A stretch of DNA of 64,000 nucleotides from Bryobacterales bacterium. Lineage in GTDB: Bacteria > Acidobacteriota > Terriglobia > Bryobacterales > Bryobacteraceae. Shown here piece by piece: positions 1 to 64,000 of this stretch (positions are counted from its first letter, which is position 1; each line of letters starts with the position of its first letter). Below the pieces are notes generated by a model. It was given only the letters and a program-made list of their open reading frames with translations. It made no database searches and was not told the origin of the DNA. The position numbers and the translations under genes were made by a program. Where the stretch lies: positions 62,001 through 126,000 of the forward strand of contig JADZCM010000041.1 in the NCBI GenBank assembly GCA_020851555.1. Reading direction: 5' to 3'.

Positions 1-211
1 TCCTTCCGCCCGGATCATCATGCTTTGCGGCTTCATGGAAGCGGTCGGCCTGACCGAGCAGGCCACGGGAGCGGATCTCCTTGTGCCAAAGGGGGCGAAC
101 GAGGTTTCCCACCTGGTGCGCGGCGTGGCGCGATTGCTACGCAGCCAGCCGCCCAGGAAGGCGCCGGCCGCCCAGAAGCCCGCCGCCAGAGCCAAACGGG
201 CGGCGTCCTAG
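1..211 (+). CDS. Response-regulator receiver domain, C-terminal fragment
   Basis: The gene enters from the left edge, so only its last 69 or so residues are visible, ending at a TAG at 209-211. The segment has the pattern of the end of a CheY-like receiver domain: a hydrophobic strand, then GADLLVPKG with the near-invariant Lys of the beta5 loop, then a final helix. It ends in a basic Ala/Pro/Lys tail with no DNA-binding domain after it, so it is either a single-domain receiver or a protein with the receiver at its C-terminus. An ATG at 20 lies inside the domain and is unlikely to be the real start. The phosphoacceptor Asp would lie outside the window. Confidence 0.6.
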   Translation, partial: PSARIIMLCGFMEAVGLTEQATGADLLVPKGANEVSHLVRGVARLLRSQPPRKAPAAQKPAARAKRAAS

Positions 212-280
212 CCGCCGGCTGGGGTTCCAGCCGCGGGATTGCCGGAGCGCACGGCTTATCATCAGAGGAGGAGTGTGCAC

Positions 281-982
281 ATGCTCGAGATTACCTGGCT
301 TGGACACGGCACTTTTCAGGTCCGCCTGGCGTCGGGGGAAGTGATCGTCGCGGATCCCTGGACCGACGGCAACCCCAGCTACCCGGCGGGTCATTCTTTT
401 GACCGGGTGGACACCATTCTGATCACCCACGGACACTTCGATCACATTCACGACGCCGTACCGCTGGCGGAGAAGTTCTCGTCGCAGGTGGTCGCCATCT
501 ATGAGACGTGCCTCTGGCTGGAGTCCAAAGGAGTTAAGAACACCGTCTCCTTGAACAAGGGCTGCACCTGTCAGGTGGGACCGGTCCGGGTGACGATGAC
601 ACATGCCGTCCACAGTTGCGGCATTCTGGACGAGGGCAAGATCATCTACGGCGGGGAGGCGGCCGGATATGTGCTGACTCTCGCGGACTCCCGCGCCGTG
701 TACTTCGCGGGCGACACCAGTGCGTTCCGCGACATGGAACTGATCCGGGAACTGTATCGACCGAAGTTGGCGATCCTGCCGTTGGGCGACCGCTTCACGA
801 TGAGCCCCCTGGAAGCCGCCGCGGCCTGCCGCATGCTGCGGCCGGAGAAAGTGATACCCATGCACTTCGGAACGTTCCCCCTGCTCACCGGACGCCCGGA
901 GGAACTGGCCGCACGGCTCCGCCAGGACCTGCCGGAGACGGAGGTCTGGCCGCTCGAAATCGGAAAGCCGGCCGTCTGGTAG
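281..982 (+). CDS. UPF0173 metal-dependent hydrolase (metallo-beta-lactamase fold)
   Basis: A 233-residue cytoplasmic protein of the metallo-beta-lactamase superfamily, UPF0173 (YtkL-like) branch. The metal-binding signature THGHFDH lies at residues 49-55. Downstream metal-ligand candidates are the His pair in MTHAVH, the Asp in AGDTS and the His in PMHFGTFP. The start at 281 is chosen because GAGGAGGAG at 265-273 is a strong ribosome binding site; an upstream ATG at 239 lacks one. Length fits the family (about 225-235). The substrate is unknown for the family. It follows the receiver-domain gene by about 70 bp. Confidence 0.85.
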   Translation: MLEITWLGHGTFQVRLASGEVIVADPWTDGNPSYPAGHSFDRVDTILITHGHFDHIHDAVPLAEKFSSQVVAIYETCLWLESKGVKNTVSLNKGCTCQVGPVRVTMTHAVHSCGILDEGKIIYGGEAAGYVLTLADSRAVYFAGDTSAFRDMELIRELYRPKLAILPLGDRFTMSPLEAAAACRMLRPEKVIPMHFGTFPLLTGRPEELAARLRQDLPETEVWPLEIGKPAVW

Positions 983-1077
983 AACGGCGCGCGCCGGGGC
1001 AGACGCCGGCTCCGGCGGCGGGCGCTGCCGCGCTCGCGCGGCGGTAGCCGCCGATCCTGGACCTGCCGGAGGGCGGC

Positions 1078-2448
1078 TTACTTCACCGGGCCGCCGGGCC
1101 TGTAGTCCTGAAGGATGAACTTGTCGAACTCCGGCGTCGGCTCGAAGTAGCCCGGAACCCGAAGGTGCTGCTTCACCACCTCCTCGTTCAACTCCACGCC
1201 CAGGCCGGGCTTCTCGGGCACCGGGATGTAGCCGTTCTGGATGATCGGCTTCGGAATGCCGGTGACCAGGTCCTGCCACCAGGGCAGGTCCAGGTAAACG
1301 TTGTCTCTCTCCAGGGCGATGAAGTCCCGGATGGTCGCGATGGCGTGGACGTCCGCAACCGTGCCCAGCGGCGACACGCAGCAGTGTACGGCGGTGGCGA
1401 TGCTCCTGAGAGACGCCTCGTCGGCGATGCGCTTGGTCTCCCGGATGCCTCCCGCCGTCAGCGGCTCGATGTGTACGATATCGAGGGCGCGGTTGTCGAT
1501 GAAGTCCAGGAAGCCCTCCTCCAGCCCGAAGATGTCCTCGCCCGCCGCCAACGGCGTAGTGGTTTGTTCCTTGATTTCCTTGAAGCGCCGCCAGTCTCTG
1601 GCGATGTTGCCGCCCGCGCCCGGCTCCCAGGGCAGGGGCGGCACCGCGTCCTCCAGGAACACGAGGTTGTAGGGCTCCAGGGCCTTGGCGTACCGTATGC
1701 AATCGTTCACCCGCAGCCGGGAGCCGATGTGATCCAGCGCCAGGCCCGCCTCCCATCCGATGGCGTCCCGGATCTGGTCCAGGATTTCGCACATCAGCTT
1801 CAAGCCCTTGTCGGTGGCGGCTCCGTTCTCACCCACCGCACCGGGCGTCTTGGCCACAAGGCTGGACGACCAGCTCGTCTTGAACATGGTGAAGCCCATC
1901 TCCTTGCGTCGTTTGACGCCTTCGGCGAACGCCTGGGGATTACTGAGCGAGGGCAGGTGGCAGTAGACCCGCACGCGGTCCCGGTACTTCGAGCCGAGCA
2001 GCCGCCAGCAGGGGACTCCGTAGACCTTCCCGGCTATATCGTGCAGCGCGATGTCCACCGCGCTGTAGCCGCCGCCCAGGTGCAGGTGATTGGAGAACTT
2101 CCGGATGGAGTCCAGCACCGGCTCGATGTTCAGCGGGTTCCGGCCGACCAGGTGCGGCTTGAGCACCAGCGCGATGCCCTCGATTCCGGCGTCACGGACC
2201 TCACCCAGGCCATAGACGCCCTGGTTCGTGTCGATGCGGATGATGGGGTAGTCCAGGCCCGAGGCGATACGGATCGCGCGCATGTCGGTGATCCGCAACT
2301 GGCTCGGCGCCGAGTTGCGGTTGACCGGGCCGGGCTGCGCGGCCTGCGCGGCGGCGCCCTGCTCCACCAATGCCATAGCCGGTCCGGCGGCAGCGGCGGC
2401 GGCCAGCATCCCGCGACGGCTGAGTTGCTGCTTCTCATCCAACTTCAT
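1078..2448 (-). CDS. Tat-exported mandelate racemase/muconate lactonizing enzyme family protein
   Basis: A 456-residue enolase-superfamily protein. The N-terminus carries a twin-arginine leader (SRRGML near residues 10-15, then an Ala-rich core), so it is probably exported folded or membrane-anchored, which is unusual for this normally cytosolic superfamily but common in Acidobacteria. The barrel shows the three metal-ligand motifs in order: ALDHIG (Asp), VFLEDAVPP (Glu) and LAAGEDIF (Glu), followed by HCCVSPLG, the His position used by sugar-acid dehydratases of the mandelate racemase group. The start at 2448 has GGAGGT just upstream; an ORF extension to 2526 does not. Acid-sugar dehydration is likely, but the substrate cannot be read from sequence. 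Confidence 0.85.
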   Translation of the reverse strand: MKLDEKQQLSRRGMLAAAAAAGPAMALVEQGAAAQAAQPGPVNRNSAPSQLRITDMRAIRIASGLDYPIIRIDTNQGVYGLGEVRDAGIEGIALVLKPHLVGRNPLNIEPVLDSIRKFSNHLHLGGGYSAVDIALHDIAGKVYGVPCWRLLGSKYRDRVRVYCHLPSLSNPQAFAEGVKRRKEMGFTMFKTSWSSSLVAKTPGAVGENGAATDKGLKLMCEILDQIRDAIGWEAGLALDHIGSRLRVNDCIRYAKALEPYNLVFLEDAVPPLPWEPGAGGNIARDWRRFKEIKEQTTTPLAAGEDIFGLEEGFLDFIDNRALDIVHIEPLTAGGIRETKRIADEASLRSIATAVHCCVSPLGTVADVHAIATIRDFIALERDNVYLDLPWWQDLVTGIPKPIIQNGYIPVPEKPGLGVELNEEVVKQHLRVPGYFEPTPEFDKFILQDYRPGGPVK

Positions 2449-2732
2449 ATGACCTCCATTCCATGAGCACTCTCGCAGCCCGGCCGGTTGCGTTCGGCCG
2501 CGTCCCCGGGAGCGCCTCCGTCTCAAACAAACACAACCGTGAATCTTACACCCGATCCGGCCGCCGCCGGGAGGGCGCGTTTCCGCCGATCCAAAGGCGC
2601 AGAAAAGGAGTAGCTTCTGTTAAGGTCAACAAATAACAGCCAGCACCCTACTGTGTGTACGGTATTCCCCCTTGACCCTACTACGTTATACTCTAGGAGA
2701 CGCTGTAATCCTCTCCCGCGAGTGATTAGGCT

Positions 2733-3029
2733 TTGACACCTTTCGACACCATTGAAAGCGCACAGGACTATGTGGACCTGCTGTTGGAGGCCATCGAGGA
2801 GACGCGGCGCGACGTGGGCGCCGACATCAGGCTTTCAGCGGGGCCCGGTGGGGAGCGCAGGGCGCAGGCTCTCCAACTGGTGGCTCTGAATCTGAACAAG
2901 CTGTCGGTTCACGTCACCAAGAGCCGGCGCATCCTCAATGACTTGCGCAGCCTGCGCCGCCTGTTGCTGGAGGAGCGTAAGGCTCTTTCCGAAGCGGAGT
3001 TCGAGTCCAGAGTCGCCGGGGCGGCCTAG
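2733..3029 (+). CDS. Small conserved hypothetical helical protein
   Basis: A 98-residue ORF with a TTG start at 2733, no signal peptide and no membrane segment. It is rich in Leu, Arg and Glu and looks almost entirely helical, with a probable coiled coil from about residue 55 to 90. AGGAG at 2695-2699 is too far upstream to act as the ribosome binding site for this start, so translation is weakly supported. Codon usage has the high third-position GC of its neighbours, which favours a real gene. I do not recognise a family. It stands alone between a minus-strand gene and a secreted-protein gene. Confidence 0.5.
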   Translation: MTPFDTIESAQDYVDLLLEAIEETRRDVGADIRLSAGPGGERRAQALQLVALNLNKLSVHVTKSRRILNDLRSLRRLLLEERKALSEAEFESRVAGAA

Positions 3030-3156
3030 TCAGCCGCCTTTGGCCCGCCGGCATCGCGTGGCCGCGATGGGGCGGAACCCCAGCGCTTGAGCCGAACGGA
3101 TAGCGGGGTAGAACTCTGCCCAGCGTTCCCGCCGCATCGGCTACAATGACTGTGCC

Positions 3157-4341
3157 ATGCGTCTGCCGTTCGCGTTACTGCTGTTCGGGTTGCCGGGGTT
3201 TCTGTTCGGCCAGAAGGCATCTTTCTCCGAGGGGATGCTCCACGGCCGCCGGGCGTTCATTCTGGAAAACGGCCGGGTGCGGATCGGGACGCTCCCCGGG
3301 GGCGGGTTTATCGGGGAGATCCGCTTCCAGTCCGCGGACCCCAGGATGAGCGTCAATCCCATGCGGGTGCCGCACTACCCAACGATCGACCCCTACACCT
3401 ACGACGCCGCCAAACACGGCGCGATCTACGGCACGGATATCCAGCGCCGGCTCATGAGCGGCTACATGGGCCATTTCCTCTGCTTTCCGGTATTCGGCCC
3501 GAGTTCGAAGGCCGAGTTTGCCCTGGATCTGGGCCAGCACGGCGAGGCGGTTGCCGCGGAGTGGAAGAGGGACGCCGTGGAAACCGGACGCGACTCCGTG
3601 ACGCTCAGGTACTCGGCGGACCTTCCGAAGACTCAGTTCCGGGTGGTCCGCTCGATCGCCCTGCGGGCGGAGGAAACCTTGGCCTACGTTGAGGAGAGCG
3701 TGGAGAACCTGACGGGCTTCGACCGCCCCATCCAGTGGGTGCAGCACGTCACCATCGGCCCGCCGTTTCTGGAACTGAACAAGACCGTGGTGGACGCCTC
3801 GGCCGCCAAGGCGCTGCTCAGGCGGGGTCAGGAGATCAGCGAGGGCGCGTGGCCCGTGGTACAGGACCCGGAGGGGCAGACGACAGACCTCCGGGTATTC
3901 ACGGGCCGCACCGGCGCCTGGCTGATGGACCGCTCCAGACCGAAAGTCTGGTTTACGGCGTACAACCCGGAGTATCCGGTACTCATCGGCTACGTGTTTC
4001 AGAGCGAGCCGAATCCCTGGGTGCTGGACTGGCAGGAGAACATGCGGGCGAAGCAGATTCCGTGGGAAGGCAAGGTGGTCGCCCGCGCGGTGTGCATCGG
4101 GGATTCTCCCTTCGCCTCGGGGCTGCGCGACGCGGTCAACCGGGGAAGCGCTCTGGGCGTGCCCGTGTTCAGTTGGATCGCGGCGCGCCAGCGCAGGACG
4201 CAGGCATACCTGGTCTTCCTGGCGGAGATCCCGCTCGGTTTCAAGGGCGTGTCGGACCTCAGGGAAGAGGAGGGCAGGATCTCCCTCACGGAGCGCGGCA
4301 CGGGAAGGATTATTACGGTGGCCGGTTCGCGCAAGTGGTGA
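3157..4341 (+). CDS. Secreted protein, aldose-epimerase-like (galactose mutarotase fold) candidate
   Basis: A 394-residue protein with a cleavable signal peptide (residues 1-19, ending LFGQ). The body is beta-rich with repeated short strands, and carries a W-x-x-H motif (IQWVQHVTIG) and Tyr/Asp-rich loops of the kind seen in galactose mutarotase-fold proteins that act on sugars or bind them in the periplasm. No catalytic set can be pinned down, so the fold call is a judgement. The ATG at 3157 directly precedes the signal peptide. A small membrane-protein gene follows after 12 bp and may be co-transcribed. Confidence 0.5.
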   Translation: MRLPFALLLFGLPGFLFGQKASFSEGMLHGRRAFILENGRVRIGTLPGGGFIGEIRFQSADPRMSVNPMRVPHYPTIDPYTYDAAKHGAIYGTDIQRRLMSGYMGHFLCFPVFGPSSKAEFALDLGQHGEAVAAEWKRDAVETGRDSVTLRYSADLPKTQFRVVRSIALRAEETLAYVEESVENLTGFDRPIQWVQHVTIGPPFLELNKTVVDASAAKALLRRGQEISEGAWPVVQDPEGQTTDLRVFTGRTGAWLMDRSRPKVWFTAYNPEYPVLIGYVFQSEPNPWVLDWQENMRAKQIPWEGKVVARAVCIGDSPFASGLRDAVNRGSALGVPVFSWIAARQRRTQAYLVFLAEIPLGFKGVSDLREEEGRISLTERGTGRIITVAGSRKW

Positions 4342-4353
4342 GGATTGCAGACG

Positions 4354-4653
4354 GTGGCCGCGGCGTATTTACCGATTCGAATACTGCTGGGGGCGCTGTG
4401 CGTCTTCTTCGCTCACTACCTGGGACGCTCGCTCGCCGGCCGCCGGCGGGCCTGGGCCACCAACGCAGCCGTGATGCGGTGGGCGCTGCGCGTGTTGGTG
4501 ACGGCGCTCGGGGCGGCCTGGGGCGGGCTGGACTGGGTGACGTTTCTGTGGCTGGGCCTCGCGGTTGCGTCGGGCGGAGCCGGCTTCTACCTTGTCTGGC
4601 GCCCGCAGCCGGCCAGAGAGGACCTCGCCCGGAAGATGTTTCCAAAAGAGTAG
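4354..4653 (+). CDS. Small membrane protein of unknown function
   Basis: About 99 residues with three likely membrane segments (residues about 5-20, 42-60 and 62-80) and short basic loops, including a GRRRAW segment after the first. GAGG overlapping the previous stop codon is 10 bases from the GTG at 4354; a TTG at 4345 is closer to it than is usual. Probably translated with the secreted protein upstream. No family recognised. Confidence 0.55.
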   Translation: MAAAYLPIRILLGALCVFFAHYLGRSLAGRRRAWATNAAVMRWALRVLVTALGAAWGGLDWVTFLWLGLAVASGGAGFYLVWRPQPAREDLARKMFPKE

Positions 4654-4690
4654 CGGCGCGCCGGCCAACGGCAAGGCCAGGGGCCATGCC

Positions 4691-5743
4691 TCACGGCTCG
4701 CCCAGTGAGGCCATGTCGATAACGAAACGGAACTTCACGTCTCCCTTCACGGTGCGGGCGTAAGCTTCGTTGATCTTCTGGATGGGAGTCATCTCGATGT
4801 CGCAGGTGATCCCATGCGTGCCGCAGTAGTCCAGCATCTCTTGCGTCTCGCGGATTCCTCCGATGACCGACCCGGCCAGGGACCGGCGCCGCCCGATCAA
4901 GTCGAAGGCGGCAACCGGGGCCGGATCGGGGGGGAGGCCCACCAGCACCAGGACGCCGTCTCTTCGAAGGAGAGTGAGCAGAGCATGGATGTCGTGCGGC
5001 GCGGACACCGTGTCGATGATGAAGTCGAAGCGCCCGGCTTGGGCCGCCATTGCCGCGCCGTCTGAGGAGAGCACCGCTTCGTGGGCGCCGAGCCGCTGCG
5101 CCTCCCGCGCTTTCCACGCCGAAGTCGTGAACACCGCCACCTGCGCGCCGAAGGCGCAGCCGAACTTGACCGCCATGTGTCCCAGGCCGCCCAACCCGAC
5201 CACCCCCATGGTGCATCCGGCGCCGACGTGCCAGCGCCGCATGGGCGAGTAGGTCGTGATCCCGGCGCAGAGCAGAGGGGCGGCGGAAGCCAGGTCCAGT
5301 TTTTCGGGGACCTTTACGACGAAGGCCTCGTCGGCGACGATGCAGTCCGAGTAACCGCCGTAGGTGAATCCGCCGGAATGCTTGTCCGGCGAGCTGTAGG
5401 TGAATACGGGCCCGTTCTCGCAGTACTGCTCTTCGCCGTCGAGGCAGGAGGAGCAGGAGCGGCAGGAGTCGACCATGCAACCGATCGCCGCCCGGTCGCC
5501 CGGCGCGAATTTCTTGACTTCCGGACCCGTGCGCGTGACGTTGCCCACAATCTCGTGGCCGGGGACCATCGGGAACTCGGAGCCTCCCCAGTCGTTGTTG
5601 ACCTGGTGGATGTCGGAGTGGCACACTCCGCAATACTCGATCTGGAGGACGACGTCGTGCGGGGCCGGCTCCCGGCGTTCGAACGAGAAGGGCTCCAGGC
5701 GGGCTTTGGCCCGGCGGGCGGCGTAACCACGGGATCGGATCAT
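4691..5743 (-). CDS. NAD(P)-dependent zinc alcohol dehydrogenase (cinnamyl-alcohol type)
   Basis: A medium-chain dehydrogenase of about 350 residues. It has the catalytic-zinc motif CGVCHSD, the GHEIVG segment supplying the second ligand, the four-Cys structural-zinc loop CRSCSSCLDGEEQYC, and the Rossmann fingerprint GLGGLGHMAVK. The order and the final NEAYARTVKGDVKFRFVID match the YahK/cinnamyl alcohol dehydrogenase branch, which reduces aldehydes with NADPH in the cytoplasm. The start at 5743 is preferred because GGAG lies six bases upstream; an ATG four codons earlier (5755) is the alternative. It stands alone, convergent with the small membrane-protein gene. Confidence 0.9.
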   Translation of the reverse strand: MIRSRGYAARRAKARLEPFSFERREPAPHDVVLQIEYCGVCHSDIHQVNNDWGGSEFPMVPGHEIVGNVTRTGPEVKKFAPGDRAAIGCMVDSCRSCSSCLDGEEQYCENGPVFTYSSPDKHSGGFTYGGYSDCIVADEAFVVKVPEKLDLASAAPLLCAGITTYSPMRRWHVGAGCTMGVVGLGGLGHMAVKFGCAFGAQVAVFTTSAWKAREAQRLGAHEAVLSSDGAAMAAQAGRFDFIIDTVSAPHDIHALLTLLRRDGVLVLVGLPPDPAPVAAFDLIGRRRSLAGSVIGGIRETQEMLDYCGTHGITCDIEMTPIQKINEAYARTVKGDVKFRFVIDMASLGEP

Positions 5744-5806
5744 AGCGCTCTCCATCCATGATACATTCGGAGGGCCGGATCTCTATCAGGAGCCCCAGGT
5801 AGGAAA

Positions 5807-5893
5807 ACCAACGCTTTTCGCAGATCCTTTCTGGCGGCGGGGCTGAGCCTGCCCGCCGCGGCGTCCCTGCCGGCGGTGGTGGGCGCGGCCCGC
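5807..5893 (+). pseudogene. Vestige of a Tat signal peptide
   Basis: One plus-strand frame here reads FRRSFLAAGLSLPAAASL and continues to VVGAAR, a textbook twin-arginine leader. There is no start codon in frame nearby, and the mature protein is absent: the frame runs into the 3' end of the convergent htrA gene at 5893. This looks like the 5' scrap of a deleted exported-protein gene. It is short, so chance resemblance is possible. Confidence 0.3.
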
Positions 5894-7011
5894 TACAGCT
5901 TGATCTGGATGGTGAGGGTGCGGTTGTTGCGGTAGACCGTCAGGTCCAGAGTCTGGCCGGGACGCTTGCGGGCCACGGCGCGTTCCAGGGCGTTGCTGGT
6001 TTCCACCGCACGCCCGTCAATGGCCATGATCAGGTCGCCGCCCACGGGGATCTCGTAGTTGCGGATGATCACCCGCTGGCGCGCGCCCCGCAGGCCCGCG
6101 ATCGCCCCAAGGGAGCCGGGTTGCACGCTCACCACCAGCAGGCCGCCTTCGGCCGGCAGGTCCAGCAACTCCGCCAGGCTCCCCGAGATGCGGATGCCGC
6201 GGACGCCCACTTCCGGCCGTTTCGCGGCGTACTGGAAATCCTCCAGCAGGCGCTTGGCCTTGTTGATGGGCAGCGCGAATCCGATGCCCACGTTGGCGGC
6301 GCCGACGATCATGGTGTTGATCCCGATTACGCTGCCCTGCGAATCGAGCAGCGGCCCGCCGCTGTTGCCGGGATTGATCGCCGCATCCGTCTGGATCATG
6401 TCCTCCATGCCCTGCCCGCTCTCGGAGGGCACCGACCGGTTGAGCGAACTGATAATGCCGGTGGTCAGCGTGCCCTCCAGTCCGAAGGGGTTGCCTATGG
6501 CCAGGACCTTCTGGCCCACCCGCAAGTTGTCCGAGTCTCCCAGCCTGAGGAAGGGAAGCTTCCGGCGCGGTTCGATCTTGAGGAGGGCCAGGTCGTTCTC
6601 CGGTTCGCTGTAGAGGACCGTGGCGTCGTACTGGCTGCCGCCGGCGAGGATGACCCTGATCTGCGCCCGCCGGCCGGCCACTACGTGGTGGTTGGTCAGG
6701 ACGCGCCCATCGGCATCGATCAGGAATCCGGAGCCGGCCCCCTCGACCGGGATGACCCGGAAAAACCAGTCTTCCCGGTAAACCACGGTCGTAATGTTGA
6801 CCGTGGCCTCGTGGGCGGTCTTATAGATCTCGATGTTATTGAGCTCGTCGCTGCTCAGGCCCGCGGTGCGCGCCTGTTCGGGTTCGCTCCACAGGCGTCC
6901 GGTAGTGGAGACGGGTTTCAGGAAGCCGGGAGTCCTCCAGCCCGCTACCGAGGTGAAGTAGACAAAACCAGCCACCAGCAGGCCGGCCAGAAGAATGCTC
7001 CGAATCTTCAT
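5893..7011 (-). CDS. HtrA/DegP-type membrane-anchored serine protease with PDZ domain
   Basis: A 372-residue S1C protease. An N-terminal hydrophobic segment (residues 6-24) anchors or exports it. The trypsin-like domain holds the triad His109 (TNHHV), Asp140 (ENDLALLK) and Ser217 (GNSGGPLL), and a single PDZ domain covers about residues 265-365. One PDZ plus a membrane anchor is the DegS/HtrA-like layout, implying envelope protein quality control or regulated proteolysis. Its ATG overlaps the coaE stop (ATGA at 7008-7011), so it is the last gene of a permease-folD-coaE-htrA operon. Confidence 0.9.
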   Translation of the reverse strand: MKIRSILLAGLLVAGFVYFTSVAGWRTPGFLKPVSTTGRLWSEPEQARTAGLSSDELNNIEIYKTAHEATVNITTVVYREDWFFRVIPVEGAGSGFLIDADGRVLTNHHVVAGRRAQIRVILAGGSQYDATVLYSEPENDLALLKIEPRRKLPFLRLGDSDNLRVGQKVLAIGNPFGLEGTLTTGIISSLNRSVPSESGQGMEDMIQTDAAINPGNSGGPLLDSQGSVIGINTMIVGAANVGIGFALPINKAKRLLEDFQYAAKRPEVGVRGIRISGSLAELLDLPAEGGLLVVSVQPGSLGAIAGLRGARQRVIIRNYEIPVGGDLIMAIDGRAVETSNALERAVARKRPGQTLDLTVYRNNRTLTIQIKL

Positions 7012-7607
7012 GCGAGGCCCCGTAGCAGATTATAGACCTCTTGCACCTGGAGGAGCGTTTCCGCCTCGGCGCCGGAGGTGTCGATGATGTAATCCGCGTA
7101 GCGGCGCTTCTCCTCCAGGGGCATCTGACGCCGGATGCGGAGCAGGGCCTCCCCGGCGCTGAGGCCGCGCGCCACGGCGCGCTCCACCTGCTGTTCCTCC
7201 CGGCACACCGTCAGGATCAGTTTGTCCATCCGCCGGTGGCTGCCCGCCTCGATCATGACCGCGGCCTCGCAGACCACGATGGCATGGCGGTCGCGCGCGC
7301 CGATCTCCTCCGTCAGCCGGTCCTCGCGCCGGATCACCGGAGGATGAACAATCCGGTTGAGCGCCTCCAGCCGCTCCGGGTCGGCGAAAACGCGGCCGGC
7401 CAGGCGCTGGCGGTCGATGGAGCCGTCCACGGCGAGCATTTCTTCGCCGAACTCGCGCACGATGGCGTCGAAAGCTTCCCCGCCGGGGGCCATCACCTCC
7501 CGTCCGATGTCGTCCGCCTTGATCAGATAGCAGCCGAGTTCGGCCAGGGCCCGTCCGACGAAGCTCTTGCCGGTCGCCAGGCCGCCCGTCAGCCCTGCCC
7601 TCAGCAT
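7008..7607 (-). CDS. coaE: Dephospho-CoA kinase
   Basis: A 199-residue P-loop kinase that phosphorylates dephospho-CoA, the last step of coenzyme A synthesis. The P-loop GGLATGKS lies at residues 8-15, followed by a DDIGREVM segment and NRIVHPPVIRR, both typical of CoaE. The start at 7607 puts the P-loop at the expected position; the longer ORF to 7709 adds a low-complexity basic stretch inside folD. The ATG overlaps the folD stop by seven bases and the stop overlaps the htrA start, indicating translational coupling. Confidence 0.93.
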   Translation of the reverse strand: MLRAGLTGGLATGKSFVGRALAELGCYLIKADDIGREVMAPGGEAFDAIVREFGEEMLAVDGSIDRQRLAGRVFADPERLEALNRIVHPPVIRREDRLTEEIGARDRHAIVVCEAAVMIEAGSHRRMDKLILTVCREEQQVERAVARGLSAGEALLRIRRQMPLEEKRRYADYIIDTSGAEAETLLQVQEVYNLLRGLA

Positions 7608-8524
7608 CCTCCGAGTCTCCGCTCGGCGGCATCGATGGTATTGGACATGAGCATGGCGATGGTCAGCGGCCCGACGCCTCCCGGGACCGGAGTGTACAGG
7701 CCGGCGCACGCGGCGACCTCCACGGGATGGACATCGCCGACCAGGATGCTCCCCTTCTGCTCGAACTGCGCGAGCTTGTCGGGCCGCTGTGCGAAGATCG
7801 CCGCAGCCTGGGCGCGGTCGGAGATGCGGTTGATGCCCACGTCGATGACCGTGGCCCCGGGCTTGATGTACTCCGCCGTGATCATGGCGGCGCGTCCCAT
7901 TGCCGCCACCAGGATGTCAGCCTGGCGGCACACGCCGGGGAGGTCGACTGTCCGGGAGTGGCACAGCGTCACGGTGGCATGCTCGTGCAGCAGCAGGAAA
8001 GCCACGGGTTTGCCCACCAGGTCGCTGCGGCCCACGACCACCGCCCTCGCGCCGGCGATGGGCACTTGATTCCTCTTCAGAATCTCGATCACTCCCAGCG
8101 GGGTACACGGCCTCAACCCCAGGCGGTTCGTTACCAGGTTCCCCACGCTGACCGGATGCAGGCCGTCAACGTCCTTGTCGGGTGAAATCGCCATCAGGAC
8201 CGATTTGGAATCGATGTGTTTCGGCAGCGGCATCTGGACCAGAACGCCGTCGATCTCGTCCCGCCGGTTGAGTTCCCGGACCATCTCGATCAGATCGCCG
8301 GTGGCGATGGAGGGCGGGGGCGTCAGCTTCTCGCTGTGTATGCCGAGGCCCTCACAGGTCTTGATCTTGTTGCGGACGTAGATCTGAGAGGCGGGGTCCT
8401 CCCCTACCAGGATGACCGCGAGTCCGGGAGGGCGGCCTCGCGCCGCCACCCGTTCCACCCGGGCCTTTGACTCCAGCAGAATCTCGTCTCGAATGCGGTT
8501 GCCGTCGATGGCTTTTGAGTTCAT
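7601..8524 (-). CDS. folD: Bifunctional methylenetetrahydrofolate dehydrogenase/cyclohydrolase
   Basis: A 307-residue cytoplasmic FolD, interconverting methylene-, methenyl- and formyl-tetrahydrofolate with NADP. It shows the catalytic Y49-VRN-K53 motif, the DVDGLHP substrate loop, the nucleotide-binding VVGRSDLVGKP and the C-terminal signature PGGVGPLT. Length is slightly above the usual 285-300, with a short extra tail. It lies three bases downstream of the permease stop and overlaps coaE. Confidence 0.96.
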   Translation of the reverse strand: MNSKAIDGNRIRDEILLESKARVERVAARGRPPGLAVILVGEDPASQIYVRNKIKTCEGLGIHSEKLTPPPSIATGDLIEMVRELNRRDEIDGVLVQMPLPKHIDSKSVLMAISPDKDVDGLHPVSVGNLVTNRLGLRPCTPLGVIEILKRNQVPIAGARAVVVGRSDLVGKPVAFLLLHEHATVTLCHSRTVDLPGVCRQADILVAAMGRAAMITAEYIKPGATVIDVGINRISDRAQAAAIFAQRPDKLAQFEQKGSILVGDVHPVEVAACAGLYTPVPGGVGPLTIAMLMSNTIDAAERRLGGC

Positions 8525-8527
8525 GTT

Positions 8528-9913
8528 CTATGACCGTTTCGTCCGGAGGTGGTAGACGGTCGCACCGGCGGCCACGGTCAGCGCAGCCGCCAGGGAGACC
8601 TTGGGCTGAAGCATCACACCGTAAACAGTCATCCAGCCACCGACCACCACGAACAGGGCGGGCAACAACGGCCAGGCGAAACTCACCACCCGCAGCTTCC
8701 GCCACTCGGGCCTGCGGCGGAAGACGAAGAGAGAGCTGACCGACATGACGGCGAAGAAGTTCAGTATGAAACCGATGTAAATGACCAGTTGCGGAAAGGG
8801 CGTCAGGGTGAGCAGCATGGCGCAGATGCCCTGCAACACGATGGCGGGCACGGGCGTATGCCAGCGCGGGTCCACCTTGGCGGCCACCGGCAGGAACGCG
8901 CCGTTCTTGGCCATGGCGTAGTAGACGCGCGGCCCGATGGTCACCATGGCGTTCACGGTCGAGACGAGCGACAGCGCCATGAGCGCGCTGAACACCCCGG
9001 CGATGCCCGCTCCAAACAACCGCGAGGCGGCCAGCGATCCGACCGCCAGCACGCCTTTCATGTCGCTGAGCGGCGTGGCGTAGATGAACACCAGGTTCAG
9101 GCCGAAGTAGAGGGCGGCCACCAGTCCCGTGCCCACGGCCAGCGCCACGGGCAGCGTCTTCTCGGGACGCTTCAGCTCTTCGGCCACGTAGGTGGCGGCG
9201 TTCCATCCGCTGTAGGCGACGTAGATCCAGAACAGGCTGATGGCGAACTGCGCCGCCAGCGGGGTGGCGGAAGTCCGCGCCGTGGGCATGGAGAAGTGGT
9301 CCCAACCACCCACGCCGATGGCGAACCCCAATCCGATGAAGCTGACCAGGACCAGGATCTTCACGGCGGTCAGGACGTTCTGGATCCGCGCGATACGCCG
9401 GACGCCGAAGAAGTTCAGAACGCTGAACAGGGCGATCAGAACGGCGGCCGCCAACTGGGCTCCTCCCAACTTCAAGGAAAAAGAGCCCGTGCCGATGGTG
9501 AACTGCGCGTTCTCCTGTTTCAACGCCGGGAAGAAGTATCCGAGGTAGTCCGAGAAGGCCAGCGCCGCCGCCGCGATGGGCGCCGAGAACCCGGCGAAGA
9601 ACGACACCCAGCCGTCCATGAAGCCCCAGGTCGGGCCGTACGCGCGCGTCAGGTAGACGTACTCGCCGCCGGAACTCGGGAAGTTGACGCCCAGCTCCGA
9701 GTAACAGAAAGCGCCCACCAGCGCGAAGACCGCGCCGGCCAGCCAGATGCCCAGCACGAGCCCGGGATCACCGAGATCGCCCGCCAGGAAGCCGCTGGTC
9801 GCGAAGATGCCGGTACCGACCATGTTGGAGACGACCAGCGCGGTGGCGCTGATGATTCCCAGTTGCCGCAGCAGCGCGGAGGGGGCTTCGGAAGAGGTGG
9901 GTGTATGAGCCAT
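8528..9913 (-). CDS. APC-family amino acid permease
   Basis: A 461-residue transporter with about 12 membrane helices. The first helix carries the APC signature VVSNMVGTGIF, where the broken helix binds the substrate amine and carboxylate, and GGEYVYLTRAYGP matches the LAT/YfnA-like branch. The start at 9913 opens on a short polar tail before helix 1; an ORF extension upstream is basic, membrane-free and overlaps the divergent pcm gene. First gene of the permease-folD-coaE-htrA operon. Substrate amino acid unknown. Confidence 0.88.
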   Translation of the reverse strand: MAHTPTSSEAPSALLRQLGIISATALVVSNMVGTGIFATSGFLAGDLGDPGLVLGIWLAGAVFALVGAFCYSELGVNFPSSGGEYVYLTRAYGPTWGFMDGWVSFFAGFSAPIAAAALAFSDYLGYFFPALKQENAQFTIGTGSFSLKLGGAQLAAAVLIALFSVLNFFGVRRIARIQNVLTAVKILVLVSFIGLGFAIGVGGWDHFSMPTARTSATPLAAQFAISLFWIYVAYSGWNAATYVAEELKRPEKTLPVALAVGTGLVAALYFGLNLVFIYATPLSDMKGVLAVGSLAASRLFGAGIAGVFSALMALSLVSTVNAMVTIGPRVYYAMAKNGAFLPVAAKVDPRWHTPVPAIVLQGICAMLLTLTPFPQLVIYIGFILNFFAVMSVSSLFVFRRRPEWRKLRVVSFAWPLLPALFVVVGGWMTVYGVMLQPKVSLAAALTVAAGATVYHLRTKRS

Positions 9914-9964
9914 GTAGAATCGCGCCAACTGGATATTGTACGTCACGGGGGGTAGGATGCAGGT

Positions 9965-10717
9965 ATGGCGCGCCTGCTCCCGGCGGTGGTTCTCTGCGGG
10001 CTCCTGTTGGGCCGGATTCCCGGGCCTGGGCCGGCTTTGAGCGCGGCCGCGGCGGGGCCTCAAGCCCTCGCGGCAGCGGATCCTTTCGCCGCCCTGCGCG
10101 AGAGGATGGTCACCGAGCAGATCCAAGCCCGGGATGTCCGCGACCCGGCGGTTCTCCGCGCCATGCGGACGACGCCGCGCCACCTGTTCGTCCCGGCGGC
10201 ATTACGGTCCATGGCCTACACGGACCAGCCGCTGCCGGTGGGAAGCGGACAGACCATCTCCCAGCCCTACATCGTGGCCCTCATGAGCGAATTGCTGCAA
10301 GTGACGAAGTCTCACACGGTGCTGGAAATCGGGACGGGCTCGGGCTATCAGGCGGCGGTGCTGTCGCCGCTTGCGGGGCGCGTCTTCACCATTGAGATTG
10401 TCCCGGAACTGGCCAGGCGCAGCGAGGCGCTGCTGAAGCAGCTCGGCTGCGCCAACGTAACGGTGCGGCAGGGCGACGGCTACCTGGGGTGGCCCGAGGA
10501 GGCGCCCTTTGACCGCATCATCCTCACCGCCGCCCCGCCCGAGATACCCAAGACGCTGCTGGACCAGCTCAAGCCCGGCGGCAGGCTGGTCGCCCCGGTG
10601 GGCGCGTCGCCCCTGGACCAGGAACTCGTGGTGGCCGAGAAGGGCCGGGACGGGAAACTCCGCCGCCGGTCCGTCATCCCCGTGCGCTTCGTCCCCATGG
10701 TCCGCGGAAAGCAGTAG
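9965..10717 (+). CDS. pcm: Protein-L-isoaspartate O-methyltransferase with an export signal
   Basis: A 250-residue PCMT that methylates isoaspartyl residues so that damaged proteins can be repaired. The catalytic part shows VGSGQTISQPYIVA (about residues 92-105), the SAM-binding motif EIGTGSGYQAAV (121-132) and the LKPGGRLVAPVG strand. Residues 1-38 form a clear signal peptide (MARLLPAVVLCGLLLG, then an Ala-rich cleavage region), so this copy is probably periplasmic, unlike the cytosolic enzyme of E. coli. It is divergent from the permease, with 51 bp between starts. Confidence 0.88.
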   Translation: MARLLPAVVLCGLLLGRIPGPGPALSAAAAGPQALAAADPFAALRERMVTEQIQARDVRDPAVLRAMRTTPRHLFVPAALRSMAYTDQPLPVGSGQTISQPYIVALMSELLQVTKSHTVLEIGTGSGYQAAVLSPLAGRVFTIEIVPELARRSEALLKQLGCANVTVRQGDGYLGWPEEAPFDRIILTAAPPEIPKTLLDQLKPGGRLVAPVGASPLDQELVVAEKGRDGKLRRRSVIPVRFVPMVRGKQ

Positions 10718-10791
10718 GTACAGATCTTAATAACTTAAACAAGAATATGCCTGACATTGGATGTAAGTGTCTGTAATACTTCCCAGTCAAG

Positions 10792-11232
10792 ATGAGCGTC
10801 TCGGCGGACGGGCGGCGCAATCTCGTGCAATGGCTGTTGGGCGGCGGCCTGGCGGCCTCCATCGTATCGTTCCGGTATCCGGCGCTGAAGTTCATGAATC
10901 CGCCCGAGGTGCCGGAGGCGGCGGTGAACGAGGCCAGCGTGGGAAAGGCGGCCGGCTTCAAGGCCAACGCCGGGAAGATCGTGAAGTTCGGCAGCCGGCC
11001 GGTCCTGCTCATCCGCGTGGATGAGACCGAGTGGCGCGCCTTCTCGGCGACGTGCACGCACCTGAACTGCACGGTGCAGTACCAGGAGACCAGCCGCCAG
11101 ATCTGGTGCGCCTGCCACAACGGTTACTACGATCTCAACGGGCGAGTGGTCTCGGGCCCCCCGCCGCGGCCGCTGGACGAGTACACGGTACACGTCCGGG
11201 GCGAGGAGGTCGTGGTTGCGCGGCGCGCGTAA
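10792..11232 (+). CDS. Rieske [2Fe-2S] protein of a cytochrome bc-type complex
   Basis: A 146-residue Rieske subunit that takes electrons from quinol at the outer face of the membrane. One N-terminal membrane helix (residues 12-28) is followed by the cluster-binding motifs C88-T-H90-LN-C93 and C106-A-C108-H109-N-G, all intact. The cytochrome b gene follows after 17 bp but is broken, so the Rieske protein may have lost its partner. The start is an ATG with only a weak ribosome binding site. About 75 bp of AT-rich sequence upstream could hold the promoter, but no clear boxes are visible. Confidence 0.9.
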
Positions 11233-11249
11233 GTAGAAAGAGGAACGGC

Positions 11250-11786
11250 GTGGGCCTGGGCGAAGCGAAAAAACGGGCGTGGGCCTGGCTCGAAGAGCGC
11301 CTGGCGCTCGGCGACCTGGCGCGTTTCATCGCTCGCAAGACCATGCCGCTGCACTCGGCGACCGCGTGGTACTACTTCGGCGGGATCACGCTGTTTCTTT
11401 TCCTGATCCAGGTCCTTACCGGCATTCTGCTGCTGCTCTACTACCGCCCGACCGTGACGGAGGCCTATGAAAGCGTGCAGCTCATCATGACGCGCGTGCA
11501 GTTCGGGTGGCTGATCCGGTCGGTCCACGGTTGATCCGCCACTCTGATGATTCTCACTGCGTTCGTCCACATGTTCAGCGTGGTGTTCCTGCATGCCTAC
11601 CGGCGGCCGTGCGAGGTGACGTGGCTGAGCGGCATCGCTCTGTTGGGCTTGTCCCTGGCCTTCGGTTTCAGCGGCTATCTGCTTCCCTGGAACGAGATCT
11701 CCTACTTGGCCACCAAAGTGGGCTCTGGGCTTTGCTTCCGATGTGGGCGACGAGCCGGCGGGGGGCGCTCCGCACCCGGCTTGTAA
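11250..11786 (+). pseudogene. Cytochrome b (b6-like), nonsense codon and 3' deletion
   Basis: From a GTG at 11250 (AGAGGA upstream) one frame encodes a cytochrome b N-terminal domain: [20 protein letters not shown], then helix B with both haem ligands, His in RSVHG and His 14 residues later in FVHMF, then [17 protein letters not shown]. The codon after RSVHG is TGA (11532-11534) where cytochromes b have a conserved Trp (RSVHxW). The frame is otherwise unbroken across this codon, so it is a point change TGG to TGA. After ATKVG the expected loop and remaining helices are missing and the frame runs into unrelated sequence, ending at 11786. Not functional unless the stop is read through. Confidence 0.8.
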
Positions 11787-11851
11787 CCGGAGCCGGGGTG
11801 GCGCTGATCGCCTGCCTGGCGACTTTCTCCACCCTGGGGTATTGGCGATGA
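11735..11851 (+). pseudogene. Tail of a deleted membrane-protein gene upstream of the multihaem cytochrome
   Basis: In a third frame, sequence ending [19 protein letters not shown] and STLGYWR encodes one membrane helix and a stop (11849-11851) that overlaps the ATG of the multihaem cytochrome gene as ATGA. The tight overlap suggests this is the native 3' end of the neighbour gene, probably the C-terminal cytochrome b/subunit IV part, left after the deletion that truncated cytochrome b. The deletion joint lies near 11720-11735. Confidence 0.45.
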
Positions 11852-12798
11852 CGCTCGGACTCCGGCTGTGGTGCCTGTTGGCGCTTGCGGCGGCGGGCGC
11901 CGGGGTCTGTCTCAGTTGTCACGCTCCTCTGGCGGAGCTGGTTCAGGACGCCGCACTCCGCCAGAAGGTGAGCTGGGAAGGGATCACCTGCGACTACTGC
12001 CACTCGCTTCGCGACGTGACCTTCAAGGGCGGGAATCCGAAGGCCGAAATCGTTCTGTCCCTGGAGAAGACAGGCCCGCTCAAGGACACCTTCGCTCTCG
12101 CTCACAAGACCCGGTATTCCGCGGTCCACACCAGTTCCCTGATCTGTGCGCCTTGCCACGAGTACCGCAACTCGCTCGGACTACCGGTTCTGACGACGTA
12201 CTCCGAATGGCAGAACAGCCGGTACGCGAAGGAGGGCCGCGGGTGCCAGTCCTGCCACATGTACCAGGTCGCGGGCAAGGTGGTGGATCCCAAGGTGCGC
12301 CAGTCCACGGGGGCGATGGCCAACCTCCATCAGATGCCGGGAAGCCACTCGCTGGAACAGCTTAACCGGACCATCAAGGCGCAGATGCCGGCGGACAGGG
12401 AGGACGGCCAGCTCAGAATCAGCGTCGAAGTGTCGAACGCCGCTGCGGGGCACTATGTACCCACCGGCTCGCCCATGCGCCAGCTCGTGCTGGAAGTCAC
12501 CGCCGACCCCTATTCGGGCCGTCAGCTACGCGAGGAGAGGGTGTACCGGCGCACCTTGGCGGATAGCCAGGGAAAGCCCGTCGAGCGCGAGCCGCAGGCC
12601 TTCCTCCGCGGGGCCAAGGTGACCTCGGACAACCGCCTGACTCCCGGCGAGAAGCGCATCGAGACCTTCCGGTTTCCGGTCCCGGCGGGAACGCAAACGC
12701 AGGTTCAGGCCACCTTCTGGTACTACTACTCGCCGCTCGCGCAAACTGAATCCCAGCAACGCGTGACTTTCCTGACGCTGCGCCGACTGGTGAAGTAG
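11848..12798 (+). CDS. Tetrahaem c-type cytochrome, exported
   Basis: A 316-residue protein with a signal peptide (residues 1-20) and four CxxCH haem-binding motifs: CLSCH just after the leader, CDYCH, CAPCH and CQSCH. Extra His residues between them could be sixth ligands. The C-terminal 120 residues are beta-rich and haem-free (GHYVPTGSPMRQLVLEV onward), as in cytochrome c554-like multihaem proteins. In this position it would be the electron acceptor of the Rieske/cytochrome b complex; with cytochrome b broken its role is unclear. The first motif starts only about 21 residues from the N-terminus, close to the leader cleavage region. Confidence 0.82.
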   Translation: MTLGLRLWCLLALAAAGAGVCLSCHAPLAELVQDAALRQKVSWEGITCDYCHSLRDVTFKGGNPKAEIVLSLEKTGPLKDTFALAHKTRYSAVHTSSLICAPCHEYRNSLGLPVLTTYSEWQNSRYAKEGRGCQSCHMYQVAGKVVDPKVRQSTGAMANLHQMPGSHSLEQLNRTIKAQMPADREDGQLRISVEVSNAAAGHYVPTGSPMRQLVLEVTADPYSGRQLREERVYRRTLADSQGKPVEREPQAFLRGAKVTSDNRLTPGEKRIETFRFPVPAGTQTQVQATFWYYYSPLAQTESQQRVTFLTLRRLVK

Positions 12799-12839
12799 CC
12801 CGGCCCGCCGGACGGCTCCATCATGTATCATCATCGGTG

Positions 12840-13865
12840 ATGGCCTCCAAGATCACGGGGATCTACGTTCCGACGCTGGTGCCGGTCGACGAGCGCGGCG
12901 ATATCAACGAACCCGAGCTGCGGCGGTTTCTGAAATGGCTGATCGACAAGGGAGTGCACGGGCTCTACCCCAACGGCTCGACGGGCGAGTTCGTCCGTCT
13001 CAACGCCGAGGAACGCCGGCGGGTGGTGAAGATCGCGTGCGAGACGGCGGATGGCCGCGTGCCCGTGCTCGCCGGCGCCGCGGAGGCGAACGCCAGGGAG
13101 ACCATCAAGGCCTGCGAAACCTACCTGGAGTACGGCGCGCGGGCCGTGGCGATCGTCTCGCCTTTCTACTACCGGCTCAGCCCTGAGGCTGTTTACGCCT
13201 ACTTCGCGGAGATCGCCCGGAACTCGCCCATCGACGTCACCCTCTACAACATCCCCATGTTCGCCAGCCCGATTGATGTCCCCACCATACGCCGGCTGGC
13301 TGAGCTTCCGCGGATTGTGGGCATCAAGGACTCCTCGGGAGACGTCTCGTTCATGCTGCGGATGGTGGCCGCGATCCGCCCCAGCCGGCCCGATTTCACC
13401 TTCCTGACCGGCTGGGACGTGGTGCTGGCGCCCATGATGCTGGCCGGCGCCGACGGCGGCACCAACGCCAGCGGGAACGCCATACCCGAGGTCATGTGCC
13501 GCCTGTTCGAGCTGACACGCTCCGGCAACCTGGAAGAGGCCATGAAGCTCCAGTTCCGGATTCTGGACGTGTTCGACACCATGCTCAATCCGTTTGAGTT
13601 TCCCGACGGCTTCCGCGCCGCTACCGAAATGCGGGGGTTCAAGATGGGTCCCGGGCGCCAGCCTTCGACTCCGGCGCAGCAGGTGAACCGCGCGTCGTTG
13701 CAGAAGGTGCTGCAATGCCTGCTGGCCGATCTCGGCGTGGTGGAGCCGCCCGCCGCCGGCTGCCCCCCGCGCACCGGAAACTTGCAGAAGGATCAGATCG
13801 GCCAGATCGTGTACGAAGTGCTGCATGAGCTCGAACAGCGAGGTGTGCTCTGGAAGAAGCCCTAG
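12840..13865 (+). CDS. DHDPS/N-acetylneuraminate lyase family aldolase with encapsulation-peptide-like C-terminus
   Basis: A 341-residue class I aldolase of the DapA/NanA family. The Schiff-base Lys163 (GIKDSSGD) and Tyr136 (LYNIP) are present, as is the NGSTGEF carboxylate-binding loop. The family core ends near residue 295; a Pro/Gly-rich linker (about 300-313) then leads to an amphipathic helix, KDQIGQIVYEVLHELEQRG (317-335). That pattern matches peptides that target enzymes into bacterial microcompartments. The next gene, overlapping by 16 bases, is a BMC shell protein, which supports a cargo role. An in-frame GTG (12837) precedes the ATG. The substrate is probably a 2-oxo acid aldol, not lysine precursors, but this is inference. 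Confidence 0.85.
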   Translation: MASKITGIYVPTLVPVDERGDINEPELRRFLKWLIDKGVHGLYPNGSTGEFVRLNAEERRRVVKIACETADGRVPVLAGAAEANARETIKACETYLEYGARAVAIVSPFYYRLSPEAVYAYFAEIARNSPIDVTLYNIPMFASPIDVPTIRRLAELPRIVGIKDSSGDVSFMLRMVAAIRPSRPDFTFLTGWDVVLAPMMLAGADGGTNASGNAIPEVMCRLFELTRSGNLEEAMKLQFRILDVFDTMLNPFEFPDGFRAATEMRGFKMGPGRQPSTPAQQVNRASLQKVLQCLLADLGVVEPPAAGCPPRTGNLQKDQIGQIVYEVLHELEQRGVLWKKP

Positions 13866-14461
13866 CCCTGATCGAGGTCGGCGGCTGGAGCCCCGCCATG
13901 GTGATTCTGGACGCCATGGAGAAGACGGCCGGCATCCGCGTGATCCAGGCGGAGTTGAACGACCAGCCAGGAGTCTGCCTGAAGCTGCGCGGGCCGTTGG
14001 GGGATATCCGCGCGGCGGTGGACGCCGCCCGGCAGACGGCGGAGGCGATGCGGACGCCGATGGTCTGGGACACTATTCCGTCCCCGGGCTTCGATTCGCA
14101 CCTGGCCTACCAGGCCAAACCCGATTTCAACCCGCTGTTCGAGCAGCCCACGGTGCAAGCGCCGAAGGAGGAGAAGATGGCTGAGCAGTCCCCGTTCGCA
14201 GTCGGCTTGATCGAGACCCAGGGTTTCACCGCCGTATTCGAGGCCATCGACACGGCGGTGAAGACCGCCGCCGTCGAGGTGCTGGCACGGGAGAAGCTCG
14301 GCGGGGGCTACATCACGGTGGTCATCAAGGGAGACGTTGCGGCCGTGCGGGCCGCGGTTGACGCCGGGCAGGCCAGGGTCGAGGGGCTGGGCAAGCTGAT
14401 CGCGGCCCACGTTATCCCCAGCCCGTCCGCGGCGGTGCTTTCCTTGTTGCCGAAGCTGTGA
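13850..14461 (+). CDS. Bacterial microcompartment shell protein with two BMC domains (BMC-T-like)
   Basis: Two BMC domains in one frame. Domain 1 begins EEALALIEVGGWSPAMVIL and runs to WDTIPSPG; after a linker of about 30 residues, domain 2 (about 115-203) is canonical: AVGLIETQGF, REKLGGGYITVVIKGDVAAV, AHVIPSP. The first ATG in frame (13898) would remove strand 1 of domain 1, so the likely start is the CTG at 13850, preceded by GAGG at 13840-13843; no ATG, GTG or TTG lies between the upstream stop (13826-13828) and 13898. At 203 residues it fits trimeric tandem shell proteins. It overlaps the aldolase gene. No further BMC genes are in the window, so this is a satellite locus or remnant. Confidence 0.85.
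   Translation: MEEALALIEVGGWSPAMVILDAMEKTAGIRVIQAELNDQPGVCLKLRGPLGDIRAAVDAARQTAEAMRTPMVWDTIPSPGFDSHLAYQAKPDFNPLFEQPTVQAPKEEKMAEQSPFAVGLIETQGFTAVFEAIDTAVKTAAVEVLAREKLGGGYITVVIKGDVAAVRAAVDAGQARVEGLGKLIAAHVIPSPSAAVLSLLPKL
14165..14179 (+). promoter_or_regulatory. Internal ribosome binding site and ATG for BMC domain 2
   Basis: AAGGAGGAG at 14165-14173 precedes an in-frame ATG at 14177 with ideal spacing. Translation from here would give a 94-residue protein, exactly one BMC domain and the normal length of a hexameric BMC-H shell protein. This is the best ribosome binding site in the gene, better than that of the full-length product, so one gene may give both shell-protein types. It could also be a relic of two genes that fused. 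Confidence 0.5.
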
Positions 14462-14659
14462 TACTCGGGCTCGCCTCGGGTTCCGGCTCTCCTGGTCCTG
14501 GGACGCCGGGGCCGGTCTTCCGGCGCCGGCGCCGGCCGGGGTCTACCGCCTGATTCCGTGCGCCGTGCGTCACTGATACGCCACGCGGAGTCCTTCGAGA
14601 CGCTGCTTTTCAGCGCCGCGTGCCGTCCCGGGGATGGTATTCTGCCTCAAGGAGCCGCC

Positions 14660-16663
14660 ATGAGACCAGCCGCACTGTTCTTCCTGATTTTCTCCGCCAT
14701 CGCCTGTCCCGGCCAGACGGACGCGGTCGTGGAGGTAGACGCGTCCAGGACGCTGCACGACATTCCCAGGACCATCTACGGGACATTCCTGGAGCCGATC
14801 GGCCGGAGCATTTACGGGGGGCTGTGGGCCCAGATCCTGGAGAACCCGAGTTTTGAGGAGAACCTGTGGAGCGCCCGCCGCGTCAGCCAGATGGTCACCC
14901 AGCGTCCCGAATTGGCCCAGGCGTCCAACATCGGGCTGCCCCTTCCCTGGGAGTCTCTGGACCCCGCCCAGGGCTGGAGGTTCGAGCCGCGGTGGGGCGA
15001 CGCCGCCAATTCGTACCGGTCGCTTCTGATCATGGCGCTGCCGGGCGGGGAGACCGGCGTGCGGCAGCAGGTCTATCTGCCCGTTCATCGCACTCTGCGG
15101 TACGGCGGGAGCCTGTACGCCAAGCCCGTGAGCGGCGCTACGCAGATCGAAGTATCCCTGCGCAAGAGGGGCGGCGCGAAGGAAATCCTGGCGCGCGCGC
15201 CCCTCAAGCTGCCGGCCGGCGGCTGGGCGCGGCACGAATACGCTCTGGAACTGGCGCAGGGCAGCGTCGCGGGGCTGGAGCCCGTGGATTTCGTGATCGC
15301 CGTCTCCGACGAGGCCCGGGTGCTGATCGACCAGGTGTTTCTTTACCCTGCCGATCATGTCGATGGAATGAACCCGGAGATGATCGAAATGTCGCGGGCT
15401 CTCAGGAGTCCGGTGTTGAGGTACGGCGGGAACTTCACCTCCGGCTACCACTGGCGCGACGGAATCGGGCCTCTCGACCAGCGCGTGAGCATGCTGAACC
15501 AGGCCTGGGGCATGCCGGAGTACAACCACTTCGGCACCGACGAGTACCTGCGGTTCTGCCAGTTGATCGGCAGCCAACCCCAGATCGCCCTGAATCTCGG
15601 CAGCGGCACGCCGCAGGAAGCCGCCGAGTGGGTGAGCTATGTGAACGGGCGGTGGGGCGACAAATCCGGCGGCCAGCTTTGGGAATTGGGCAACGAACTC
15701 TGGGGGAACTTCCAGATCGGCTACCCGACGCTGCCCCGGCTGGCGGAGCGGACGCGCGCCTTCAGTGAAGCGGTGCGCAAGGCGGATCCCCGCACGACCT
15801 TGATCGCCACCGGCCAGGACCCGGATCACTTCGAGGAATGGAACGCCGAACTTCTGCGCCTGGGACCGGAGCACTTCAACTATCTCGCCACGCACTTCGT
15901 CGTGAATACGGGCGACGTGGTCAGGAAGGATCCCACGCCGGAGTTCATCGCGCAGGCCGGGCTCGCGCTGCCCGTCGGGTTGGAGCGGCAGTTGCGCGCC
16001 ATGAAGGCCCAGATCGACGCGGATCCCAGGGCGCGCGGCCGGGTGAAGGTCGCATTCACCGAATGGCTCTACAGCGGCGACCGCACCCGCGCCGCGATGT
16101 TCGACAACCTGGGGGGCGCGCTGGCGGCCGCCGGATTCCTCAACACCCTGATGCGCGTGGCGGATTTCACACCCATCGCCGACATGACCGGGCTGATCGA
16201 GTTCGGCGGCATCTGGCAGAAGCGGGGACGCACTTACGGTGTGCCCGCCTATTGGGCCTTCCGGATGTACTCCACCGCGGAAGGCGCGCGCCTGCTGGAC
16301 ACGCGCACCAAGGTTGAACAGTACGACGTCGAACAGGGTGTCCGGCGGATTCCGAATATCGCCGGCGTGCCGTATCTGGACGTGGTAGCCGCACTGAGCG
16401 AAACGGGCGACCGGCTCACCCTGTTCTGCGTCAACCGCCACTTGACCAAGGACCTACGCGCCACCATCCGGCTGAACGGATTCCAGGCGGCTTCGGCCCG
16501 CGGTTCGCAACTGACCGGGGCGGGGCTCACGGCCATGAACAGCGAAGAGACCCCGGAGGCGATCGTGCCGGCTCCGGTGACCGTGCAGCCCAAAGGCTCG
16601 GAACTGGAGCACCTGTTTCCGCGGCTGAGCGTCACGGTGATCGAACTGGCGCGGGCGCGGTAG
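14660..16663 (+). CDS. Secreted alpha-L-arabinofuranosidase, GH51-like
   Basis: A 667-residue exported glycosidase with a signal peptide ([19 protein letters not shown]). The N-terminal strand [20 protein letters not shown] is typical of GH51, followed by a carbohydrate-binding-like insertion and the (beta/alpha)8 barrel. The acid/base Glu lies in [10 protein letters not shown] and the nucleophile Glu in [13 protein letters not shown]-terminal beta-sandwich ends the protein. It would release arabinose from plant arabinans or arabinoxylan in the periplasm or outside. The start at 14660 has AAGGAG just upstream. The gene stands alone after a GC-rich spacer that contains the palindrome CCGGCGCCGGCGCCGG at 14520-14535, possibly a terminator of the BMC gene. 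Confidence 0.85.
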
Positions 16664-16740
16664 GCGGCTCCGCGCCGCCCGGCCGGCGGCGCCGTGCTAA
16701 ACTGAAGATTCAACAGGCCATCGAAAGGGTTGAGCAAGCA

Positions 16741-16950
16741 ATGAAAGCCGGGATTCACCCCGCCTACAACGAGGTAAACATCATCTGTGCCTGCGGGCAC
16801 ACCTTCCGCAGCCGTTCCACGCACAAAGGCGACATCCGCGTGGAAATCTGCTCCAAGTGCCATCCCTTTTTCACGGGCCGGCAGAAGCTCGTCGATACGG
16901 CGGGCCGCGTGGATCGCTTCCAGCGCAAGTACGCCAAGGTGCAGAAGTAG
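16741..16950 (+). CDS. rpmE: 50S ribosomal protein L31, zinc-binding form
   Basis: A 69-residue L31 of the C+ type. It has the pattern MKxGIHPxYNEV, a CACG pair near residue 17, and the [13 protein letters not shown] pair that completes the zinc site. The C-terminal [13 protein letters not shown] is standard. The zinc form implies no replacement by a Cys-free paralogue at this locus. It stands alone and is convergent with lnt, with nine bases between the stops. Confidence 0.97.
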
Positions 16951-16959
16951 GGCCGCGTC

Positions 16960-18420
16960 TCAGGCCACGCGCCGGCGATTCCCCGCCAGGCCGGCCAGGC
17001 CGGCCGCCGCACACACCAGCGGGAACCAGTCCCCGTACCGGGTATAGAGAGTAGTCTCGCCGGAATAGGAGAAACGCGTGTCCAAAGCGTCCCGCTGGTA
17101 GGGCGGCGTGTAGTCCAGGATGCGGCCTGCCACGTCCACCGCCACGGTGATGCCGTCGTTCGTGGAGCGCAGGATCCACCGGTGGTTCTCCGCGGCCCGC
17201 ATCCGCACCAGGCTCAGGTGTTGTTCCCGCGCGGCACTGCGCCCGAAATACCCGTCGTTGGACAGATTGACGAAGACGTCCGCGCCCTGAGCGGCGAAGC
17301 GGCGGACGAAGCCGGGGAGAGCCGCCTCGTAGCAGATGAAAACTCCCGCCTTGTGGCCGCCGGCCGGAAACACCATCGGGGCCGTGCCCGGGTGGAAATC
17401 GCCGGCGCCGCCGGTGATGCGGTTGACGAAGCCGAACATGGGCGGCACGTACTCTCCGAACGGAACCAGGTTCATCTTGTCGTAGCGGCCGAGATACCGG
17501 CCGTCCGGCCCGATCAGCACCGCGGAGTTCAGCGGCTGGCCTTCCGCCGAGTGTCCTACCACGCCGAACACCACCGTCGCCTGCGTGGCGCGGGCCAGCT
17601 TTATCATCTGCTCGCGCAATTCCGGATCGCTGTCGTAGACGAACGGCGCCGGAACTTCAGGCCAGACCAGGAGGCGGGGCGGGGTGGCTCCGCCGCGCAG
17701 CGCGGTCTGGAGCGATAGCGCGGCCAGATCCACGCGGGTCTTGGTCAGGGCGCTCCAGGTCCAGTCCTGGGTTTGGGAGAGGTTGGGTTGCAGCAAAATG
17801 GCGCGCTCGCCGCCTGATTTCGGAGCCGGCAAATCCGGAAGTACGTACAGCAGCAGCAAAGCCCCCAGCCACGCCATCTCCAAGCGCCGCCGCCGCAACA
17901 CCGCCACCGCCACGGCTGTACCCATCATGGCTAAAGCAAAGGAGAGCCCGTAGACTCCCGTATAAGGCGCCAGGCGCAGGGGCACGCTCATATTGGCGCC
18001 GGCGTTGCCCAGCGTCAGCCAGGCGAAGCCCATCGGCCCGTGCGTCCATTCCAGAGCCACCCAGACCGCCGCGACGGCGGGAACCGCGTACACCCGGCGC
18101 ATGAGGGGCCCTGCCGCCAGCCCGAAGACCGCCATCGGCAGCCCCTTGTAGAGGCAGAAAAGCAGGAAAGCGCCCCAGCTTTCGGCTGCTCCAAGCCCTC
18201 CATGCACATTGAGGACAAACTGAATCCAGTAACACACCCAGCCCCAGGACACCGCGCCGGCGAGCCAGCCCAGCAGGAATCGCCGCCCATGCCGGGGTTC
18301 GCGCGCCAGGGCCACCAGCAAGGGAGCCAGCGCCACCGCCGCCAGGAAAGCAAGGTTGAACCGGGGGAAGGCCAGGATCAGGCAGCCCGCGGTCGCCAGA
18401 GCAAGCAGTACGTTCAGCAC
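16960..18420 (-). CDS. lnt: Apolipoprotein N-acyltransferase
   Basis: A 486-residue inner-membrane enzyme that N-acylates the lipoprotein amino-terminal Cys, the last step of lipoprotein maturation. Six or so N-terminal membrane helices are followed by the periplasmic nitrilase-like domain with the catalytic Glu (LLVWPEVPAPF), Lys (YDKMNLVPFGEYVP) and Cys (VFICYEAALPG), and a final membrane helix. NLSNDGYFG is also family-typical. The start is a GTG. The SPOR-protein gene lies 34 bp upstream and may be co-transcribed. Confidence 0.95.
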   Translation of the reverse strand: MLNVLLALATAGCLILAFPRFNLAFLAAVALAPLLVALAREPRHGRRFLLGWLAGAVSWGWVCYWIQFVLNVHGGLGAAESWGAFLLFCLYKGLPMAVFGLAAGPLMRRVYAVPAVAAVWVALEWTHGPMGFAWLTLGNAGANMSVPLRLAPYTGVYGLSFALAMMGTAVAVAVLRRRRLEMAWLGALLLLYVLPDLPAPKSGGERAILLQPNLSQTQDWTWSALTKTRVDLAALSLQTALRGGATPPRLLVWPEVPAPFVYDSDPELREQMIKLARATQATVVFGVVGHSAEGQPLNSAVLIGPDGRYLGRYDKMNLVPFGEYVPPMFGFVNRITGGAGDFHPGTAPMVFPAGGHKAGVFICYEAALPGFVRRFAAQGADVFVNLSNDGYFGRSAAREQHLSLVRMRAAENHRWILRSTNDGITVAVDVAGRILDYTPPYQRDALDTRFSYSGETTLYTRYGDWFPLVCAAAGLAGLAGNRRRVA

Positions 18421-18454
18421 ACAGTCTCCGTAGCCCGGCGCAGCCGGGCCGGCA

Positions 18455-19030
18455 TCAGTACCGCCGCGTGAACGGCTTGACGCCCGCCGCCTCGAGGCCC
18501 GCCCGCATCTTTCGCAGTGTCTGGTCGTCCTCGATAGGCCCCACCAGCACCCTCAGGACACCCTCTGTCGGTCCGGGGGCCAGGACAATGGGGAAGCCCT
18601 TCTTCCGGAGGACGTTCGCCACAATCTCCGCGTCCGCCCGATTGCCCGCAATCGCCTGCAAGTACACTTCTCCTGGAGCGGGCTTGGCGCTGGATTGTGC
18701 CGGCGGACGCGCCGCAGCCGGGGCGGCCTTGCCCGGTTCCTGCGATTGGGGCTGCGTGCCGGCGGACTTCGTGGGTATATCCTCCGCGGCCGCAGCCGCC
18801 GGAGAGGCGTCCGAGGGAACACCCGCGAAATCCGCCGCCGGAGTCTGAGCGGCCGGCGCGGGGCTGGGCGCCGGCGAACGCGCCACGGCGGCGCGCGAAG
18901 CAGAGTCGCGGCCCAGCACATACCCCATGGTGAAGAAGACCGCCATCAGCATGAGGACGATAAAAAACACACTGAGCAGTTGCTTGTTGCCCAGCAATAT
19001 CTCGAACTCGCCATTCACGTTTCTGGGCAT
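18455..19030 (-). CDS. SPOR-domain membrane protein
   Basis: A 191-residue protein: a short cytoplasmic segment, one membrane helix (residues about 19-40), a Pro/Ala-rich linker of about 75 residues and a C-terminal SPOR domain (VYLQAIAGNRADAEIVANVL onward). SPOR domains bind denuded septal peptidoglycan, so a cell-division or cell-wall role is likely. The layout resembles FtsN and DedD, but the linker shows no FtsN-specific segment that I can identify. It precedes lnt on the same strand. Confidence 0.85.
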   Translation of the reverse strand: MPRNVNGEFEILLGNKQLLSVFFIVLMLMAVFFTMGYVLGRDSASRAAVARSPAPSPAPAAQTPAADFAGVPSDASPAAAAAEDIPTKSAGTQPQSQEPGKAAPAAARPPAQSSAKPAPGEVYLQAIAGNRADAEIVANVLRKKGFPIVLAPGPTEGVLRVLVGPIEDDQTLRKMRAGLEAAGVKPFTRRY

Positions 19031-19049
19031 GAGTTTACATCTATAGAGG

Positions 19050-19654
19050 TTACCCTACCTTGGGCCGCGCCGCGCATCCGGCGGATCCTCCGGGCCGCGA
19101 CAGAATCACGGCCGCGGATCCGAGAACCTTCAACCCGGGAAGCGACAGCAGGCCCCGGTCAATGCGGCAGAGCAAATGGCACACCGCGCGGCAGAGCGGC
19201 GGGTGGTCTTCATAACGGCCGGAGACCAGGCGCCCCAGATGCGCCCCAGAAAGCCGAACATCCGAAGCCGCATGCCGGGCAGGCGGCGGCGGAGGATCTC
19301 CAGATAGAGCCTCCAGAACGGAGTCGAGAACGGGCAGCAGGTGATGGAGGATAGCGAAGCCGCAGATGATGTCGAACCATCTCCCGGCGCGGTCAAGACA
19401 GGTTTCGGCAGGCGATGGATGGAACTCGGTGGGCGCCTCGACGCCGTGAAGCCGGGCGCGCCTCTGGCGGGTTCGAGAATGTGCTTTCCCCGGATGTCTC
19501 CCAACGCCCGGAACGGGTGCTCGGCCGGTGTGAACGGGTGGCGGCAGTTCATGTACCGGTCCACGGTCTCGCTTGGAAGCGGGCCGCCGGAGTACTCCTT
19601 GCTGTCGAAGAACGCCTGCTCGCTGGCCCACCGCATCCGGCCGTTTTCCGCCAT
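19050..19654 (-). pseudogene. Degraded class I SAM-dependent methyltransferase
   Basis: Recognisable methyltransferase segments alternate between two frames. Frame A: KEYSGGPLPSETVDRYMN and ALGDIRGKHILEPA (the motif I strand, with the glycine loop destroyed). Frame B: WFDIICGFAILHHLLPVLD. Frame A again: EILRRRLPGMRLRMFGFLG. Frame B again: CRIDRGLLSLPGLKVLGSA. At least three frame changes and a deletion after motif I are needed, so it cannot encode an enzyme. It lies 24 bp from the start of an intact methyltransferase on the opposite strand. The segments resemble sugar- or lipid-linked methyltransferases. Confidence 0.7.
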
Positions 19655-19678
19655 GCGGAACTCCCCGCGACCTCCCAG

Positions 19679-20494
19679 ATGGCAGGGACGCCGGGCCTCC
19701 AAGGGTTACAATGGCTCAGCCGGGAGAAGATTCACATAGCGTTGCTGACGAGTCTCCAGTTCCAGATCCTCAAGCGCTTCTTCCCCGAACCCGCCGCGGG
19801 CGGGTGCAGCGGGAGCGCCTATGAAGGGCGGTCGAAGCTCGAAGTCCTGTTGGGCGAGAACTTCTTCAGCCGGATTGAAGGCAAGAACGTCGTCGACTTC
19901 GGCTGCGGGGAAGGCGCCGACGCCATCGAAATGGCGCGGAGGGGAGCCAGGCGCGTCATCGGTGTCGACGTGCGCGAGGACGTGCTCCAGACAGCGCGGC
20001 AACGCGCCAGGGCGGCGGGGGTGGAGACGTCGTGCATTTTCCTGACCCCTGCCGGCGTGCCGAAGCGGTTCGCGGACGTCCTGGTGTCCGTGGACGCCTT
20101 CGAGCACTTCGAGAACCCGTTGGGGGCTCTCCTCGATATGCACACGCTGTTGCGGCCGGGAGGGGAAGCGATCATCAGCTTCGGCCCGACATGGTACCAC
20201 CCGCTGGGCGGGCATCTGTTCTCCGTCTTCCCGTGGGCGCACCTGATCTTCAGCGAGGAGGCGCTGATGCGCTGGAGGTCCACTTTTAAGACGGACGGGG
20301 CAGCACGGTTCCACGAGGTCGCGGGCGGGCTGAACCAGATGACCATAAGGCGCTTCGAAGCGCTGGTGGCGGAGAGTCCCTTTCGTGTGGCGGCTCTGGA
20401 ACTGGCGCCGGTCAGGAAGCTGCGGCGCGTCCATTTCCGGCTTACGCGGGAGTTCACGACAGCGGTGGTGCGCTGCCGTCTGATCGCGCTCTAA
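19679..20494 (+). CDS. Class I SAM-dependent methyltransferase
   Basis: About 271 residues. The SAM-binding motif I is VVDFGCGEGADAIEMA, followed by the acidic GVDVREDVL, and SVDAFEHFENPLGALLDM is the post-motif II His/Glu region of UbiE/Methyltransf_11 enzymes. The C-terminal HPLGGHLFSVFPWAHLIFS suggests membrane association. The start is uncertain: an ATG at 19679 has no good ribosome binding site, and a TTG at 19742 would begin the protein at LTSLQFQILKRFF, a natural N-terminus for these proteins. Substrate unknown. Confidence 0.75.
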   Translation: MAGTPGLQGLQWLSREKIHIALLTSLQFQILKRFFPEPAAGGCSGSAYEGRSKLEVLLGENFFSRIEGKNVVDFGCGEGADAIEMARRGARRVIGVDVREDVLQTARQRARAAGVETSCIFLTPAGVPKRFADVLVSVDAFEHFENPLGALLDMHTLLRPGGEAIISFGPTWYHPLGGHLFSVFPWAHLIFSEEALMRWRSTFKTDGAARFHEVAGGLNQMTIRRFEALVAESPFRVAALELAPVRKLRRVHFRLTREFTTAVVRCRLIAL

Positions 20495-20517
20495 CGCGGG
20501 CCGCGGCGCCCAGGTGG

Positions 20518-21129
20518 CTACCCGCCACGCGGGGAGTAAAGCTCGCGGACCAGGGCGACGGCCGGTGGAGGCACCAGGTGCTCCCAAGGCTCGCCGCGCC
20601 GGATGCGCTCTCTGACCTCGGTCGCGGAGACGGCGCTCCAATCCGCCGTCAGGTTCAGACGCCGAACCCGCGCGGCCAGGTTCCGGGGAACGTGGAAGGA
20701 GCGGCCTCGCGAGGCCACGAGCAAACCAAACTCCTTGAGTTGATCCGCGGCCGCGCCGGCCTCTCCGTAGTCCCAGTTCCAGAAACGTTCGGCCGCATCG
20801 GTCCCGCAGATGAACTCCAGTCTCACCTCGGGGCCGTACACGCTCCTGCACTCCCGCGCGATATCGGCAAACAGCCCGCCCTCGGTGACTCCCAGCGAGT
20901 ATCGCGGCTCGGTGGAGATGCAGATCTCCAGCAGCCGCATCCGGGCGGCGAGCCCGACTCCTTCATAGGCCTTGTGCGGGAGGCGGCGGGGCATCACAAA
21001 CAGCACCTCGTCCACGAACTCCAGCGCCGCCGCGGCTAACTCCAGGTGGGCGCGCGTCGGCGGGTTGAACGTACCCGGAAAGACGCCCAGCCGCGATGCC
21101 GGGAGGCTCGACCTCCGCGGGAGTTCCAT
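20518..21129 (-). CDS. nadD: Nicotinate-nucleotide adenylyltransferase-like protein
   Basis: A 203-residue nucleotidyltransferase with the NadD opening GVFPGTFNPPTRAHLELA, where TRAH is the (H/T)xGH-type ATP site with Gly replaced by Ala. The PRRLPHK segment and the second ATP motif SATEVRERIRRGE are also present. The reaction would be adenylation of nicotinate mononucleotide in NAD synthesis. The TRAH change and an atypical middle section leave room for a related nucleotidyltransferase. It is divergent from the zinc-ribbon gene, with 69 bp between starts. Confidence 0.75.
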   Translation of the reverse strand: MELPRRSSLPASRLGVFPGTFNPPTRAHLELAAAALEFVDEVLFVMPRRLPHKAYEGVGLAARMRLLEICISTEPRYSLGVTEGGLFADIARECRSVYGPEVRLEFICGTDAAERFWNWDYGEAGAAADQLKEFGLLVASRGRSFHVPRNLAARVRRLNLTADWSAVSATEVRERIRRGEPWEHLVPPPAVALVRELYSPRGG

Positions 21130-21198
21130 GCAAGTATCTTAGAAGATGCCCATCGAGCAGTGGGGCTGCCATGAGGTAGAGTAGGTTAAGACGAAGTT

Positions 21199-21882
21199 AT
21201 GTTCACCTGGATCTGCCCGCAATGCGGCCGGGAGGTGCCGCCTTCTGCCGCGGAGTGTCCGGACTGCGCGGGCAAGACCCCGGTTGTGCCCGCCGGCGCC
21301 ATGACATTTCCCGTCGCGGCTGCTGCTGAACCTGTCCGGCAGGGCGGCCGGGCAGCCGCGAAGCTGCGCGTCAGGCGAACCGGCCCCCCAGCGTGGCTGC
21401 TGGCCTTCGTCTTCGCCATTATCTTCCTCAGCATGGGCGCCCTGGGCTTCATCGCCTACCGCGTTTTTGCGCGGCGGGGCGAACCCGTTGTCACGGGCCA
21501 GGTGCGGCCGGTGCGGACGCCTCAGACGGCGCCCGCCGTGTCCGCCACGCCCGGGGCCAACGTGCTCAGCAAGTACATCGAAGTGACGGGTTTGCGCCTC
21601 CTGGAGGAAAAGCCCGGCAGGCTGGAGGTGGAGTTCGTCATCGTGAATCACTCGCAGGCGCCGCTGACTGAGTTGGCCGGGGACGTGGCGATCCGTCCTA
21701 CAACCGCGCCGGCGGACGGCGAGGCGATCGGCGCGTTTTCCTTCAAGATCCCGGAGATGCGGCCGCTGGAAGCCCGGAGCTTGAGGGCGCCCTTACAGTC
21801 CAAGTTGCGCGTATACGAACTGCCGGACTGGCAGTTTATCCGGGCGGACGTGACCGTCACCTCGCCCCAGCCCGGCCCATGA
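21199..21882 (+). CDS. Zinc-ribbon membrane protein of unknown function
   Basis: A 227-residue protein. The N-terminal CPQCG and CPDC pairs (residues 6-24) form a zinc ribbon. A single membrane helix covers about residues 66-86, and the outer part is a beta-rich domain (about 115-225, YIEVTGLRLLEEKPGRLEVE onward) of the kind that binds or senses envelope components. The stop overlaps the nth start as ATGA, so the two are translationally coupled although their functions have no obvious link. Confidence 0.7.
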   Translation: MFTWICPQCGREVPPSAAECPDCAGKTPVVPAGAMTFPVAAAAEPVRQGGRAAAKLRVRRTGPPAWLLAFVFAIIFLSMGALGFIAYRVFARRGEPVVTGQVRPVRTPQTAPAVSATPGANVLSKYIEVTGLRLLEEKPGRLEVEFVIVNHSQAPLTELAGDVAIRPTTAPADGEAIGAFSFKIPEMRPLEARSLRAPLQSKLRVYELPDWQFIRADVTVTSPQPGP

Positions 21883-22526
21883 GACCCCCACCCGGCAGCG
21901 AGCGGATGCCAGCCATCCTGAACGCGCTGGACTCCCTCTATCCGCGGGCGGAGTGCGCCCTGCGGCACAAGAACGCCTGGCAGTTGCTGGTGTCAACCAT
22001 CCTCTCCGCCCAGTGCACCGACAAGCGGGTGAACGAAGTCACGCCGGGCCTGTTCCGCAAGTACCCGACGATCCGCGACTTTGCCGCGGCGAGCCTGCCC
22101 GAACTCGCGCAGGAGATCCGTTCCACGGGCTTCTTCAACAACAAGGCCAAGGCGCTGGTGGGAGCGGCCAGGAAAATACTGGCCGACTATGCAGGCAAGG
22201 TCCCGCGCACCATGGAGGAGATGCTGGCGATCCCGGGCGTGGCCCGCAAGACGGCCAACGTGGTGCTTGGAACGGCCTACGGCATCCCCTCGGGCATTGT
22301 CGTCGACACGCACGTGCAGCGGATCGCGCGGCGTTTGGACCTCACGCGCCACACGGACCCTGTCAAGATCGAGACGGACCTGATGAAACTGGTTCCCTCC
22401 GGGCGCTGGATCCTCTTCTCCCATCAGATGATTCTGCACGGCCGCACGTTGTGCCCCGCCCGCAGGCCGCGCTGCGCCGAATGCCCGCTCGATCCGGTCT
22501 GTTTCGCCAAGGACAAGACGAAATGA
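21879..22526 (+). CDS. nth: Endonuclease III (DNA glycosylase/AP lyase)
   Basis: A 215-residue base-excision-repair enzyme that removes oxidised pyrimidines and cuts the abasic site. The helix-hairpin-helix LAIPGVARKTANVVL carries the catalytic Lys, VVDTHVQRIARRL carries the catalytic Asp, and CPARRPRCAECPLDPVC supplies the four Cys of the [4Fe-4S] cluster. The first ATG overlaps the upstream stop; a second ATG at codon 10 is possible. The gene also overlaps the next one (ATGA). Confidence 0.96.
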   Translation: MRPPPGSERMPAILNALDSLYPRAECALRHKNAWQLLVSTILSAQCTDKRVNEVTPGLFRKYPTIRDFAAASLPELAQEIRSTGFFNNKAKALVGAARKILADYAGKVPRTMEEMLAIPGVARKTANVVLGTAYGIPSGIVVDTHVQRIARRLDLTRHTDPVKIETDLMKLVPSGRWILFSHQMILHGRTLCPARRPRCAECPLDPVCFAKDKTK

Positions 22527-23062
22527 CTTCCGGCCGCCCGTTGCTGCCGGGCATCCTGACGCTCCTGCTGCTGCTTGCCGGCTGCGTGGACATCCCGAAC
22601 ACTTATGCGCCGCCCATCGAGCGCAGGCCCGTGACGGGGTACCGGGAGAGCTTGCCCGGAGTGATCGGCATGAACGATCCGGACGCGGACGAGCACATCG
22701 TCAGGGACATCAGCCGCACGGTCGAAAGCGGCGCCTGGAGGTGGACGTCTAAGCGTCCGGAACTGCGTTTCGCGCTCTCCCGGACAAAAGGCGTGAAGCT
22801 CGTCGTGGACTTCGCGGTGTCTCGGGAAACGTTTGCCGCGACCGGCCCGGTCACCATCTCGTTTTTCGTGAACGGCCGGCTGGTGGAAGCCGTCCGCTGC
22901 GCCGAACCGGGGAACAGGCACTTCGAGAAGCACATACCGCAGGACTGGCTGAGATCCGACGGCATGACAACGGTGGCCGCCGAAATCGATAAGTTGTACA
23001 AGTCGCCGAAGGACGGGGTGGAACTGGGCTTCATCCTCAGCAGGATCGGGTTCACCCAATAA
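22523..23062 (+). CDS. Lipoprotein of unknown function
   Basis: A 179-residue lipoprotein with a lipobox LLAGC at about residues 17-21. The mature part has a short disordered start and a beta-sandwich-like domain (VVDFAVSRETFAATGPVTIS, VNGRLVEAVRC) that resembles carbohydrate- or receptor-binding folds. It starts inside the nth stop (ATGA) and ends inside the next start (TAATG), so it is tightly coupled to the glycosyltransferase-like membrane protein that follows. A role in cell-surface glycan work is likely from context only. Confidence 0.75.
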   Translation: MTSGRPLLPGILTLLLLLAGCVDIPNTYAPPIERRPVTGYRESLPGVIGMNDPDADEHIVRDISRTVESGAWRWTSKRPELRFALSRTKGVKLVVDFAVSRETFAATGPVTISFFVNGRLVEAVRCAEPGNRHFEKHIPQDWLRSDGMTTVAAEIDKLYKSPKDGVELGFILSRIGFTQ

Positions 23063-25278
23063 TGCCGCAGCCCGTATACATCCTGTTTGGTGCGGCATTC
23101 ACCGTGTTTACGGCGCTGGCGCTCGGGAAGTTGCTGTTGCGAGGGTTCCGGCTGCGATTCTACAGGACGGAGGAAACGCTTCTCGCCTATTTCGCCGGCT
23201 CCGCATGCCTGAGCGCCCTGGTTTTCGCGCTGGCGGCGGCTCACCTGGTCTACAAAGGGGTCTTTCTGGGGGTTGGCGTCGCGGCGATCGGCGCCGCGGT
23301 CTGGAAGGGGGTGTTCAGGGACTCGGGGGAGGCGCTTCCCCCCATGCCGCGGTTCTGGAAGCTGCTGTTTGGGGTCCTCTTCACCGTCTACCTGGTGGTC
23401 TACTTCACCAACGCGATGACCCCGGAGCACAGCCCGGACGGCGCCGCCTATCACCTGGGCCTGGTGGCGCGCTACTACCGGGAACACGGCTTCCGGACGC
23501 TCACCACGAACATGTACGCCAACCTGTCGCAGGGCGTGGAGATGCTCTACCTGTACGCCTTCGCGTTCGGGAGGCACTCGGCGGCCGCCCTGGTGCACTT
23601 CTCCTTCCTGGCGGCCCTGCCCCTGGCGATGCTCAGTTATGCGCGCAGGTTCGGTTTTGCGGCGGCCGGCGCCTGCGCCGGGCTGCTGGTCTTCCTCAGC
23701 CCGGTCTTCGGGATGGACGGCACGACGGCCTATGTCGACGTGGCCGTGGCGGCGATCCTTTTTGCGGTCTTCTATTTCGTGCAGATCTGGGACGGGCAGC
23801 GCGCCGAGGGTCTGTACATCCCCATCGGCCTGATGGCCGGCTTCGCGTATGCAGCCAAGTACACCGCGTTTCTGGCCCTGCCCTACGCCCTGGGGTTCAT
23901 CGCCTGGAAACTTGTGCGGGAGCGCCGGCCCGCGCTGCGGCCGCTGCTGGTGGTCACGGCGTGCGCGCTGCTGCTCATCCTTCCCTGGATGGCCAAGAAC
24001 TGGCTCTGGCTGGGGAATCCCCTCTCGCCGTTCTTCAACAAGGTGTTTCCCAATCCTTACGTGCACGTCTCGCTCGAAGAGGAATGGACGCGCTACCTGC
24101 GGAGCTACGCGGAGATCAAGAGTCCCTGGCAGATACCCATGGAAGTGACCGTGAGAGGGCGAGTGCTGTGCGGGCTGCTTGGTCCGGTCTTCCTGCTGGC
24201 CCCGCTGGGACTGCTGGCGCTTCGGGAAAAGGCCGGACGCCGGGTGCTGGCCGTGGCGCTGCTGTTCGGGCTGGCGTACCCCTTCAATATCGGGACGCGT
24301 TTCCTGATCCCGGTTGTGGTCTTCCTGGCGCTGGCCATGGGGCTGGTTCTGACGCGCGCCCGGGCGATGGCGCCGCTGCTCGTGCTGTTCCACGCCCTGG
24401 TGTCCTGGCCCACGCACCTGAAGATCTACTCCGACCAATACGCCTGGAGGCTGGAGAAGCCGCTGCCGTGGAAGCCGGCCTTCAGGGTGGACCCGGAGGA
24501 TTCCTTTCTCACGCGCTCGCTGCCCGGCTACATCACGGCGCGCATGATCGAAGCCCATGTTCCCGCCGGCGAGCGGGTTTTCGTGCTCACCCAGATCGCC
24601 GAATCCTATACCAGCAGAGACATTCTCGTCGGCTACCAGGCCGCGTTCAACCACACCATCGGCGACACGCTTTGGGCGCCGATCGTGGACGATTTCCACC
24701 CCCGGCGCCAGGTCACCTTCCGGGCGCCCCCCGAGCCGGTTACGGCGATCCGCGTGGTTCAGACGGCGCGGTCGGGAAGCGAGCACTGGACCGTGGCCGA
24801 AATGCACGTGCTCCGGAACGGGCAGCCGGTTCGGCGGCCGGCTTCCTGGAAGCTCCGCGCAAAGCCGAACCCGTGGGATGTCGAGATGGCTTTCGACGGC
24901 AACCTCGCCACCCGCTGGCGAAGCTGGTGGACGTTGTTCCCCGGCATGTTCCTGGAGGTGGATTTCGGCCGGAGCGAGATCCTGGATGGCGTGCGCCTGG
25001 ACTGCGCCCTGGGCCAGTACGACATGCGCATGAGGCTGGAAGGGCGGACGCCTTTGGGCGAGTGGAAGACGCTGGACGCCGACCCGCGGCAGATCGTGGC
25101 CGAGGACCCCCCGGGCCTGCGCCGGAGGGCGGTGGCGGCCATCCTGGGGCGTCGCGTTCAGTGGGTTATGCTGAACGACTCGGATTTCGGCAGCGAGGAT
25201 CTCCTGAAGAAGACGGCCGAGTGGGGAATCAAGCCGGTGGCCGACCGGAACGGCGCCCGGCTGTACAGGCTGTACTGA
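23062..25278 (+). CDS. Multi-pass membrane glycosyltransferase-like protein with C-terminal discoidin-like domain
   Basis: A 738-residue protein with about 11 membrane helices in residues 1-460. An early loop after the fourth helix contains TPEHSPDGAAYHLGLVARYY; acidic residues there are where GT-C enzymes of the PMT/ArnT type place the catalytic base. The C-terminal 200 residues are soluble and resemble an F5/8 type C domain (EMAFDGNLATRWRSWW, MFLEVDFGRSEILDGVRLD). It would transfer sugar from a polyprenyl-phosphate donor at the outer face of the membrane. It overlaps the lipoprotein gene by one base. The family call is moderate; the acceptor is unknown. Confidence 0.7.
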   Translation: MPQPVYILFGAAFTVFTALALGKLLLRGFRLRFYRTEETLLAYFAGSACLSALVFALAAAHLVYKGVFLGVGVAAIGAAVWKGVFRDSGEALPPMPRFWKLLFGVLFTVYLVVYFTNAMTPEHSPDGAAYHLGLVARYYREHGFRTLTTNMYANLSQGVEMLYLYAFAFGRHSAAALVHFSFLAALPLAMLSYARRFGFAAAGACAGLLVFLSPVFGMDGTTAYVDVAVAAILFAVFYFVQIWDGQRAEGLYIPIGLMAGFAYAAKYTAFLALPYALGFIAWKLVRERRPALRPLLVVTACALLLILPWMAKNWLWLGNPLSPFFNKVFPNPYVHVSLEEEWTRYLRSYAEIKSPWQIPMEVTVRGRVLCGLLGPVFLLAPLGLLALREKAGRRVLAVALLFGLAYPFNIGTRFLIPVVVFLALAMGLVLTRARAMAPLLVLFHALVSWPTHLKIYSDQYAWRLEKPLPWKPAFRVDPEDSFLTRSLPGYITARMIEAHVPAGERVFVLTQIAESYTSRDILVGYQAAFNHTIGDTLWAPIVDDFHPRRQVTFRAPPEPVTAIRVVQTARSGSEHWTVAEMHVLRNGQPVRRPASWKLRAKPNPWDVEMAFDGNLATRWRSWWTLFPGMFLEVDFGRSEILDGVRLDCALGQYDMRMRLEGRTPLGEWKTLDADPRQIVAEDPPGLRRRAVAAILGRRVQWVMLNDSDFGSEDLLKKTAEWGIKPVADRNGARLYRLY

Positions 25279-25335
25279 TGCGCGGCCGGCAGACGCCGGA
25301 GACGCCCGGCGGCCACGGTGGCGGGCGGCGAGGTT

Positions 25336-25635
25336 TCAGGACGCCCGCCCGCCCGCCGGGTCCGCAGGCAGCAGTTCGGCTACGGTTGCGCCCCAGCCGC
25401 CCGCTTCAGCCGGAGCATCGTGGAACGCCGCGACGAACCCGCTGCGCGCCAGGATCGCCCGAACCATCTCCCTGCGGACCCCGATCCCGCGGCCGTGGAC
25501 GATCCGGACGTGGCGGCAGCCCAGGGCGCGCGCTTCCAGAAGGTACTCCTCGACTACCGCCTTCACGTCGCAGTCCGGGACGCTGTGGAGGTCGAAGACG
25601 TCGGTGATGGGAATCCGAACCGGCTCGCCGTCCAT
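25336..25635 (-). CDS. Smr-domain protein (MutS2-type small nuclease domain)
   Basis: A stand-alone Smr domain of 99 residues with the hallmark DLH (FDLHSVP, residues about 13-19) and the HGRG loop (VRIVHGRGIGV), which are the nucleic-acid-binding and nicking elements of Smr domains. The end GGWGATVAEL matches the family G-G-x-G-x-T pattern. The start at 25635 places DLH at the usual distance from the N-terminus; a longer ORF overlaps the divergent gene. A role in RNA or DNA cleavage is likely but untested for such short proteins. Confidence 0.8.
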   Translation of the reverse strand: MDGEPVRIPITDVFDLHSVPDCDVKAVVEEYLLEARALGCRHVRIVHGRGIGVRREMVRAILARSGFVAAFHDAPAEAGGWGATVAELLPADPAGGRAS

Positions 25636-25666
25636 CAGCCTGATGTTATCCTGGTTTTTCCCACCG

Positions 25667-26914
25667 ATGAAGAGGCTTCTCTCGACCCTGCTGCTCCTGG
25701 CGTGGGTGGCCGTTGCGCCCGCCCACCAATCCGGCGGCGAGCCGGTGTTCCGCGAGATCGACGCGATTCTGGCGGAACTGAGCAAGATCACGGGGCTTGA
25801 GCCTCAAAAGCCGGTCCTGCGGGACGTCATCGGCCGGGACCAGGTGAAGCGCTTCCTCGAGGACCGGATCAAGGAGGAAGTCAAGCCCGAGGAACTGCGC
25901 GCGGAGGAGTTGACGCTCCGGAAGTTCGGGTTTGTGCCGGCTGATTTCGACCTGGCGAAAACCACCGTGGAGTTGCTGACCGAGCAGGCCGCCGCTTTCT
26001 ACGACTTCCGCAAGAAGCGGCTGTACTTGTTGGACTCCAGTTCCAGTTCCATGCAGGAGGTGGCGCTCGCGCACGAACTGGCCCACGCCCTGGCCGACCA
26101 GCATTTCAACCTGGCCAGGTTCATCGAGCGGGCGGGGAAGAGCGACGACGGCGCCATGGCCCGGCTGGCCGTGATGGAAGGGCAGGCCACCTGGCTCATG
26201 TCGGAGTACATGGCCCGCAAGATCGGGATGTCGCTCACGAAGTCGCCGGCCATCGCCCAGCTCATGAGCCAGCAGACGGCGGCCGTCACGGGTCAGTTCC
26301 CCGTCTTCGATAGCGCCCCGCTGTACCTGCGCGAGACGCTCCTGTTTCCCTACACGCAGGGCATGCTCTTCCAACAGACTCTGGTGGAAAAGGACGGACA
26401 GGCCGCTTTCGCCCGCGTGTTCCGCCGTCCTCCGGAGAGCACCCGGCAGATTCTCCATCCCGAGACGTACCTGGCGGGGGAGAAGCCGGCCAGCCCCGGG
26501 CTGCCCGAGTTTCGCGAAAGAAGCGCATACCGCGTGCTGGCGGAGGGCTCCATCGGAGAACTGGACCACTCCATTCTGCTGCGGCAGTATGCCGGCCAGG
26601 AGGAAGCGGGGGCCGTCGCTCCGCTTTGGAGAGGCGGGCAGTACAGGCTTTGGGAGCACAGGAAGCAGAAGGGAAAAACGGTGCTTGCGTACTCTTCCGA
26701 GTGGATGGATGACGGCGCGGCGAGGGAGTTCTTCCGCCTCTACCGTCTCGTCCTGAAAGGGAAGTCGCCGCTCTTCGAGCTCCTGTTGGACCAGGAAGGC
26801 AGACTCGCCGGGAGGGCTTCCGACGGCTATTTCGAGGTGCGCCTGAACGGCGCCACCGTGACCAGCCTGGAGGGCATGGACGCTCCGGGCGGGACCGCCG
26901 GACCCGTGCGTTAG
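25667..26914 (+). CDS. Exported HExxH zinc metallopeptidase-like protein
   Basis: A 415-residue secreted protein with a signal peptide (1-20). The zinc motif HELAH is at residues 136-140 in VALAHELAHALADQHF, and Glu171 in the following helix (VMEGQATWLM) is the likely third ligand, giving a gluzincin-like layout. The C-terminal part is mixed alpha/beta with no recognised domain. It is divergent from the Smr gene with 31 bp between starts, and a thioredoxin-fold protein gene follows after 27 bp, probably in the same transcript. Confidence 0.78.
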   Translation: MKRLLSTLLLLAWVAVAPAHQSGGEPVFREIDAILAELSKITGLEPQKPVLRDVIGRDQVKRFLEDRIKEEVKPEELRAEELTLRKFGFVPADFDLAKTTVELLTEQAAAFYDFRKKRLYLLDSSSSSMQEVALAHELAHALADQHFNLARFIERAGKSDDGAMARLAVMEGQATWLMSEYMARKIGMSLTKSPAIAQLMSQQTAAVTGQFPVFDSAPLYLRETLLFPYTQGMLFQQTLVEKDGQAAFARVFRRPPESTRQILHPETYLAGEKPASPGLPEFRERSAYRVLAEGSIGELDHSILLRQYAGQEEAGAVAPLWRGGQYRLWEHRKQKGKTVLAYSSEWMDDGAAREFFRLYRLVLKGKSPLFELLLDQEGRLAGRASDGYFEVRLNGATVTSLEGMDAPGGTAGPVR

Positions 26915-26941
26915 ACTGAAAGAGACAGGGAGGAGGCTGGC

Positions 26942-27541
26942 TTGGGGCGTCTCGGTTTGTTCTTGATGGTTGCCGGATGGATGGTTGCGGCTCCGCCGGC
27001 GGGGGCGGCCGTTCCGCGCCCGGCGCCGGACTATACGATCAGGCAGATCGACGGGAAACGGATTCCGCTCGCCGCCTATAAGGGCAAAGTGGTGGCTCTG
27101 TTCTTCGTCTCCACGGACTGCCCGCACTGCCAGGAAACCTGCCGTTACATGGAGCAGATCCAGCGGCAGTACGGCCCCCGCGGGCTTCAGACCCTGGCGG
27201 TGGCCTTCAACTCCATGGCGATCATGCTGGTGCAGGAGTTCGTCCTCCGGAGCGGCGCGACCTACCCGGTAGGATATGATGAGCGGGACCCGGTCTTCGC
27301 CTTCCTGCAACGCTCTCCGAGGCTGCAAACCTACGTTCCGATCATGGTGCTGATCGACCGGAAGGGCATGATCCGCGAGCAGCATACCGGCGACGACCCG
27401 ATCTTCATGCTGGACCCGGTGAAACGCGAGATGGTACAGGTCCGCGCGGCGATAGAACGGTTGCTGGCGGAGCAACCGGCTGCCGCCAAGAAGAAAGCCT
27501 CCCCCGCGAAGAGCGCACGGCAGGGAAGCGGCGTGAAGTAG
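26942..27541 (+). CDS. Exported thioredoxin-fold protein (TlpA/peroxiredoxin-like)
   Basis: A 199-residue protein with a signal peptide (1-22) and a thioredoxin-like fold. The redox motif C60-P-H-C63 lies in FFVSTDCPHCQETCRYM, with a further Cys three residues later, and VPIMVLIDRKGMI carries the cis-Pro region. The tail is Lys/Ala-rich. It starts at a TTG with a strong AGGGAGGAGG upstream. Thiol-disulfide exchange in the periplasm is the expected role, possibly for the metallopeptidase encoded just upstream. Confidence 0.8.
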   Translation: MGRLGLFLMVAGWMVAAPPAGAAVPRPAPDYTIRQIDGKRIPLAAYKGKVVALFFVSTDCPHCQETCRYMEQIQRQYGPRGLQTLAVAFNSMAIMLVQEFVLRSGATYPVGYDERDPVFAFLQRSPRLQTYVPIMVLIDRKGMIREQHTGDDPIFMLDPVKREMVQVRAAIERLLAEQPAAAKKKASPAKSARQGSGVK

Positions 27542-27867
27542 TTGCGCTGGCCTTCGCCACCGTCACCCGTCCGGCGGCCGCAGCGTCAATCACCTTCACC
27601 GGGTGGATCTCTCTCTGGTCGGAAACACGAAGTTAACCCGCTGCCGGGGCGCCGCTCAAATCCGCGTCAGACCGCAACTATAAGCGTTCAAAAGGCTTCC
27701 ACTCCCGTCACACTTTTGGGATAGGAACCCAAAATATCAGCTGGGCGAATCAGACGTTCTATACTGGAACTACAACATCCGGAGATGGACAGCGGGTTAA
27801 CACCGTCCCGCGACACCAGAAGCATATTGACCATGGTATTCATGAGCCGTAGTCCGTGGAGACGATC
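27542..27867. other. Intergenic region with one short hairpin
   Basis: No gene seen. An inverted repeat TTTTGGG/CCCAAAA with a seven-base loop lies at 27714-27734; it has no T-run, so it is only a weak terminator candidate. The GC content drops visibly here and stays lower through the next gene. Confidence 0.4.
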
Positions 27868-28908
27868 ATGAGAACGCCGCTCCTGACGTTGCTTCTCTTC
27901 GCACATATTGTTCGGGCGGGAATCATCAGCTACGCCCCTCTGCCAACAATCGAACGGCAGGCTTCTTCGATCATCGTTGCCGAGGTCGAATCGGTGGCCG
28001 CCACCCCAAGTCGCAGCACGATCATTGTGCGTGTGCTCCGGATCGTCAAAGGCGTCGAACGTAGCCCTGGTACGCTGGAAAACCTCTGGGTGGAGGGCGA
28101 CCTTCTGGACGCTGCCGCCGCCAAACATTACGGTCCCCGGTTGTGGTTCATAGGTTCCGATGGAGCTGTGATCCCGAGGACTGTCAATGTACCAAGGGTT
28201 GACGGTTTATCGCTTCCGGCAGTTCGGGATGATCGCTATCAAGATGCTGCGCGTGCTGCGACTGCTCGCGGCCTGGGGATAGAGGTCGCGGCGGCTGCTC
28301 GCGACAGGCTCCTGGACGCGCCCGCGGTTCGACAGGTCACGCACTACCTGCAGTCCAGATCAGTCGGCGAGCGTGAGGAACTGGAGCGACTGGGTTTCTC
28401 GCAGGTCAGCGCGGACTCCCTGAGGGTAGCCAATTCGCTGCGCAGCGGCGTCGCAGCCAGTGTGGACGAACTCGTCCGTCAACTCGGCGCTGGCGCACCC
28501 GACGACAGCGTTCGGGATGCACTTTGCTTGTACCGAAATCCAAGCCCTGCAGGCATTGCTGCGCTTTCGAAACTGCTTGACTCTACCACCGACACCGGAC
28601 TGGCCGTGTGTATCCTTGTCGCGCTGAAAGAAATCCATACCAACGAGACCATTCCCATTCTTGTGAGGGCGTTGGACCGTCCGGATCAAAGCCAACGCTA
28701 TCTTGCCGTGTCGGGCTTGTACTTTGTCGCCAACGCCGGCCAAGTTCCCATGGAAAAGCCGTTCGTGGTTGATGGTCGGGAAGTTCAGCGTCCCAAGAAG
28801 AGCTCTGGTGAGGGTGTGGTTGGCGAACTGCCGCCCTTCGACGTATACCGTCTGGAGGAGGCCAAACACCTCGCGTTCTGGAAAACCTGGGCGAGCACAA
28901 CCCCCTAA
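27868..28908 (+). CDS. Exported protein with HEAT-like repeats, unknown function
   Basis: A 346-residue protein with a signal peptide (MRTPLLTLLLFAHIVRAG). Residues 20-110 look like a small beta domain, and residues 175-300 form paired helices of HEAT/armadillo type (AALSKLLDSTTDTGLAVCIL, NETIPILVRALDRPDQSQRY). GGAG sits six bases upstream of the ATG at 27868; a GTG at 27856 is the alternative. GC content and codon use are lower than in neighbours, so it may have been acquired. No enzymatic motif is visible. Confidence 0.65.
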   Translation: MRTPLLTLLLFAHIVRAGIISYAPLPTIERQASSIIVAEVESVAATPSRSTIIVRVLRIVKGVERSPGTLENLWVEGDLLDAAAAKHYGPRLWFIGSDGAVIPRTVNVPRVDGLSLPAVRDDRYQDAARAATARGLGIEVAAAARDRLLDAPAVRQVTHYLQSRSVGEREELERLGFSQVSADSLRVANSLRSGVAASVDELVRQLGAGAPDDSVRDALCLYRNPSPAGIAALSKLLDSTTDTGLAVCILVALKEIHTNETIPILVRALDRPDQSQRYLAVSGLYFVANAGQVPMEKPFVVDGREVQRPKKSSGEGVVGELPPFDVYRLEEAKHLAFWKTWASTTP

Positions 28909-29226
28909 CCTGACTCATAGCGGCTCGAGGCTGCCCCGGGCCGCTAGAAGCCAGTCTGGCGTGGATGGGTAGCCAGGATCTTGTACTCCTGTGTTGGGAA
29001 CGCCCGCGTCACCCGCGTCGGCTCATCAAAGTCTATTGGTTGGCGTCGAATTCCGGCCCGTCCACGCGGGCAATACCGCCGCTTTTCTCCGACCGTCAGG
29101 TGGCACGGGTGCTAGGTGAGTTGATTCAAGACATCGCGCGGTTTGCCGTGGCATGCAATGGACGCCAAAGCGAGACTTCGAATCCATCCGTGACTATCGG
29201 GCAGCCGATTCCTGTTAACACCCCCA
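28909..29226. other. Intergenic region, no gene seen
   Basis: About 320 bases between the HEAT-repeat protein and the phage fragment. Small ORFs are present but none has a ribosome binding site or protein-like composition. It may be decayed prophage or island DNA. Confidence 0.4.
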
Positions 29227-29656
29227 ATGTCCATCGATCGCCCGATCGAACTGGTCGTCACCGTCGAAGTCAACAAAGCGAATCAGTCCATCAAATCCGT
29301 CAACGCGAACCTCTCCGGCATCGAAGAGACCGCCGTGCGGACCACGCGCAGCGCCTCGCAGGGGATCGGCGGCATGGCGGCCGCGATAGTCAAAGGCGCC
29401 ACGGCTGGCAACCTGCTTGCTAACGCGATCAAGAGGGCGCTCAGTTTCGCCAAGGAGTGGACCATCGAAGCGGCGAAGGAGGCGGCACACACGGAGCGGG
29501 CCGCTGCCCTCGCACGCTCGCTCGCCAGGGCCCATGGCGACGGTGCGGCCGCCGCGGAGAAGGTAATCGAGGCGAGCCGCGACCTGGGCTTCGCCGCATC
29601 GGACGCCACCACCAGCGTGCAGAAGCTGATCATGGCCGACATTGGCCTCGCTGCGC
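29227..29656 (+). pseudogene. N-terminal fragment of a phage tail tape-measure protein
   Basis: The frame from 29227 reads as a tape-measure N-terminus: a short beta start (IELVVTVEVNKANQSIKSVN), then long Ala-rich helices with GGMAAAIVKGATAGNLLANA and FAKEWTIEAAKEAAHTERA. It stops resembling phage near 29650 and continues in frame, without a stop, into the transporter that starts at 29701. No other phage gene is nearby. It appears to be the remnant of an excised or deleted prophage. Confidence 0.6.
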
Positions 29657-29684
29657 TTGACCGGTATGGGCGCGGCGGTGTAAC
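29657..29684 (+). promoter_or_regulatory. Candidate sigma70-type promoter for the sugar transporter
   Basis: TTGACC at 29657-29662 and TGTAAC at 29679-29684 are 16 bp apart, 17 bp before the transporter ATG. It matches the consensus at 5 of 6 and 4 of 6 positions. It lies at the joint between the phage fragment and the transporter, so the transporter probably kept its own promoter. Confidence 0.35.
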
Positions 29685-29700
29685 CTCACGTGATCGGACG

Positions 29701-30747
29701 ATGACTCTGCCGACGACCTTCCTTTCCGCGCTTCTAGTCGCCGTTTTGGGTTTAGTGTGCCTGGGCAGTTGGATCAACACCCTGAAGCTCTGCAAGAAGT
29801 GGCGCTTCGAACTGTATTACTTCGATTTCGCCTTGGGGGCGTTCGTGGCGGCCGCCGTGGCCGCGATCACGCTCGGCGCGCTGGGAGCCGACGGATTCAC
29901 TTTCACCGATGACCTCATGCGGGCGGGGAAGCGTAATATCGTTTACGCCATCGCCGGGGGAATGATTTTCAATCTCGGCAACCTGCTGCTGGTGGGCGCC
30001 ACGGCTCTGATCGGCATGAGCCTGGCGTTTCCCATGGCCTGCGGAACGGGGCTTCTGGTTTCTGCTTTGTTCGCGTACTTCTCCGGCCGTCCGGCAAGCG
30101 CGGGGATGTTCTTTACGGCTTTGGGGCTGGCGGCGCTCGCGATAACGTTCGGGGTGCTCAGCCACCGTTCGCTGGCTCTGGCAAAGGAAGTGGCGAAGAT
30201 GAAAGCCGGTGAACACCGGACGCTGCGTCCCAGCGTTGCATGGAGGGGCGTGATCGTCGGCCTGGTGTCAGGAGTGCTGCTGGGCGTCTACTATCCACTG
30301 GCCGCCGCGGCCAAAGCCGGGGAAGCGGGCGTGGGGCCGTATGCGCTGGCGGTGGCCTTCAATCTGGGAGTCCTTACGTCCACCGTCGTCTACAATCTCT
30401 ACCTCATGAATCTGCCGTTGCAGGGCAGGCCGATCGAGATCCCCGAGTATTTCCGCGGCCGCTTCCGCAGCCACTGGCTGGGGTGGCTGGGCGGGGTTAC
30501 GTGGGCCGCCGGCATGCTCGCCTGCTGGGTGCTGGGCGCGGCTCTACAGGAGACGCTGCCGCCGTCCGGGATCATCTTCGCCATGCTCCAGTCGGCCCCT
30601 CTGCTGGCTGTCCTTTGGGGAGTGCTGGCGTGGAGGGAGTTTAAGCCGGGCGACGCGAGGGCGCGGGCGTACCTGGTTATGGTGGTGTTCTTGTTCGGGG
30701 CCTGCGTGGCGATGCTGGCGTTGATCCCCTTCTCGACGCTGCCCTAG
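29701..30747 (+). CDS. GRP/RhaT-like sugar transporter (DMT superfamily)
   Basis: A 348-residue protein with ten membrane helices. It opens LPTTFLSALLVAVLGLVCLG with SWINTLKL, followed by KWRFELYYFDFALG, a signature of the glucose/rhamnose uptake transporters common in Acidobacteria and Bacteroidetes. It ends with a helix at the stop. The ATG at 29701 is taken as the start, because the upstream extension in frame is phage-derived. The stop overlaps the convergent alanyl-tRNA editing gene by four bases. Confidence 0.8.
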   Translation: MTLPTTFLSALLVAVLGLVCLGSWINTLKLCKKWRFELYYFDFALGAFVAAAVAAITLGALGADGFTFTDDLMRAGKRNIVYAIAGGMIFNLGNLLLVGATALIGMSLAFPMACGTGLLVSALFAYFSGRPASAGMFFTALGLAALAITFGVLSHRSLALAKEVAKMKAGEHRTLRPSVAWRGVIVGLVSGVLLGVYYPLAAAAKAGEAGVGPYALAVAFNLGVLTSTVVYNLYLMNLPLQGRPIEIPEYFRGRFRSHWLGWLGGVTWAAGMLACWVLGAALQETLPPSGIIFAMLQSAPLLAVLWGVLAWREFKPGDARARAYLVMVVFLFGACVAMLALIPFSTLP

Positions 30748-31916
30748 GCCCACCCGAGGCCGGCCAGCACGGCGGCCAGAGCCTCGCGCGAGGCTACGGT
30801 TCCCTGCGCCAGTTGAGCGTTGCCGCCGCCCCTGCCGCCCCGCCTCGCCAGCAGATCTTTCAGCGTGGCGCCCGCGTTCACGCCGAGATCGGCGGAGACC
30901 GCCAGCAGAACCGCGGGGGGATCTTCCACCGCCGCCACGAAAGAAGCCTTCGGAGCCGAGACGAAACCCTGGGCCTGCGCGCGCAGTTCCTCGTCCAGTG
31001 AGCCGGACGGCCGTCGCAGCAGCGTGCGGCGCACCCCGTCCGGGCCCGGTGCGGTGGCCCCGTAAAGCTCGCGGCCCCGGTACCGGGCCAACTCGCCGGC
31101 CGCTCGCCGCCGCGCCTTCTCAGACGCCTGGAGCGCCTCCTGCTGGCCGGCCGCCAACGCCGGTGCTTCCTCCAGCGTGGACGAGAACCCCCTGGCGATC
31201 CGGGCCAGCCCGTCGAAATCCCGCCGCGCCCTCCGCACCGCGCGCATGCCGCACAGGAACTCGAGACGGACGTTCCCCCGTACCTTGTCCAGCCGCCGCA
31301 GCAGGATGGGACCGATTTCGCCGGTGGCGCGGACGTGCGTTCCGCCGCACGCGCTGCGGTCCAATCCTTCGATCGACACGATCCGCAGCATGCCCTCTCG
31401 ATCCGGCGCGCGGCGCAGGTCTGTAGCCTCGGCGGACGGCTGGAAGGAGGTCGTCACCGGGAGATTCCGGGTAACCTGGCGGTTGGCGAGTTCCTCCGCC
31501 GCGAGCACGTCCTCCGGCCGCAGTTCGTCCACGCTCAGGTCAATGGTCGAGCTTTCACTGCCCAGGTGAAAGCCCACGGTCTGGGCGCCGGACAACTCCA
31601 GCAGCACGGCGGACAGAAGGTGCTGGCCGGAGTGCTGCTGCATGTGGTCGAACCGCCTCTCCCAGTCGATGCGGCAGGCGACTTCCACTTCCGCGACGGG
31701 GGATGCTACCACGTGCGCGACCCGGCGCTCCTCGTCCACCACGTCCAGCACCGGCGCCCCTGCTATTTCGCCCGTGTCGTGAGGCTGCCCGCCGGAAGCA
31801 GGGTAGAAGGCCGTCCTGTCCAGGTAGAGACGGCGGCCGTCCTCGGATCTGTCGACGATGTGCGCGGTGAATTCGGCGAGGTAAGCGTCCTGCTGGTACA
31901 GGCGCGTGGTGATCAT
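30744..31916 (-). CDS. Alanyl-tRNA editing protein (AlaX-like, with DHHA1 region)
   Basis: A 390-residue trans-editing protein that hydrolyses mischarged Ser- or Gly-tRNA(Ala). The zinc-site motifs are H95-SGQ-H99 (QQHSGQHLLSA) and ACGGTHVRATGEIG. The N-terminal FYPASGGQPHDTG matches the AlaRS editing-domain family. The C-terminal 150 residues contain a helical linker and a DHHA1-like domain ending in GGRGGGNAQLAQG, an arrangement like the C-terminal half of alanyl-tRNA synthetase without its catalytic core. It lies 29 bp downstream of nuoA. Confidence 0.88.
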   Translation of the reverse strand: MITTRLYQQDAYLAEFTAHIVDRSEDGRRLYLDRTAFYPASGGQPHDTGEIAGAPVLDVVDEERRVAHVVASPVAEVEVACRIDWERRFDHMQQHSGQHLLSAVLLELSGAQTVGFHLGSESSTIDLSVDELRPEDVLAAEELANRQVTRNLPVTTSFQPSAEATDLRRAPDREGMLRIVSIEGLDRSACGGTHVRATGEIGPILLRRLDKVRGNVRLEFLCGMRAVRRARRDFDGLARIARGFSSTLEEAPALAAGQQEALQASEKARRRAAGELARYRGRELYGATAPGPDGVRRTLLRRPSGSLDEELRAQAQGFVSAPKASFVAAVEDPPAVLLAVSADLGVNAGATLKDLLARRGGRGGGNAQLAQGTVASREALAAVLAGLGWA

Positions 31917-31945
31917 CCTTGCCTCTGGGTCTTACATGAGCGGTC

Positions 31946-32302
31946 TCAGACCCACTCCAGGGCGCCTTTTCTGTAGGCCCAGATGTAGCCCACGATCAGG
32001 ATCAGCAGGAACACCGTCACCTCGGCGACGCCGAACCACCCCAGTTTCTGGTGCCGCACGGCCCAGGGGTACAGGAAGATCGTCTCCACATCGAAGATCA
32101 CGAACAGAATGGCGATGATGTAGAAGCGGACCGTGTACCGGCCCCGCGCGTTGGAGGCAGCCTGGATTCCGCACTCGTAGGCTTCGGACTTGACCTGCCC
32201 GGGCAGCGACGGCCGCACCAGCTTGGCCAGCCCCAGCAGGACGATCGGAAACAGGATCGCGCAGATGAGGTAGATGAAGATCGGCAGATACCCTTCCGGC
32301 AT
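31946..32302 (-). CDS. nuoA: NADH-quinone oxidoreductase subunit A
   Basis: A 118-residue membrane subunit of complex I with three helices. The conserved loop SEAYECGIQ and the central FYIIAILFVIFDVETIFLYP are diagnostic, with the acidic residues DVE in helix 2. The start at 32302 gives the normal length. No nuoB or other complex I gene lies beside it in this window, so it is either the solitary copy of a split cluster or an extra copy. It is divergent from cysE, with 43 bp between starts. Confidence 0.93.
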   Translation of the reverse strand: MPEGYLPIFIYLICAILFPIVLLGLAKLVRPSLPGQVKSEAYECGIQAASNARGRYTVRFYIIAILFVIFDVETIFLYPWAVRHQKLGWFGVAEVTVFLLILIVGYIWAYRKGALEWV

Positions 32303-32345
32303 GGAGCTATCAATATAACACGGGCGGGCCGGAGGGCAGGCGTCC

Positions 32346-33026
32346 ATGCGCGATAATGGAATCAAGATGTTCCAGCCTATGAGGGAGCAGATTGACACCA
32401 TTTTCAGGGTTGATCCCGCCGCGAGGAGCGTCCTGGAGATCTTCTTCTGTTACCCCGGATTCCACGCGATCCTGCTGCACCGCCTGGCCCACAAGCTCTA
32501 TCGAGCCGGCTGGCCGGTTCTGGGCCGGATGATCTCTCAGCTCAGCCGATTTCTCACCGGGATCGAGATACACCCCGGCGCGAAGATCGGGCGGCGGTTC
32601 TTTATCGACCATGGCATGGGGGTGGTCATCGGCGAGACGGCCGAGATCGGGGACGACGTTCTGCTCTACCAGGGCGTCACGCTCGGCGGGACCGGCAAGG
32701 AGAAGGGCAAGCGGCATCCCACCCTGGGCAACCACGTGGTGGTCGGCACGGGCGCCAAGATCCTGGGCAGTATCAGGATCGGCGATCACGTGAAGATCGG
32801 GGCGGGCTCCGTGGTCGTGCATCCGGTGCCGGACCACTCCACGGTGGTGGGCATACCGGGGAAGGTCGTTCGTGTGCGCGGCGAGGAAGTCACCGAAGAT
32901 AACGTACTCGAACACGGCCGCCTCCCCGACCCGGAGGGTCAGGCGCTGGAGGAGTTGACCAGACGCGTCGAAGAACTGGAGGCCCGGTTGCGCGCCTCGA
33001 CGGTCTCCGCGCCCGGCCCCTCGTGA
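32346..33026 (+). CDS. cysE: Serine O-acetyltransferase
   Basis: A 226-residue enzyme making O-acetylserine for cysteine synthesis. The helical N-terminal part is shortened compared with the E. coli protein, as in many bacteria. The left-handed beta helix holds [19 protein letters not shown], the catalytic His/Asp region, and [20 protein letters not shown], the acetyl-CoA loop. A C-terminal coiled-coil extension ([17 protein letters not shown]) is additional. An in-frame ATG at 32367 is a possible alternative start. Confidence 0.93.
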
Positions 33027-33154
33027 ACCTGGCGCCCGGGCCGCTTGGCGGGCTTCTTCCCTCGCTGCCGTCCGGGGTTTCCTCCGCCGGCCCACTTGAC
33101 ACGGCGGGCCCGGCGGACAGAGGATGGTGAACCGTAGTCAGGAATGGGGGGGAC

Positions 33155-34459
33155 ATGACAGATTTGAGCCGTAGGACCCTGTTGGGTGGAGTTTCAAGCT
33201 TCGCCATTCTGAAATCGCAAACAATCCCGGGAGCGAGCCGCGAGAGGCTGCGAGCCGGGCTGGTCGGCTGCGGAGGGCGGGGAACCGCCGCCGCCGTCAA
33301 CCTGCTGACCGCCGACCCCAATGTCGAACTCGTGGCCATGGCGGACGTGTTCGAGGACAAGCAGACGGACTCGCTCCGGCGCTTGCGCGATCCGCAATAC
33401 ATCATGAGCAACGTCAAGAACGCGGCGGCGTTCCTGGGCCGCCCGCCGGACGAACTCGCCGGGTCGGTGGCCAAGCGCGTCAACGTCGCGCCGGACCTGC
33501 AACTGGTGGGCTTTGACGCGTTCAAGAAGCTCGTCGCCTCCAACGTGGATATCGTGCTGCTGACGACCCCGCCCGGCTACCGCCCCGAGCATTTCGAGGC
33601 CGCCATCAACGCCGGCAAGCACGTGTTCGCCGAGAAGCCCATCGCCACGGACCCGGTGGGCGTGCGGCGCTTCATGGCGGCGGCGAGGCTGGCGGCGGAG
33701 AAGAAGCTGACCGTGGTCACCGGCACGCAATGGATGGCGCAGACCGAGTGCAAGGAGACGGTGCAGAAGATCCACGATGGCGCCATCGGCGATGTGGTCG
33801 CCCTCTACAGCGACTACCTCAGCGGCCCCGTGATGCATGCCAAGGCGCGCGATCCGAAGTGGGGCGACATGGAGTGGCAGCACCGCAACTGGTACTCCTT
33901 CTTGTGGATCTGCGGCGACCAGATCGTGGAACAGCACGTCCACGGCATCAACTTCTGCAACTGGGTGATGGGGACCCACCCGGAGCGCGTAGTTGCGTCC
34001 GGAGGCGTCGCATGGCGCCCCAAGGAGGAACTGTACGGCAACATCTACGACCACCTGGCCGCGGATTTCGTGTACCCCAACGGGGTGCGCTGGAGCAGCC
34101 ACTGCCGGCAGTACCCCGCCAAGGTCTCCTACAACCGCGTGGCGGACCTGTTCGTCGGGACCAAAGGCAGGAGCAACGGACGGGACATGGGCTCGGCGGG
34201 CCTGGACCCCCTGGTGCAGGAGCACATCGACCTGGTGCGGAGCATCCGCGGCGACGGGCCGTATCAGAACCAGGGCATACGCATTGCCGAGAGTACGCTG
34301 ACCGCCATCATGGCGAGGGAGGCGGCGTATTCGGGCATTGAAGTGACCTGGGACATGATCCTGAACTCCAAGCAGGACTTGCAGCCCAAGGCCTTCGATT
34401 ACAAACTCGGCCTGACCGTGCCGCCGGTCCCCGTCCCCGGCCAGTACAAGTTCACTTAG
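33155..34459 (+). CDS. Tat-exported Gfo/Idh/MocA family oxidoreductase
   Basis: A 434-residue NAD(P)-dependent sugar oxidoreductase-like protein. The leader LSRRTLLGGVSSFAI directs Tat export. The Rossmann motif GLVGCGGRGTAA follows, and the family motif AEKPIAT marks the catalytic Lys. The middle has WQHRNWYSFLWICGDQIVEQH, with His residues expected in the active site of the exported subgroup. GGGGG lies just before the ATG. It stands alone. Likely substrates are sugars or their glycosides in the periplasm; the exact one is not readable. Confidence 0.88.
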   Translation: MTDLSRRTLLGGVSSFAILKSQTIPGASRERLRAGLVGCGGRGTAAAVNLLTADPNVELVAMADVFEDKQTDSLRRLRDPQYIMSNVKNAAAFLGRPPDELAGSVAKRVNVAPDLQLVGFDAFKKLVASNVDIVLLTTPPGYRPEHFEAAINAGKHVFAEKPIATDPVGVRRFMAAARLAAEKKLTVVTGTQWMAQTECKETVQKIHDGAIGDVVALYSDYLSGPVMHAKARDPKWGDMEWQHRNWYSFLWICGDQIVEQHVHGINFCNWVMGTHPERVVASGGVAWRPKEELYGNIYDHLAADFVYPNGVRWSSHCRQYPAKVSYNRVADLFVGTKGRSNGRDMGSAGLDPLVQEHIDLVRSIRGDGPYQNQGIRIAESTLTAIMAREAAYSGIEVTWDMILNSKQDLQPKAFDYKLGLTVPPVPVPGQYKFT

Positions 34460-34522
34460 CTCCGGAGCGGGTTCCGTTTCAGGCGTTTCGAAAAGAACCG
34501 CGCCGGCCGCCGCGCCCGCGCG

Positions 34523-35542
34523 GTGAAACCGCTTATACTAATACTGGTAGGAGCGATTTCCGCCTTGTCCATCCGTTCCGTGGTCCGGCTTGCGGTTCAT
34601 ACACAGGCTCTGCCCGTGCTGGCAGGCAGCGAGGAGACCCTCATCGGCGGACAGGCTGTCATGGAAGGCGTCATGATGCGCGCGCCGCATAGCTACTGCG
34701 TCGCGGTGCGCAAGCCCGGCGGCGAACTCGTCACCGACCAGATGCCGGTCCCGAGGGCCGCCGAGAGATACCCCATCTTCAAGTACCCCGTACTGCGTGG
34801 GATCGGGACATTGGGGCAGGCGCTCTACCTCGGGATCAAGGCCCTCAACTTCTCGGCCAACGCAGCCCTCGAGGACCGGGGGGAGGGCGGGAAAAAGCAG
34901 ACCGTCTCGCCCTGGGTGATGGGCCTGAACCTGGCCTTCTCCCTTGCCTTCTTCATCTTCCTCTACAAGTTCGTGCCCCTCTATCTCACCACGAAGCTCG
35001 AAGGGTGGGTCCCGGCGATCCACGGCCGTATCGCCTTCAACCTGACCGACGGCGTGATCCGGATGCTCATCTTCCTGCTCTTCCTGTACGGCGTCTCGCG
35101 CTGGAAAGACATGCGGCGCGTCTTCGAATACCACGGCGCGGAGCACAAGGTTGTGTACAACTACGAGTCCGGGCTGCCGGTGACGGTGGAGAACGCGCGC
35201 CCCTTCACGACGTTTCACCCCCGCTGCGGGACGAGCTTCCTGCTGGTGGTGATGGTGATCGCCATCGGCGTGTACGCCCTGATCCCGTTCGACAGTTTCT
35301 TCATGAAGTTCGCGCTGCGGGTGGCGCTGCTGCCTTTGATTGCCGGCCTCAGCTACGAACTGATCCGGATCGCGGCGAAGCACCGCGGCTCGCTGCTGGG
35401 GTTGCTGACCACGCCGGGACTCTGGCTCCAGCGCATCACCACCCAGCCTCCGGACGACGGCCAACTCGCCGTGGCCATACATGCCCTGGACGGCGCCATG
35501 GCCCTGGAGCAGGCGCAGGGCGGCGAACTCGTGGTAGCCTGA
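34523..35542 (+). CDS. DUF1385 membrane protein (YqhQ-like)
   Basis: A 339-residue protein with the DUF1385 signature GGQAVMEGVMMRAPHSYCVAV near residue 42, three to four membrane helices, the conserved YHGAEHKVVYNYE segment and RCGTSFLLVVM. The family function is not established. The GTG at 34523 gives an extra N-terminal helix. The gene is followed after nine bases by prfA; DUF1385 genes are often found next to prfA in other bacteria, which supports the operon. Confidence 0.88.
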   Translation: MKPLILILVGAISALSIRSVVRLAVHTQALPVLAGSEETLIGGQAVMEGVMMRAPHSYCVAVRKPGGELVTDQMPVPRAAERYPIFKYPVLRGIGTLGQALYLGIKALNFSANAALEDRGEGGKKQTVSPWVMGLNLAFSLAFFIFLYKFVPLYLTTKLEGWVPAIHGRIAFNLTDGVIRMLIFLLFLYGVSRWKDMRRVFEYHGAEHKVVYNYESGLPVTVENARPFTTFHPRCGTSFLLVVMVIAIGVYALIPFDSFFMKFALRVALLPLIAGLSYELIRIAAKHRGSLLGLLTTPGLWLQRITTQPPDDGQLAVAIHALDGAMALEQAQGGELVVA

Positions 35543-35551
35543 CCTCCGCTC

Positions 35552-36682
35552 ATGCAATACGCCCGCAAGCTCGAAGAGATCGAGGCCCGGTTCGAACACC
35601 TGTCCGGGCAGATGGCCGATCCTGAGGTCATCAGCGACACCGGCGCCTACCGCAAGGCCGCCAAAGCTCACAGCGAACTTGCGGAGATCGTCGCCCGGTA
35701 CCGCCAGTGGAAGAAGGCGGCGGCGCACGCGGACGAAGCGCGCCTGATGCTGGACGATGCCGACCCGGAGATGCGCCGGATGGCCGCCGACGAACTGGAG
35801 CGGCTCGAGCCGGAGCTGGCACGGCTGGAGGAAGGGCTGAAGGTCCTGCTTCTGCCTAAGGACCCGCACGACGAGAAGAACGTCGTCATCGAGATTCGCG
35901 CCGGAACGGGCGGCGACGAAGCCACCCTGTTCGCGGCCGAGATCTTCCGGATGTACACCCGTTACGCCGAGTCGCAGGGCTGGAAGGTGGAGATCAGCTC
36001 GGTGAGCGACTCGGCCATTGGCGGGTACAAGGAAATCATCGCGCTGATCAGCGGCCACCAGGTCTACAGCAAAATGAAGTACGAGAGCGGCGTGCACCGC
36101 GTGCAGCGCGTTCCGGTCACCGAGCAGCAGGGCCGGGTGCACACCTCCGCCATTACCGTGGCGGTGCTTCCCGAGGCGGACGAGGTGGAGGTGCAGATCG
36201 ATCCCAAGGACATCCGCATCGACACCTTCTGCTCTTCCGGACCCGGCGGCCAGTCGGTCAATACAACCTACTCGGCGGTGCGCATCACCCACCTGCCAAC
36301 CAACCTGGTGGTGTCCTGCCAGGACGAGAAATCCCAGATCAAGAACCGCGCCAAGGCGCTGCGCGTGCTGCGCAGCCGTCTCTACGAGATCGAACTGGAG
36401 AAGCAACATGCCCAGATCGGCGCGGAGCGGCGCAGCATGGTGGGAACGGGCGACCGCAGCGAGAAGATACGGACCTACAACTTCCCTCAGAACCGGCTCA
36501 CGGATCACCGCATCGGCCTCACCCTCTACCAGCTCGACATGATCATGGACGGACGTCTGGACGCCGTCATCGACGCGCTCACCACCTACTACCAGGCGGA
36601 GCGGCTCAAGCAGGAGACCGCGCCGCCCCCGCCGCCGCATGACGGTCCGGACCGCAATCCGCCAGGCCTCCAGCCTGCTTGA
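35552..36682 (+). CDS. prfA: Peptide chain release factor 1
   Basis: A 376-residue RF1 that ends translation at UAA and UAG. It has the helical N-terminal domain, the [16 protein letters not shown] strand, and the GGQ loop in [18 protein letters not shown], the Gln being the substrate of the methyltransferase encoded next. The family tail [18 protein letters not shown] is present; a Pro/Gln-rich end extends past the usual terminus and overlaps prmC by 44 bases. Confidence 0.96.
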
Positions 36683-37466
36683 GGAGGCCGGAACGCCCGC
36701 CGCCCGGCTGACCGCCGAGGTGTTGCTGTGCCATGCGCTGGACCGTGAGCGGGCCTGGCTTTTCGGGCATCCCGAGGAGGAATTGAGCGATGCGGAGCGC
36801 GCGCGCTTCGGCCGCGCCCTTCACGAGCGGCTGGGCGGCAAACCCACTCAGTACATCACCGGGCGGCAGGAGTTCTACGGGCGCGAATTCGCGGTCAGCC
36901 CGGATGTTCTGATCCCGCGGCCCGAGACCGAGCACGTGGTGGAGACCGCGCTGGCCATGCAAGACGGCGTACGGCGGGTGGTGGACGCCGGGTGCGGTTC
37001 CGGCGCCCTCGCGGTGACGCTCCGTCTGGAGATGGACGCCGAGGTCTGGGGGACGGACATCTCCCCCGCCGCACTCAAAGTGGCGGCCGCCAACGCCCGG
37101 CGGCTCCAGGCGCCGGTTCACTTCCTCGCCTGTGACCTTACCGCGGCCATCGGCTCTCAGACCGTGGATCTGCTGGTGTCGAACCCGCCGTACGTGGCGC
37201 ACGCGGACTATGCCGGTTTGCAGCGCGAGGTGCGGGACTGGGAGCCGCACGTGGCGCTGTTCGCCGGCGAGACCGGGCTGGAGATGTACGCCCGCCTGGT
37301 TGGGGAAGCGCGGCGTGTGCTCCGGCCCGGCGGCGCGCTCGTCCTGGAGCTGGGCTTCAAGACGTACGGCCGCGTGCGGGAGATGTTCGGTTCTCCCTGG
37401 CGGGACATCCGGGTAGTCCCGGACCTGGCGGGGATTCCGCGGGTGGTGGCGGCGAGGCTGCCATGA
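36639..37466 (+). CDS. prmC: Release factor glutamine methyltransferase
   Basis: A 275-residue PrmC that methylates the GGQ glutamine of RF1 and RF2. The helical N-terminal domain is followed by [26 protein letters not shown] read in two family blocks, SAM motif [14 protein letters not shown], and the catalytic VSNPPYV. It begins inside prfA and ends in an ATGA overlap with dinB. Confidence 0.95.
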
Positions 37467-38695
37467 AGACGATCTTCCACGTGGACATGGACGCATTCTT
37501 TGTCTCCGTGGAAGAACTGCTCGACCCTTCGCTCAAAGGCAAGCCCGTGGTAGTGGGAGGCAGGCCCGATCAGCGCGGCGTGGTATCGGCCGCGTCTTAC
37601 GCCGTCCGGAAGTTCGGCGTGCATTCCGCCATGCCGCTCAGAACGGCCTACAAGCTCTGCCCGCAAGCCGTCTTTCTGGACGGACACCCGCACCGTTACC
37701 GCGAGTACTCGGACCAAGCCTACGCGGTCTTACAGCGCTTCTCCCCCCGGGTGGAGATGGCCTCCATCGATGAGGCCTACCTCGACATGACAGGCACCGG
37801 GCGGCTGCACGGTCCTCCCCTGGCCGCGGCCCACAAGCTGCACGAGGCGGTGAAGCGGGAGACGGGACTCAACTGCTCGATCGGCATCGGGGCGTCGCGC
37901 TTGATTGCCAAGGTGGCGAGCGACGCGGCCAAGCCCAACGGCGTGCTCTTCGTGTTGCCCGGCGCGGAGGCGCGCTGGCTCGCGCCGCTCGAAGTGCGCA
38001 AGATCCCCGGTATCGGCAAAGTGACGGAGAAGCGGCTGCACGATTTGGGCATCCGCAGAGTGGGCGACCTGGCGAGGCTCGATGAGGCGTTTCTGGACGC
38101 GCAGTTCGGCTTGTGGGGACGGGCCATGGCGGGCAAGGCGCGCGGCGAGGACGCCGGAAGCTGGTTCGACGGCGCGATCGGCGAGGAGGAAGCGCCGAAG
38201 TCGATCAGCCACGAGCACACCTACGACCAGGACACCGCCGACCGGGAGCGGCTCTACTCCACTCTGGCGCGGCTATGCCAGATGGTGGGCCGGCGTCTGC
38301 GCGAGCACGGCCTGTTCACGCGCACGGTTCAGCTCAAGCTGCGCTACCAGGACTTCGGCACGATTACGAGGGCGCATACGCTGGCTCACGCCACCCGGCT
38401 CGACACGGACTTGCACCGCGCGGCGCGCGCCTTGTTCGACGCCAACTGGAGCGGCATGCCCGTGCGCCTGCTGGGCGTACAGGCGTCGTCGTTCGAGGCG
38501 CGGCAGGGCCAGATGAGCCTGCTCGACCAGGAACAGGAGGAACGCTGGACCAAGGCGCTCTCGGCGGCCGACCAGGTGCGGGACCGCTTCGGCGAGTCGG
38601 CGGTGTCCCTGGCCCGTGGCCTCAAGGGCGGCTTTCGTGAGCGCGTTCACGAGAACCCCGCCGGCCTTCCGGGCAAGGGTCCACGGAAGAAATGA
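37463..38695 (+). CDS. dinB: DNA polymerase IV (Y-family)
   Basis: A 410-residue translesion polymerase. The catalytic acids are in FHVDMDAFFVSVEE (Asp8, Asp10) and SIDEAYLDMT. ASYAVRKFGVHSAMPL is the finger region, GIGASRLIAKVASDAAKPNG the palm, and RKIPGIGKVTEKRL the helix-hairpin-helix. The last 60 residues are the little-finger domain end and a basic tail without a clear beta-clamp motif. Translational coupling to prmC is by ATGA. No LexA box could be identified upstream. Confidence 0.95.
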   Translation: MKTIFHVDMDAFFVSVEELLDPSLKGKPVVVGGRPDQRGVVSAASYAVRKFGVHSAMPLRTAYKLCPQAVFLDGHPHRYREYSDQAYAVLQRFSPRVEMASIDEAYLDMTGTGRLHGPPLAAAHKLHEAVKRETGLNCSIGIGASRLIAKVASDAAKPNGVLFVLPGAEARWLAPLEVRKIPGIGKVTEKRLHDLGIRRVGDLARLDEAFLDAQFGLWGRAMAGKARGEDAGSWFDGAIGEEEAPKSISHEHTYDQDTADRERLYSTLARLCQMVGRRLREHGLFTRTVQLKLRYQDFGTITRAHTLAHATRLDTDLHRAARALFDANWSGMPVRLLGVQASSFEARQGQMSLLDQEQEERWTKALSAADQVRDRFGESAVSLARGLKGGFRERVHENPAGLPGKGPRKK

Positions 38696-38707
38696 CGCGG
38701 CGGCGGC

Positions 38708-39991
38708 TCAGGCGCGCGCGGCAGCCTTGCGGTTCTGGTAGGAGCGGGCGAGCTCGATGTAAACGCCGAGGTCGCGGTCGAGGTCCGACTGGGTGCCGTC
38801 AAAGTAGAAGTTGCGGATGGGAATGCCGCCGTGATCGCGGCTGACGCGCGGGTAGATAGCCTCGCTCACGATCCCGTTCATGCAGGTGAAAGGGCTGATA
38901 TCGATGATGCCGTCGACGCCCTTCTTCGCCAGATAGACCGCCTTGCCCACGCTCAGGACCATCTCGCCCAGAGCGCCGTCGCGCGGCAGGTACGGTTGGG
39001 CGCATTCCAGTACTTCGTGGATATCCGGTTCTTCGCGGCCGGCGAACTCCTCGCGGAAGGGGGCCAGCAGCGCGTGTTCGTCCTGGTGCTGCACACGGTT
39101 GCGGATCCATGCCACGAGGCCGTCTTTCGAGTACAGGCGTCCGGCCAGCCGCAGCTTCCGGAAGGTCTCGGAATTGGTGTACCAGACCCACTCGGTGATG
39201 TCACTGAGCCAGCCCTCTCCGCCGTACTCTTCCAGGCGGCGCACCACGTCTTCGTTGGAGAAGGTGTTCAGGCGGCAGAAGATCTCGCCCACCACGCCGA
39301 TGAGCGGCGTTGAGGGGTCGCGGTGGATGGAGACCGCGCGGATGCGGTCGCGGCAACGAACCAGACTGTCGCGGATCGCCTGGAGCTGCCGCGGAGGGTT
39401 CAGCGGCGCGTTCTCAATGGCGTCGCAGAGATCATCCAGGCAAATCCCGTAGGCCTCGTCGACAGAGCCCTTCACCACCTCGTAGGGGCGGTAGCGAAGC
39501 AGCATCCTCTGGAGGATGTCGGCGGCGACCAGCGCCCTCCAGCCGGTCCGTACGAACGTCCGCGAGAGCGCGCCCAGGCCGCCGTAGGAGTTCTCGCTGG
39601 TGGGCGAGATGATTTCGGCCCCCTCGTAGCCGTTGGCGGCCAGAATGTTCTTCAGGTGAGGCGCGTACTGGCCGAAGCGGCAGGGGCCGTCGGCCGTGGG
39701 CATGAACAGCAGCACCCTGGAGGGATCGACGTCGGGCCGCTCCAGCACCTTCATGAAGTCGCCCACGGTCACCTTGGCGGGGTAGCACTCGTCGCCGGAG
39801 ATGTAGCGCGCGCCGAGTTCAAGCGTGCGCCCGTCGGAGGGCGGCACGATGTCCGCGTCCACACCGACCGCCCGGAAGGCGGCGGCGAACGCACGCCCGC
39901 TCCCGTAAGCCATGGGGGGGATGTAGACGGTCTTGCCCTTTAGTGGAGACTCGGCGCTTCTGTCTTGGCTTCGTGCCCCGATTGATAACAT
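38708..39991 (-). CDS. 2-hydroxyacyl-CoA dehydratase activase-related protein, second subunit (DUF2229-like)
   Basis: A 427-residue protein of the family linked to BcrA/BadF activases. It has GKTVYIPPMAYGSGRAFAAA, SGDECYPAKVTVGDF with one of the conserved Cys, DGPCRFGQYAPHLKNIL with a second Cys, and SPFTCMNGIVSEAI with a third; these could bind an iron-sulfur cluster. The start at 39991 has AAAGGGG upstream and lies inside the 3' end of the activase gene, so the two are coupled. The likely role is to receive electrons or energy from the ATPase partner. Confidence 0.8.
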   Translation of the reverse strand: MLSIGARSQDRSAESPLKGKTVYIPPMAYGSGRAFAAAFRAVGVDADIVPPSDGRTLELGARYISGDECYPAKVTVGDFMKVLERPDVDPSRVLLFMPTADGPCRFGQYAPHLKNILAANGYEGAEIISPTSENSYGGLGALSRTFVRTGWRALVAADILQRMLLRYRPYEVVKGSVDEAYGICLDDLCDAIENAPLNPPRQLQAIRDSLVRCRDRIRAVSIHRDPSTPLIGVVGEIFCRLNTFSNEDVVRRLEEYGGEGWLSDITEWVWYTNSETFRKLRLAGRLYSKDGLVAWIRNRVQHQDEHALLAPFREEFAGREEPDIHEVLECAQPYLPRDGALGEMVLSVGKAVYLAKKGVDGIIDISPFTCMNGIVSEAIYPRVSRDHGGIPIRNFYFDGTQSDLDRDLGVYIELARSYQNRKAAARA

Positions 39992-42900
39992 CGCAGAACC
40001 CCTTTGCTGTCGAGGTACGCCTCGCAACGCGTCATGTAGCCGGCGTCATTGCCGTGTCCGTCAAATTGCAGCACCAGCAGGGGCGCTCCCGCCGCATCGC
40101 GCGTGAAGTGCTTGATGTAGGAGTCCGGCCCGCACTTGAAGTTCGAGATGTAGATCAAGTGCAGGTTGGGCCGTCCGGCGATCAGGCGCGCGGCGGCCAG
40201 GATCTTCTGCCCGGAGCTCCAGTACATGTTGGCGTGCAGTTCGCTGATGTTCTCCTTGCCGGTGACCAGGAAATCGAACGGGATCACGTTGGCGCCGTAG
40301 CGGTGCCGCAGCTTGCGCGGGATGTCGCAGTTGATGTTGCGGTCGTAGATGTTGTAGCTGCGTCCCACCAGGACCAGGCCAGGCTCGCCGCTTTCGTCCA
40401 GAGTCCGGAGGGCGCGGCGTCCGGCCTCGATCAGCCGCTCTTCGAAGAGGCGCTGCGCGGCGTAGGCGGCGTCGATGGCGCGGTCGCTCGCGCGGCGCGA
40501 CACTCCCAGCTTGCGCATGGTCTCGGCCATGGATTTCTTGACAGCCTCGCGGCCCAACTGAAAGTGCAGAGTGGGGATCAGGTACTTGTGCTCGTGTTCG
40601 TCGAGTTTAGGCGCGCTGCGCAGCACCCAGGGCAGGGTCTGGTTCCAGGGACACATGTGCGCCGTGCGGCCATAGGAACTGTCGGACTCAGCGTTCAGGA
40701 TGTTGGGCAAAAGCACATAGTCAACGTCTTGATTCAGCAGCGCCAGCACGTGGCCGTGCGCCACCTGGACGGGGTAGCAGGGCTGCGCCAGTGCGAGATC
40801 AACCCCGTCGGAGGCGATCTTGGGGTCGGTGGCGGGTGAAAACACCGTCTCGATTCCCAGCTCCGCGAAGTAGCGATGCCAGAAGGGGATCCGGTCCATG
40901 GTCGACATGGCCCGCGTCAGCCCCACGCGAAACCTGGCGTCTTTCACGGCGGGCGCCTCCCGCGCGAGTTCCGCGATCACCTGCTCCCGGTAAGCGAACA
41001 GGTCCTCGATCACCGGCGTACGGCCCGTGGCGGAGGGCTTGCGGAATTTGTCCGAGCACTTGTCTCCCCAGTAGCTCTTCTGCCCCTCAATGGAGAACTC
41101 CTTCATGTCGCAATAATTCGAGCAGGCCGTGCACACGAAGTCGCGCGAGGTGATGGCGAGCCGCGAGAGGTCGTAGCCGCGGAACTTGGTCACGCCGCCG
41201 GTGGAGAGCTTCCACTGCCGCGCGATGAGCGCCATGCCGACCGCGCCCATCACCCCGTTGAACGGCGGCACGGTGATGGTCTTGCCCAGCAGGCCGGCGA
41301 ACGCCGCCGCCACCGCGTCGTTGTAAGCCGTGCCGCCCTGAAAATAGATGGCGTCGCCGATCTTTCGTCCCCGTACCACGCGGTTGAGGTAGTTGAGCGC
41401 GATGGAGTAGGCCAGCCCGGCCAGCAGGTTGGACTGCCCCTCCCCCTTGTGCATCCAGCCGGTGACGTCGCGTTCCATGAAGACCGTGCAGCGCTCGCCC
41501 AGGCGGGTAGGGGCTTCCGAGGACAGCGCCAGCTTCGCGAATTCGCCCTTGATGCTGATGCCCAGTTTCTCGGCCTGCTCCTCGAGAAACGATCCGGTGC
41601 CGGCTGCGCAGGCCTCGTTCATGGCGAAGTCCACGACCACGCCGTTCTCGATGGAAATGAACTTGGAGTCCTGTCCCCCGATTTCGAAGATGGTGTCCAC
41701 GGGGGTGGAGTGCTCGGTGGCGCTGATGTGCAGCGCGCCGGTCTTGTGAGCGGTGATCTCGTCATTCACCGCGTCGGCGCCAACCAGCTCGGCGATCAGC
41801 TCGCGTCCGCTGCCGGTAGTTCCCGCGCCCTCAATGACCAGGCGGCGCCCCCACTCGCGCTCGAGTTCGGTCAGGCACTGCTGTACCGCCTCGACGGGGC
41901 GGCCGGCGGTGCGCACGTAGATGTCGTGGATGACGCGGCCGTTCTCGTCAATGGCGACCAGGTTGGTTGATACCGACCCGATGTCCAGTCCCAGGTAAGC
42001 CGGGATCGGCCCATCGCCGGGCGGCGGGATGTACTTCTCTACGCGGTCGCGGAGCAGGACCACGTTGTCCATGGAGAGCGGCGTCGCGGGCTGCACGTGA
42101 ACTTCCGTGGCGTGCTGTTTCAGGCGGTGTATGTCGCGGAAGGTGCGCTTGCGGCGCTCCTCGGATTCGAGCATGGCCGCGCCCACCGCGCCGCACCAGG
42201 CGTACAGGTCCGGGACCATCAATTCGTCCGGGCTCAGGCCGAAGACTTCCCGCAGGGCCTGCGCCACGCCGCTGTTCTGGGAAACGGCGCCCACCAGCGC
42301 CACCGGCGCGACGACCTTGCGGCCCTTCACGATGCTCGAGCGGTAGTTGCGCGCCACGGCGTCGCACAACCCCCGGAGGATCTCGGGCGGCGTGTAGCCC
42401 TTCTGCTGGGCGTGGATCATGTCCGACTTGGCAAAAACCGAGCAGCGCCCGGCGATGCGAGCGGCGCAACTGCTCGTGCACACGACCGAGCCGATCTCCT
42501 CGGTGGAGTAGTCCATGCGCAGCGCCTGCTGGTCGAGGAACGAGCCCGTGCCGGCGGCGCACTCGCCGCTGCGGTCGTAGTCCACGACTCCCGCGTGGCC
42601 GGTGTCGGGCTGCGGTTCCAGGCGTATGTACTTGGAGCTTTCGCCGCCCAACTCGAAGACGGTCCGCACCTCCGGATAGAACGTGCCGATCATGCGGGCC
42701 ATCGCCTTGAACTCGTTTTCGAAGTAGATGCCCAGGATCCTGGCGATGGTGCGGCTGCCGGAGCCGGTGACGCGTATGCCCTCGATGTGCTGCTCCGGAA
42801 CGGCCTCATAGAATTCCTGGAGCAGGTCGAAGGTGGATTGAATGGGACTGCCCGCGATACGGCGGTACTCGGAAATCACCAGGGGCCGGCCGGCTGTTGC

Positions 42901-43035
42901 CGGAGAATCAGGCCAGAGGCGGAAGGACGCCTTCTGGCCGCAGAGCCGGTTGAGCAGCGCGCGGTCCTCCGGTTTGCCCAGGGCGGCCAGCTTCAGACTG
43001 ATCGCGCCGATGTCCAAGCCGATATTTATGCCCAT
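39940..43035 (-). CDS. CoA-substrate-specific enzyme activase with two BcrAD/BadFG ATPase domains
   Basis: A 1031-residue protein. Two ASKHA ATPase domains occur in tandem: domain 1 begins GLDIGAISLKLAALG, domain 2 begins LGLDIGSVSTNLVAID. Each has a cluster Cys segment (GECAAGTGSFLDQQ and EACAAGTGSFLEEQ) and the second has EGAGTTGSGREL. After residue 650 follows a DUF2229-like part (VGLTRAMSTMDRIPFWHRYF, AQPCYPVQVAHG). Such proteins use ATP to drive one-electron reduction of dehydratase-type partners. The partner enzyme is not in the window. The 5' end is duplicated 1 kb away. Confidence 0.85.
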   Translation of the reverse strand: MGINIGLDIGAISLKLAALGKPEDRALLNRLCGQKASFRLWPDSPATAGRPLVISEYRRIAGSPIQSTFDLLQEFYEAVPEQHIEGIRVTGSGSRTIARILGIYFENEFKAMARMIGTFYPEVRTVFELGGESSKYIRLEPQPDTGHAGVVDYDRSGECAAGTGSFLDQQALRMDYSTEEIGSVVCTSSCAARIAGRCSVFAKSDMIHAQQKGYTPPEILRGLCDAVARNYRSSIVKGRKVVAPVALVGAVSQNSGVAQALREVFGLSPDELMVPDLYAWCGAVGAAMLESEERRKRTFRDIHRLKQHATEVHVQPATPLSMDNVVLLRDRVEKYIPPPGDGPIPAYLGLDIGSVSTNLVAIDENGRVIHDIYVRTAGRPVEAVQQCLTELEREWGRRLVIEGAGTTGSGRELIAELVGADAVNDEITAHKTGALHISATEHSTPVDTIFEIGGQDSKFISIENGVVVDFAMNEACAAGTGSFLEEQAEKLGISIKGEFAKLALSSEAPTRLGERCTVFMERDVTGWMHKGEGQSNLLAGLAYSIALNYLNRVVRGRKIGDAIYFQGGTAYNDAVAAAFAGLLGKTITVPPFNGVMGAVGMALIARQWKLSTGGVTKFRGYDLSRLAITSRDFVCTACSNYCDMKEFSIEGQKSYWGDKCSDKFRKPSATGRTPVIEDLFAYREQVIAELAREAPAVKDARFRVGLTRAMSTMDRIPFWHRYFAELGIETVFSPATDPKIASDGVDLALAQPCYPVQVAHGHVLALLNQDVDYVLLPNILNAESDSSYGRTAHMCPWNQTLPWVLRSAPKLDEHEHKYLIPTLHFQLGREAVKKSMAETMRKLGVSRRASDRAIDAAYAAQRLFEERLIEAGRRALRTLDESGEPGLVLVGRSYNIYDRNINCDIPRKLRHRYGANVIPFDFLVTGKENISELHANMYWSSGQKILAAARLIAGRPNLHLIYISNFKCGPDSYIKHFTRDAAGAPLLVLQFDGHGNDAGYMTRCEAYLDSKGVLRCYQSGHEAKTEAPSLH

Positions 43036-43162
43036 TTATGTTGATGATACCCGAGGATCAGGCCCCGTGAGTCATTCGAAACCCGAACGGCTGGTTTTGG
43101 GGGCTGAGGGAGGAGGTTCGGGGGGTGAACGGCTCGGGTGGCCGGAGCCTGCCCGGACCGCC
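42962..43162. repeat. Direct repeat copy A
   Basis: Covers the first 25 or so codons of the activase gene and about 125 bp upstream. It is repeated in the same orientation at 43969-44153 with many substitutions and small indels. The two copies flank the isoprenylcysteine-methyltransferase-like gene. Confidence 0.75.
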
Positions 43163-43254
43163 GCGGCAGGCGGAAAGCCGGTCTTCACAGGAGCATGGCA
43201 GGCCACGCACTGCTATGGCCGGCCGGGCTTCGATGGAGAGTATACTCGTGCTTC

Positions 43255-43926
43255 ATGGCCCGGCAGGCGGCAAAGCTCGCGGGACTCGTGGCAGTGGTGA
43301 CGGTCTTTGCGTGGGCCTTGAACGGGGAGCGCGGTCCGGCCTGGAACATGGCGCTCATCTACGGCGGTCCGCTTCTGGCTATTCCCCTTGCAGCGGCAGG
43401 CAGGAGAGCTTTGGACGCGCGGCCCAGCGTGCGCCGGGCCGAATGGATCACCATCCCGGTGCACTACGGTGTGGGGACGGCGCTCGGCTCCGGCCTGTTG
43501 GCGGGATTGCCGCTCCTGATCGCGCGGCCAGCCATCTCCAGGCCGGGTGTGCGGGAGGTGGTGCTGGTCCTGGTATACGCCACCGGAGCCGCGGTGCTGC
43601 TGAGCGTGCTGAACCTGGCGATACGGGGCCTTGGGGCGCCATTCGTGGTGAAGCTGTCCAGCAGGCTTGCCACGGACCGCATGTATGCGTGGACGCGGAA
43701 TCCCATGGTGCTTGCCACGCTGTCCTGGTTTCTATCGCTCGTGATATGGCGCCAGTCAGCCTGGGGCGTTGTGTGGCTTGCCGGCAGCTTCGCTCCGGCG
43801 CTGCTGTTCTTTGTAAGGGTATACGAGGAACGTGAACTCCAGATCCGGTTTGGCCCCTCCTACGATGAGTACCGGGCGAGAACGCCGTTCCTGTGGCCGC
43901 GCAGCCCGGCGCGGCGGGCGACCTAG
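43255..43926 (+). CDS. Isoprenylcysteine carboxyl methyltransferase/phospholipid methyltransferase family protein
   Basis: A 223-residue membrane protein with five to six helices. The C-terminal part carries the family pattern YAWTRNPMVLATLSWFL and the final EERELQIRFGPSYDEYRARTP, which bind SAM in ICMT-like enzymes. It is small and bacterial, so it probably methylates a lipid or other small membrane substrate. The start at 43255 lacks a well-placed ribosome binding site. The gene lies between two copies of a 0.2-kb repeat, so it may have been inserted with or between them. Confidence 0.72.
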   Translation: MARQAAKLAGLVAVVTVFAWALNGERGPAWNMALIYGGPLLAIPLAAAGRRALDARPSVRRAEWITIPVHYGVGTALGSGLLAGLPLLIARPAISRPGVREVVLVLVYATGAAVLLSVLNLAIRGLGAPFVVKLSSRLATDRMYAWTRNPMVLATLSWFLSLVIWRQSAWGVVWLAGSFAPALLFFVRVYEERELQIRFGPSYDEYRARTPFLWPRSPARRAT

Positions 43927-44036
43927 ACGGCCGCAGGGACGAAGGTGAGACAAGCGGGGGGCAGTAACCGGTCCTCCGGTTTGCCCGGGGCGGCCAGCTT
44001 CAGACTGGAAGCGCCGAGGTCCAAGCCGATGTCCAT
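43924..44036 (-). pseudogene. Truncated copy of the activase N-terminus
   Basis: Reads MDIGLDLGASSLKLAAPG then KPEDR, matching GLDIGAISLKLAALGKPEDR of the activase gene at 43035, then diverges and stops at 43924. It is the coding part of repeat copy B. Too short to encode an ATPase. Confidence 0.7.
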
Positions 44037-44153
44037 GACCGTTCATGTGGACAGAACCCGAACCGGCAGCGGCAATACCGATCTCACCTCAAACGGCCGG
44101 TTTTCGACTCTGACAGACCCGGTTTTGAGGTTGAACGGCCGGCTCCGGACCGC
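43969..44153. repeat. Direct repeat copy B
   Basis: Diverged duplicate of 42962-43162 in the same orientation; the best-conserved run is GGTCCTCCGGTTTGCCC. It includes the truncated activase N-terminus and its upstream region. Confidence 0.75.
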
Positions 44154-44304
44154 CCGCGGAAGTCCTTTCACGCGTTAAACCGGCGGCTGCCCCGTTGCGG
44201 CTGTCCCCCGTTCCAAGTCAAGATGAATACAGCGTGGGTCCCGCGGAAACCAGCCGGGCGGGCGCCACGTCTGCCACTTGATGAACCGTTTGAGGTGATT
44301 CTGC

Positions 44305-47289
44305 ATGCGTTTTCTGCTCACGCTCGTGATGGTGTTGGCTCTTCTGCCCTCGGACGCGCCCGCGCAGACCGCGGCGGGCACGGGTTCCGTGAGCGGGGTC
44401 ATCCACGATCCCGACGGTGAGGGGCTGCCCGGCGCCGAAGTGGTATTGACCAACGAAGCCCTGGGCTTCCGCCGGGAAATGGAGTCCACCATTGACGGCA
44501 GGTTCGACGCCGCGGGATTGTTCCCGGCCAGAGGCTACCGGATCAAGCTGGCGCGCAAGGGCTTCACCAGTTGGGAGTCCGGAGATATTGAGGTATCCGC
44601 CGGCAGGCCGGTAATTTTCGACATTACCCTGGGCCAGACCGCGGAAGGCGGCGCAGCCGCAGGACTGCCCGTGGCGCACATGCTGGAGGGTCCGGTCACC
44701 GGCCCCTCGCTGCTCATCGGGCGGCAGCAGATCGAGGACCTTCCCACGCGTGGCCGCCGTCTCGATGCGCTGGTGGCGCTCGCGCCGGCGCTGTCCTACG
44801 ACTGGCGCGCGGCGGGCCCGGTGTTCCAGGGGTTTGCTTCAACCAGCCCGATTCTTATTGACGGCGTGGCGGTAGAGAATACCTCCTCCGGTCAGAGCAC
44901 CGAGGCCGCCACACGGGTGACCCAGGACACGGTCGAGAACCTTCAGGTTCTGGCGGACGGCTTTCCCGCGCAACTTGGGCACACCATCGGCGGCTTGATC
45001 AGCGTCGCGACGCGGAGTGGAACCAACGCCCGCCATGGATCGATTTACGGCTACTACGGAAGTCCGGACTGGAGTTCCGGGAACGTCTACGCCCAGAATC
45101 GCAATCTCGCCGGGCGCGAGCACCAACTGGGAGCGACCTTCAGCGGTCCCGTCATCCCTGACAGGCTGCACTTCTTCGCCAACGTGGAGGCGCGCGACAG
45201 CGATTCCAAGGTGTTGAACCGGATCACCAGCCCGCTGGTGGCGGATGCCTCGGGCTCCAGCGTGGTTGCGTCCAACTGCAAGGCCACGCCGGCCCAGTGC
45301 GCGGCGGCCATCCAGTTTATCCAGGGCCAGATGAACGCCCTCGTGCCCAGGTCCGCGGATTCGGTGGCGGGGCTGGGCAAACTGGACTTCCTCTCGGGCC
45401 ACGGGAGCGCCCTGCGCCTCGTCTACAGGCAGGGCCGCTTCGACCGGCCGCAAGGTCCGCTGACGGCGGCCGTGGCGCCCAACGGCGGCGCGCTCGGGCA
45501 GGCCGCGCTCGAGACGGGAAACCGCTACCTTAGAGCCAACTGGACGGCGGCCCTGGGGGAGAACGGCACCAACGACCTGTCGCTGGCGCTCTTCCGTGAG
45601 CGGCTGTCCCGCTCCGGGACGCCGCCGGGCCTGTCGACCGGCCCGGTGTCGATCTGGCTGGCGGGCGTCTCGATAGGAGCGGCGGATCCCAACCGCGCCA
45701 GCTACCGCAAGCTGCACCGCAACCAGATCGGAGACCATCTCCGCGCCACGACCCGGTCCCATACCATTCAGCTAGGCGGAACGTGGGCGGAAAACGTGAA
45801 CTGGATCGACGAACTCGCCGACTTCAACGGGTCCTACCAATACGCAACCCTGACCGATTTCGCGCGCGATCTGGCGGGCGACGGGAAGAACTATTCGCTG
45901 TACCGGCAATCGCTGGGCAGGGCGGACCGCAAGTTCCGCATCCGGGACGCGGCCGTCTACGCACAGGACAACTGGCGCGCCCTGCGGAGGCTCACCGTCG
46001 ACGCCGGGCTGCGGTGGGACAAGGCGACACTGCCCCAGCCGACGGCCAGGGACGCCGTCCACTGGCGGACGGGAACCATCCCGTCTCCCAATCTGGCTTT
46101 CTCCGCCAGGGTGGGAGCTGCCTACATGCTGGACGACAACACCGTCGCGCGGTTCGGGTTCGGAATGTTCTATGCGCCGTACTCCGGCGAGTTCATCGAC
46201 TCGCTGCTGCTGGGCAACGCCCGGCAGCAGATCAACATCCTGGCGAACCGCACCTACACCGGGGCGCCCGCGTTCCCCGCCGCGGCCGCCTCGACCACCA
46301 GCGCCCCGGCGGGAACGAAGCGCATCGTCTACGCGACCTCGAAGTTCTGGTACTCGTACAGCCCCCAGACCACCTTTTCGCTGGAACGGCGCCTGGGGGC
46401 GGGCGCATGGCTGGCGGTGCGGTACGTCGCCAGTCCGGGCAAGCGGCTGCTCACGTCGAAGGACATGAACTTCAACGAGGAGACCATAGCCGCCAGGACG
46501 TACTCTATTCTGGACGCGAACGGCCGGCCCGCCGGGTCCTACCAGACCTCGATCTACACCTCGCGAGCCAGCACGAACTTCAGCCATGTCTGGGAGATCG
46601 CCAACGGGGGCCTCTCCTCCTACAACGCGATGGTGGTGCAGGTCAACAAAGACATGTCGCACGGTTTGAGCGCTCAGGGGTCGTATACCTGGTCCCACGC
46701 CATCGGCAACGTCAACGGCCCCTGGGCCGTTCCCTCCGTGCCCATGAACATGCTGAACGGCAACCTGAAAGCGGACCGGGGCAACGCCGGCGCCGACCAG
46801 CGGCACCGCGCCGCGCTGAGCTGGACCTGGCGGCCCGCCGTCCCGGCGGGCGCTCCGCCGGCCGCGCGGGCGCTGCTCAACAACTGGCAGCAGTCCGCCA
46901 TCGTCACGCTGGCTTCCGGGCTGCCGGCGACGCCCGTGGTGCACCTCAACGGGCAGCAGTTCACCGGAACGAACATGCTGTACGGCACCACGCTGAATGG
47001 CTCGGACGCCTGGGGAAGGGTGCCGTTTGAACGCGTCAACAGCCTGCGCACCCAGGCCGAGCGCATCGTGGACGTGCGGCTGGCTCGATCCTTCCACTTC
47101 GGCGAGCGTTTCAGCGCGAGCGTCGGAGCCGAGGTGTTCAACCTTTTCAACAAGCAGGCGGCAACCAGGATCAACACGGTGGCCTACGCGGCCACCGGCG
47201 GCGTGCTGACGCCGGTAAGCGGGCTGGGCGCCGGCATCGCGGGCGCCGCTCCGCGCAGCGCGCAACTGTCGTTCCGGCTCATATTCTGA
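44305..47289 (+). CDS. TonB-dependent receptor with N-terminal carboxypeptidase regulatory-like domain (Oar-like)
   Basis: A 994-residue outer-membrane protein with a signal peptide (1-20). Residues 28-110 form the CarboxypepD_reg-like beta-sandwich (GSVSGVIHDPDGEGLPGAEV). A plug-like domain follows (LPTRGRRLDALVALAPALSY, FPAQLGHTIGGLISVATRSG) and then a long beta-barrel rich in aromatic strands, ending in a C-terminal aromatic residue (SFRLIF). Such receptors are very numerous in Solibacter-type Acidobacteria and probably bind or import large substrates. GAGGTG precedes the ATG. No TonB box is obvious. It is the last clearly chromosomal gene before the mobile-element region. Confidence 0.9.
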   Translation: MRFLLTLVMVLALLPSDAPAQTAAGTGSVSGVIHDPDGEGLPGAEVVLTNEALGFRREMESTIDGRFDAAGLFPARGYRIKLARKGFTSWESGDIEVSAGRPVIFDITLGQTAEGGAAAGLPVAHMLEGPVTGPSLLIGRQQIEDLPTRGRRLDALVALAPALSYDWRAAGPVFQGFASTSPILIDGVAVENTSSGQSTEAATRVTQDTVENLQVLADGFPAQLGHTIGGLISVATRSGTNARHGSIYGYYGSPDWSSGNVYAQNRNLAGREHQLGATFSGPVIPDRLHFFANVEARDSDSKVLNRITSPLVADASGSSVVASNCKATPAQCAAAIQFIQGQMNALVPRSADSVAGLGKLDFLSGHGSALRLVYRQGRFDRPQGPLTAAVAPNGGALGQAALETGNRYLRANWTAALGENGTNDLSLALFRERLSRSGTPPGLSTGPVSIWLAGVSIGAADPNRASYRKLHRNQIGDHLRATTRSHTIQLGGTWAENVNWIDELADFNGSYQYATLTDFARDLAGDGKNYSLYRQSLGRADRKFRIRDAAVYAQDNWRALRRLTVDAGLRWDKATLPQPTARDAVHWRTGTIPSPNLAFSARVGAAYMLDDNTVARFGFGMFYAPYSGEFIDSLLLGNARQQINILANRTYTGAPAFPAAAASTTSAPAGTKRIVYATSKFWYSYSPQTTFSLERRLGAGAWLAVRYVASPGKRLLTSKDMNFNEETIAARTYSILDANGRPAGSYQTSIYTSRASTNFSHVWEIANGGLSSYNAMVVQVNKDMSHGLSAQGSYTWSHAIGNVNGPWAVPSVPMNMLNGNLKADRGNAGADQRHRAALSWTWRPAVPAGAPPAARALLNNWQQSAIVTLASGLPATPVVHLNGQQFTGTNMLYGTTLNGSDAWGRVPFERVNSLRTQAERIVDVRLARSFHFGERFSASVGAEVFNLFNKQAATRINTVAYAATGGVLTPVSGLGAGIAGAAPRSAQLSFRLIF

Positions 47290-47487
47290 GAGCCTTGCGG
47301 AGGCTCGCCGCGCAGCGCGGTCTGATCAGGACAGGAGCTCCAACCTCCGCCAGCCGCCGGCAACGTGCGTAGGACCGGTCGCCGGACCTGCTCCGCCGGC
47401 CTCCCAACTGCCGGTTTCCACAGCTCTGAGGGCTGTTGGCTTCGCATCAGGATTCTGTATGGTTCAACTGTGAAGGGAACGAGGGCT

Positions 47488-47514
47488 CCCCCGTACTTGG
47501 CGCCAAGCCGGGGG
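47488..47514 (-). terminator. Hairpin downstream of the tRNA-Ser remnant
   Basis: CCCCCG (47488-47493) pairs with CGGGGG (47509-47514) around the palindrome CTTGGCGCCAAG. It lies seven bases beyond the 3' end of the minus-strand tRNA remnant. No T-run follows on either strand, so termination is uncertain. Confidence 0.35.
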
Positions 47515-47521
47515 GAATGTC

Positions 47522-47605
<84 letters not shown>

Positions 47606-47847
47606 AGTCCCCACGCGTTTTGGATAATACCCGTAAGTCACTGTTCCGCAAGGCTATAAGCCCCTTTTGCTTCCCTGCTCGTCCCCTCCCGTTTTGTCCC
47701 ATATTGACAAGTTGCGTTAGCAAACGGGTAGCAAAACTGATATTTCGGAGATTTTTATCCCGGTTTAGGCTCCCCACGCCCGACCCGACGAACGCCACCT
47801 CCGCCAGCGCCTGGCCGGAGGCGCAAAACGCAGTGTTTGGACCTGAA

Positions 47848-48624
47848 TTATGCACGGATTGAGGGTGCTTTGCCGGTGTGACCCGCCTGTTTGACCCTGT
47901 GTCTCCGTGCCTGCCGCCCGCCTCGATCCGCCCGAATCACCTCTCGCTTCGTAACTCGTTGTTCAGGCTGGGTCGCCCGTGCATAGGATCTTATGCACGC
48001 GCTTGGTCTGCACCGCAGCGCGGCCGCCACCACGGGCACGAAGCCGTGGGCGCCTTGCGCAACCGCTCGCAGCCGGTCCATCAAACGCTGGAAGATGCCT
48101 TTCTCCTGGTAGTGATCGCTATAGCTGACCCCCACGCGCCCGGCATGCCGCCAGATCTTGGCCGCCACGAACAGGAACCGTAAGCTCGCCGTGGCCAGGG
48201 TGATGTGGCGGAGCGTCTCCGGACTTTCGTGTTCCTCGCGGTTGAACAGCAGCAGCCAGCAGTTCAGGTTGTAAGCTAGCATCACAACTTGAAACCAGAT
48301 GGCGTTCATCATCCAGCGGTTGGAGGGATGCGCCGCCAGACCGGCGTCGTTATTGGCTTCCTTGATCAGGTTCTCGGCGCCGGCCCGCCGGTTGTAGAAC
48401 CACACCAGCGCATCCAGCGGGCCGTCCATGTCGGTCACGAAGACCCGGTAGGTGTACTCCGGCGTGTCGAACAACTGATACTGCTCGGGGGCGTCCGCTT
48501 CTCGGGCCTCGGGCTTCTTCTGGTACCGCAGGGCCAGGAAACGGTACGCTCGGTCCCATCCTTCGGGCTGGTAGCGAAACTCGCACTGCCCGTCGGCGTC
48601 GGTGCGAGGCGAGGCTTTCCAATC
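47848..48624 (-). pseudogene. IS1380-family transposase, C-terminal half
   Basis: Minus-strand frame with RVFVTDMDGPLDALVWFYNR and AENLIKEANNDAGLAAHPSN, the catalytic C-terminal region of IS1380 transposases, and WLLLFNREEHESPETLR. The N-terminal half is gone: the frame is cut at 48624/48625, exactly where the IS66 left end begins. The last 60 or so residues of the frame look non-native. Inactive. Confidence 0.8.
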
Positions 48625-48681
48625 GTAAGCGTCAGAGCATCCCATTTGTTCGCGCGGCGAGGTGGGTGGTGAACTGAGAGG

Positions 48682-49020
48682 GTGAGCGAAGAACAGGTGG
48701 GGAGTCCGCGACGGCACCGCAGCCGGGCGGAGGTCGAACAGTTGCTCGTCGAATTCGAAGCCGGCGGGATGAGCCGGGTCGAGCTCTGCCAGAAGCATGG
48801 GTTGGCGCTCTCGACGCTGGCACGGTACCAGAAACGGCGACGGCAGGCGGAGGGGCAAAATACCGCCGCCGGCCGGTGGGTGGCTGTGAAAATATCCACG
48901 CCGCAGCCAGCGCACAGCGGGCTGACGCTGGCGCTAGCGGGTGGACGGCGGATCGAAGTCGGCCGTGGATTTGATCCCCCCACGCTGGCGTGATTGCTAA
49001 CTCTGCTGGAGCCGGCCTAA
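48682..49020 (+). pseudogene. IS66 TnpA accessory protein, nonsense codon near the 3' end
   Basis: A helix-turn-helix protein of IS66: EEQVGSPRRHRSRAEVEQLL, MSRVELCQKHGLALSTLARY, and RRIEVGRGFDPPTLA. A TGA at 48991-48993 interrupts the frame, which otherwise continues LLTLLEPA to a TAA at 49018-49020, so the last residues are lost by a point mutation (probably CGA to TGA). Confidence 0.75.
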
Positions 49021-49023
49021 GCA
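49014..49023. repeat. Target-site duplication, left copy (IS4-family insertion)
   Basis: GGCCTAAGCA, identical to 50477-50486. Removing the element and one copy restores the IS66 tnpA-tnpB junction, with the tnpB ATG directly after the tnpA stop. Confidence 0.9.
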
Positions 49024-50476
49024 CAATACTGTTCACTTAACAATCTTAATCCTCCGTGAGGCATCCATGCGCCGGGTCCGTTGCCGCTTCCGTGGCCGCA
49101 GATTGTAGTTGCTCATCTTCCTCTTCACGCCTCGGAAGTTGATTCGATTCCGGCTGGAGACGACGCGCTCCTCCAGAATCTCGTCGAGGATGGCTTCATG
49201 CAGGATTTTTCTCTGCCGAGGGGGGAATGGCTGCGTAGCGGGCCAATCGCCGCTGGACAACTCTGACCGCGTGCAGAAAGGAGAGTCGGTCGGGATCTTC
49301 ATCCGCCTTCAGCGCCGCTTCGTGCATCAGTCCGCGGATGGCGAAGTGAGCCAACAACAATCCCCAGAATTCCTGCTCCACCAGTTCCGGCGTTTTGCTT
49401 CGCAGTACGATCTGCGCGCCGCGCAAGTGCGTTTTCAACTCGTCCAGCGAGGTCTCTATCTCCCAACGCTCATGATAGAGCGCGGCCAACTCTTTGGCCG
49501 GAGCCTGCTTGGGATCCAGGATCGTCGTGATCAATCGGTACAGCGCATCCGAGCCCGGCACGTTGTGCAACCGGTAATCGACCACCCGCACCACAATGCC
49601 CTTGCGTTGGTTGCGGCGGTCGGAAGTCGAGGCGTAGATCCGGCTGAGGTATGCGCCATCGGGCAGCCGCCGGTCGACATCCAGGCGCGCATTCTGCCGG
49701 GCTCGCCACAGCAAGTCCGCCCCCGTCCTGGCCGCTCTTTGCCAGAGATCGTAGCCGGGAAAGAAGCGGTCAGCCAGACAGAGCATTCCTGTGCCGAGAG
49801 ACTGCACCACGTCGCGGGCCAAAGTGAGTTCGTCCGTGGCGTATGGTCCCATCCGCGCCGCCCACAGCACATGGGTTCCATTCTCCAGTAGCGTCACGAA
49901 GCGAAGTTTCGGGAAGGCGCTCTCCCCCCGACTGGCCCCCGGCCTGCCGAAGGTCTTTTCGTTCTCCTCGGTGTCGGCCACGTCCAGCGAACTGCCATCC
50001 AGGCTCACCAGCCGCCAATCCCGATACCAGGCGCCTTTGGTGCGCTTCTCGGCAATGGGGACAACCAGACTGCCGTAAAGCCGGCGCATCGGCTCGGGGC
50101 CCAGACGGCCGCGAGCCTGCGAGATGCCCGACTTGCCGGCCACCTTGATGCCAACCGACGGGTCCAACAACCATTGCACACCCTCCAGCAGGCAGCGCAG
50201 GACCTCGCGCGTGGACGATCGCATGTACAAGGCCAGAGCAATCACGTAGTAGACGACGACGTGGGCGGGCAGATCTCGCTCACGGACACTGGCGCGTTTG
50301 GTTTCGACAAGCACCTCGCGCACTTTCTCCAGCGGGAAATACTTCGCGATCACGCCAAGGCTGATGTAATCGGTGATACGACTGCCGGCAGGCAGGGACG
50401 CAACAGTTCGGGCCATTCTGGGGGCCTCCCGCCCCAAACAGAATAGCACGGAAATGTTGTTAAGTGAACAGTATTG
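49024..50476 (-). mobile_element. IS4-family insertion sequence
   Basis: A 1453-bp element with perfect 20-bp terminal inverted repeats (caatactgttcacttaacaa) and a 10-bp target duplication, both typical of IS4. It encodes one transposase on the minus strand. Intact ends indicate a recent insertion into IS66. Confidence 0.92.
49033..50416 (-). pseudogene. IS4-family transposase with C-terminal frameshift
   Basis: The frame from 50416 (GGAGG upstream) gives the N-terminal helical domain (GSRITDYISLGVIAKYFPLE), the first Asp region VSLDGSSLDVADTEEN, the second LCLADRFFPGYDLW and the Glu region YHERWEIETSLDELKTHLRG, so the DDE core is present. At a run of six C (minus strand, about 49216-49221) the frame ends 15 codons later at 49196, while the normal C-terminus (KILHEAILDEILEERVVSS, KRKMSNYNLRPRKR) continues in another frame to 49033. 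A one-base length change in the C-run is the likely cause. Loss of the basic tail may or may not abolish activity. Confidence 0.8.
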
Positions 50477-50486
50477 GGCCTAAGCA
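50477..50486. repeat. Target-site duplication, right copy
   Basis: GGCCTAAGCA, matching 49014-49023. Confidence 0.9.
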
Positions 50487-50690
50487 TGTTCGGCTGGGGT
50501 CCGGCCACCCGGATCTACCTGGCGGCGGGGGCCACCGACATGCGCCAGAGCTTCGAAGGCCTGCACGGTCTGGTGCGCGACCGGTTGTTGTGTGATCCGC
50601 TGAGCGGCCACCTGTTCCTGTTCGCCAACGCGCGGCGCACCCGGCTGAAGCTGCTGTTCTGGGACGGGAGTGGGTTGTGCGTGTGCGCCA
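50486..50690 (+). pseudogene. IS66 TnpB fragment
   Basis: The start of IS66 Orf2: MFGWGPATRIYLAAGATDMR, FEGLHGLVRDRLLCDPLSGH and KLLFWDGSGLCVCA, then the frame leaves the family near 50690. The last third is lost where the recombinase fragment begins. Confidence 0.85.
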
Positions 50691-50706
50691 ACCAACCATC
50701 TTCACA

Positions 50707-51242
50707 CTACACCTCCTTCAGTTCCAGCCCGACGTCTTGAAGGCCTACCTGCAAACCTGCCGCTCGATCCACCAACCGATCCCATCGGCTGCAGTGTTTC
50801 GCCGGCGTGTTCGGCCCCGGAGGCTCGTAGAGCTGCCATCCGTTGTCGTTGTAGAAGTGCGCCCTGATGAGCCCATATTTCGCCCACCTATCGACCGTCT
50901 GCTCATGCACACCGAGGCGATCTGCCATCTCTCTTTTGTTCAGCATTCCACGCTGGCGAAGCCGATCATAGCGCGAACGAAGGCCATAGGTATGCATCAC
51001 ATAGGCCACATGCTTCGCCGTAAAGCGCTTCTCGCCTCGTCCCGGTCGCGCTGATCCACCCGGGCGGAACCCTCGCTCGTTGAGTCTTGCGGCGATTTCG
51101 GAGTAAATGTGCTGGTCGAGCAGTTGGTCGACCAGATCCACGACCTCTGGCCGCGTCTTAATCTGTTGCGCGGATGACTTGGGATTCCGCGTCGTCAGCG
51201 TCTCAGTCTTGCCGCCCTTAAACCGCACGTGGATCTTTGTGA
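50707..51242 (-). pseudogene. Large serine recombinase, C-terminal fragment
   Basis: Minus-strand frame reading TKIHVRFKGGKTETLTTRN, LLDQHIYSEIAARLNERGFR, YGLRSRYDRLRQRGMLNKRE and a terminal helix-turn-helix region (MADRLGVHEQTVDRWAKYGL), ending at a TAG at 50707. This is the C-terminal part of resolvase/invertase-family large serine recombinases. The catalytic N-terminal domain is missing; the frame is cut exactly at the IS3 left end (51243). The sequence beyond the IS3 right end does not look like the missing part. Confidence 0.7.
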
Positions 51243-51302
51243 TGTGCCGCCTCAGTTGGAAATGGAGGAAGCGCTCTCCCGTTAAGCTAAGGGAGAGAAC
51301 GC

Positions 51303-51611
51303 GTGAGACAGCAACGGAAGCACCACACCGCAGAAGAGAAGGTCGCCATCCTGAGGCGGCATTTCCTGGAGAAAGTTCCGATCTCGGACCTGTGCGAACA
51401 GACCGGCATCCACCCCACCGTCTTCTACCGCTGGCAGAAGGAGTTCTTTGAGAACGGGGCGGCGGCCTTCCAGCGGAAGGGCCGCTCCAACCACCCGGCC
51501 GAGCAGGAACGCATCGAGTACTTGGAGAAGAAGATCCAGACCAAGGACGAGGTTCTGGCCGAGCTGATGGCGGAGCACGTGGCGCTAAAAAAAGTCTTGG
51601 GGAACTCTGAG
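51303..51611 (+). CDS. IS3-family OrfA (helix-turn-helix protein)
   Basis: About 100 residues from a GTG: KHHTAEEKVAILRRHFLEK, LCEQTGIHPTVFYRWQKEFF and a leucine-zipper end (IEYLEKKIQTKDEVLAELM), the standard OrfA plan for binding the element ends. The frame stays open past the domain to 52850, without a stop at the usual place. An A7 run (51587-51593) lies at the end, as at IS3 frameshift sites, but the relation to orfB is +1 (or -2), not the canonical -1. Confidence 0.8.
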
Positions 51612-51621
51612 CGGCGTATGG

Positions 51622-52566
51622 GTGGCTCACGACACACGGGACCAGATCGTGGATTTCGTCCGGCGCTGGTCGGAAAAGACCGGGATCGGCGCCGGGCGGT
51701 TCATCCAATGGCTTGCCGTGAGGGCCAGCAAGTTCTACTCCTGGCGCCAGCGCTACGGCCGTGTGAACGAGCACAACGGTTGGATTCCCCGCGACTTCTG
51801 GTTGGAGCAGTGGGAGAAGCAGGCCATCGTCAACTTCCACCTGAAGAATCCCTTGGAGGGCTACCGGCGGCTGACGTTCATGATGCTGGATGGCGGCATC
51901 GTGGCGGTGAGTCCGGCCAGCGTGTGGCGGGTGCTGAGCCTGGCGGGGCTGCTCCAGAGATGGAACGGGAAGCCCTCGCGCAAGGGCACGGGCTTCGAGC
52001 CGCCGCCCGGCCCGCACCAGCACTGGCACATCGATGTTTCCTACATCAACATTGGTGGGACGTTCTACTACCTGTGCAGCGTGCTGGACGGCTACAGCCG
52101 GTTCATCGTGCACTGGGAGTTGCGGGAGTCGATGCGCGAAGCCGACGTGGAGATCATCTTGCAACGAGCCAAGGAGGAGTATCCCGAGACCCGGCCGAGG
52201 GTCATTTCCGACAACGGCCCGCAGTTCATCGCCCGCGACTTCAAGGAGTTCATCCGGATCTCGGGCATGACCCATGTGCGAACCTCCCCGTCCTATCCCC
52301 AATCGAACGGAAAGATCGAGCGCTGGCACAAATCGCTGAAGGGAGAATGCATCCGGCCGGGCACGCCGCTGTCGCCCGAGGACGCGCGGCGTTTGATCGG
52401 GCAGTACGTGGACCACTACAACACCGTGCGGCTGCACAGCGCCATCGGGTACGTAACGCCCGCGGACATGCTGGCGGGCCGGCAGGCCGAGATCCACACC
52501 GCCCGGGACCGCAAGTTGGAGGAGGCTCGCCGCGAGCGGCAACTGCGCCGTCAGCAGGCGGCCTGA
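51622..52566 (+). CDS. IS3-family transposase OrfB (rve integrase core)
   Basis: A 314-residue DDE transposase. The catalytic acids are in WHIDVSYINIGG (Asp), VISDNGPQFIARD (Asp) and YPQSNGKIERWHKSLK (Glu). NPLEGYRRLTFMML is the HTH-like region and HYNTVRLHSAIGY the C-terminal signature. The start is a GTG, so it may be translated on its own or through frameshifting from orfA. It appears intact. Confidence 0.9.
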   Translation: MAHDTRDQIVDFVRRWSEKTGIGAGRFIQWLAVRASKFYSWRQRYGRVNEHNGWIPRDFWLEQWEKQAIVNFHLKNPLEGYRRLTFMMLDGGIVAVSPASVWRVLSLAGLLQRWNGKPSRKGTGFEPPPGPHQHWHIDVSYINIGGTFYYLCSVLDGYSRFIVHWELRESMREADVEIILQRAKEEYPETRPRVISDNGPQFIARDFKEFIRISGMTHVRTSPSYPQSNGKIERWHKSLKGECIRPGTPLSPEDARRLIGQYVDHYNTVRLHSAIGYVTPADMLAGRQAEIHTARDRKLEEARRERQLRRQQAA

Positions 52567-52904
52567 GAAATGGAGTTAGAATGACTGTGCCAGGCGAAAC
52601 GGAAGCGGGCTCTGCTGGGAAGCAACCCTGCCGAGGGATAGCCCGGTGGACTCATCGAGACGATGAGGCTGGGGCGCGCGGGTACGGCCCTGCGCCCCTT
52701 CCAAACTTCATCGGATCGGTAGATCCTCATGCCTTGAAAATCCCCGCCCGAAGGGCGGAATATTCGCTTACGGAGAGCGCCAACTCTCCATTTCCGGCTG
52801 AGCCAGCACAAGTGAGGGAGGCGACCCCTGCTGTCGGCCCGGTGAAGTAGGAACGGAACGGCTCAGTGCCCGACGGAACCGAAGTGAACGGTGAGGCCAC
52901 ACAC
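52567..52904. other. Non-coding tail of IS3 and leader of the defence operon
   Basis: From the orfB stop to the IS3 right end (about 245 bp) no gene is visible; the stretch has GC-rich self-complementary parts (for example CCCGCCCGAAGGGCGG near 52744) and may form a structured RNA. From 52812 to 52904 lies the leader of the helicase gene, with GAGG at 52893-52896 as ribosome binding site. No clear promoter boxes. Confidence 0.4.
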
Positions 52905-55900
52905 ATGAACGTATTCGAGCTTCGCGAGCGCTTGATTGATGACTACTCCTCGTACATACGGAGCTTCATACGGATACGAGACGAACGGATCGATCGACTC
53001 GTATCTTCGTACCTCGATCAAGGGCTCCTCTGGCCGGATCCGCTTATCCAACTGAACCCATCGTTCCAGTACGCCGGGAGCATCGATGATTTGGTTGCTG
53101 AAGGACTCCTTCATGCTGAGTGTTCAAGAGTCTTTCGTGTTGGCAAAGAGAACGGCGACGGCAGGCCGCTGCGGTTGTACCAGCACCAAGCTGACGCCAT
53201 TCGTCGGGCGCGCGCCGGCCGTAATTACGTCCTGACGACCGGCACCGGATCGGGCAAGAGCCTCGCCTACCTCATCCCGATCGTTGATCACGTGCTGCGA
53301 AATGGCACAGGGCGCGGGATTCAGGCCATCGTCGTCTATCCGATGAACGCGCTGGCTAACAGCCAATTCGGCGAACTCGGGAAATTCTTGAAGCTTGGTT
53401 ATCCAGATGGTAAAGGCCCGGCCACCTTCGCCCGGTACACAGGACAAGAGGGCGATGAAGAACGGAATGCGATTGTTGCACAGCCGCCGGATATCCTGCT
53501 CACGAACTACGTGATGCTGGAGTTGATCCTGACGAGAGTCTACGAGAAACAGCTCGTCAAGGCAGCACAGGGTCTTCGCTTTCTTGTTCTCGATGAGCTT
53601 CATACCTACCGAGGGCGTCAGGGTGCCGATGTGGCCCTGCTGGTCCGGCGCGCACGAGAGTTCTTCGGCGCGACCAGGCTTCAGGTCGTCGGGACCTCAG
53701 CAACGCTGGCCGGCCCAGGGACGTACGATCAGCAGCAGGGGGAGGTGGCTGCCGTTGCCACCGTTCTGTTTGGCGCCGAGGTGGCTCCGTCCGACGTTGT
53801 CGGTGAGACGCTGCAACGAGCTACACCCGAAGAGGCCATTGAAGACCCTGCATATCTCACTTCACTCCGGAGGCGCGTTGAGGATGACGGGGCTAAGTCG
53901 CCATTGACTTACCAAGCCTTGACGGCAGACCCACTTTCTTCCTGGATCGAAGGCACATTCGGGATTTACCGTGACAACGCTTCGGGCCGACTGCGGCGCC
54001 GGCGTCCCAGAACCATTACTGGTCAGAACAGCGCCGCGGGCGAACTGAGCCGGGTTACAGGTGTTGATGAAGCGAAAGCGAAAGCGGTGATCCAGGAAGC
54101 GCTACTTGCTGGCTATCAGTGCGAGCGGAATCCCGAAACCGGCTTTCCGGCGTTCGCGTTTCGACTGCACCAATTCATCAGCCGTGGCGATACTGTCTAC
54201 GCATCTCTCGAAACCGAAAACGATCGCCACCTGACGTTCAACCGCCAGCAGTTCGTGCCAGGTGATAGACGCAAGATCCTGCTGCCGATGGTGTTCTGCC
54301 GCGAGTGCGGGCAGGAGTACTACTGCGTACGCCGGCTAGAGGATTCAGATTCCGGAGCCGTCACATACGTTCCGCGGGAACTCTCTGATCGTAGCGGCGG
54401 GGATGGCTCGAAACCCGGCTTTTTGCACTTCAGCGCGGAAAGGCCATGGCCTTCGGGTACTGAAGAGGAGCTTACAAAATTGCCGGAGGACTGGATCGAA
54501 GACACGAACCAAGGTCCGCGTGTGAAGGCTGCTCGCAAGAAGAACCTGCCGCGGCCCGTCACAGTCTCCTCTGATGGGACGGAGATAGCCGACGGCATCA
54601 GTTGCCATTTTGTCGAAAGCCCTTTCCGGTTCTGCTTGCACTGCCGCGTTTCTTATGACTTCCGCACGACCTCGGATTTCGGGAAGCTGACATCACTCGG
54701 TACGGAAGGCCGAAGCACTGCGACGACAATCCTCAGCCTGGCCACAATTCGACACCTCCGGAAAGAGGGATCCCTGGCTCCTCGCGCGCAAAAATTACTG
54801 AGCTTCACCGACAACCGCCAGGACGCCTCCTTACAAGCAGGGCACTTCAATGACTTCGTTGAGATCGGCCTGTTGCGATCGGCTCTGCTGAAGGCCTGCT
54901 GCGTGGCGAAACCTGGCGGCCTCACCCACGAGGTCTTTACACAGCGAGTTTTCGATGCATTAGGCCTTCCGTTCGCCAGCTACTCCAAAGACCCTGATCT
55001 CAAGTTCCAGGCCAGGCTTCAGACCGAGCGGGCGTTCCGCGATGTGATTGGGTACCGCCTGTATCATGATCTGCGCCGCGGGTGGCGAGTGACGTCACCG
55101 AATTTGGAACAATGCGGGCTGCTGGAGATCAACTACCTGTCTTTGGAAGACCTTTCGAACGACACCGCATCCTGGCAGAATCTACATCCTGCTTTGGCGG
55201 GCGCTGCTCCAGTGTCGCGTTGCCGAATCGCCAAGACGCTACTCGATTTCATGCGGAGGGAATTGGCCGTTCAGGTGGACTACCTCGACGCGACCAAACA
55301 GGAAACCATTCAACAGCAGAGCAGCCAGCGTCTGATCGCCCCATGGGCACTTGATGAAAATGAAATCCTGGAACACGCCGCAACGCTCTATCCGCGCTCC
55401 GTACGTCAAGGCGATTCGGGCGGCGACGTGTTCGTCACAGCTCGAAGTGGCTTTGGGCTTTACCTCCGGCGGACGGGAACGTTCCCCGACTATCACGACC
55501 GGATCTCGACGGCAGAGGCCACCGAGATCATCCGGCAACTGCTCGGCACGCTCCGGCTGGCCGGTTTGGTAGAGGTGGTCGATGAGCCCCAAACCGCGGA
55601 TGATGTCCCCGGCTACAGGTTGCCGGCGTCGGCCATACTATGGCGCGAGGGTGACGGTGCCAAACCGTTTCGCGATCCCATACGGGTACCCGGCGAGTCC
55701 GAGGCGGAAGGACGCACAAATCCGTTCTTCGTTGACTTTTACAGGTCCATGGCGTTCGAACTCGCCGGTTTCGAGGCTCGCGAACACACCGCGCAGGTCC
55801 CATACGAGGACCGGCTGATTCGGGAAGACAGGTTTCGCAAGGGCGAACTGCCGATCCTCTATTGCTCTCCGACTATGGAACTCGGCGTCGACATTGCCGA

Positions 55901-58076
55901 GTTGAACGTGGTCAACATGCGCAATATCCCACCGACTCCAGCGAACTATGCACAGCGCAGTGGGCGCGCCGGGCGGAGTGGACAACCGGCGTTGGTGTTC
56001 TCCTATTGCACGACGGGGAGTCCGCATGATCAGTATTTCTTCAAACGGTCGGGGCGAATGGTGTCGGGTGAAGTAACGCCCCCACGTTTGGAACTCGCGA
56101 ACGAGGATCTCGTTCGCGCTCATCTTCACGCGATCTGGCTTGCGGAAGCCGGCCTTAGCCTCGGCACTTCCTTACGGGATCTTCTGGACGTCGCCGGCAA
56201 CGACCCAACCCTGGCAACCCGCGATACCGTTCTCGATACAATTCGCCGGAGTCAACCCCGGCTTGCCGCTCAGGTGCGGGCGCAGCGAATCCTGGCGACA
56301 TTTGCTGACGACCTCAAGGATGCGGACTGGTTTACCCCGCAATGGACCGAGGAGGTCTTCAAACAGATTGAGTTGAATTTTGAAGCGGCTTGCGAACGAT
56401 GGCGGAACCTCTGTAAGGCTGCGCTCGCTCAACAGAAAACTCAGAACGCAATCATCATGGATATGGCACGGTCGCCCGAAGAGCGCCGCCAAGCCGAGCG
56501 CCTCCGGCGTGAAGCGGAATCGCAGTACAAACTGCTGACCGAGACTCAGAACGTCCTTCAATCTGATTTCTACAGCTACCGCTATTTTGCCAGTGAGGGC
56601 TTCCTGCCTGGGTACAACTTTCCCCGCTTGCCGCTGTCCGCTTACATACCCGGCCGGCGCACGCAGCAGCGGGACGAATTTCTCTCGCGACCCCGCTTTC
56701 TCGCCATCACGGAGTTCGGCCCGCGAGCCGTCATTTATCACGAGGGCTCACGCTACCTCATTAATAAGGCAATCTTGCCCCTTGGACAAGACGGTCCCGT
56801 CTTCGGTCAATTGAAGCGGTGCACGGCTTGTGGATACCTGCACCCCGTCGACAACCCGCCAGGTCCGGACCTCTGCGAGAATTGCGGCGCTGGCCTCGAT
56901 TTCGTACTGAATCCGATGTTGCGGCTGCAGAACGTCTCCACTCGCCGCAAGGATAAGATCAACTCGGACGAAGAAGAGCGATTGCGGCTTGGTTACGAAA
57001 CCCAGAGCGGCTATCGCTATGCGGTGTACCGCGGCGTGAAGTCGCATCAGACAGCTCTGATCCGGAGTGGCTCGAACGCCATTGGTCAGCTCAACTACGG
57101 CCACGCTGCGACGCTCTGGCGAATCAACCTCGGTTGGACCCGGCGCGCCATTAGAGACCAGTACGGCTTTGTGCTCGACATCGAACGCGGCTACTGGCAG
57201 CGAAACGATCTGATGCCAGAAGACGACGACGTTGACCAATTGACTCACCGGCTGGAACGCGTCATCCCTTATGTCGAGGACCGCCGGAACAGCCTCGTGT
57301 TCGAGCCAAAGACAGCACAGTCAGTTGAAGTGATTACCTCGTTGGCATACGCCCTGAAGAACGCCATTCAAGTCATCTATCAGCTCGAAGACGACGAACT
57401 CGCCTGCGAACTTTTGCCCAATGGCAATCAGCCGCGCTACATTCTGCTTTATGAGGCCGCGGAAGGCGGAGCCGGTGTTCTGCGCCGCTTGCTAAAAGAT
57501 CCTCAGGCGTTCCCAAACGTCGCACGGGAGGCCCTTCGCATCTGTCATTTCAACCCCGGCACAGGAGAGGATGAGGGCCACGCGCCGGGCGCAACGGAAA
57601 CGTGCGAGGCGGCTTGTTACGATTGCCTGCTGAGCTACTCCAACCAACTCGTTCACCGGCTGCTCGACCGGAAGGCCATCCGCGACGTCCTTTTGGACTT
57701 CGAGCGTTCTGCCGTCTCAATAGCTCCGGCCGCCACTCCTCGGTCTGAGCACTTGGCGCAACTGACGCGCCTCTGCGGCTCGAAGCTCGAAGAATGCTGG
57801 CTGAAGTTCCTTGAGGACAATGATCATCACCTGCCTACGAGCGCGCAGGTGTTCATCGACTCCTGCAAAACACGGCCTGATTTTTTTTACGAAGACCATA
57901 ACACCGCGATTTACATCGATGGCCCGCCACATCAGTACCCCGACCGCAAGCAACGGGATCAAGCGCAGACTGAAGCAATGGAAGATCGAGGTTACACGGT
58001 CATCCGGTTTGGTGCTGAAGACGACTGGGCGGCAATCGTCAAGAAGTACCCGAGCGTGTTTGGAGGTGGGAAATGA
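52905..58076 (+). CDS. Large DEAD/DEAH-type helicase with zinc-binding/DUF1998 region and C-terminal Vsr-like nuclease domain
   Basis: A 1723-residue protein. The helicase has Walker A TGTGSGKS (residues 112-119), box II LDELH (229-233), GTSATLAG, and a C-terminal helicase lobe with YCSPTMELGVDIAELNVVN and NYAQRSGRAGRSGQ. Zinc-type Cys clusters are CRECGQEYYC and CTACGYLHPVDNPPGPDLC. The MZB/DUF1998 part has LLYEAAEGGAGVL and CEAACYDCLLSY. Residues 1655-1715 (RPDFFYEDHNTAIYIDG, RDQAQTEAMEDRGYTVIRFG) resemble Vsr/DUF559-type PD-(D/E)xK nucleases. The start at 52905 has GAGG eight bases upstream. GC content is lower than in the core genes. It overlaps the SNF2 gene (ATGA). A fused DrmA/DrmB-like or DruE-like defence protein is most likely. 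Confidence 0.82.
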   Translation: MNVFELRERLIDDYSSYIRSFIRIRDERIDRLVSSYLDQGLLWPDPLIQLNPSFQYAGSIDDLVAEGLLHAECSRVFRVGKENGDGRPLRLYQHQADAIRRARAGRNYVLTTGTGSGKSLAYLIPIVDHVLRNGTGRGIQAIVVYPMNALANSQFGELGKFLKLGYPDGKGPATFARYTGQEGDEERNAIVAQPPDILLTNYVMLELILTRVYEKQLVKAAQGLRFLVLDELHTYRGRQGADVALLVRRAREFFGATRLQVVGTSATLAGPGTYDQQQGEVAAVATVLFGAEVAPSDVVGETLQRATPEEAIEDPAYLTSLRRRVEDDGAKSPLTYQALTADPLSSWIEGTFGIYRDNASGRLRRRRPRTITGQNSAAGELSRVTGVDEAKAKAVIQEALLAGYQCERNPETGFPAFAFRLHQFISRGDTVYASLETENDRHLTFNRQQFVPGDRRKILLPMVFCRECGQEYYCVRRLEDSDSGAVTYVPRELSDRSGGDGSKPGFLHFSAERPWPSGTEEELTKLPEDWIEDTNQGPRVKAARKKNLPRPVTVSSDGTEIADGISCHFVESPFRFCLHCRVSYDFRTTSDFGKLTSLGTEGRSTATTILSLATIRHLRKEGSLAPRAQKLLSFTDNRQDASLQAGHFNDFVEIGLLRSALLKACCVAKPGGLTHEVFTQRVFDALGLPFASYSKDPDLKFQARLQTERAFRDVIGYRLYHDLRRGWRVTSPNLEQCGLLEINYLSLEDLSNDTASWQNLHPALAGAAPVSRCRIAKTLLDFMRRELAVQVDYLDATKQETIQQQSSQRLIAPWALDENEILEHAATLYPRSVRQGDSGGDVFVTARSGFGLYLRRTGTFPDYHDRISTAEATEIIRQLLGTLRLAGLVEVVDEPQTADDVPGYRLPASAILWREGDGAKPFRDPIRVPGESEAEGRTNPFFVDFYRSMAFELAGFEAREHTAQVPYEDRLIREDRFRKGELPILYCSPTMELGVDIAELNVVNMRNIPPTPANYAQRSGRAGRSGQPALVFSYCTTGSPHDQYFFKRSGRMVSGEVTPPRLELANEDLVRAHLHAIWLAEAGLSLGTSLRDLLDVAGNDPTLATRDTVLDTIRRSQPRLAAQVRAQRILATFADDLKDADWFTPQWTEEVFKQIELNFEAACERWRNLCKAALAQQKTQNAIIMDMARSPEERRQAERLRREAESQYKLLTETQNVLQSDFYSYRYFASEGFLPGYNFPRLPLSAYIPGRRTQQRDEFLSRPRFLAITEFGPRAVIYHEGSRYLINKAILPLGQDGPVFGQLKRCTACGYLHPVDNPPGPDLCENCGAGLDFVLNPMLRLQNVSTRRKDKINSDEEERLRLGYETQSGYRYAVYRGVKSHQTALIRSGSNAIGQLNYGHAATLWRINLGWTRRAIRDQYGFVLDIERGYWQRNDLMPEDDDVDQLTHRLERVIPYVEDRRNSLVFEPKTAQSVEVITSLAYALKNAIQVIYQLEDDELACELLPNGNQPRYILLYEAAEGGAGVLRRLLKDPQAFPNVAREALRICHFNPGTGEDEGHAPGATETCEAACYDCLLSYSNQLVHRLLDRKAIRDVLLDFERSAVSIAPAATPRSEHLAQLTRLCGSKLEECWLKFLEDNDHHLPTSAQVFIDSCKTRPDFFYEDHNTAIYIDGPPHQYPDRKQRDQAQTEAMEDRGYTVIRFGAEDDWAAIVKKYPSVFGGGK

Positions 58077-60967
58077 GCTTCGCTGTCGGATCTCTGGTCA
58101 CGGCACGAGGACGGGAATGGGTAGTGCTGCCCGAATCTGATCCTGACTTGCTGCTGCTCCGGCCGCTTGGCGGGAGCGAAGAGGAAGTGACGGGTATCTA
58201 CATGCCGCTCGAGGTGGTGAAACCTGCCACGTTTGACCTTCCCAATCCAGATCGCCTCGGCGATTTCCGGTCCTCCCGGCTGCTTCGTGACGCATTGCGC
58301 CTCGGATTTCGATCGAGCGCCGGCCCATTCCGGTCGTTTGCTCGAATCGCAATCGAGCCGCGGCCGTACCAGTTGGTGCCGCTTCTCATGGCTCTCCGGT
58401 TGGACCCAGTGCGGTTGCTGATTGCTGATGACGTGGGCATCGGTAAGACCGTCGAAGCCGCCTTGATTGCGCGTGAGTTGCTGGACCGCGGTGAGGTAAA
58501 GCGGCTTGCCGTTCTCTGTCCTCCCCAACTCGCCGAGCAATGGCAACGGGAACTCCGCGGCAAGTTCAACATCGGCGCGGAACTGGTGCTCCCCGGCACG
58601 GCTACGAAACTGGAGCGTGGCTTGGCGCTCGGGCAATCGCTCTTCGAGCAGTATCCGCACGTCATCGTCTCGCTTGATTTCATCAAATCCGACCGCCGGC
58701 GGGATGAATTCCTGCGTACGTGTCCGGAACTCGTGATCGTGGACGAGGCGCATACATGCGTGCAGCAATCAGGCAACCAAGCCGGCCGCTCCGCCCGCCA
58801 CCAACGTCACCAGCTTGTTTCCGGCCTGGCATCCGACCCGGATCGGCACCTGATCCTCGTCACAGCCACGCCGCACAGCGGCAACGAGGACGCATTTCAC
58901 TCCCTGCTGCGGCTGCTCAACCCCGATTTCGACACGCTCCCGTCCGATCTCACGGGAGCCGCGAACGAGGCACATCGGCGGCGCTTGGCGGCGCATTTCG
59001 TGCAGCGGCGGCGTGCCGACATTCGCCACTTCCTGAAGTCCGAGACGCCATTCCCGGAACGTGAAGAGAAGGACGAGACTTACCAGTTGACGGCCAAATA
59101 TCGCCAACTTCTCGACCGTGTCCTGGAGTATGCCCGCGAAGTCGTCTCCGAAGCGGATGGGAGCCACCACCAGAGAGTCCAATGGTGGTCCGTATTGGCG
59201 CTGCTGCGAGCGTTGGCCTCAAGCCCGGCAGCCGCCGCCGCAACGCTGCGGACCCGCGCCGTCACGCTAGACACCGAAACCAATGAAGAGGCAGATGCAA
59301 TCGGGCGGCGCACCGTTTTTGATTTGACGGACGATGAATCTTCCGAGGCGATCGATCTCCCGGCGGGAAGCGATGCGGAAAGTGAGGAAGATGATCGCGC
59401 CCGCCACCGCCGCCGGCTTCGCGAAATGGCCCGGCTGGCCGAGGCACTCGAAGGCCACGAGGATGCCAAGCTTGCGGGTGTCACGAAGCTGGCTTCGTCC
59501 TTACTCAACGATGGCTACCAACCGATTATTTTTTGCCGCTTTGTCCACACCGCGGAGTATGTGGCAAAGGCGCTCCGCGAAAGCCGCGCCATACCCAAAG
59601 GAACCGAGATCGTTGCTGTGACCGGCCAACTCGCGCCCGCTGAACGAGAAGAGCGCGTAGGCCGGATGGCGGATTTCCCTCGCCGGGTGCTGGTTGCGAC
59701 GGACTGCTTAAGCGAAGGAATCAACCTGCAGCGTGATTTCAATGCGGTCATTCACTATGACCTCTCCTGGAACCCGACCCGTCACGAACAGCGCGAGGGT
59801 CGTGTGGACCGCTTCGGACAGCCGAGCCCAAAAGTGCGGGTCGTGACCTACTACGGCGAGGATAACGGAGTCGACCGTATCATCCTTCGCGTGTTGCTGA
59901 AAAAGCATAAAGCGATCCGGGCGGCCACCGGCGTTTCCGTTCCGGTGCCGGCCCGTGCGGAGGAGTTGGTCGAGGCGATTTTTGAAGACGTCCTGATGCG
60001 GCGCCGCCCCAAAGATAACCGCCAAATGCTTCTCGATTTCGGCGGCGCGGAGGAACCCGAGGGCAGCCCGGCGCGTGCAGTTCACGACGAGTGGGAGCGC
60101 GCCGCCGAACGCGAAAAGAGATCCTACCGCGAGCAGCGGATGTTCGCCCAGGAGACGTTCAAGTTCGCGGATGTCGCGCAGGAGATCGAAGCTGTCCGGT
60201 CGGCAATTGGTTCCGGCGTGGACGTGGCGGAGTTCGTGCATGCTGCTCTGCGGCACTGGAAGGCTTCGCTGTCCGAGGTTGGCGCCGGGAGCCGCGCGCG
60301 ATTGCAGGTGAACCTCGGGGACGTGTCGCGTACGATTCGAGACGCCCTTCCGGTCAACGGAGCTGAATTCACTGCCCGGTTCGATCTGCCCGTTCAGCCC
60401 GGGGAACTCTACCTTCATCGAACCCACCCGCTGGTGGAAGCGTTAGCTACGGGGATTCTCGACGCGTCGCTCGACGCAAAGAGCGGAGACGGAGCCGCAC
60501 GTTGCGGAGTAACGCGTACTCGGTCCGTCGAGCGAAGAACAACATTGCTCCTGTTGCGATTCCGCTATCACATCGAAACCCAAACCCGAACCAGGGAGGG
60601 CACGCAATCCCGGCAACTGCTCGCCGAGGATTGCCAGGTGCTGGCGTTCGCGGGGTCGCCGCAGAATCCACAATGGCTCTCCCAGGAGCGGGCCGAGGCC
60701 CTGTTCGACGCCGTGCCGGACGCGAACTTCGCGCCCGAGCTCCAACGAGACGCTCTCGAACGCGTGCTGCAAGGCATACCCGAAATCTCACCACATCTGG
60801 AGCGGGCCGCTCGTGACCGTGCGAAAGAACTTCTTGCGGCGCATGCGCGGGTGCGGTCGGCAACGCGCCTCCGTGGCGTATCCCAGAAAGTTGAGCCGCA
60901 GTTGCCGCCTGACGTTCTCGGTGTTTACGTTTTTCTGCCGGTTCCGGCTGGAGGGCCCGCCGCATGA
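58073..60967 (+). CDS. drmD: DrmD-like SNF2-family helicase
   Basis: A 964-residue SF2 ATPase. Motifs: Q-like RPYQLVPLLMAL (97-108), Walker A ADDVGIGKT (118-126), VIVDEAHTC, LVTATPHSGN, and in lobe 2 VLVATDCLSEGINLQ and EQREGRVDRFGQ. The N-terminal GSLVTARGREWVVLPES and the arrangement match the DISARM SNF2-like helicase DrmD as I know it. It is coupled to the genes on both sides by ATGA overlaps. The family is implicated in phage-DNA recognition or translocation. The C-terminal 300 residues have no recognised domain. Confidence 0.75.
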   Translation: MSFAVGSLVTARGREWVVLPESDPDLLLLRPLGGSEEEVTGIYMPLEVVKPATFDLPNPDRLGDFRSSRLLRDALRLGFRSSAGPFRSFARIAIEPRPYQLVPLLMALRLDPVRLLIADDVGIGKTVEAALIARELLDRGEVKRLAVLCPPQLAEQWQRELRGKFNIGAELVLPGTATKLERGLALGQSLFEQYPHVIVSLDFIKSDRRRDEFLRTCPELVIVDEAHTCVQQSGNQAGRSARHQRHQLVSGLASDPDRHLILVTATPHSGNEDAFHSLLRLLNPDFDTLPSDLTGAANEAHRRRLAAHFVQRRRADIRHFLKSETPFPEREEKDETYQLTAKYRQLLDRVLEYAREVVSEADGSHHQRVQWWSVLALLRALASSPAAAAATLRTRAVTLDTETNEEADAIGRRTVFDLTDDESSEAIDLPAGSDAESEEDDRARHRRRLREMARLAEALEGHEDAKLAGVTKLASSLLNDGYQPIIFCRFVHTAEYVAKALRESRAIPKGTEIVAVTGQLAPAEREERVGRMADFPRRVLVATDCLSEGINLQRDFNAVIHYDLSWNPTRHEQREGRVDRFGQPSPKVRVVTYYGEDNGVDRIILRVLLKKHKAIRAATGVSVPVPARAEELVEAIFEDVLMRRRPKDNRQMLLDFGGAEEPEGSPARAVHDEWERAAEREKRSYREQRMFAQETFKFADVAQEIEAVRSAIGSGVDVAEFVHAALRHWKASLSEVGAGSRARLQVNLGDVSRTIRDALPVNGAEFTARFDLPVQPGELYLHRTHPLVEALATGILDASLDAKSGDGAARCGVTRTRSVERRTTLLLLRFRYHIETQTRTREGTQSRQLLAEDCQVLAFAGSPQNPQWLSQERAEALFDAVPDANFAPELQRDALERVLQGIPEISPHLERAARDRAKELLAAHARVRSATRLRGVSQKVEPQLPPDVLGVYVFLPVPAGGPAA

Positions 60968-63900
60968 GCGCCAGTCCGCTATCCGCGTACACGACCATCC
61001 GGACGGAGGGCGCGTTGCTGCCCGCCGATATTCTCGCTCGCATCGCATCCGGCGACACGGCGCTCGGAGGGTTGGATCCGGCATCTTACCATCTCGATCC
61101 CACGGAAAAGCTCGGCGAGGCCACAAATCGCGCCTGGAACCGGCTGCAGGCGCGCTGGGCTACGTTCCAATCGGAGCGCGCCAGGCTGGCTCCAACGGAT
61201 ACGGGGACCAGCATCACCCGGGAACGTTGGTTGCTGCCGCTGTTTGAGGAGTTGAAATTCGGCCGGCTCCAACTTGCGGCCAAGATTGAGATCGATGGCA
61301 AATCGTACGCCGTAAGTCACTCCTGGCAGCATGTGCCCTTCCACCTGGTGGGCTGCCAGGTGGACCTCGACCGGCGCGTGGGCGTGGCGGGCGCGCAACG
61401 ATCCAGCCCTCATAGTCTGTTGCAGGAGCTGCTGAACCGGAGTTCCGATCGCCTGTGGGGGATCGTTTCCAACGGCCTGCGCCTGCGGCTGTTGCGCGAC
61501 AACATCAGCCTGACCCGCCAGGCCTACGTTGAGTTCGACCTCGAAGCGATGATGGCGGGCGAGGCCTATCCGGATTTCGTCCTGCTCTGGCTCTTGCTGC
61601 ACCAGTCCCGATTTGAGGCCGAGCGCCCGGAGCAGTGCCAGCTAGAGAAGTGGTCGCAAGCGGCCCGCACCGAGGGCGTCCGTGTGCTCGACGGCCTTCG
61701 AGATGGAGTCCAGCGGGCCATCGAACACCTGGGCCAGGGCTTCCTCGCGCACCCGGCCAACGTGTCCTTGAGGGAGAGCCTGCGCTCGGGTGCGCTGGAC
61801 AAACAGGACTACTACCGCCAGATCCTGCGCCTGGTCTACCGGCTGCTCTTCCTGTTTGTGGCCGACGACCGCGATCTCTTGTTGGTTCCCACCGCCGATC
61901 CGGCCGCGCAGAAGCGATACCGCGATTTCTACGCTACGACGCGTTTGCGCCGGCTGGCGACCACTCGTGCCGGTTCCAGGCACCACGACCTCTATTCCGG
62001 GCTGAAGCTCGTGATGGATAAACTCTGCGGCGATGGTTGCCCCGAACTCGCGCTTCCCGCTCTCGGCAGCTTTTTGTTCTCACCGCGGGCGCTGCCGGAC
62101 CTGAATGGTTGCGATCTTTCCAATCTGCATCTTTTGGAAACCATCCGGTCACTGGCGGTCACCCAAACCGGCCAAAGCCGGCGCGTGGTGGATTACAAGA
62201 ACCTGGGCGCGGAGGAACTCGGCAGCGTCTACGAATCGCTGCTGGAACTGCATCCGGACCTGGATGCCGAGGCCGCTACATTTGAACTGAAGATCGCCGC
62301 CGGCAGTGAGCGCAAAAAAACCGGCAGCTATTACACGCCCACCAGCCTGATCTCCTGCCTGCTCGATTCCACGCTTGACCCGGTGCTCGACGAGGCTGCA
62401 AAACAGGCGGAGCCGGAGACCGCGATCCTCAAACTGAAGGTGGTCGACCCGGCCTGCGGCAGCGGGCATTTTCTGATCGCCGCCGCACACCGCATCGCCA
62501 AACGGCTGGCCGGCGTTCGGACGGGTGAGGAGGAACCGCCGCCGGAGGCGCAACGCAAGGCGCTCCGCGATGTGATCGGGCATTGCATATACGGCGTCGA
62601 TCTCAACCCGATGGCCGTCGAACTGTGCAAGGTGTCCCTCTGGATGGAGGCGCTCGATCCCGGAAAGCCGCTTTCGTTCCTGGAACATCGCATCCAGTGC
62701 GGCAACAGTCTGCTGGGCGCGACGCCCGCGCTCCTCGCGCGAGGCATTCCCGACGAGGCGTTCACGCCAATCGAGGGGGATGACAAGGAGATCTGCAAAG
62801 CTTTCAAGCGGATTAATAAAGACGAGCGCAACAAGCAGATGCGCCTCTTCGCCGCTACGACGGAGCCTTGGCAGCAACTCGGCAATTTCGCCGCCAGCCT
62901 GATGAATCTGGACACCGTCGGCGACGACTCCATCGAGGCTATCCGCGAGAAGGAGCGGATGTACGAGGAGGCTATCCGTTCAGGCGGCTACCTTGATGGC
63001 TGCTTCTGGGCCGACACCTGGTGCGCGGCGTTCGTGTGGAAGAAGACGCGCGAATTTGGCTATCCCATAACGGAAGAGGTATTCCGCCGCATCGAAAAGA
63101 ACCCGCATGCGTGCGAGCCGTGGATGCGGCACGAAATTCAACGTCTAGCTAAGGAGTATCGGTTCTTCCACTGGCACCTGGCTTTCCCCGATGTGTTCAA
63201 AGTAGCTCTCACCGGAGAGCGGGCGGAGAACCCGCAGACAGGCTGGAATGCGGGATTCGATGTGGTACTCGGCAACCCGCCCTGGGACACCTTGAGCCCA
63301 GATGCTAAGGAGTTTTTCTCCAACCTCGATCCACAAGTCCGTTTTCTGGCGCCCGCAGAACAGGAAGCCAGAATCGGGGAGTTGCTTCAGAGCCCCTCAG
63401 TGTCAGCCGAATGGAACACATGGTGCCGGTATCTATACGCAGTCGTTCTGTTTATCAAGCAGAGCGGCCGCTACACCCTCTTCGCCCCTGGAAACCTCGG
63501 CAAGGGCGATTTCAATGTCTATCGGATGTTCGTGGAGGCGGCTCTGCGAGTGGCTTCCAGGAACGGGCGAGTTGGGCAAGTGGTGCCTGAAGGCTTCTAC
63601 AACGGTGCGAACTGCATGGCCATACGCAAGTGGATCTTCGAGCGTTGCTCACTGTCGAAGCTCGTGGCCTTTGAGAACGCAAAGGAGGTCTGGTTCGATG
63701 GCATAGACAGCAGAACAAAATTCGTAGTTTACGCGCTCTGGAATCAGGGTTCGACCCATGAGTTTCCTGCAGCATTCAACGTTCGCACGCCAGCGCGCCT
63801 CGCGGCGGTCAATGCAGGTAGCACACTATCTCTTCCTGTTTCGCTTGTTGCCGAGTTCTCTCCGGATGCATTGGCCATCATGGAGTTCGACAGTCAGTTT

Positions 63901-64000
63901 GAGATAGACGTCGCGCGAAAAATGTATTCGCGACACCCGAAATTCGGTGATGACACGGCCGGCCCTCCGACTCGGACCTACATGCGCGAAATCGATATGG
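60964..64000 (+). CDS. Eco57I/PglX-type adenine-specific DNA methyltransferase, 3' end beyond the window
   Basis: The first 1012 codons of an N6-adenine methyltransferase. The SAM motif VVDPACGSGHFL begins at residue 493 and the catalytic NPPWD at 771-775. YYTPTSLISCLLD precedes the catalytic core as in PglX, DrmMI and Eco57I-type enzymes, and the N-terminal 450 residues form a helical domain typical of them. Its ATG overlaps the SNF2 stop. It would mark host DNA in a DISARM-like system. It runs off the right edge, so the target-recognition domain and any nuclease fusion are not seen. Confidence 0.85.
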   Translation, partial: MSASPLSAYTTIRTEGALLPADILARIASGDTALGGLDPASYHLDPTEKLGEATNRAWNRLQARWATFQSERARLAPTDTGTSITRERWLLPLFEELKFGRLQLAAKIEIDGKSYAVSHSWQHVPFHLVGCQVDLDRRVGVAGAQRSSPHSLLQELLNRSSDRLWGIVSNGLRLRLLRDNISLTRQAYVEFDLEAMMAGEAYPDFVLLWLLLHQSRFEAERPEQCQLEKWSQAARTEGVRVLDGLRDGVQRAIEHLGQGFLAHPANVSLRESLRSGALDKQDYYRQILRLVYRLLFLFVADDRDLLLVPTADPAAQKRYRDFYATTRLRRLATTRAGSRHHDLYSGLKLVMDKLCGDGCPELALPALGSFLFSPRALPDLNGCDLSNLHLLETIRSLAVTQTGQSRRVVDYKNLGAEELGSVYESLLELHPDLDAEAATFELKIAAGSERKKTGSYYTPTSLISCLLDSTLDPVLDEAAKQAEPETAILKLKVVDPACGSGHFLIAAAHRIAKRLAGVRTGEEEPPPEAQRKALRDVIGHCIYGVDLNPMAVELCKVSLWMEALDPGKPLSFLEHRIQCGNSLLGATPALLARGIPDEAFTPIEGDDKEICKAFKRINKDERNKQMRLFAATTEPWQQLGNFAASLMNLDTVGDDSIEAIREKERMYEEAIRSGGYLDGCFWADTWCAAFVWKKTREFGYPITEEVFRRIEKNPHACEPWMRHEIQRLAKEYRFFHWHLAFPDVFKVALTGERAENPQTGWNAGFDVVLGNPPWDTLSPDAKEFFSNLDPQVRFLAPAEQEARIGELLQSPSVSAEWNTWCRYLYAVVLFIKQSGRYTLFAPGNLGKGDFNVYRMFVEAALRVASRNGRVGQVVPEGFYNGANCMAIRKWIFERCSLSKLVAFENAKEVWFDGIDSRTKFVVYALWNQGSTHEFPAAFNVRTPARLAAVNAGSTLSLPVSLVAEFSPDALAIMEFDSQFEIDVARKMYSRHPKFGDDTAGPPTRTYMREIDM

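Follow-up and report, generated by a model that had tools for sequence, protein, structure and literature searches.

ARMADA is a class of anti-phage defence system described in 2025 (Bell et al. 2025, PMC12458937). In ARMADA Type I, the first gene encodes a YprA-like helicase with a fused DUF1998 domain and a C-terminal Vsr-type nuclease, and the next two, in this order, a BrxHII-like helicase and a PglX-like methylase. Fusion of helicase and DUF1998 is the usual state in the YprA family, DISARM representing the branch in which the two are split, and the helicases of ARMADA and Druantia are of shared ancestry (PMC12458937). In ARMADA Type II, defence depends on every gene as well as on the ATPase and NPPW motifs, and does not proceed by abortive death. 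Anti-phage activity has been published for Type II only, with none reported for Type I in any paper found.

The window considered here is a stretch of 64,000 nucleotides from a Bryobacterales bacterium, located on a 150-kb contig in a 3.7-Mb genome. The operon at its right end is very probably an anti-phage operon of ARMADA Type I that forms part of the cargo of a tRNA-integrated mobile element (Table 1). The original prediction had read it as a three-gene defence operon related to DISARM class 1, possibly an undescribed hybrid or a DISARM subtype with fused DrmA and DrmB, and had called for profile searches, a co-occurrence survey and a reading past the right edge of the window. Its gene-level claims are borne out: the ORF coordinates and the junction sequences, AAATGAGC for genes 1/2 and GCATGAGC for genes 2/3, confirm three genes joined head to tail by two ATGA overlaps, with a 1723-aa helicase-DUF1998 protein (DEAD, Helicase_C and MZB by Pfam) in first and an Eco57I-type methyltransferase in third position. 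Three genes in this order thus stand, but the methylase is not the last gene, since a fourth one overlaps its stop codon. The methylase frame, open at the window edge, closes at L002:5929. All three reading frames are intact and have kept their catalytic motifs. An in-frame GTG lies upstream of the gene 1 ATG, at 52866, and no sigma-70-like promoter was seen ahead of the operon.

Table 1. Features of the operon, the island and related loci. L002 denotes the DNA running beyond the right window edge; L002:5929 is equivalent to window position 64929. Other L numbers are surveyed loci.
Feature	Position	Strand	Remarks
Left attachment-site copy, 63-bp direct repeat of tRNA-Ser(GCT) 3' part	47522..47584	-	exact match
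DDE transposase fragment (DDE_Tnp_1_4 type), island left end	47848..48915	-	
IS4-family transposase	49196..50449	-	
IS3-like transposase pair	51303..52566	+	HTH_Tnp_1 and rve
Gene 1, YprA-family SF2 helicase-nuclease (ARMADA ArmC homologue)	52905..58076	+	ATG start, 1723 aa
Gene 1 RecA1/DEAD domain	53181..53711	+	GTGSGKS at residue 113, DELH at 230
Gene 1 RecA2/Helicase_C domain	55755..55982	+	QRSGRAGR motif
Gene 1 MZB/DUF1998 zinc-binding domain	57342..57629	+	Pfam; fused here, separate gene in DISARM
Gene 1 C-terminal Vsr/DUF559-like PD-(D/E)xK nuclease domain, predicted	57657..58073	+	E1629, D1659, D1672, H1676
Gene 2, BrxHII/RapA-like SNF2 helicase (ARMADA ArmA homologue)	58073..60967	+	964 aa
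Gene 3, PglX-like N6-adenine methylase (ARMADA ArmB homologue)	60964..64000, on to 64929 (L002:1964-5929)	+	1321 aa complete
Gene 3 target-recognition half, apparently exchangeable	63271..64000, continuing past edge	+	residues ~770-1260
Gene 4, uncharacterised	L002:5926-6807 (window-equivalent 64926-65807)		293 aa; GTGA overlap with methylase stop
darT-like gene and IS66, after gene 4	L002:6815-9606		darT cut after ~132 codons
IS66 element	L002:7212-9606		ends GTAAGCG...
Right copy of 63-bp repeat, within intact tRNA	L002:15549-15611		exact match
Intact tRNA-Ser(GCT)	L002:15549-15642 (window-equivalent 74549-74642)		
ArmD-like protein in other loci	L053:6928-8973, L063:7613-9694, L094:15538-17595, L098:15520-17598		~685 aa, between YprA and BrxHII genes

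The order YprA, BrxHII-like, PglX-like is the published Type I order, so that the idea of an undescribed hybrid does not hold: the arrangement is already catalogued (PMC12458937), and the locus is a further member of a system described in 2025. The kind of system was foreseen correctly, its novelty was not. Likeness to the described Type I extends to gene content, the fused OB-CON-DUF1998 helicase, the Vsr-like C-terminal nuclease, the partners and phylogeny; the differences are a fourth gene, coupled to the third, and a darT that is no longer intact. The main text of PMC12458937 makes no mention of Acidobacteriota. ARMADA Type II (E. coli NCTC 12900; Klebsiella pLH94, our L032) has three homologous core proteins, but its order is BrxHII, PglX, YprA, ArmD, its helicase is longer than gene 1 (2113 aa in the Klebsiella system), and ArmD is absent here. 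We ran the co-occurrence survey on 80 independently fetched loci, located on genome contigs from a wide range of phyla. Gene 2 followed gene 1 in 63 of the 66 loci where this could be tested, and gene 3 was present, in conserved order, in 53 of 56. As the gene set recurs in the same order across most of the 80 loci, the three-gene arrangement is not due to chance. ARMADA I occurs on plasmids as well, namely D. radiodurans MP1 and Nocardioides pNOCA01, both with McrB nearby, in agreement with the authors' report (PMC12458937); McrB was found in eight of the surveyed loci.

In gene 1, the residues of Walker A, DE.H, TSAT and motif VI are nearly all invariant among 36 homologues, and the four candidate catalytic residues of the C-terminal domain are mostly conserved. 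When the latter domain is isolated, its DUF559 match exceeds the cut-off in 28 of 31 homologues. A phmmer search of this domain alone against the PDB gave chance matches only, so that the comparison had to be based on a profile and on a structure model: in the profile search the best PDB matches were Vsr/DUF559 chains, though weak, and the model (pLDDT 85) showed a weak fold match to the Vsr-like homing endonuclease domain 3r3p (prob 0.93), with further weak matches to other PD-(D/E)xK nucleases, none at E < 0.001. The nuclease is presumed to be active. The BrxA-like helical insert described for the lineage after RecA1 (Bell et al. 2025, PMC12458937) was not recovered here by fold search: the model examined for it (pLDDT 88.8) had no significant PDB match.

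As predicted, a DruE-like DUF1998 helicase leads the operon: DruE profiles are the best PADLOC matches of gene 1 (310 bits). Together with the common ancestry of ARMADA and Druantia helicases (PMC12458937), this might suggest a Druantia variant in which DruE has acquired new partner proteins. We regard this as very improbable, since no DruH/STY4851 or DruABCD partner adjoins the gene, gene 1 is not part of the DruE III branch, and nearly all relatives have a BrxHII-like helicase together with a PglX-like methylase for partners. A Pfam scan of the neighbouring ORFs, some of which were also searched with PADLOC, revealed no DruH, DruABCD or DruMFG partner, and membership in Druantia was rejected for want of these partners. 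Druantia III (DruH-DruE) shares a homologous large DUF1998 helicase-nuclease with the locus, but there is no DruH here, and DruE III has PLD-type nuclease domains in place of the Vsr-like one (PMC12458937). In a tree of 33 helicases, gene 1 belongs to a 22-member clade (SH-aLRT 100) made up of helicases from the same operon type and a Haloquadratum homologue of reversed gene order. Outside this clade are two DruE III proteins located beside DruH-type genes, the Klebsiella ARMADA II helicase, DrmA and MrfA-like proteins. Several of the outgroup branches are long, for which reason the branching order among the outgroups is not trusted.

Gene 2 combines SNF2-related and Helicase_C domains (Pfam) with intact GIGKT and DEAH motifs. 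It was predicted to be a DrmD-like SNF2 helicase; the SNF2 assignment and the likeness to DrmD stand, but it is not DrmD proper, as it reaches 320 bits against the curated NCBIfam DrmD model (NF038317), whose cut-off is 610 bits. The BrxHI/BrxHII models gave 218 bits and RapA 116 bits. In PADLOC, the highest score came from model PDLC02853, labelled DpdE (878 bits over the full length), with DrmD at 279 bits. No 7-deazaguanine biosynthesis cluster (Dpd / BRIGADE) is present among the annotated neighbouring ORFs, and PDLC02853 may call BrxHII-like ARMADA helicases Dpd in error. The annotation libraries used still spread the proteins of ARMADA, a class described in 2025, over DruE, DpdE, DrmD and DrmMI labels.

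These profile results also bear on a variant DISARM class 1 with fused DrmA/DrmB. The predicted relation to this class is confirmed in that gene 2 resembles DrmD (NF038317) and gene 3 DrmMI (PADLOC, ~241-242 bits), a related SNF2 helicase and adenine methylase being common to both systems. Yet gene 2 is far under the DrmD cut-off, gene 1 scores 310 bits with DruE but 56 bits with DrmA, and a wide distance separates DrmA from gene 1 in the tree. In addition, DISARM has DrmA and DrmB split and the PLD protein DrmC, and neither feature is seen here. The PLD gene, rightly noted as missing up to the window edge, is absent from the DNA beyond it and from the whole assembly (92.7% complete; no PLDc_2 match). 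No separate full-length drmA and drmB genes, which would have pointed back to DISARM, turned up past the edge; apart from gene 1, the genome encodes a single MZB protein, an MrfA-like helicase of 801 aa located on a different contig. DISARM membership was rejected for lack of a separate DrmB and of DrmC, and a DISARM variant is highly unlikely. The supposed fusion is the usual YprA-family state, DISARM being the split branch, and the notion of a DISARM/Druantia hybrid is corrected to ARMADA.

The ARMADA Type I methylase encoded by gene 3 has Eco57I and N6_Mtase domains (Pfam), with DPACGSG at residue 495 and NPPW at 771. The nearest relative is found in Candidatus Solibacter (L044). Identity to this relative amounts to 85-86% for genes 1 and 2 and to 89% for the N-terminal 720 residues of gene 3, but drops to 17-33% across residues ~780-1260 (22-24% for the target-recognition half), before rising again to 67% in the last ~60 residues. 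The best matches of this half come from other lineages, a locus of the Myxococcota (L062, 49%) and a Roseomonas plasmid (51%). A similar drop, to differing degrees, is seen in other close pairs. Judged from these alignments, the target-recognition half of gene 3 appears to have been exchanged, and the identity pattern is that expected for a sequence-specific marking enzyme with a swap of its target-recognition domain. The exchanged half provides comparative evidence that ARMADA I discriminates self from non-self through sequence-specific methylation.

We propose that the gene 3 product acts as a site-specific N6-adenine methylase marking host DNA, with methylation presumably serving as the self-mark, and that restriction falls to genes 2 and 1. 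Of these, gene 2 would act as a RapA-like double-strand translocase and gene 1 as a YprA-family 3'-5' helicase whose DUF1998 canopy would grip single-stranded DNA, the Vsr-like nuclease at its C-terminus cutting DNA in which the mark is missing. DruE III, to which gene 1 is related, is reported to load on 3'-tailed DNA and to have nuclease activity (PMC13192584). By analogy, Type I would work as Type II does, and protection would be direct rather than suicidal.

Reading past the right edge, where no drmC was found, led to gene 4, a truncated darT and an IS66 element. In gene 4, a conserved domain spans the N-terminal residues 1-175, and the tail is rich in Cys. The gene gave no useful match against viral contigs, phrogs, Pfam or PADLOC, failed to turn up in 72,556 plasmids, and, besides the gene adjoining the window itself, had two weak partial matches in samples of 396 and 121 Acidobacteriota genomes. 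Its N-terminal domain does occur downstream of ARMADA I in two other loci, L059 (64%) and L073 (44%). This distribution, together with the start codon of gene 4 within the methylase stop, would fit an effective operon of four or five genes, in which gene 4 (and darT) belongs with ARMADA I and gene 4 is a sensor or regulator. We consider this rather unlikely: gene 4 is absent from most ARMADA I loci, darT is truncated, and, of the three clear members, two came to light within ARMADA loci themselves, which introduces an ascertainment bias. For the latter reason the association of gene 4 with ARMADA I is no more than suggestive. It is equally doubtful that gene 4 represents a rare family so far seen only beside ARMADA Type I, providing a new sensor or regulator in a cassette with a DarT-type ADP-ribosyltransferase. 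No macro-domain (DarG) gene is located nearby, the only one in the genome being on another contig. A target-site duplication of the IS66 copy was not found; its flanks, ...GAAGACC versus ACTCCAGT..., differ, so that a rearrangement is likely.

The ARMADA I operon resides on an island of about 27.0-27.1 kb (window 47522 to L002:15611) bounded by the exact 63-bp repeat. Its G+C content is 61.9%, compared with 66.0% and 65.2% in the flanks. Apart from the transposases, the operon, gene 4, the truncated darT and IS66, the island carries genes of replication type, for example those for a primase-like zinc-ribbon protein and for an AAA_25 ATPase that weakly resembles phage primase/helicase families, as well as genes for an excisionase-like HTH protein and, adjoining the tRNA, a tyrosine integrase. 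Defence islands with ARMADA on tRNA-integrated elements have been reported, and for ARMADA II such carriers were satellite-like (Bell et al., PMC12458937). Insertion sequences flank the operon on both sides and IS66 interrupts darT, as one might expect if the defence locus had decayed and were carried along passively by a mobile island. Three intact frames with conserved catalytic motifs make this improbable, as does the fact that genes 1 and 2 are still 85-86% identical to their Solibacter relatives. With its matching ends, the intact island provides an example of an ARMADA I element occurring naturally in Acidobacteriota.

Some of the surveyed loci deviate from the Type I scheme. In four Type I-like loci the ArmD-like proteins listed in Table 1 have a RelE-like start (by eye) and a UvrD helicase domain (Pfam), and the one in L094 shares, along its length, 35% identity with Klebsiella ArmD. 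As the main text of PMC12458937 ties ArmD to Type II, and to another position, these loci blur the Type I/II line as drawn there. An SMC-like ATPase gene directly follows the methylase gene in L030 (at 21862), L046, L059, L063, L067, L077 and L094, which belong to several phyla; it is possibly a recurrent extra component of ARMADA I. Finally, the methylase precedes the YprA helicase in L034 and in L025 (11299-17169), the latter an Acidobacteriota relative; such a reversed order has been reported for archaea and cyanobacteria (PMC12458937).
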